From the IMG/VR virus record IMGVR_UViG_3300029922_000334, positions 1 through 20,835 of that record: 20,835 nucleotides of DNA. One strand, 5' to 3'. The notes under the pieces are model-generated. The model was not told the origin of the DNA, did no database searches, and saw nothing but the letters and a program-made list of their open reading frames with translations. The DNA is from a virus. Of the stretch, positions 1 through 20,835 are shown in pieces. The first letter of the stretch is position 1, and the number at the start of each line of letters is the position of its first letter. The translations under genes were made by a program, and so were the position numbers.

Positions 1-855
1 ATTATCAATAAAGAATGACGCCCCATTAGAAAGTGTAGTGGCATTAGGTAGTACACAAATCTGAGTTAATGTACCAGTAAAAATTATATAATTAGTAGCT
101 GATCCACTTAATGTAGTTGTACTTCCAGCTGTAGCTACTGAAGAAAACCCTAACACACCATAAGATGCTGTCGTTTGATAAGGTCCACCAGGCAAATCAC
201 CAGACGCTGCAATACTAGGAACACCAGTACCAGTAGTGTTTTTAAGTATACCGGTAGCAAGACCTGCTAATGAAGTACCGTTAATCTTTGCTACTGTAGG
301 ACCTGGATAACTACCTGATAAATCACCAGAAGCAGAGGCAGTAGCACCTAAATATGGCCCACCAGGCAAATCACCAGACGCTGCAATACTAGGAACACCA
401 GTACCAGTAGTATTCTTTAATAACCCTGTAGCTAATCCTGCTAAAGAAGTGCCGTTAATCTTTGCTACTGTAGGACCTGGATAACTACCTGATAAATCAC
501 CGCTAGCAGAACCATTAGGAGGTAACGTAGTAGGAATTGCATTTTCAATATCTGTAACTACCTTTTTAGTAACAGTATTGGCTATTTGGTATCCTACAGC
601 AATAGATACAGCAGATGTTCCTTCTTGTGCTCTAGTTATAGTAAATGTATCAGTGGCAACTGCAGTAACCCTAATAATCTCAGCATTAACTGTAGTAGGT
701 ATAACACCTGAAGGCCAGACAGTGCAATTAAATGGGGGAGTAGGAAATAATGCACCCTGACCAGTAGTTACAGTTAGTGAAGTACCAGAAGTAGGTGGTG
801 ATGGAGCAGTGGCTACTTGTGATATTGCTAGATTTGAATGGGCATCAAAAGCCAT
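1..855 (-). CDS. Tail-fibre protein, N-terminal 285 residues (runs off left edge)
   Basis: The start is ATG at 855-853; the frame stays open for 285 codons to base 1, so the C-terminus is missing. The first ~85 residues (GTSLTVTTGQG..., then FTITRAQEGTSA) resemble the N-terminal domain of many phage tail-fibre proteins. Next come two near-identical 58-residue modules containing GDLSGSYPGPTVAKINGTS and NTTGTGVPSIAASGDLPGG, a repeat style common in fibre shafts. The composition is rich in Ser, Thr, Gly and Ala with no membrane segment. It begins 3 nt after the TAA of the upstream gene and is probably co-transcribed with it. The fibre assignment rests on composition and repeats. The receptor-binding tip would lie outside the window. 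Confidence 0.75.
   Translation of the reverse strand, partial: MAFDAHSNLAISQVATAPSPPTSGTSLTVTTGQGALFPTPPFNCTVWPSGVIPTTVNAEIIRVTAVATDTFTITRAQEGTSAVSIAVGYQIANTVTKKVVTDIENAIPTTLPPNGSASGDLSGSYPGPTVAKINGTSLAGLATGLLKNTTGTGVPSIAASGDLPGGPYLGATASASGDLSGSYPGPTVAKINGTSLAGLATGILKNTTGTGVPSIAASGDLPGGPYQTTASYGVLGFSSVATAGSTTTLSGSATNYIIFTGTLTQICVLPNATTLSNGASFFIDN
182..512. repeat. Direct repeat, two copies at 174-bp spacing, inside the fibre gene
   Basis: Copy A runs from about 182 to 338 and copy B from about 356 to 512. They share long identical stretches (for example CACCAGACGCTGCAATACTA and CTTTGCTACTGTAGGACCTG). The 174-bp offset equals 58 codons, so the repeat preserves frame and encodes a duplicated fibre-shaft module. 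The near-identity suggests recent duplication or gene conversion. Confidence 0.85.
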
Positions 856-858
856 ATA

Positions 859-1452
859 TTACATGCTAGTACTATATGATACTTGAATTGTATCACCAGG
901 GTTAACAATCTTATCACCACCTGAGAATAGACCAGCAGACCAAAGAGTACCTGAAGTATTAGCAATAGTGGACGAAGCACCAGAGCCAAAGATAATAAAA
1001 CATCCTTTAACTGTACCACCAGTAGTGATAATAGGAAAACTTAGAGCTGCGGAAAGTGAAATCGAACCAGCAGAAGCAGCAGACCAGGCACAAGTTTTTC
1101 TAGGAGTAGTGTATAATGGATAATTAGTGCTGGAACCTGCTTCCTTCCAACCATTAGTACCATTAATTTGAGCAGCTGTATCACCAGCAGCTACGGTAGA
1201 ATAAGATACTGAACTAATTAAACCCATATAAGGCCCAGTAACAGTATAAGCAGAGCCGTTTAAAAATGTATTAAAAGCCAGGTTTTTACCTTCAGTATTA
1301 ACTACATTATCTATAGTATCTTCCCAAATTAAATTATTATTAGAGTCTATACATCTAGCAGTATAAACACCATGAGCTTCACAAGTTTCAGTGTGTTGGG
1401 CTCCTCTTAAAACAGTACAAGAATTATAATCAATCGCATTAGATGTTTCCAT
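859..1452 (-). CDS. Conserved phage tail/fibre-associated structural protein (197 aa)
   Basis: It begins METSNAIDYN and ends in TAA at 859-861. The order of motifs fits a family seen in many tailed phages: HGVYTARCID (residues ~27-36), WEDTIDNVVNTEGKN, then YMGLISSVSYS, a middle segment with T-G-G-T-V-K-G-C-F, and near the C-terminus SAGLFSGGDKIV followed by GDTIQVSYS. Members are usually annotated as hypothetical or tail-fibre proteins and sit beside fibre genes, as here. It is predicted to be soluble and beta-rich, with no signal peptide. I recognise the family by its motifs but cannot give it a firm name; a role in the fibre or baseplate is inferred from context. Confidence 0.7.
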   Translation of the reverse strand: METSNAIDYNSCTVLRGAQHTETCEAHGVYTARCIDSNNNLIWEDTIDNVVNTEGKNLAFNTFLNGSAYTVTGPYMGLISSVSYSTVAAGDTAAQINGTNGWKEAGSSTNYPLYTTPRKTCAWSAASAGSISLSAALSFPIITTGGTVKGCFIIFGSGASSTIANTSGTLWSAGLFSGGDKIVNPGDTIQVSYSTSM

Positions 1453-1494
1453 AATTCCAACTCTAACACAAACTTGATATACCAGTCAATTCAA

Positions 1495-4389
1495 TTAAGT
1501 TATTAGCGATATTAAAGCTGAAGTATCGGTAACAAATGCTGCACATATAGGAGATTGTACTACTTGACCTTGAGATACACTATTAGTAGAAGCAATAGCT
1601 AATGCTTGAACATCAACTCTTTCACTACATTGATATACTAAGGCATCACTTGTAAATATGGGCCAAAGAACTTGATTAGTTGTACCAGTATTATAAGTTG
1701 CAAATGGACTAAATACACTACTTCTAATACATCCTAAAGTTACAGCTACGGTTCCAGCAGTACTAGCTATTCTATTAATAGATACACTATATATCCACCA
1801 ACCATAAGCTTTTCCTTTAGCTGGTGTATCAGTAGGACCTACTTGATGCCAACCTTGATCAAAGCTAGGAGAATTATAAGTATTATATTGCCACTGATCA
1901 TAAGCTCCCCAAATAGTATTACCGCTAGTAAGTGTAGGGGGCATCATTCTAGGAATTGTCTCACTATACCAATAAACAGGGTATCTAGGAAGTGGTGGGA
2001 TTCTATGTTGGCCTGGTTGGAAAGCTTGATAACGAGAAGTAAATTTCCAGGTTATAGTATTATCAGTTACTGTACCTCCTAAAGTTCCAGGCCAGGCAGG
2101 TGCTGATGAATTACTAGTACCGGTATTTTGAGCAGTTTCAATATTACCGTTAGAATCTATTATAGTTTGTCCTGATTGAAATACTGTACTAGCTATCCAA
2201 GTAGTAGCCGGTGCAGTAAATACTTTAGAACAATGCCATACCACTCCATTATCAGTAGTAGATCCACCAAATGCCCCAGACCAAACTGGATGTGAACCGC
2301 CAGATATACCACCTGTAAATACTGTTTGATAATTACCGTTAGAATCTATAATTGTAAATCCAGACGTAAAATATATAGAAGCAGCCCAACTAGGAGGCTC
2401 GGATTGACTTTCTACTGGACTGAGTTGATTATATGAGTTAGATACTTGAGCATAAGCACCAAACATACCTGAACCGTTAGGAGCCAAATCACCTTGTAGC
2501 ATTGGATTTACTGTAGCATTACCGGCTACTGCATATTTAGTTCTAGTTAAATTCCAAGGCATTGAAGTTAAACTAGGAATAGCTAAACTACTAATAGCAG
2601 GTGACATTGAAGACCAAAATCCAGCCTTACTAGTACCAATACTCCAACCATTACCAAATATTTTTTCCGGATCATATGTAATAGCAGGAAATGTAGGGCC
2701 AGCTCCAGAATTCCAATTATTATTAGGTATATCCTGCACAAATAATAATCCTGGGCCGTGAGAAAGTCCATCACCAGGTAAGTTTATCTTTTTAATTGGC
2801 CATGCATTATCAATTCCATAAGCTGTAACTGCTGTACTATAACTAATACTGGCTGTGACAGGGCCAAATAATTTTCCATTGCCGCCGCTGCCATCATCTA
2901 GTGGGTTAGTGCCATTTGGGAAAAGGCGTGTATATGTGGTCTGTGTACCGGTTATAGGAACTGATGTGTCATCCGGTAATTGTGGTATGTCCACCTCAAG
3001 TTCATACCGCCCCGGTGCTAGAGTCGCGCTCACCGCTATTGAAATTTCGACAATCCCAATACTACAAAATCCTGTATCAGCCACCAATGTAGAATAAGAA
3101 ACTGAACCAGGAAATGCATTATAACCACCACTAGGAGATAGATTTACAGACCAAAGCGTATTAGGGTCAACTGTATCGGGTGTAATGGTTGTGGTTGGTC
3201 CAGGGTATGTTATCACAGCAGTCCCTCCACGCACATACTCCGCAGTTATATGGAAGGTCCCACTAACAAAGAGAGAATCAACACCACCAACCACAAAGGC
3301 TTGTCGTTGCTTTGTTGTTACTGGATAATAGTATGGTGATGGTGGAAACGTTGACAAAAGCATACTGCAAACGGCATTAGTTCTTAAACCTGCAGAAAAA
3401 GGTGCACCACTACCAGGGAAATTACTACTAATTGTAACTGTTGCTCCACCACCAGTATCTTCAAAATAAAACCAGGTACTTGCATAATTATCATTTGGTC
3501 CACCTACAGGCCAGGGTCCAGAAACACACAATAATGAAGGTGAAGTAACATTCATAAATGTAAAAGAATCATCCAAATCCTTCAACCCCCAAATAGCACT
3601 ACGAAGTCTATTTAGTTCAGCTAGCCAAGTAGGTCTTTGAGGAACTATAAACAAACCACCAAAAGTTGCCCCACTACCGGTTCCACCACTAGCAGCTAAA
3701 TATTGTGGAGTATTAGATAAGTATTGAAGAAATCCTATATAAGTAGTATTAGGTAATGTGAATGTTAATATCTTGCCACTACCATCAACACTTACAACAT
3801 GTACTGGAACTGGACTGCCACCAACTATCTTAGCTCCAGGCAAAGTTAAATTATCGCCAGCAGTATAACCAGTACCTCCAAAACAAAGATAAAAATCGGT
3901 AAAATAACCATTACCAGGATTATAGTCTGGAAATGAATAATTTTGAGAAGGGCCTACTTGACTAACAGTAAAAGTAATAGTAGCTCCAGTACCAGAACCA
4001 GTTACTGTATTAAGTGCGCCAGGAGTAGGGTCTGTATATGAAGGGAATGGAGGTGTGGTAGTCAGATCACCGGAAGGAGAAAAGGCAGAATTAGTATAAG
4101 TTACCAATCCTATAATAGCTCCAGTAATATCTACTGAACCAACTTCAAAATATGTAGTATAGCCTGGGGAAACTACTATATCTCCAACAGCATAACCACT
4201 TCCTCTAGCAGTTAAAGCAAAAGCACCACAAATACGATAACCATATGGATTACTACTTAAGTCATAAAACATTGGATACACATAATAAAATGTACTCAAG
4301 TCAAAACTAGTAGATGAGACTGCATTAGCTTGAGTTGCTAATGCTTGTAAATCAGTTAATTTAAAGTTATTACCAGGAGCTACAGACAT
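1495..4389 (-). CDS. Large tail spike/fibre protein (964 aa)
   Basis: A very long, Gly/Ser/Thr/Pro-rich frame starting MSVAPGNNFK and ending in TAA. Residues ~60-250 hold two copies of a phage repeat with G-x-G-Y-x-x-G-D and a later GSGTGAT element (GSGYAVGDIVV; GGTGYTAGDNLTL). Residues ~665-800 hold two tandem modules with the core G-x-x-I-I-D-S-N-G-N and a closing T-D-N-x-x-x-W, also found in the next gene. The C-terminal ~150 residues (PRYPVYWYSE onward) are Trp/Tyr-rich and might form a receptor-binding head. A central stretch (plus-strand 2860-3300) is richer in G+C than the rest, suggesting a swapped domain. No enzymatic motif was recognised. It is separated by 3 nt from the gene upstream. 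A spike or fibre role is inferred from composition, repeats and neighbours. Confidence 0.7.
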   Translation of the reverse strand: MSVAPGNNFKLTDLQALATQANAVSSTSFDLSTFYYVYPMFYDLSSNPYGYRICGAFALTARGSGYAVGDIVVSPGYTTYFEVGSVDITGAIIGLVTYTNSAFSPSGDLTTTPPFPSYTDPTPGALNTVTGSGTGATITFTVSQVGPSQNYSFPDYNPGNGYFTDFYLCFGGTGYTAGDNLTLPGAKIVGGSPVPVHVVSVDGSGKILTFTLPNTTYIGFLQYLSNTPQYLAASGGTGSGATFGGLFIVPQRPTWLAELNRLRSAIWGLKDLDDSFTFMNVTSPSLLCVSGPWPVGGPNDNYASTWFYFEDTGGGATVTISSNFPGSGAPFSAGLRTNAVCSMLLSTFPPSPYYYPVTTKQRQAFVVGGVDSLFVSGTFHITAEYVRGGTAVITYPGPTTTITPDTVDPNTLWSVNLSPSGGYNAFPGSVSYSTLVADTGFCSIGIVEISIAVSATLAPGRYELEVDIPQLPDDTSVPITGTQTTYTRLFPNGTNPLDDGSGGNGKLFGPVTASISYSTAVTAYGIDNAWPIKKINLPGDGLSHGPGLLFVQDIPNNNWNSGAGPTFPAITYDPEKIFGNGWSIGTSKAGFWSSMSPAISSLAIPSLTSMPWNLTRTKYAVAGNATVNPMLQGDLAPNGSGMFGAYAQVSNSYNQLSPVESQSEPPSWAASIYFTSGFTIIDSNGNYQTVFTGGISGGSHPVWSGAFGGSTTDNGVVWHCSKVFTAPATTWIASTVFQSGQTIIDSNGNIETAQNTGTSNSSAPAWPGTLGGTVTDNTITWKFTSRYQAFQPGQHRIPPLPRYPVYWYSETIPRMMPPTLTSGNTIWGAYDQWQYNTYNSPSFDQGWHQVGPTDTPAKGKAYGWWIYSVSINRIASTAGTVAVTLGCIRSSVFSPFATYNTGTTNQVLWPIFTSDALVYQCSERVDVQALAIASTNSVSQGQVVQSPICAAFVTDTSALISLIT

Positions 4390-4392
4390 AAT

Positions 4393-6213
4393 TTATAACC
4401 AGGTAGCATAAGAACAGGCTTGAAACCAGCCAGTACCAGTATCAGGACTATTAGTATTAGAATTTATTAAACATATATACATACCAGACGAAGTACCTGC
4501 CCCTAATACTGCAACATCATTAAGATTATAAGTAGATAATGCACTCCAAACTCCTCGATAATTAAGCCCGGAACCAGCTGGACTTATTGTAATTGTAGCA
4601 CTGGAAGTAGTACCACTTAAAGTACCACCTACAAAAGTAAGCATCTGTGCCCCATTTAATGTAGTAGTGCCATCAGTTAACTTAGTTCCAGTTACGGTAG
4701 CTGCCCCACTAGTACCTCCAACTGTCATTCCATTAAAAGTAATATTAGATACATTACTTAAACTTGTAGTACCATCAGTTATTCCTAAACTTGAAGCACT
4801 GCTAAATGAAAATGAACCAGAAGGAGTTATACCACAAGTAGTAGGAGTTACAGTTAAATAGCTGCTAGTAGTAGGAGAACCACTAGAAATAGATAATGTA
4901 GTAGTTCCACCTGAAGTAGAAGAATTTAAATACCAATTAACAAAATTACCAGGAGCACAACCAGGAACTATTAGATTACCTAGATTTGATAATCCTAAAC
5001 AAGCTGAGGGGGTTATTTGAAAAGGTGTATTTCCTCCACCAGTCTGACTAACTGTATTTCCTAATACATCCTTTACACTAGTTACTGAAACTGCGTTTGC
5101 TGTATAACCTGAAGCACATTTTAAAGCCGGGAAACTTATATTAGTAATACCAAAATTTAAATTACAAGAACTAATAGATAACGCAATAGTTGGATCACCT
5201 ACTGGAGCACTATAACCTATATCACCAGGGAATAAAAAGGTAGCTGTCCCACTACCTCCTACACTTAAACCTGATGGACAAACAATACCTAATTCAAGAT
5301 TACCTAACAATACTGAACCGCAATCTTTGGTAGTAGGGGGAATTCCATGTATTAATCTATAATAATCATACTGACTTAAAACATCAACATAAGCATAGTT
5401 ACTTATTGATGCTTGAGACATGGTCCAGGTAACATTATGATCTACAGTAGTACCAGATATAGCCCAGGTAGGAGCAGTTACACCGGATGTACCATCACCA
5501 GTAATAGCAGTGACTGTTTGTAGATTTCCATTAGTATCAATTATGCTCTGTCCTATAGAATAAACCCTTGAATATAAATATGTTATTACTGGTGGTAGAG
5601 CTGTACTATTATTTAGATTTACCGTTACATTGCTCTGAAATGAAATACCAGCTGCGCAATTAGGGGTTGGTAGATTTATTATAGTATCAATATTCCAGGT
5701 ACAAGGCTGGGTTATATCTCCACTAATTCTAGTAGTGCTTAATGAAAAATCATCTGCAATTGGAGAACCATCACCAACCATCTTAAACTGTAAAACTCCA
5801 CTAAATAAAGGACCAGTAGGATAGCAAGGTATAATTAGTGTAGGTGGGATGTCTAAATTAAAATGACAAACATCAACTCCTGGAGTTATACCTACAGTAA
5901 TAGAAGTATAAGGAATCATTCCAGAAGTATTTAATATCCCTATAGCTTGAGTATTAGGAGTAAATGAAATACCTGAAGGGCAATTCTCAGGTAATGGAAA
6001 GGGTTCTGGTACTAATGGAAATTGTACGAATAAAGGTACACAAGCTTTTACATTAGATGGTGGTGTGACTGCTCCGATAGTAGGAGGTGTGAGCAATGCT
6101 GGTAAAGTACATCCAGAACTAGGAATACTACTAGACGGTTGTGGTATATACTGTGCTTGATGATTAGTAGAATTAGTTACCTCAATCAAGCTATCTATGA
6201 AACTATTACTCAT
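4393..6213 (-). CDS. Tail-fibre/adhesin-like protein with Cys-bearing repeats and C-terminal carbohydrate-binding-like module (606 aa)
   Basis: The ATG overlaps the upstream stop (ATGA at 6210-6213). The first ~430 residues contain several diverged repeats, each bringing a Cys-x-x-Gly element after a short hydrophobic strand (CPSGISF, CAAGISF, CPSGLSV, CASGYTA, CAPGNFV). Residues ~209-268 carry one copy of the I-I-D-T-N-G-N-L-Q-T module shared with the 964-aa protein. Residues ~475-545 hold two copies of a D-G-T-T-S/T-L...F-x-G module common in phage fibres. The last ~58 residues (YRGVWSALSTYNLNDVAVLG..., Y-I-C, then W-F) resemble small CBM5/12-type chitin/carbohydrate-binding modules. The likely role is host surface binding; the ligand cannot be read from the sequence. 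Confidence 0.7.
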   Translation of the reverse strand: MSNSFIDSLIEVTNSTNHQAQYIPQPSSSIPSSGCTLPALLTPPTIGAVTPPSNVKACVPLFVQFPLVPEPFPLPENCPSGISFTPNTQAIGILNTSGMIPYTSITVGITPGVDVCHFNLDIPPTLIIPCYPTGPLFSGVLQFKMVGDGSPIADDFSLSTTRISGDITQPCTWNIDTIINLPTPNCAAGISFQSNVTVNLNNSTALPPVITYLYSRVYSIGQSIIDTNGNLQTVTAITGDGTSGVTAPTWAISGTTVDHNVTWTMSQASISNYAYVDVLSQYDYYRLIHGIPPTTKDCGSVLLGNLELGIVCPSGLSVGGSGTATFLFPGDIGYSAPVGDPTIALSISSCNLNFGITNISFPALKCASGYTANAVSVTSVKDVLGNTVSQTGGGNTPFQITPSACLGLSNLGNLIVPGCAPGNFVNWYLNSSTSGGTTTLSISSGSPTTSSYLTVTPTTCGITPSGSFSFSSASSLGITDGTTSLSNVSNITFNGMTVGGTSGAATVTGTKLTDGTTTLNGAQMLTFVGGTLSGTTSSATITISPAGSGLNYRGVWSALSTYNLNDVAVLGAGTSSGMYICLINSNTNSPDTGTGWFQACSYATWL

Positions 6214-6590
6214 TTATTCATTAGTTTAACCAAAATATAGTACATTAGCAAACTAAAGTAAGCTGCTATAAATATACTTACAGGAATAAATATTAAAGGA
6301 AAATCTATAAATACGATAATAGGAATATGTAATAGTATAGATAACCAGACTACTATACATTTGGGACAACTAATAATTTTTACAAGGAAGTTAGACCGAT
6401 TAGCAGCTAAATATTCTAGATAAGACAAACTAGGGTCATCTACAGTAATATTATTGTATTCTTCTATATAAAAGAACTTAGTCAATCTTAGTAAATTCAT
6501 ATATTCAACAAAAGTATTATTAAACCATATAACTAAAAACATGGCTATACTTGCACTTAATAATAGGTATGAAATTAAAATATCAATCAT
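6210..6590 (-). CDS. Integral membrane protein with CPxC motif (126 aa, DUF1360-like)
   Basis: There is a hydrophobic segment at residues ~3-24 and two more at ~78-97 and ~100-122. The hydrophilic middle (EEYNNITVDDPSLSYLEYLA) is followed by SCPKCIVVW at ~73-81. A C-P-x-C motif three residues before a Trp at the start of a membrane segment resembles DUF1360-type proteins of phages and Firmicutes, but the match is by eye. It sits just after a terminator-like hairpin and is translationally coupled through ATGA to the 606-aa fibre gene. Function is unknown; lysis or membrane modification are possible but unsupported. Confidence 0.6.
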   Translation of the reverse strand: MIDILISYLLLSASIAMFLVIWFNNTFVEYMNLLRLTKFFYIEEYNNITVDDPSLSYLEYLAANRSNFLVKIISCPKCIVVWLSILLHIPIIVFIDFPLIFIPVSIFIAAYFSLLMYYILVKLMNK

Positions 6591-6600
6591 ATAAATAAAA

Positions 6601-6633
6601 TGAGGCTAAACTACATTAAATAGCCTAGCCTCA
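6601..6633 (-). terminator. Rho-independent terminator (minus strand)
   Basis: TGAGGCTA at 6601-6608 pairs with TAGCCTCA at 6626-6633. In the minus direction the stem is followed by TTTTATTT. It lies just after the stop of the 64-aa gene and ends just short of the 126-aa gene, so it would end or attenuate transcription between them. Confidence 0.75.
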
Positions 6634-6649
6634 TATTACTTCAATCTAT

Positions 6650-6844
6650 TTAATCGTCAATACTCTTTTGAGCATTCTTTACAACTTCTGCTTCTTCATT
6701 CAGAATATCCTTAATTTCAGATTTAATCCGTTTAATATTTTCTGAATGCATCTTACTAGTAGCTTTCTTTTCTTCCTCTGCTTCCAACTGTTCTATATAA
6801 AGGTTGTATATTCTAGTCTTGGTGTCATTTAGCGTTATAGCCAT
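6650..6844 (-). CDS. Small coiled-coil protein (64 aa)
   Basis: It begins MAITLNDTKT and is almost entirely charged amphipathic helix (IEQLEAEEEKK, then KRIKSEIKDILNEEAEVV), so a coiled coil is predicted. The start is preceded by TAAATAAATT and no Shine-Dalgarno. It lies 3 nt after the upstream stop, followed by a terminator. I do not recognise a family. It may be a small virion or chaperone component paired with the neighbouring helical 84-aa protein, which is only inference from adjacency. Confidence 0.6.
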   Translation of the reverse strand: MAITLNDTKTRIYNLYIEQLEAEEEKKATSKMHSENIKRIKSEIKDILNEEAEVVKNAQKSIDD

Positions 6845-6847
6845 AAT

Positions 6848-7102
6848 TTATTTAGTCTCTTCTTTAGGTGTGTCTACCGTCTTACTTAGTATATCTTGTA
6901 TCAATTGTTTCTGTCCTACTATAATCAACTGCATTCTCTTCCATTCATTCAATTTATTTGTAGCATCATCTATATTAGATTGTAAACTAGTTAAACTAGT
7001 ATCTGCTTGTGCCAAATAACCCTGCAATAACTTAACTATCTGCTCAGTCGACATCTTAAAATTAGGTATCACTGGTGTGTCTAACGTAGCTTGTTCATTC
7101 AT
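6848..7102 (-). CDS. Small helical protein (84 aa)
   Basis: I place the start at the ATG giving MNEQATLDTPV. An in-frame ATG four codons upstream (7114) is possible, but a start as far as 7150 would run back into the preceding gene's terminator. Residues ~16-70 are predicted helical with heptad-like spacing (IVKLLQGYLAQADTSL, NKLNEWKRMQLIIVGQ). There is no membrane segment or enzymatic motif. It begins just after a strong terminator, with a TTGACA at 7133-7138 (minus), so it may head its own transcript with the 64-aa gene. Function unknown. Confidence 0.6.
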   Translation of the reverse strand: MNEQATLDTPVIPNFKMSTEQIVKLLQGYLAQADTSLTSLQSNIDDATNKLNEWKRMQLIIVGQKQLIQDILSKTVDTPKEETK

Positions 7103-7132
7103 GTTTAGTATCATTTCAAAATAGAGGAAAGT

Positions 7133-7138
7133 TGTCAA
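7133..7138 (-). promoter_or_regulatory. Possible -35 element (TTGACA)
   Basis: TTGACA on the minus strand directly after the terminator and upstream of the 84-aa gene. A plausible -10 (GATACT) lies about 20 nt further on, which is a long spacer. It may restart transcription after the terminator; support is weak. Confidence 0.3.
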
Positions 7139-7143
7139 ATAAA

Positions 7144-7171
7144 AAAGCAACCTAAGTAAATAGGTTGCTTT
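7144..7171 (-). terminator. Strong Rho-independent terminator (minus strand)
   Basis: A perfect 11-bp stem (AAAGCAACCTA at 7144-7154 with TAGGTTGCTTT at 7161-7171) and a 6-nt loop, followed in the minus direction by TTTTTTATTT. It lies 18 nt after the stop of the 377-aa decoration-like gene and should end that transcript. Confidence 0.9.
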
Positions 7172-7189
7172 GTGATAAGATTAAATAGC

Positions 7190-8323
7190 TTACTGAGGTT
7201 GCAAGATAACAGTACCAGTCAACCCAGCCAAACCTGTGACAGTACCAGTAAATCTAAGGGCCAAAGCCTGTCCAGTAGTTATTTGAGTATTAGCAATAGT
7301 GGCATTCAAAGTACCAATTTGTACAATACCCGGACTTGCAGTGAGTGGGATGGTAGCAGTAAACACATTAGTACCATAAGCTGGCACACCAATAAACAAG
7401 GTGCTATATGACCAAGTTGTAGCAGCTGCATTAAAAGCAGCATTGGCGGTTAGAGTAAGAGATGTAGTACTATTAACGGAAGCAATCACACCAAGAGTTC
7501 TACCATATTGATCATACAAGTTACTACCAACTGTAACAGAACTAGCAAAACCAGCAGCAGTAACAGTCACAGCAGAAGTTGCAGTAGACGCAGTAAGGTT
7601 ACCAGTACCAGTAAGATAAGGGCCGTAATTCCAGGCAGAACCAGTCAATACCTGAGTACCACCACCCCATGCATTAGAAGCAGCCACAGCCAATGTAAGA
7701 GAGGTTGTGCTACCTACAGCTGAGACTGTACCAATATAAGTACCTGAAGGACTGAAAATTGCGGAACCAATTAGTGCAGAAGTAAATGTAGTACTAACAC
7801 CATTAACAGTAGCAGAAGAGTTAGTAGTAGTAATAGTACCAGCACCAGCTAATATACCTTGAGAGAAAGGACATACACCTAACTGAAGTGCACAAGAAGA
7901 GCCACCAGGAGTAGTATATACAAATGAACCACTCAATACGTTATAAGGACGGTCAGCTACATAAACATATTGATCAATAGCATTAGCGGCGAGGGGGACA
8001 TTGATATCTAGTGGATTGTTACCAACTGGAGTCCACTGCGTGCCTGTATTAATGTAAGCCTGACCAGTTTCACGGAGTCTACTAATACCACTTGTATCAG
8101 TATAAGTGAAATAATACCCAGATGGATTTAAACAAAATCTGATACCACCAGCAAAAAATCCAGCTGCTGTGGCTTGAGCACCAGCAAAGCCAGTACCACC
8201 AGGGTTATTTTGTTGTGAACCAGGAGTCAAAACTCCAGGCAATGTACCAGGCTTAGGGTTAGCATTACCAGAAGTTGGAGCTAAAACTGCTGATGTCCTT
8301 CTAATACTAGAGGCGTCTGACAT
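7190..8323 (-). CDS. Probable capsid decoration / head-fibre protein with two inserted beta modules (377 aa)
   Basis: Residues ~55-155 (FFAGGIRFCLNPSGYYF..., YVYVADRPYNVLSGSF) and the C-terminal ~70 residues (GTLNATIANTQITTGQALAL, then FTGTVTGLAG) resemble virion-surface proteins with a V-A-D-R-P-Y motif and a closing L-a-l-x-F-T-G-T strand. Between these halves, residues ~161-233 and ~240-306 are two copies of an Ig-like phage module (G-T-V-S-A-V...T-T-S-L-T-L; G-V-I-A-S-V...T-T-S-L-T-L). The N-terminus is flexible and Pro/Gly-rich. It has its own promoter and a strong terminator, so it is a single-gene transcript and probably abundant. Major tail protein is an alternative. Confidence in a virion role is good; the exact role is uncertain. 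Confidence 0.55.
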   Translation of the reverse strand: MSDASSIRRTSAVLAPTSGNANPKPGTLPGVLTPGSQQNNPGGTGFAGAQATAAGFFAGGIRFCLNPSGYYFTYTDTSGISRLRETGQAYINTGTQWTPVGNNPLDINVPLAANAIDQYVYVADRPYNVLSGSFVYTTPGGSSCALQLGVCPFSQGILAGAGTITTTNSSATVNGVSTTFTSALIGSAIFSPSGTYIGTVSAVGSTTSLTLAVAASNAWGGGTQVLTGSAWNYGPYLTGTGNLTASTATSAVTVTAAGFASSVTVGSNLYDQYGRTLGVIASVNSTTSLTLTANAAFNAAATTWSYSTLFIGVPAYGTNVFTATIPLTASPGIVQIGTLNATIANTQITTGQALALRFTGTVTGLAGLTGTVILQPQ

Positions 8324-8373
8324 AGATTGTATAATTAGTTAAAATAAACATAATTGTTTATTCGTATATTTCT

Positions 8374-8402
8374 ATATTAACTATTATTATAAGTTTAGTC
8401 AA
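8374..8402 (-). promoter_or_regulatory. Sigma70-like promoter of the decoration-like gene
   Basis: On the minus strand, TTGACT (8402-8397), a 17-nt spacer, then TAATAT (8379-8374), about 50 nt upstream of the ATG at 8323. Spacing and sequence both fit a -35/-10 pair. It overlaps the region just before the oppositely oriented homing endonuclease gene. Confidence 0.55.
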
Positions 8403-8409
8403 CAGATAT

Positions 8410-9108
8410 ATGCGCTATAATATTGACAGCGTGGTAGCTAATGTGTACTGTCATTATATGGATTTAACTAATATAACAGCAGAGACAGCATATACGTTAG
8501 GATTTATCTGGGCCGACGGGTCTATATCTAAAGAAAATAAAATTAAAATAGCTATAAAACAAGTTGATGCAGTAATTATTGAACCAACACTTATGAAAGC
8601 CTGGAATTGGAATATACGTAGAAATATACAAAAAACAAATCCACCAGGGCAATTACAAATGAGTTTTCAAAAAGGTAGTGTAGAATTAGCAACTAAATTA
8701 ATTAGTTACAATTATAGAAGTAAAGATCAAGCTCCTACAATATTAAGCATTATACCTGAAAACCTAACTCATTACTGGTGGAGGGGTTACAGTGATGGGG
8801 ATGGTTGTTTTTGTATATCCAGAGATGGTCATTGTTCTTATAGTATTTGTGGTCCCTACACTCAAGATTGGTCTGCTTTTGAGAAATTAGTATTACCTAT
8901 GGAGATTCATTATAGAATAGGGAGGGAGATTAATAAAAAAACTGGACATAAGGGTTCTAGAATAGTTATACCTAGCATTTGTGGTGGTTATAAATTCGGT
9001 AACTATATTTATCAAGGCTTTCTAGAAGACAGAATTGGACTGACTAGAAAGTATGAGAAATATCTACAATTCAACTTACCAAGAAATGAAAGAAGAAGGC
9101 CTGCTTAA
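8410..9108 (+). CDS. Free-standing LAGLIDADG homing endonuclease
   Basis: It contains two LAGLIDADG motifs: TLGFIWADG at residues ~29-37 and WRGYSDGDG at ~124-132. The last Asp of each (D36, D131) is the expected catalytic residue. The 232-aa length fits a monomeric two-motif enzyme. Such enzymes cut a specific site and copy their own gene into alleles lacking it. The ATG at 8458 (MDLTNITAET) is an alternative start. It is encoded opposite to all neighbouring genes and its TAA overlaps the convergent TAA of the XhlA-like gene by 2 nt, as expected of an inserted selfish element. No intron or intein boundaries are visible, so I call it free-standing. Confidence 0.85.
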   Translation: MRYNIDSVVANVYCHYMDLTNITAETAYTLGFIWADGSISKENKIKIAIKQVDAVIIEPTLMKAWNWNIRRNIQKTNPPGQLQMSFQKGSVELATKLISYNYRSKDQAPTILSIIPENLTHYWWRGYSDGDGCFCISRDGHCSYSICGPYTQDWSAFEKLVLPMEIHYRIGREINKKTGHKGSRIVIPSICGGYKFGNYIYQGFLEDRIGLTRKYEKYLQFNLPRNERRRPA

Positions 9109-9389
9109 CTATGATGTACAAGCAGTAAAGTCTGAATACACCAGCCCGCAAAAATTAATATCACATTTACGGCTACCAATACTCCAGTAGTTTTAGCTTT
9201 AGATAATTCAAGTTTTTCGACCTTTTCTCTCAGACTTTTTACTTCATCTGCTTGAGCACAACTTAGCTTAATATCAGTAATATCCTTAGCTAATTGTTTT
9301 TGACCAGTCCTGAGTTCTTCAAGATTATCTTTAATAGTTTTTCTCCATTCAGCATTCAATTGCTGTTCTAATTGTGTTTCGTTCGACAT
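9105..9389 (-). CDS. XhlA/holin-like small membrane protein (94 aa)
   Basis: Residues ~10-70 form a charged coiled coil (NAEWRKTIKDNLEELRTGQK, VKSLREKVEKLELSK). This is followed by one C-terminal membrane segment (~72-91, GVLVAVNVILIFAGWC) and a short tail. The layout is that of haemolysin XhlA-type or holin-accessory proteins of phages, though the same shape occurs in other tail-associated proteins. It lies 12 nt downstream of the beta-like fragment and converges on the homing endonuclease. It might take part in lysis, but no lysozyme or amidase gene is visible in the window. Confidence 0.5.
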   Translation of the reverse strand: MSNETQLEQQLNAEWRKTIKDNLEELRTGQKQLAKDITDIKLSCAQADEVKSLREKVEKLELSKAKTTGVLVAVNVILIFAGWCIQTLLLVHHS

Positions 9390-9401
9390 ATATTTGAGTA
9401 G

Positions 9402-10100
9402 TTATTCTTCTTCATTACCTATGACTTTATTATACAATTTATCAAATTCTAGTCCAGTATATTGAGATTTATTTTTATTGAATATTTCAGAACCCCAAAC
9501 TTTCTCCATCTCACTATCAGATACGCCCATTTCTTTAAGTAATCCATATAGCTTAATTTGAGTAGTTCCAACTTGATAAACGAATAATGCACGGTCAGGG
9601 TAAAAAATTACTTTGCCACCTACTCCAGTTCCAGGTAAGACATTGATGTGGGCTTCAGCTTCTCCAGATTCCTTAGTACGAGTATAGACACCTGGTAGTA
9701 AACGTTGTTGATGTGCAACTGAGTATTCCGCACCATGTAAGATTACTGTATTCCTTTCAGTAAGCCAGGGGATATGAGCGATAGTTGTAGTTTTGGTATC
9801 TAATACATTACCAGTTTTCTTATCTATCATCTGAAAAGTACCTCGTAATGGAGTGGACAAATCTCTTTTCTCCATTATAGCCTTATTTTGTTCTTTATAA
9901 GTTGGAGAATGTTCAGGAGCATTATAAGATAAGTCTGTTACTTTTAGTTTGTAGGCTGGACTTTCAATTGTATTAAGCTTCTTCTGAAAAGAATCCAAGG
10001 CTTTAGTATGTAACCATTCCCTAGTCTTCTCTGGATCGAAAAAACCACGCACATTCTTTGGAATAGGCAAACTATATAATGGATCTATATGATTGTTCAC
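9402..10100 (-). CDS. RNA polymerase beta-subunit N-terminal fragment (phage multi-subunit RNAP)
   Basis: The start is GTG; no ATG lies near. Residues ~84-140 match the beta protrusion/lobe core: LRGTFQMIDKKTGNVLD, then HIPWLTERNTVILHGAEY, then LLPGVYTR. Bacterial RpoB has G-T-F-I-I-N-G-x-E-R-V-V-V-x-Q-L-H-R-S-P-G-V here. Further on come EAHINVLPGTGVGGKVIF, IKLYGLLKEMGVSD and VWGSEIF, resembling beta-like proteins of large phages. The 232 residues cover only the start of a ~1,100-1,300-aa subunit, and no beta remainder or beta' is in the window. Jumbo phages such as phiKZ encode their polymerases as several fragments, so this may be one natural piece. The surrounding virion genes suggest a virion-packaged polymerase. 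Truncation is the alternative. Confidence 0.75.
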   Translation of the reverse strand: MNNHIDPLYSLPIPKNVRGFFDPEKTREWLHTKALDSFQKKLNTIESPAYKLKVTDLSYNAPEHSPTYKEQNKAIMEKRDLSTPLRGTFQMIDKKTGNVLDTKTTTIAHIPWLTERNTVILHGAEYSVAHQQRLLPGVYTRTKESGEAEAHINVLPGTGVGGKVIFYPDRALFVYQVGTTQIKLYGLLKEMGVSDSEMEKVWGSEIFNKNKSQYTGLEFDKLYNKVIGNEEE

Positions 10101-10102
10101 AA

Positions 10103-10903
10103 TTATAATGATTGTGGAGCATTCAGCCTAGGTTGTAAACTATTTTGTTGAGTTTGTTGGGTAGCTTGGGCTGTGGCTGCGGTATTTTTCATAATACTAT
10201 ACACCAAACCTATCAAAGCTGTTCCACCTATCACACTAGCCAGAGTCTGCCAATTATTCTTTAACCACTGACCACTAAGTTCTCCAGCCCTCCCTAACAT
10301 AGAATTAGTGACTAGAGACTTTATTTTAGGATCTTGCATCATCACACTAGATAATGTTTTATGATCTCCAGTTAGGCCTTGTTTAGCAGCACTACCTAAA
10401 TCAGACCAGGAAGCATTACTAAAACTGGATTTAGCTCCTCTCTCTATCTGACTACTTAAGAATTTGGCTAAATCTGGATGATAAGTACCTATAGTATTTA
10501 TTGCTACTGCTTGCTGTTCAGGAGGTAAATTTTGAAAACTAGTAAATACATCATTAAGTTTACCTTGATTATCAGCTAATGAAGCACTATTTATAGGATG
10601 TGCTAGTATCTGTGAAAATGAAGGAGTGACTGTATTTTTAAATTGCTCAGGAGTAGTGGAAGCTAATTGATTATCTGGTATACTACTAATAGATTTCTCT
10701 ATATTAGGCAAAGCTGATTCTACTTTAGGATAAACACTTTCAAAATCATTTATTGTATGCTGAGTTTGAGAGAGAAGAGGTGCCTTAATACCTGAGATAA
10801 CTGGACTAGGAGCTGAAGGTGTTATTTGAGGTGTAGGAGGAGTTACTTGAGCAAACTTATTTATCTCACTAAGTACTCCTCTATAAAAAGCATTATTTTG
10901 CAT
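10103..10903 (-). CDS. Putative internal/ejected virion protein with capsid-targeting-like N-terminus (266 aa)
   Basis: I use the ATG at 10903 (MQNNAFYRGVLSEINKFAQ) rather than a GTG nine nt earlier. It overlaps the previous gene's end, and its N-terminus matches that of the 339-aa protein (FYKGLLAELTKLTK). Residues ~17-60 are Pro/Thr-rich. Residues ~60-220 are mostly helical and polar. One hydrophobic Gly-bearing segment lies near residues ~219-237 (LASVIGGTALIGLVYSIM), followed by a Gln-rich tail. It directly precedes the beta-like fragment (stop and GTG start 2 nt apart). The proposed role, packaging in the head and possible ejection, is inference; I know no named homologue. Confidence 0.55.
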   Translation of the reverse strand: MQNNAFYRGVLSEINKFAQVTPPTPQITPSAPSPVISGIKAPLLSQTQHTINDFESVYPKVESALPNIEKSISSIPDNQLASTTPEQFKNTVTPSFSQILAHPINSASLADNQGKLNDVFTSFQNLPPEQQAVAINTIGTYHPDLAKFLSSQIERGAKSSFSNASWSDLGSAAKQGLTGDHKTLSSVMMQDPKIKSLVTNSMLGRAGELSGQWLKNNWQTLASVIGGTALIGLVYSIMKNTAATAQATQQTQQNSLQPRLNAPQSL

Positions 10904-11861
10904 ATTCAACACCTACAGGATATTGAGCTTTTTCTTCCTTCTCTTTTTTCTTTAGATGATTATTTAATAGTATACCGAATGTACCAGCTGTACCTAAACC
11001 AGCTAATGCCTTCCAAGTATCTTTAGTCTGTCCCCAATAATTACCAGTAAGCTTGTTTACAAATGCATTACCACCTTTAGAAGCTTTATTAGATAAACTA
11101 TCTTCAGCACTTAACAAGCTAGCATCATCAGTAGGGAGATTCTTCATAATAGTACTACTATCAATACCAGGTACTGCTGAGGGAGCAAATCCCATAGCAT
11201 TTGGTGCATTTTCTGTTAAAGATTTAGTAGTTGGTTCTACATAATTATCAGCCACACCTAATGCACCTAAACCTGCGATAGGGGTAACCCATTTATGTTG
11301 ATTAGTGAAACCTTTTACAGCATTAAGACCTGGTACTTTATTTATCAGACCTTTTGTCAAACTAAGTAAAGAAGCAGCTTCTTTATCCAATTCTTCTGCA
11401 GCAGCTTTACAGAATGCATCTACTAATGGTGTTTCTTCACTCATTTTATTCATTTGTTGAGCTAGCATTAACTGCTTAGTATAATTCTTTTTAGCTTCGG
11501 CTATCTGAGCATTTCCTTGATTCTCCTGATATTTGTCATAAAGCGCTTTAGTTCCTAAGAATCCTATAGGCAAACCTACTAAGGCTGAGAGAGGAGAAAC
11601 ATACCAATCAGGCTGCATTGGTTCTGCTGATTTACCGAAACCTTGTAATGGACCAGCTTCCCCAGGAGTTACTGAAGCAATTCCATTATTTTCCGGTAAT
11701 TGTAGCTTGATTTTATTTTGCTCTACTTTAGGTGGATTTAATTTACTCCCCATATCTGTGAGCAACCTTAGTCCGGCAAATACACTTCCGCCACCCAAAG
11801 CAGATAACAACATCAATTCTGGGGGAGTATAGCCTGAAGCTTTCTTTAAAATTTCATTCAT
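10893..11861 (-). CDS. Putative bipartite virion membrane protein (322 aa)
   Basis: It begins MNEILKKASGYTPPELMLLS. Hydrophobic Gly-rich segments lie at ~18-34 (LLSALGGGSVFAGLRLL), ~88-104 (VSPLSALVGLPIGFLG), ~190-203 and ~284-298 (ALAGLGTAGTFGILL). At residues ~146-162, VDAFCKAAAEELDKEA resembles the N-terminal motif of neighbouring proteins, but here it is internal. This suggests a fusion of two ancestral genes or a proteolytic processing site. The start overlaps the upstream TGA (ATGA). The Lys/Glu-rich C-terminus overlaps the next gene by 11 nt. No family recognised; a virion role is inferred from its neighbours. Confidence 0.5.
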   Translation of the reverse strand: MNEILKKASGYTPPELMLLSALGGGSVFAGLRLLTDMGSKLNPPKVEQNKIKLQLPENNGIASVTPGEAGPLQGFGKSAEPMQPDWYVSPLSALVGLPIGFLGTKALYDKYQENQGNAQIAEAKKNYTKQLMLAQQMNKMSEETPLVDAFCKAAAEELDKEAASLLSLTKGLINKVPGLNAVKGFTNQHKWVTPIAGLGALGVADNYVEPTTKSLTENAPNAMGFAPSAVPGIDSSTIMKNLPTDDASLLSAEDSLSNKASKGGNAFVNKLTGNYWGQTKDTWKALAGLGTAGTFGILLNNHLKKKEKEEKAQYPVGVEYAK

Positions 11862-12262
11862 ATATTGTTTTCCTTCTCTTTCTCCAACTCTGCTTTAACA
11901 TCCAGGTTTTCAACATATTCAACAAACATTACCAAATCTCCTTTATGGGTCCAATTATCAGACCGATTCAAAACTCTATATCTTCTAGAGTTATTATATA
12001 AATCTTGTAATAATTGAGCATGTTCATCATCACTACATGGTTTTAAAAATATACACTTATAGATCTCATTAGGAATAGGTACATTATTTGATTTTATACC
12101 TAGTTGAGTTTCAAAAGCATCAAGTATCTTATCCGGGTCACTACTTTTAAATAAATCTTTCTGAATCTGTTCTTCAGACTTTGGTTCCCAAGGTACCTCA
12201 CTCAATGTTCCTTGCAGCATGAAGTCTTCACGATTCTTAATCTCAATATTTTTCTTAGGCAT
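11858..12262 (-). CDS. Soluble protein of unknown function (134 aa)
   Basis: A charged protein beginning MPKKNIEIKNREDF, without membrane segments. It is one of the few genes in this stretch lacking a Gly-rich hydrophobic patch. A mixed alpha/beta fold is suggested by YKCIFLKPC and DLVMFVEYVENLDV near the C-terminus. It has ATGA coupling to the 322-aa gene and a 2-nt gap from the upstream gene, so it is surely co-translated with the putative virion set. Function not recognised; a chaperone or assembly factor is possible but unsupported. Confidence 0.55.
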   Translation of the reverse strand: MPKKNIEIKNREDFMLQGTLSEVPWEPKSEEQIQKDLFKSSDPDKILDAFETQLGIKSNNVPIPNEIYKCIFLKPCSDDEHAQLLQDLYNNSRRYRVLNRSDNWTHKGDLVMFVEYVENLDVKAELEKEKENNI

Positions 12263-12264
12263 AA

Positions 12265-12603
12265 TTATAGAGTTGAAGGGTTTTTAATATGTTCTATTAA
12301 AGATCTGGTAGCTTCTTCGTATTGTTGTTTTTCCCTGATTTTCTTTAATTGTTGATTAGTACTATCCTCATTAGCCTGCAACCCCATATAAGCACCAGTA
12401 CCTCCTAATGCACCTACCGCTAATGCTGAGGCTCCGTAAAGATTTAATAGACCTTTACCTACATTAGTGAACGATTCTGGTGAAAAGAACAAGCCACCTC
12501 CACCAGCCTCTTTACTCAAGGCTCTCTCCAAGTCTAACAATGTCTTACCTTCTTTAGCTAATTCAGCAGAGATTGCTTCTTTTATCAATTCAGCTTTATT
12601 CAT
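12265..12603 (-). CDS. Putative virion protein with Gly-zipper segment (112 aa)
   Basis: It starts MNKAELIKEAISAELAKEG, an amphipathic helix of the kind shared by neighbouring genes. Residues ~52-75 are a Gly/Ala-rich membrane-like segment (LYGASALAVGALGGTGAYMG), followed by a charged helix (QLKKIREKQQYEEATRSLIE). It has 3-nt spacing to both neighbours. The layout matches small membrane-active internal proteins, but no homologue is recognised. Confidence 0.5.
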   Translation of the reverse strand: MNKAELIKEAISAELAKEGKTLLDLERALSKEAGGGGLFFSPESFTNVGKGLLNLYGASALAVGALGGTGAYMGLQANEDSTNQQLKKIREKQQYEEATRSLIEHIKNPSTL

Positions 12604-12606
12604 ATA

Positions 12607-12909
12607 TTAATATTTATCAGTATCAATCTTATAAGTTCTAGTCTTGTCATCGTAATTAGCAAACTTACTACGATGATAATAATCATAAATCACACTACCC
12701 AGACCAAAACCTAATAGTGTTAACAATACTTGGGTAGTCTTGCTTAAATCATTAAATTTAGCAACTACCAATCCTATAGCGGAACCAGCTACACTAGATA
12801 ATAACTTTTCAAGTTTCTGTTTATTCTCTGCTTGATTCAATTCCTGTTTCTGCTCACTACTCAGGTTATTATCATTATTAACCAGATTCATTATAGTATC
12901 AATATCCAT
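12607..12909 (-). CDS. Putative virion protein with two hydrophobic segments (100 aa)
   Basis: The N-terminal ~35 residues are Asn/Gln/Glu-rich (DNNLSSEQKQELNQAE). Hydrophobic segments follow at ~38-53 (LSSVAGSAIGLVVAKF) and ~60-79 (QVLLTLLGFGLGSVIYDYYH), with a polar tail (YDDKTRTYKIDTDKY). The start is preceded by CCTTAATTAA and no Shine-Dalgarno. It sits in the tightly packed Gly-rich cluster. Function unknown; a membrane-inserting virion component is inferred from layout. Confidence 0.5.
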   Translation of the reverse strand: MDIDTIMNLVNNDNNLSSEQKQELNQAENKQKLEKLLSSVAGSAIGLVVAKFNDLSKTTQVLLTLLGFGLGSVIYDYYHRSKFANYDDKTRTYKIDTDKY

Positions 12910-12913
12910 TTAA

Positions 12914-13825
12914 TTAAGGAAATATGTTTAATTTAGGATCATTAATAGCGTTAGGTAGCATCTGTCTACCAGCTATATTTAAACCAGCCATACCTAGAGC
13001 TGGTAACATCACTCTTTTACCAAGTTTTCCACCTTCTGCATCTTCTTCAGCATTTTCTTGAGTCGTATTTAACAGATTACGTTTAGCTAAATGATATAAT
13101 AAACCACTACCAGCACCTATCCCACTAGCTAGCAAGGCATTACCGGCTATAGTTCCTGCACCCTCAGTAGATATTGGACCGTTATCTGATTGTTGTACTG
13201 GTACTTCTCCACCAATTCTACCAGGTAATAGAGGAAGTTTAGTAATTCCATTAGCCAATCCTTGCACTCCTCTACCTATTACATGATTGGCATTATCAAA
13301 AAAACTTGGTCCATCACCTTCTTTAATGAATTCCTCCAACTCTTTTAACATACCTTCTTTTACTTTTTCCAAGTTTACATTAAGAGGAGTAACTGTTTCT
13401 TTTAGTTGGGCTTTGACTTTTCTAGGTTTAGGAATAGCTTTCCATTTACTATCTCCCTGATGTTTTAAAGTATAGGTTGGATTATTTCGTCCTTCTTGCA
13501 AAGTAAAATATATACTACCTGGATCTGATCTATGTACCTGAGCCCTACCCTTAATCTTAGCATTGGAAAATACATTAGGTAGTGGTGCTTCTGGCATCTT
13601 CTCCAATTCTGTATCATACTCACTTAGATCACCTTTAAAACTATAAGTATGAGTACCATCAGAGAAATGTATATTACCATTATCCTTGGCGAACTGCCAG
13701 GTAGATTGAGAAGTGTTGTGAGGGAATAAATCACCACTCTTCATTTCAAAGATATTGTTACCTTGTTTATATAGTGCCAGGATATCTTTAACACCTTCAC
13801 TAAAATCATTAATATCTAGTTTCAT
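12914..13825 (-). CDS. Putative virion protein: soluble N-domain plus Gly-rich C-domain (303 aa)
   Basis: It begins MKLDINDFSEGVKDILALYK. Residues ~25-130 look like a beta-rich soluble domain (GNIHFSDGTHTYSFKGDLSE; GSIYFTLQEGRNNPTYTLKH). Residues ~150-175 are a charged helix. Residues ~180-300 are Gly/Ala-rich with hydrophobic stretches (TIAGNALLASGIGAGSGLLY; VMLPALGMAGLNIAGR) separated by an acidic loop (NTTQENAEEDAEGG). I have an impression that the N-T-x-E-N-A-E-E-D...L-P-A-L-G-M pattern recurs in large-phage virion proteins, but I cannot name the family. ATGA coupling to the next gene. Confidence 0.55.
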   Translation of the reverse strand: MKLDINDFSEGVKDILALYKQGNNIFEMKSGDLFPHNTSQSTWQFAKDNGNIHFSDGTHTYSFKGDLSEYDTELEKMPEAPLPNVFSNAKIKGRAQVHRSDPGSIYFTLQEGRNNPTYTLKHQGDSKWKAIPKPRKVKAQLKETVTPLNVNLEKVKEGMLKELEEFIKEGDGPSFFDNANHVIGRGVQGLANGITKLPLLPGRIGGEVPVQQSDNGPISTEGAGTIAGNALLASGIGAGSGLLYHLAKRNLLNTTQENAEEDAEGGKLGKRVMLPALGMAGLNIAGRQMLPNAINDPKLNIFP

Positions 13826-14034
13826 ATAGTTCTGGTAAACCCTGGGCTGTTTGTCTGTATATTAGGTGTCATACCGCCAATACTAGGAACAGGACTAGGT
13901 CGTGGGGCAGGATTAGGAGGAGGTAATGAAGCTGATTGTGGAGCTGGATTTGTATTACTAAAACTTGTATTTGGTTGATTAGCGAAACCAAACTCATTAG
14001 CTTCTTTAAGGATTTGTGTAAGATATAGAAACAT
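13822..14034 (-). CDS. Small Pro-rich protein (70 aa)
   Basis: I use the ATG at 14034 (MFLYLTQILKEANEFGFA), which lies 4 nt after the upstream TAA. An earlier start at 14094 would overlap the preceding gene by ~55 nt. The first ~17 residues form an amphipathic helix like the N-termini of neighbouring proteins. The rest is disordered Pro/Ser/Asn-rich sequence (LPPPNPAPRPSPVPSIGG). It ends in ATGA overlap with the 303-aa gene. It could be a linker or scaffold-like head component, or a cut-down paralogue of its neighbours that kept only the targeting helix. Confidence 0.5.
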   Translation of the reverse strand: MFLYLTQILKEANEFGFANQPNTSFSNTNPAPQSASLPPPNPAPRPSPVPSIGGMTPNIQTNSPGFTRTI

Positions 14035-14038
14035 ATGA

Positions 14039-14800
14039 TTATTTATGTGGTACTGTATTTGTTGCATTATTAACAGGACTAATAGGTTTAACATTAGGAA
14101 TACTATTAGTAGGAGCTGAGGTAGGAGTTGGTTCTATAACACCATGACTCTGATTACTAGGAGCACTAGTAGGTAGATCGTCAGGACCATGATTCAGACT
14201 ACTAGGAGCCCTGTCTGGAAGTTCTTGAGGAGGAGGAGTAGGTTTGGGAACTCCATCTCCAGAATTAAACATATCTCTAATACCTTGATTACCTAAGAAT
14301 GCTCCTGAAGCTGCACCACCTAAACCACCCAGCATCAGACCAGACATTGGATGACCTAGCAATGCACCAATTAATAGTCCTCCTAAACCACCACCCATAC
14401 TACCAGAGAGTAGACTAGATAATAGGTTTGGATTGTTATGTAATGCTTGCTGTATAAATTGAGGCATCCAGGATTGATGCTCCAGCCAATTTTGACCCTG
14501 GCTTAATCCTCCATTATTAAGTCCGCCTAGGAAGTTTTCATAACCTTTCTCAGTATCTTGTAAATCTGCTTGTTTATGTATTTGAGGTAGTAGTTGAGTA
14601 AATCTAATAATCTCATTAGCTAGCTTAACCTTGTATTGAGGGTCACCAGATTCTTTAGCTAGTACGTCAAAGGCTTGCGTCCAAATATCTACTATTTCAT
14701 CAGCTTGCTTAATATAGCCTTTGAGGAAATCTACGTCACACTTCTCTTCTTCAGCCAGCTTTAAGAAACCGCTTACAAATTCATTATATAAGTTACTCAT
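14039..14800 (-). CDS. Putative virion protein with long Gly-zipper segment (253 aa)
   Basis: It begins MSNLYNEFVSGFLKLAEEE, with a helical N-terminus. Residues ~35-95 are helical and soluble. At ~128-172 there is a striking Gly/Leu/Ala-rich run (SMGGGLGGLLIGALLG, then GLMLGGLGGAASGAFLG), a glycine-zipper pattern seen in membrane-inserting and pore-forming proteins. The C-terminal ~75 residues are Pro/Ser/Asn-rich and disordered, as in the adjacent 70-aa protein. It lies 2 nt after the upstream TAA. An ejection or DNA-conduit role is inference; no homologue is named. Confidence 0.55.
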   Translation of the reverse strand: MSNLYNEFVSGFLKLAEEEKCDVDFLKGYIKQADEIVDIWTQAFDVLAKESGDPQYKVKLANEIIRFTQLLPQIHKQADLQDTEKGYENFLGGLNNGGLSQGQNWLEHQSWMPQFIQQALHNNPNLLSSLLSGSMGGGLGGLLIGALLGHPMSGLMLGGLGGAASGAFLGNQGIRDMFNSGDGVPKPTPPPQELPDRAPSSLNHGPDDLPTSAPSNQSHGVIEPTPTSAPTNSIPNVKPISPVNNATNTVPHK

Positions 14801-14802
14801 AA

Positions 14803-15822
14803 TTATTTGGTTAACTCTGCCTCTCTACGTACTTGTTCTAGTAAATGTGCAATAGTCTGAAAATTCTCAGTATTTCCTTTATTAGACCAAGGAGTAGGGT
14901 TATAACCTATATTAGCTAATGTACCAGGACTTGTCACTAGATTATTTGATCCAGAACTAAAGAAACTATTTAATCTTTGTTTAGCATCATTGATTAAGGC
15001 CGGATCGCCAGACCTTAGTTCCTGTCTTATACCAGGGTTATTCTTAGTACCTACTAGACTATCTGCTACACTACCTAGCAAATCTGAATGTTGTTGAGCT
15101 TTATCTCCTCCTTCATTTAATAAAGCTTGAACTGCAGCCCCACCAGATAACGGTACAGCAGCTACACTACCAGCAGCAGCAGTCATGGCTCGAGGTGCAG
15201 CAAAACCTGGTAAGAAGCTTTGTATAGCTGGGGCAGTACTTCTAAGAGCTGATGGTAGTAGTTTGGAGGCAAGGTTGGTTATTGGTCTCATAGATACTGA
15301 TCTACCTAGACTACCAAATCCACCCATAGGAACAGATTTACCAGCCAAACCTAAACCACCTAATACTGCTTGAGATGCACCACCTACACCTTGAACTGCT
15401 CTTAAACCAGGACTTAAGTTATCAGGATTTGAAACACTATCATATATATTATTAATTCCACTAAGAGCATCAACTCCACCAGATACTCCATTAAGGCCCC
15501 ATTTCTTTACAGCCAAACCACCTAAACCTGCTCCAACTCCAGTAGCTATTCCATTATTCAAAGAGTTAAATGAGGTAGGGGCAGGAGTGGTAGGAGTGGT
15601 AGGAGTAGAGGTAGTAATTGATTGGGTTGGGCTTGTTGCAGGATTATCAAAATATCTATTCAATCCATAAGTACCTAGAGCGCCAGCACCAATACCTAAT
15701 CCTCCTAATACATAAGGATTCTGATACCAATGTTTTTTAGATGGTTCTTTAGCTAGTTCAGATAGTTTGGTTAGTTTGGTTAACTCAGCTAGTAAACCTT
15801 TATAGAAGGATGTTTTATTCAT
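14803..15822 (-). CDS. Putative virion protein with capsid-targeting-like N-terminus (339 aa)
   Basis: It begins MNKTSFYKGLLAELTKLTK, the clearest example of the motif shared with the 266-aa protein. Hydrophobic Gly-rich segments follow at ~34-49 (VLGGLGIGAGALGTYG), ~92-106 (IATGVGAGLGGLAV) and ~140-160 (AVQGVGGASQAVLGGLGLAG), plus an Ala-rich stretch near 205-230. Thr/Pro-rich linkers separate them. The C-terminus (FQTIAHLLEQVRREAELTK) is a charged helix. ATGA coupling to the upstream 269-aa gene. Not recognised by family; a virion role is inferred from composition and the shared motif. Confidence 0.55.
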   Translation of the reverse strand: MNKTSFYKGLLAELTKLTKLSELAKEPSKKHWYQNPYVLGGLGIGAGALGTYGLNRYFDNPATSPTQSITTSTPTTPTTPAPTSFNSLNNGIATGVGAGLGGLAVKKWGLNGVSGGVDALSGINNIYDSVSNPDNLSPGLRAVQGVGGASQAVLGGLGLAGKSVPMGGFGSLGRSVSMRPITNLASKLLPSALRSTAPAIQSFLPGFAAPRAMTAAAGSVAAVPLSGGAAVQALLNEGGDKAQQHSDLLGSVADSLVGTKNNPGIRQELRSGDPALINDAKQRLNSFFSSGSNNLVTSPGTLANIGYNPTPWSNKGNTENFQTIAHLLEQVRREAELTK

Positions 15823-16628
15823 TGAGAACGAAGTAAATGCAGGGCTACAGTTGACTTTAATTCATTATATTTGATTAATTCTAAAGAGTCTAAAGAATCT
15901 ATATGTTTGATCAATTCATTAACACGATAATGCCAGGAATTACCTAGTACATCTCTTAAAACCATATTATAGGATTCACTAGTTAATTGCAAGCCTTCAG
16001 CAAATGACTTGAGCTTATTACGGTATGCTTTAGTATACTTATTTAATATCTGACATTTATCTACTACCGCCATACCCCAACTAAAGAAGAATCTAATGTA
16101 TTTATCTCTCTTTTCTCTTTTATAAGGAACATTAGATACTAAATACCATTTATATGCAGTTAGATTCTTTCTAATAGGGGTTAGGAATATTCGACCTAAA
16201 CCCAGCTTTTTACCTATACTCATTAGTTTACTATTAATAACTTGCCAGGTAGTAGGGAGGCTATTTCTATACTTCTTGGTATAATAGTTGTAGAATTTCA
16301 AGCTATCCTTATCTTTAAAATGCTTATATAGATTGTAGTATCTTTCACTCTGTTCAAAAGCTACCCAGTCAAAGTTAGTGACAGGACCAGGCATCTCCAC
16401 ACCTATATGAGCATGTAGTTTACCAGAATCAGACCTGGTTACGATAGAGACTCCTTTACTAAACAACTTCTTTAAGCAGGCATTCAGCTTATTTAACTTG
16501 TTAGGAAATTCACCGTCATACTGATCAGACCTTTTAGCCGTAACCAGTATATCTCCAACCAAGTTCTGAGCTGATAGTTGGTCAATACTATAGACTAATT
16601 TAGAGATGATCTGACTACGTGAATACAT
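15819..16628 (-). CDS. Possible HUH-type replication protein (REP/ORF2-G2P-like), 269 aa
   Basis: A basic, Tyr/Lys-rich soluble protein starting MYSRSQIISKLVYS. Residues ~22-35 form a strand (NLVGDILVTAKR). Residues 70-76 read KLHAHIG, matching the metal-binding H-hydrophobic-H motif of HUH endonucleases in its usual place after a strand. At ~147-186, RIFLTPIRKNLTAYKWYLVS and YIRFFFSWG resemble the region of G2P-like Rep proteins that usually carries Y-x-x-K-Y and a closing W-S. The expected catalytic Lys is not clear, so the enzyme may be divergent or inactive. It is the first gene after the 16.7-kb terminator and couples into the virion cluster by ATGA. The assignment is tentative. Confidence 0.35.
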   Translation of the reverse strand: MYSRSQIISKLVYSIDQLSAQNLVGDILVTAKRSDQYDGEFPNKLNKLNACLKKLFSKGVSIVTRSDSGKLHAHIGVEMPGPVTNFDWVAFEQSERYYNLYKHFKDKDSLKFYNYYTKKYRNSLPTTWQVINSKLMSIGKKLGLGRIFLTPIRKNLTAYKWYLVSNVPYKREKRDKYIRFFFSWGMAVVDKCQILNKYTKAYRNKLKSFAEGLQLTSESYNMVLRDVLGNSWHYRVNELIKHIDSLDSLELIKYNELKSTVALHLLRSQ

Positions 16629-16682
16629 TTAGATAAATAAAGAGTTTAGAGGTATACGGATTATTGTCAATTACTATTAGCT

Positions 16683-16712
16683 AAAAAAAGGAAACACATG
16701 AGATATTTCCTT
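16683..16712 (-). terminator. Rho-independent terminator of the Cys-triplet operon
   Basis: AAGGAAA (16688-16694) pairs with TTTCCTT (16706-16712). In the minus direction the stem runs into seven T residues (complement of 16683-16689). It lies about 50 nt after the stop of the Cys-rich gene and separates that operon from the HUH-like gene. Confidence 0.8.
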
Positions 16713-16720
16713 CTAAAAGA

Positions 16721-16760
16721 ATGACCTAAGAGAGCCTTATTAGAAGAAATAAGAGGTCAT
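16721..16760. repeat. Second inverted repeat between the Cys-rich gene and its terminator
   Basis: ATGACCT (16721-16727) pairs with AGGTCAT (16754-16760), and inside it CTTATT (16736-16741) pairs with AATAAG (16748-16753). The left arm carries an 8-nt bulge; the right arm is continuous. It could stabilise the 3' end of the transcript or bind a protein. Confidence 0.5.
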
Positions 16761-16763
16761 ATT

Positions 16764-17159
16764 TTATAGTTCAAGTTCTAGCCTTCTATCATTAATATTC
16801 AGTTCTGGTCTAGTATCATTTTGAATTATTTTAGGTCTGGGCGATGGTTCACAATCTATTAAATTAGTACAATTACTGCAACTACTACACTCACTACAAG
16901 TAATACAATTAATACACGCAATACAATCACTACAATCATCACAATAACTACAATCAATACAATCTCTACAATCAATACAATTACTACAATTATAACAATC
17001 TCTACAACCATTACAACCACTACAACCACTACAAGCATTACAATCTCTACAATTATAACAATTAGTTAAGGTAGGTGAATATGTAGTAGCTGATTCTTCT
17101 GTAGACCAACTATTATCGTTTTCGTCATACCATCTATCAGCTCTTTTTGTTAGTTTCAT
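16764..17159 (-). CDS. Cys-triplet repeat protein, 22 consecutive x-x-Cys units (131 aa)
   Basis: A polar N-terminus (MKLTKRADRWYDENDNSWS) precedes residues 32-97, where every third residue is Cys without a break (C34, C37, C40 ... C97: 22 units such as YNC, RDC, SGC, IDC). Then come TNL and IDC (C103). The other two positions are mostly S, N, D, I, R and G. The C-terminal tail is charged. The perfect three-residue period gives many overlapping C-x-x-C motifs, suited to metal or iron-sulfur ligation, or to an extended helix or solenoid with one Cys face. The DNA shows the matching 9-bp period (CTACAATCA-like). I have seen similar Cys-periodic phage ORFs but know no function. It is last in its operon, with ATGA coupling to the 45-aa membrane protein. 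Confidence 0.85.
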   Translation of the reverse strand: MKLTKRADRWYDENDNSWSTEESATTYSPTLTNCYNCRDCNACSGCSGCNGCRDCYNCSNCIDCRDCIDCSYCDDCSDCIACINCITCSECSSCSNCTNLIDCEPSPRPKIIQNDTRPELNINDRRLELEL

Positions 17160-17293
17160 AAGTCATCAAAGCGTTTATTTTCAATGTCAGAATTAATATC
17201 CCTACGTCTTTTACTTTCACTTCTGATATAGGTGGACCAGAACCAATAGCTGAGCAGGGAGACTACCAGGATTAAAGGTATGAATAATCTCAT
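17156..17293 (-). CDS. Small single-pass membrane protein (45 aa)
   Basis: Start ATG at 17293-17291, stop TGA at 17156-17158. Both ends are ATGA overlaps, with the 122-aa gene upstream and the Cys-triplet gene downstream, which strongly supports translation. Residues ~3-20 (LFIPLILVVSLLSYWFW) form a membrane segment, followed by a basic then mixed-charge tail (YIRSESKRRRDIN...). The layout suggests N-out/C-in anchoring. Coupling to the Cys-triplet protein suggests the two act together, perhaps at the membrane; that is inference. Confidence 0.7.
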   Translation of the reverse strand: MRLFIPLILVVSLLSYWFWSTYIRSESKRRRDINSDIENKRFDDL

Positions 17294-17658
17294 AATTTAG
17301 GACAGATAGTATCAACGTAAATACAGTATATGCCAGGAATTGCAGCCACTACTTGATTATATAAGGATTTCAATTCATTTTCACAGTAAGTTCTATTACA
17401 GGTAATTATAGTATCGCCGTAGTGACTAGTATCAAATCCTATCCACCACAATGTTGTATCATATATATTATTAGGTAAATACGGGTTGGAATAAGTAAGC
17501 CCACCGTGAATGGAAACGTCAAGATTAGTATAATACTTACCGAACCAAGGATGTTCAGGAGGCATACCTACATAACCATTAGCATATCCACCACTTAAAC
17601 TAAGAGGTAGCTCCATAATACTGCGTTCAATCAATACTTTCTTAATCTTATCTTTCAT
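17290..17658 (-). CDS. Conserved phage protein of unknown function (122 aa)
   Basis: Motifs GYVGMPPEHPWFGKYY (~28-43), DVSIHGGLTYSNPY (~47-60), WWIGFDTSHYGDT (~71-83) and a C-terminal helix with NELKSLYNQV. The series P-x-x-H-P-W-x-G-K, D-V-x-x-H-G-G-L-T-Y and W-W-x-G-F-D-x-x-H-x-G-D recurs in many phage and some bacterial hypothetical proteins. Conserved His/Asp residues hint at metal or ligand binding, but I know no assigned activity. ATGA coupling on both sides. Family recognition is fair; function unknown. Confidence 0.7.
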   Translation of the reverse strand: MKDKIKKVLIERSIMELPLSLSGGYANGYVGMPPEHPWFGKYYTNLDVSIHGGLTYSNPYLPNNIYDTTLWWIGFDTSHYGDTIITCNRTYCENELKSLYNQVVAAIPGIYCIYVDTICPKL

Positions 17659-18011
17659 AATATCAGTTGTTTAAGTAGTTCGTATTCATGTTCAGTTAGC
17701 AGATTAATAACTCTGCTTCCTCGTTGATATGTAAGCGTCTCGGCCAAGTTCTGACTATTCTTTATATATACTAGTATTCTTACCCACTTAGTTCTTTTAC
17801 TAGTAGGTAGAGTTCGCCAGTAATCACCTAGATTAACAGTATCCCGTTCCAGGTTATTTACTATACTATTAATAACTATAAAAGAATCAATTAATATAGT
17901 ATGGCTGAAATTACTTATAGCTAGTTTACATAAGGCTTTAATTAGTAGTAGTTTGGCCTCACTACTTAAATTGAGGATAAATGGTTCATTAAAGATAGGA
18001 TTGTTATTCAT
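17655..18011 (-). CDS. Small protein of a tandem paralogue set, member 3 (118 aa)
   Basis: It begins MNNNPIFNEPFILNLSSEAK. It shares with the two preceding genes an opening strand plus L-L-L-I-K-A-L helix, a middle V-I-N-S-I-V-type helix, then a Y-I-K-like segment (RILVYIKNSQ) and a closing L-T-E-x-E-Y-E-L-L-K-Q-L-I. Identity is low, so this is an ancient duplication judged by eye. It is soluble and helical, with no motif suggesting activity. ATGA overlaps with both neighbours. Confidence 0.6.
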   Translation of the reverse strand: MNNNPIFNEPFILNLSSEAKLLLIKALCKLAISNFSHTILIDSFIVINSIVNNLERDTVNLGDYWRTLPTSKRTKWVRILVYIKNSQNLAETLTYQRGSRVINLLTEHEYELLKQLIL

Positions 18012-18310
18012 ATAATTGATTTCAGTAGTTTTATATGTTTCTTAGTAAAATATATATTGATATTAGGATCAGCCTCTAGTTCATCTTCTTTAATGTAAGT
18101 TAGGAGCTTTTTATAATATCCTGTTATCGGATACCAGTCTGAGCTAGGAAAAGATAATGCATGTACTACGGTTAATAGTGATACTTTATCTTTATTACTT
18201 CTACCAGTATTAACTAGAATGGTATCAAAGAATATATTAGTTAAACTATAAATAAGGTCTAGTCTATCAGTTTTGGATATTAGCTTGATTTTGTTCGGTA
18301 GTAAGGTCAT
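18008..18310 (-). CDS. Small protein of a tandem paralogue set, member 2 (100 aa)
   Basis: I use the ATG at 18310 (MTLLPNKIKLISKTDRLDLI); a TTG three codons earlier is less likely. It aligns by eye with the 115-aa protein: K-I-K-L-I/R-I-T-I-N strand, VVHALS versus LIHALT, YYKKLLTYIK versus FYKLFKCIK, and a closing hydrophobic helix. Its first ~44 nt overlap the end of the upstream gene in another frame. No functional motif. Confidence 0.6.
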   Translation of the reverse strand: MTLLPNKIKLISKTDRLDLIYSLTNIFFDTILVNTGRSNKDKVSLLTVVHALSFPSSDWYPITGYYKKLLTYIKEDELEADPNINIYFTKKHIKLLKSII

Positions 18311-18614
18311 GGAATTCAATCAGGTTGGAGAGGATTTGCATGTCAGTTTCGGTTAAGTATTGGTTAGCATTAATATATACTCTATCTTCAACTTTATTAT
18401 TCTTAATACATTTAAATAGTTTATAAAAGAATCTACCAATCTCATAATAGGTAATATTAGTGGTAGCGCTAGTTAAGGCATGTATAAGAACGATTAAATA
18501 ATAGTGAGTAGTTGAAGAGAGGGGGTATAGGAGGGTTAGTTTATTTATCAGGGTTAGTTTGTATTCTGGAGGTAGGGAGTGGTGGTTTATTGTAATTCGA
18601 GTTGTATGTTTCAT
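18267..18614 (-). CDS. Small protein of a tandem paralogue set, member 1 (115 aa)
   Basis: First gene of the operon, starting MKHTTRITINHHSLPPEYKL. Helices at ~18-30 and ~40-50 (YLIVLIHALTSA) are followed by GRFFYKLFKCIKNNKVEDRV and TETDMQILSNLIEF. The arrangement repeats in the next two genes. The first codons are preceded by TATTATTTTATCTAT and no Shine-Dalgarno. Function unknown. Confidence 0.6.
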   Translation of the reverse strand: MKHTTRITINHHSLPPEYKLTLINKLTLLYPLSSTTHYYLIVLIHALTSATTNITYYEIGRFFYKLFKCIKNNKVEDRVYINANQYLTETDMQILSNLIEFHDLTTEQNQANIQN

Positions 18615-18784
18615 ATAGATAAAATAATACTACAGTTTGATATAATGAGTAATGTTTATAGGGTAAAGGTGAGGGTTAGGGGATGCAGAGAGGGGTGGAG
18701 GGAGGTGGATAGGAGGGTAAATGTGGTATATAAGGTAAAACAGTTACTTATAGTTAAAAATAAGTTAAATTATTTATTTTTAAG
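18615..18784. other. Operon leader with purine-rich tract
   Basis: Noncoding stretch between the operon's first ATG and the 18.8-kb hairpin. The plus strand at about 18661-18718 is strongly purine-rich, with several GGG/GGGG runs (GGGTTAGGGG, then GAGGGGTGGAGGGAGG). It may hold the operon promoter (AT-rich TATTAT near 18625), but no confident -35/-10 pair is seen. A 71-codon plus-strand frame here has no other support. Confidence 0.35.
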
Positions 18785-18825
18785 GAATTGGTAGAATAGC
18801 CAGAGTTGAACTATTCTACCAATTC
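18785..18825. terminator. Perfect 15-bp hairpin, probable terminator after the first hexamer array
   Basis: GAATTGGTAGAATAG (18785-18799) is an exact inverted repeat of 18811-18825, with an 11-nt loop. It lies just after the hexamer array in the minus direction and is followed by A/T-rich sequence rather than a clean T-run. It is symmetric and could act in both directions. Confidence 0.6.
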
Positions 18826-19176
18826 AAATTGCTTACTTAATAGCACCTGCCCTTGACCCTGACCATTACGATGACCCTGCCCTTGACCCTGACCCTGACC
18901 CTGACCATGACGATGACGATGACCCTGACCCTGACCCTGACCATGACCTTGTCCCTGACCATGACCTTGACCCTGACCATGACCTTGACCTTGACCCTGA
19001 CCTTGACCTTGACACTGACTCTGACCCTGACCTTGACCATGACCTTGACCCTGACCCTGACCCTGACCCTGACCCTGACCCTGACCCTAACCTTGACCCT
19101 GACCCTGACCCTGACCCTGACCCTGACCCTAACCTTGACCTTGTCCCTGACCATGACCTTGACCCTGCGTTATCAT
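18811..19176 (-). pseudogene. Poly(Gly-Gln) frame, copy 1, interrupted by two TAG codons
   Basis: From ATG at 19176 the frame reads MITQGQGHGQGQG, like copy 2, but meets TAG at 19129-19131 and again, 14 codons later, at 19087-19089. Both replace a CAG codon by a single C-to-T change. Beyond them the Gly-Gln frame stays open to GAA-TAG inside the 18785-18825 hairpin. Either this copy is decayed, or the array is not translated in this frame, or TAG is read as Gln. The first is simplest, because the long genes of the window carry no in-frame TAG. Confidence 0.4.
18847..19168. repeat. Hexanucleotide tandem array, copy 1 (CCCTGA/CCTTGA/CCATGA)
   Basis: About 320 bp of degenerate 6-bp units (minus strand GGTCAG, GGTCAA, GGTCAT, with rare GGACAA, GGGCAG). 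The G-rich strand has runs of GGG every six bases at 19044-19125. Several frames are open because the unit is a multiple of three; only the Gly-Gln frame shows mostly third-position variation. Confidence 0.9.
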
Positions 19177-19260
19177 ATTGTGCTCGTAGTAAAGAAATGT
19201 TCATGTTGTTTGTTATTGTTAGCTGGCAAAAAAATTAGATGACAAAATAGTAAGTAAACT
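19139..19260. repeat. Conserved ~120-bp cassette block, copy 1
   Basis: Nearly identical to 19971-20090 from CCTTGTCCCTGACC through GTGCTCGTAGTAAAGAAATG to AGTAAGTAAACT, differing at a few positions near 19212-19228. It carries the start of the repeat frame, an A/C-rich upstream tract (minus strand) and a poly-A/T stretch. It probably acts as promoter and translation start for the array. Confidence 0.85.
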
Positions 19261-19277
19261 GCTTACTAAATATAATT

Positions 19278-19314
19278 AGGAGAGGCTGAAGACTATTCTT
19301 CTCCAACCCCTCCT
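19278..19314. terminator. Hairpin A, copy 1 (after the 120-aa gene)
   Basis: AGGAG (19278-19282) and CTCCT (19310-19314) enclose an inner GAAGA/TCTTC pair. The matching element lies at 20137-20176. Position right after the 120-aa gene's stop suggests a terminator. A second weak hairpin (TAGTAAG/CTTACTA, 19248-19268) follows. Confidence 0.5.
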
Positions 19315-19325
19315 ATTAACTTCAC

Positions 19326-19688
19326 TTACTTGGTCTGGGTAGGTAACACCGGAATCATTACTGCATCCAAAATCGCAGCCCTACCAATAATCACTTTCTG
19401 GCAAGCCGGGTACATCTCAACTTCATTGAAATTACCAGAACTGACCGCTGCTGAAAACTTACCATCATCTGCAACCCATGCGGCCTGGGAGAGGACCAAC
19501 TCATGTTCCGATACCTGCTCTAACTGGCCGGTATAGTGATGGGTAACGGTCCGTACGAAATATTTATCACCGACTTGGTACGGATGGGAGTTATTTTCAG
19601 GAGCAGGTTTGGAACAGAGGTTTAACGACTGAGCAATTTTTGCCAGTTCCTTGACTTCCCCAATAGTTAGTTCATTAATGTTAATCAT
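19326..19688 (-). CDS. Conserved phage protein of unknown function (120 aa)
   Basis: It begins MININELTIGEVKELAKIAQ. Core motifs are HPYQVGDKYFVRTVTHHYTG (~35-54), ELVLSQAAWVADDGKF (~63-78), NFNEVEMYP (~86-94) and VIIGRAAILDAV (~99-110). This series (H-P-Y-x-V-G-x-x-Y-F-x-R-T-V-T-H, A-A-W-x-A-D-x-G, G-R-x-x-x-x-D-A) is familiar from phage and bacterial hypothetical proteins but has no function I know. The gene is visibly richer in G+C than its neighbours. Its ATG overlaps the TGA of the Gly-Gln frame (ATGA), and an A/C-rich tract of ACAACAA repeats precedes it. The latter may serve as its initiation region in place of a Shine-Dalgarno. Confidence 0.7.
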   Translation of the reverse strand: MININELTIGEVKELAKIAQSLNLCSKPAPENNSHPYQVGDKYFVRTVTHHYTGQLEQVSEHELVLSQAAWVADDGKFSAAVSSGNFNEVEMYPACQKVIIGRAAILDAVMIPVLPTQTK

Positions 19689-20008
19689 ATTTTTGTTGTT
19701 GTTTGTTGTTTGTTGTTTGTTGTTTGTTGTTCGTTGGTAGAGTTGATCAGAACTTTATTATTTTTACCATGTCCCTGACCTTGACCCTGACCTTGACCTT
19801 GACCTTGACCCTGACCTTGACCTTGACCTTGACCTTGACTCTGACCATGACCTTGACCCTGACCTTGACCATGACCTTGACCCTGACCTTGACACTGACC
19901 ATGACCCTGACCTTGACCCTGACCCTGCCCTTGACCTTGACACTGACTCTGACCCTGACCTTGACCCTGACCTTGTCCCTGACCATGACCTTGACCCTGC
20001 GTTATCAT
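19685..20008 (-). CDS. Poly(Gly-Gln) repeat protein, copy 2 (107 aa)
   Basis: Starting MITQGQGHGQGQG, residues ~4-80 are G-Q dipeptides with occasional G-H, S-Q and C-Q. The C-terminus is Asn/Gln/Thr-rich (NNKVLINSTNEQQTTNNKQQ). Support for translation: most unit variants (CAG/CAA, GGT/GGA/GGG) are synonymous in this frame but not in the others, and the stop forms ATGA with the 120-aa gene. Against: a competing frame starting at 20036 (MNISLLRAQYDNAG, then Ser/Gly/Arg repeats) has the better A-rich upstream tract and is open in both copies. A low-complexity, prion-like or structural peptide is one reading; a noncoding satellite is the alternative. Confidence 0.4.
   Translation of the reverse strand: MITQGQGHGQGQGQGQGQGQSQCQGQGQGQGQGQGHGQCQGQGQGHGQGQGQGHGQSQGQGQGQGQGQGQGQGQGQGQGHGKNNKVLINSTNEQQTTNNKQQTTTKI
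19768..20000. repeat. Hexanucleotide tandem array, copy 2
   Basis: About 230 bp of the same 6-bp units as copy 1, including the shared variant block TTGACACTGACTCTGACC. Copies differ in length and unit order, as expected from slippage after duplication. Confidence 0.9.
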
Positions 20009-20090
20009 ATTGTGCTCGTAGTAAAGAAATGTTCATGTTGTTTGTTGTTCGCTAGCAAAAAAAATTAGATGACAAAATAGTAAGTAAACT
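19971..20090. repeat. Conserved ~120-bp cassette block, copy 2
   Basis: Partner of 19139-19260. It is followed on the right by a perfect 18-bp inverted repeat rather than the short stem of copy 1. Confidence 0.85.
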
Positions 20091-20121
20091 ACCTATGAGT
20101 ATCTAGGTAGTTTACTTACTA
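20078..20121. terminator. Perfect 18-bp hairpin, probable bidirectional terminator
   Basis: TAGTAAGTAAACTACCTA (20078-20095) is an exact inverted repeat of 20104-20121, with an 8-nt loop. In the minus direction TTTTGTC and then a T8 run follow. It would end the transcript of the 37-aa gene just before the second cassette. Confidence 0.75.
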
Positions 20122-20136
20122 CTGAATGTAACTGGA

Positions 20137-20176
20137 AGGATAGGGGCTGAAGACTACTCTTCTCCAGCCCCCTCCT
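20137..20176. terminator. Hairpin A, copy 2
   Basis: GGGGCTG (20143-20149) pairs with CAGCCCC (20165-20171), with inner GAAGA/TCTTC and outer AGGA/TCCT pairs. It matches hairpin A at 19278-19314. Beside it, 20195-20210 (minus) resembles the 3' end of the 120-aa gene (CCCAGCAGTAAG), a sign of duplication. Confidence 0.5.
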
Positions 20177-20225
20177 ACCGCAACCGTTGGCTTACTGCTG
20201 GGCGCGCCAGGGTTGAAACTTGTAC

Positions 20226-20339
20226 TTACTTCTGGGCAGTAGGGGCCGGGGCTCTGCTCCCAGAGGGGGTGGTCTTGACAATGGCCCAGCCCAGTAAAAC
20301 GACACAGGCCACGGATAAACAGATAACAGTGATCTTCAT
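20226..20339 (-). CDS. Small membrane peptide (37 aa)
   Basis: ATG at 20339-20337, TAA at 20226-20228. Residues ~3-22 (ITVICLSVACVVLLGWAIV) form a membrane segment or signal anchor. The tail is Pro/Ala/Ser-rich (TTPSGSRAPAPTAQK). The start is preceded by an A-rich tract (CTACAAAACATT), as in other genes of the window. Codons are markedly G+C-rich. No family recognised; a holin-like or anchored small peptide is possible. Confidence 0.5.
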   Translation of the reverse strand: MKITVICLSVACVVLLGWAIVKTTPSGSRAPAPTAQK

Positions 20340-20704
20340 AATGTTTTGTAGTAACGTTTGTTGCGGTTTACTGAGAACATCTCTAAATATTTAAAGACGC
20401 TCTATCAGACTATTATACCTTTATTTAGGCAAAATAATTAGGAGGGGAGGGGTCGGGTACTATATTACACGATACATATGAATAACGACCCCTCCCCCCA
20501 CCATCTATATTTACCATAATCAGGTATAATATATTGAACAGAGTTTGTTAACTTAATGAAAATCAAAATCGCAAAAATTCAATTGCTGGCTTTTGTTCCA
20601 GCAATAAAGATAAGGCAGGAGGGGGTTGTTAGAACTCCTGTAAAACTCACAATCAATAATAGGGACAAGATAAATTCCTTGTTCCTCCTTCAAACTAAAA
20701 ACAT
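20340..20704. promoter_or_regulatory. Divergent control region between the minus-strand cluster and the IF-2-N gene
   Basis: Contains no convincing gene. It holds AGGTATAAT in both directions (minus -10-like at 20417-20412, plus at 20525-20530), without good -35 partners. Between them is a GC-rich stem, GGGGAGGGGTCG (20444-20455) with CGACCCCTCCCC (20486-20497). Three hairpins follow in the plus-strand leader (20582-20605, 20616-20640, 20661-20686). Strand switch plus strong structure also fits an origin. Confidence 0.5.
20444..20497. repeat. GC-rich 12-bp inverted repeat in the divergent region
   Basis: Perfect arms at 20444-20455 and 20486-20497 around a 30-nt AT-rich spacer. It could be a back-to-back terminator, an operator or an origin element. 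Confidence 0.6.
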
Positions 20705-20835
20705 ATGCGCGTTCACGAATTAGCTAAGAAGTTGGGAATCTCTAGTAAGGAGATTCTCAAGTATGTCCCTCGGCTCAACTCAACCTCCTGCTCCTTAACA
20801 GAACTTGAGGTTGAGGAAGTTGTTAAACTCACTAA
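20705..20835 (+). CDS. IF-2 N-terminal-domain protein, start only (runs off right edge)
   Basis: ATG at 20705; 43 codons are visible. MRVHELAKKLGISSKEILKY closely matches the IF2_N domain that opens bacterial translation initiation factor IF-2 (typical M-R-V-x-E-L-A-K-E-L-G-I-S-S-K-E-L-L), and the following L-x-E-L-E-V-E-E-V-V-K-L fits the domain's third helix. In bacteria infB follows nusA; here the gene instead diverges from phage genes, so a phage-borne gene is likelier than the host copy. Whether a full GTPase follows cannot be seen; other proteins can also carry IF2_N. The start is preceded by CAAACTAAAAACAT, with no Shine-Dalgarno. Confidence 0.7.
   Translation, partial: MRVHELAKKLGISSKEILKYVPRLNSTSCSLTELEVEEVVKLT

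What the first reader, a model, noticed from the sequence alone, without database searches (positions are those of the whole stretch)
16764..17159. Protein with Cys at every third residue for 22 consecutive triplets, coupled to a tiny membrane protein
The unbroken x-x-Cys period (C34 to C97) is far more regular than metallothioneins or zinc-ribbon repeats, and cannot be an accident of composition. It implies an extended or solenoid fold with a Cys face: a metal or iron-sulfur wire, a disulfide ladder, or a redox sink. Tight ATGA coupling to a 45-aa single-pass membrane protein suggests a two-part module at the cell envelope. The 9-bp DNA period also allows slippage-driven length variation between phages.
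Basis: partly seen in the sequence, partly recalled or inferred. Interest (0 to 1): 0.8.

Follow-up and report, generated by a model that had tools for sequence, protein, structure and literature searches.

The report
Cysteine-every-third-residue phage rod proteins
A phage known from metagenome data carries a family of about fifteen related proteins in which every third amino acid is cysteine, probably narrow rods that grow, shrink and reshuffle by whole three-residue units; what they do during infection is unknown.

Summary
Confirmed: window 16764-17159 (minus strand) encodes 131 aa with 22 cysteines at exact period 3. It is not a one-off. The window equals G001:297-21131 of a 127-kb phage record with 15 such genes; related records give 50 distinct versions with one N-cap, 12-42 array cysteines and several C-ends. 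Campylobacter Firehammerviruses and some bacterial genomes carry the same kind (PHROG 15341, unknown function). Cys is under protein-level selection: at one Firehammervirus locus 0 of 26 Cys codons show a replacement, 9 a silent change. Arrays change by whole 9-bp units. Best reading: a very narrow beta-solenoid with inward Cys, as in Tenebrio antifreeze protein (every third residue C/A/C/S). A C-terminal domain of some paralogues is shared with hexapeptide and pentapeptide solenoids, and rare non-Cys residues in register are Ser, Phe or Leu. AlphaFold2 did not resolve the array, so the fold is inferred; metal binding is not excluded; the molecular role is unknown. The coupling to the 45-aa membrane ORF is generic. 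Unexpected: in the G001-group arrays silent sites are nearly frozen while replacement sites vary, and unrelated neighbours share a C-terminal tail.

The parts
16764..17159 (-). xxC-array protein, 131 aa (P0001), PHROG 15341
   Evidence: ORF; phrog_15341 E=2.1e-12 over residues 12-103; 50 distinct members with the same cap, this one included
17061..17159 (-). N-cap, residues 1-33 (KRxxRWYDENxNSWxTEExATxYSPTLTN): beta-hairpin plus helix
   Evidence: Conserved in alignments A1 and A2; pLDDT block means 84, 78, 73; strands 4-6 and 9-11, helix 21-30
16869..17060 (-). Cys-triplet array, residues 34-97, 22 Cys at period 3 (9 bp in DNA)
   Evidence: TRF period 9 at 16868-17053; pLDDT block means 42-56
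16764..16868 (-). C-terminal segment, residues 98-131 and stop (ends TRPELNINDRRLELEL)
   Evidence: R125 invariant, R117, L127 and L131 nearly invariant in 34 sequences
16767..16790 (-). C-terminal tail DRRLELEL, of the type [RK]-x-[LFI]-[ED]-x(1,2)-[LFI]-COOH shared with unrelated proteins of these phages
17156..17293 (-). 45-aa hydrophobic (single-pass) ORF overlapping the array gene by 4 nt; ends in IENKRFDDL, same tail type
   Evidence: no Pfam or PADLOC match; weak phrog_28931 E=0.017

Best explanation
P0001 is one member of a phage protein family built as N-cap, Cys-triplet array, and C-cap or C-terminal domain. The array most likely folds as a very narrow beta-solenoid: x1 (often Ser) extended, x2 (often Asp, Asn, Ser or Gly) at a turn, and every Cys pointing into the core, the arrangement seen at every third residue of Tenebrio antifreeze protein (C/A/C/S) but with Cys at all inner places. 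Because all triplets are equivalent, units can be gained or lost one at a time without breaking the fold; this makes a rod of adjustable length with two outward faces (x1, x2) that vary. In the G001 group the gene has multiplied to about 15 copies, and unit slippage and block exchange inside the TGT arrays keep making new faces. I propose that the rods are cytosolic scaffold or binding surfaces used against varied host targets, with the C-end deciding the partner. Shown: periodicity, purifying selection on Cys (in Firehammervirus locus 2), unit-wise indels, modular ends, copy number, sharing of a C-terminal domain with classical solenoids. Inferred: the fold of the array, the inward Cys, the cytosolic place, the binding role. 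Not known: thiol state, metals, target.
For: Every third residue of PDB 1ezg reads CACSCACSCACSCACS in the stretch printed by phmmer, which aligned P0001 34-103 with it, not significantly. The CGCF C-terminal domain (phrog_20532/7964) follows a repeat array in 23 of 24 loci examined, the 24th (L180) having no readable ORF: hexapeptide 10, pentapeptide 2, xxC 11. Twelve of the 23 were not chosen by repeat type: 7 opened of 10 phage records (6 hexapeptide, 1 pentapeptide) and all 5 loci (2 hexapeptide, 3 xxC). Foldseek of the domain-bearing model finds viral proteins named beta solenoid repeat, hexapeptide, polymer-forming and pentapeptide. In-register non-Cys residues in 86 arrays: 18 Ser, 4 Phe, 3 Leu (13 distinct contexts: 8 Ser, 3 Leu, 2 Phe) against 2,111 C..C steps. 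Firehammervirus locus 2, 6 phages: Cys codons 0 replacement and 9 silent sites of 26. Array lengths of 12-42 Cys show no common multiple. Two gene pairs differ only by one 9-bp unit. Ser at x1 uses AGT, TCT, TCG, TCC or TCA in different families, so Ser is a protein-level preference.
Against: AlphaFold2 gave the array pLDDT block means of 38-56 in both models, so there is no structural support for the array itself. The 1ezg match is not significant (E 0.39 for the sequence, i-Evalue 24 for the stretch) and a growth-factor-receptor domain (1ssl, E 0.053) ranks above it. No coil length shows in the lag test: only lag 3 departs, and negatively, z -3.1. A mere filler would be expected to tolerate Ala or Val and more Ser; Tenebrio AFP uses Ala or Ser at half of these places, these arrays at about 1%. 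The host-target role rests on copy number and variability alone.
Confidence: 0.45

Rival explanations
1. Metal or iron-sulfur thiolate array: consecutive CxxCxxC sites bind zinc, copper or Fe-S clusters, as storage, sink or electron path.
For: Cys holds about 99% of the in-register places counted (only single misses flanked by Cys on both sides are counted) and has 0 replacements against 9 silent changes in Firehammervirus locus 2. CxxCxxC is the ferredoxin cluster motif (recalled).
Against: The in-register substitutes seen are Ser, Phe, Leu; none is His, Asp or Glu. P0001 has no Pfam or NCBIfam match and no significant PDB match. The CGCF domain of some paralogues also follows classical Ala/Val/Leu-core solenoids. 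An array is also present in Flavobacterium phage FL-1, whose host genus is aerobic (recalled).
Confidence: 0.25
2. Recombination joint: the array is kept mainly as repeated DNA that lets these phages swap adjacent genes; the protein is a tolerated by-product.
For: Same C-end plus same downstream gene with different arrays; silent sites nearly frozen in G001-group arrays; two pairs differing by one unit; short or frame-broken locus-1 arrays in CPt10, CP20, CJLB-12 and CJLB-14.
Against: Cys kept at protein level where Cys codons have changed silently; N-cap conserved; Ser at x1 coded by different codons in different families.
Confidence: 0.12
3. Modified peptide precursor: the triplets are substrates of a radical SAM or other enzyme, as in His-Xaa-Ser repeat proteins.
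For: Sub-threshold NCBIfam HisXaaSer_A4 matches in 2 of 10 proteins (E 0.0077 and 0.00082; 17 and 20 bits against a cut-off of 55). Firehammervirus locus 2 lies three genes (F379) or four genes (IBB_35) from a radical SAM gene; CP220 and CPt10 encode 11 and 12 such proteins (PMC2853527, passages).
Against: No Radical_SAM match in 9 of 9 G001-group records, control 14 of 14 (records may be fragments). P0001 itself has no HisXaaSer match. A predicted folded N-cap rather than a leader peptide.
Confidence: 0.07
4. Two-part envelope redox module with the 45-aa membrane protein.
For: ATGA overlap; both proteins carry the same tail type; one paralogue has its own C-terminal hydrophobic stretch.
Against: 4-nt overlaps are generic and neighbours differ from copy to copy; P0001 begins with the charged N-cap and shows no signal peptide to the eye (no predictor was run).
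Confidence: 0.05

Closest known systems
PHROG 15341; Campylobacter Firehammervirus Cys-rich proteins (CP21_166; F379_061, noted as 'cysteine rich')
   Same: Same N-cap (W/Y-x-D-x3-N-x-W ... EA/QA ... S-x-S-L or similar) and xxC array
   Different: Two or three copies per genome instead of about 15; different C-ends; arrays with varied third bases
Tenebrio molitor antifreeze protein (PDB 1EZG)
   Same: C, A or S at every third place
   Different: Nearly all such places Cys here; Thr rare; no significant sequence match (E 0.39); secreted (recalled), while P0001 shows no signal peptide to the eye
Phage hexapeptide and pentapeptide beta-solenoids with the CGCF C-terminal domain
   Same: Same C-terminal domain after a repeat array
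   Different: Period 6 or 5 with Ala/Val/Leu core; other N-ends; P0001 itself lacks this domain, its paralogue L079 has it
Ferredoxin-like or zinc CxxC motifs, metallothioneins (recalled)
   Same: CxxCxxC spacing
   Different: Period unbroken for up to 54 Cys (CP21); no His or Asp alternates seen; no family match for P0001
His-Xaa-Ser repeat protein HxsA4 (NCBIfam NF038313)
   Same: Triplet repeat
   Different: Below cut-off in 2 of 10 proteins, no match for P0001; no radical SAM match in the G001-group records

Membership tests
PHROG 15341 | Profile match | tested here: met
   E 2.1e-12, residues 12-103
PHROG 15341 | N-cap followed by period-3 Cys array, as in the phage protein that matches the whole profile | tested here: met
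   CP21 ORF matches profile 1-276 at 6.5e-117; same cap and array
Tenebrio-type beta-helix | Cys, Ala or Ser at every third place | tested here: met
Tenebrio-type beta-helix | 12-residue coil | tested here: inconclusive
   No positive lag signal, no length multiple; array unresolved in models
Tenebrio-type beta-helix | Significant sequence homology | tested here: not met
   E 0.39
CGCF-domain solenoid proteins | C-terminal CGCF domain | tested here: not met
   Absent from P0001; present in paralogue L079 (phrog_20532 E 5.9e-17)
Metal-thiolate or Fe-S proteins | Bound metal | not testable with these tools
   Needs purified protein
Metal-thiolate or Fe-S proteins | Alternate ligands (His, Asp) at ligand places | tested here: not met
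   Only Ser, Phe, Leu at 25 places in 86 arrays; a small sample with repeats of the same contexts
His-Xaa-Ser type modified peptides | Radical SAM partner nearby | tested here: not met
   0 of 9 G001-group records; Firehammervirus has one near locus 2
Diversity-generating retroelement target | Reverse transcriptase in the genome | tested here: not met
   0 of 9 records, which may be fragments; control rings in 3 of 14
Known anti-phage defence families | PADLOC match | tested here: not met
   0 of 6 proteins

The most novel reading that the evidence does not exclude
These phages keep a self-diversifying repertoire of all-cysteine solenoids: about 15 loci per genome whose 9-bp units turn over so fast that silent sites stay frozen while the exposed x1/x2 residues are selected to differ, a phage counterpart of modular repeat-shuffling receptor repertoires, with a shared C-terminal tail that sorts rods and neighbouring small proteins to one common partner.
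Probability: 0.25. Interest if true: 0.88.

Novelty: new variant of a known kind. Interest (0 to 1): 0.68.

Why it matters
An unbroken period-3 Cys array between folded ends is a repeat class for which I found no significant solved relative and no description in the listings of my paper searches (open-licence papers only). It occurs in isolated phages (11 Campylobacter phages in 17 records; Flavobacterium phage FL-1), so it can be tested now. If the solenoid reading holds it is among the simplest possible solenoids, one equivalent unit of three residues; if metal binds, it is a long continuous thiolate array. The frozen silent sites with variable replacement sites are a clear evolutionary puzzle.

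Tried and rejected
Rejected: a low-complexity or wrong-frame artefact (50 distinct members, conserved caps, selection on Cys). The Val-rich 59-aa ORF 16859-17038 (-) in another frame of the same repeat is taken as a by-product of the repeat. A DGR origin of the x1/x2 variation: no reverse transcriptase match, and x1 varies at more than A positions. Radical SAM partner in the G001 group: no match. PADLOC: none. tblastn of P0001 in 'phages' found nothing, perhaps through the low-complexity filter, since Campylobacter phages do carry the family. Fold search of the low-confidence P0001 model among viral models: nothing at E 0.001 or better (best: Campylobacter virus IBB35 protein, E 0.18). PDB fold search of the L079 model: nothing at 0.001 or better. 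Hydrophobic lag test for coil length: inconclusive. Plasmids: no match to one CGCF domain.

Of 210 ORFs, 122 passed a low-complexity filter, whose script then stopped with an error after printing; some printed rows are probably still simple-repeat DNA. The 50 members were collected by an N-cap pattern plus four Cys at period 3. The 36 'other' arrays have an N-cap recognised by pattern and were deduplicated on 60 residues; they still hold related Firehammervirus copies and one G001-group locus. One search counted 8 in-register misses and 9 slips by another walk; one search is the count used. One search match numbers count some genes twice and are not used as gene numbers. In one search, contexts without 250 nt on both sides and repeats of the same neighbours were dropped. 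In one search the first two Cys bases are fixed by the way units were found and say nothing. The tail pattern was written after seeing the tails. My notes call the G001 group 'bog'; that was a guess from contig numbers and no call supports a habitat.

Full report
1. The observation. Cysteines stand at residues 34, 37 ... 97 without a break (22) and at 103. Of 200,000 shuffles of the protein none gave a run above 9; of 200,000 of the 70-residue segment none above 12. In DNA the array is a 9-bp tandem repeat, 20.7 copies at 74%. The upstream 45-aa hydrophobic ORF overlaps by ATGA.

2. It is one of many. The window is 100% identical to G001:297-21131, a 127-kb virus record. Of ten of its large proteins scanned, five match PHROGs, among them terminase/helicase, tail sheath, ATP-dependent DNA ligase and RNA polymerase beta subunit. 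G001 has 15 ORFs with at least five Cys at period 3, 14 of them at 99-126 kb. The 16 records searched were picked because they held members, and all 16 match. I call these the G001 group. From the loci fetched I collected 50 distinct members with the same N-cap. A capped pattern found 10 stretches in bacterial genome contigs (Helicobacter sp. 10-6591, Lishizhenia, Thomasclavelia, Emergencia and others). PHROG 15341 is rare in bacteria: 6 of 392 genomes of one phylum, three of these weak (E 1e-4 to 9e-4) and not inspected; one of the six is the genome that served as centre. The Firehammervirus cap matches 17 Campylobacter phage records (11 phages) and one other; I opened 10 of the 17, and one annotator wrote 'cysteine rich'.

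3. Anatomy. The N-cap (K-R-x-x-R-W-Y-D-E-N-x-N-S-W ... S-P-T-L-T-N) is predicted as hairpin plus helix, pLDDT block means 73-84; array blocks are 42-56 in the model of P0001 and 38-54 in that of L079. C-ends come in several types that tend to travel with the downstream gene. One is a hydrophobic stretch (L145), one a 70-residue domain that I call CGCF (L079; phrog_20532 E 5.9e-17). By eye, 47 of 50 members end in [RK]-x-[LFI]-[ED]-x(1,2)-[LFI].

4. Selection on Cys. In Firehammervirus locus 2 (6 phages, 141 aa each) the 26 Cys columns show 9 silent and no replacement sites; the other array columns 7 and 7 of 56; the caps 16 silent and 15 replacement of 59. Long Firehammervirus locus-1 arrays, whose third codon bases vary freely, still run for 40-54 Cys without a miss. 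So the period is kept for the protein and is not just a fresh DNA repeat. Ser at x1 is coded AGT in the G001 group and in L108, and TCT, TCG, TCC or TCA elsewhere, again a protein-level preference.

5. Change by units. Two gene pairs are identical apart from exactly one 9-bp unit. Others share both ends and differ by blocks in the middle. Firehammervirus locus 1, annotated between portal and DNA ligase genes in 6 of the 8 phages opened there, holds 55, 69, 69, 98, 123, 231 or 240 aa, or 172 plus 284 aa; four are short or frame-broken. Array length has no preferred multiple, so each triplet seems structurally equivalent.

6. What the array probably is. Three lines point to a narrow beta-solenoid. 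First, Tenebrio antifreeze protein, second in the PDB search but not significant (E 0.39; stretch i-Evalue 24), has C/A/C/S at every third place. Second, of 24 loci with the CGCF domain, one (L180) has no readable ORF and the other 23 have a repeat array before it: hexapeptide 10, pentapeptide 2, xxC 11 (pattern counts, low for L239, L243 and L246). Eight of these were picked for their xxC arrays and three (L278-L280) for their names. The other 12 were not: 7 phage records opened of 10 hits (6 hexapeptide, 1 pentapeptide), and the 5 loci (2 hexapeptide, 3 xxC). Foldseek of the L079 model against viral models gives the same company: six at E 0.001 or better, among them a 'beta solenoid repeat protein' and a hexapeptide protein, then polymer-forming and pentapeptide proteins. 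Third, when one Cys is missing in register the residue is Ser (18), Phe (4) or Leu (3), never His or Asp. Against: no confident model, no coil period, and a stricter Cys than a mere filler needs. Metal binding therefore stays open.

7. The membrane partner. In 51 contexts of G001-group genes the upstream ORF overlaps by 4 nt in 28 (8 had no ORF found, 15 other spacings) and the downstream one in 42 (2 none, 7 other). Orthologous contexts recur and some neighbours are themselves xxC genes, but many different genes take part. The coupling is a habit of these operons.

8. Two unexpected features. (a) Frozen silent sites: for Asp, Asn, Tyr, Cys, His, Phe and AGY-Ser codons, T-ending versus C-ending is 2813 to 38 in G001-group arrays, 720 to 295 in the caps of the same proteins, 6223 to 1635 in G001 genes of 150 aa or more. 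Four close pairs show 35 replacement and 0 silent differences at x places (2 silent at Cys) against 15 and 10 in the caps (Fisher p 4e-5, but block exchange makes the changes non-independent). In seven other arrays (L026, two of L045, L061, L110, L124, L126) no third base varies at all, while first or second bases of x1 or x2 do; in the four L057 arrays, L052 and the Firehammervirus arrays third bases do vary. Fast unit turnover plus selection for varied faces would do this; codon or RNA constraints could contribute. (b) The tail: in G001, G005, G007 and G008 (the last three nearly or wholly covered) it ends 13 of 15, 12 of 12, 9 of 9 and 11 of 11 xxC proteins, and 5, 13, 13 and 4 non-Cys proteins where 0.14, 0.13, 0.11 and 0.02 are expected from internal occurrences; the 33 distinct non-Cys sequences fall into 19 clusters once the last 9 residues are removed (pattern written post hoc; the window's 45-aa ORF is one). 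Several use TAA without overlap, so gene coupling alone does not explain it.

9. Literature. PMC2853527 (passages) describes CP220 and CPt10 with 11 and 12 radical SAM proteins and variable-length, mostly extragenic repeats; one search counts no 'cysteine' in it or in PMC3322345 (passages). The listings of searches showed no description of an unbroken xxC phage protein; longer lists were shown only in part, and the library holds open-licence papers only.

10. Verdict. Real, well beyond chance, one member of a PHROG of unknown function, most likely an all-Cys solenoid with unit-wise evolution; function open.

Noticed in passing
window 18846-19167 and 19773-19996: Two long hexamer tandem arrays (CCTGAC, 53.7 copies at 84%; TGACCT, 36.8 copies at 82%), the two regions about 90% alike over 328 bp.
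   Followed up: no
G001, G005, G007, G008 (L219-L230): C-terminal tail [RK]-x-[LFI]-[ED]-x(1,2)-[LFI] on 33 distinct non-Cys sequences in 19 clusters, many of them next to xxC genes.
   Followed up: partly
window 8410-9108 (+): Homing-endonuclease-like ORF: phrog_4645 E 1.5e-20, weak Pfam LAGLIDADG_3 E 0.006, below cut-off.
   Followed up: no
window 17290-17658 (-): Neighbour matching phrog_2164 (E 9.7e-19) and weakly a MazG-like pyrophosphatase family (E 4.4e-4); Firehammervirus locus 2 also lies beside a putative pyrophosphorylase.
   Followed up: no
L041, L108, L110, L114, L120, L124, L127: xxC arrays fused to a W-H-x-C-containing, HCRAGW-type domain, seen by eye (L110, L120, L124, L114, L127 too); phrog_31265, unknown function, matched in L041 and L108.
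   Followed up: no
L244 2009-2713 (Flavobacterium phage FL-1): In the deposited record the array is annotated in another frame, and the reading frame shifts before the HCRAGW-type domain.
   Followed up: no
window 178-501: 174-bp repeat, 1.9 copies, 91%, near the start of the window.
   Followed up: no
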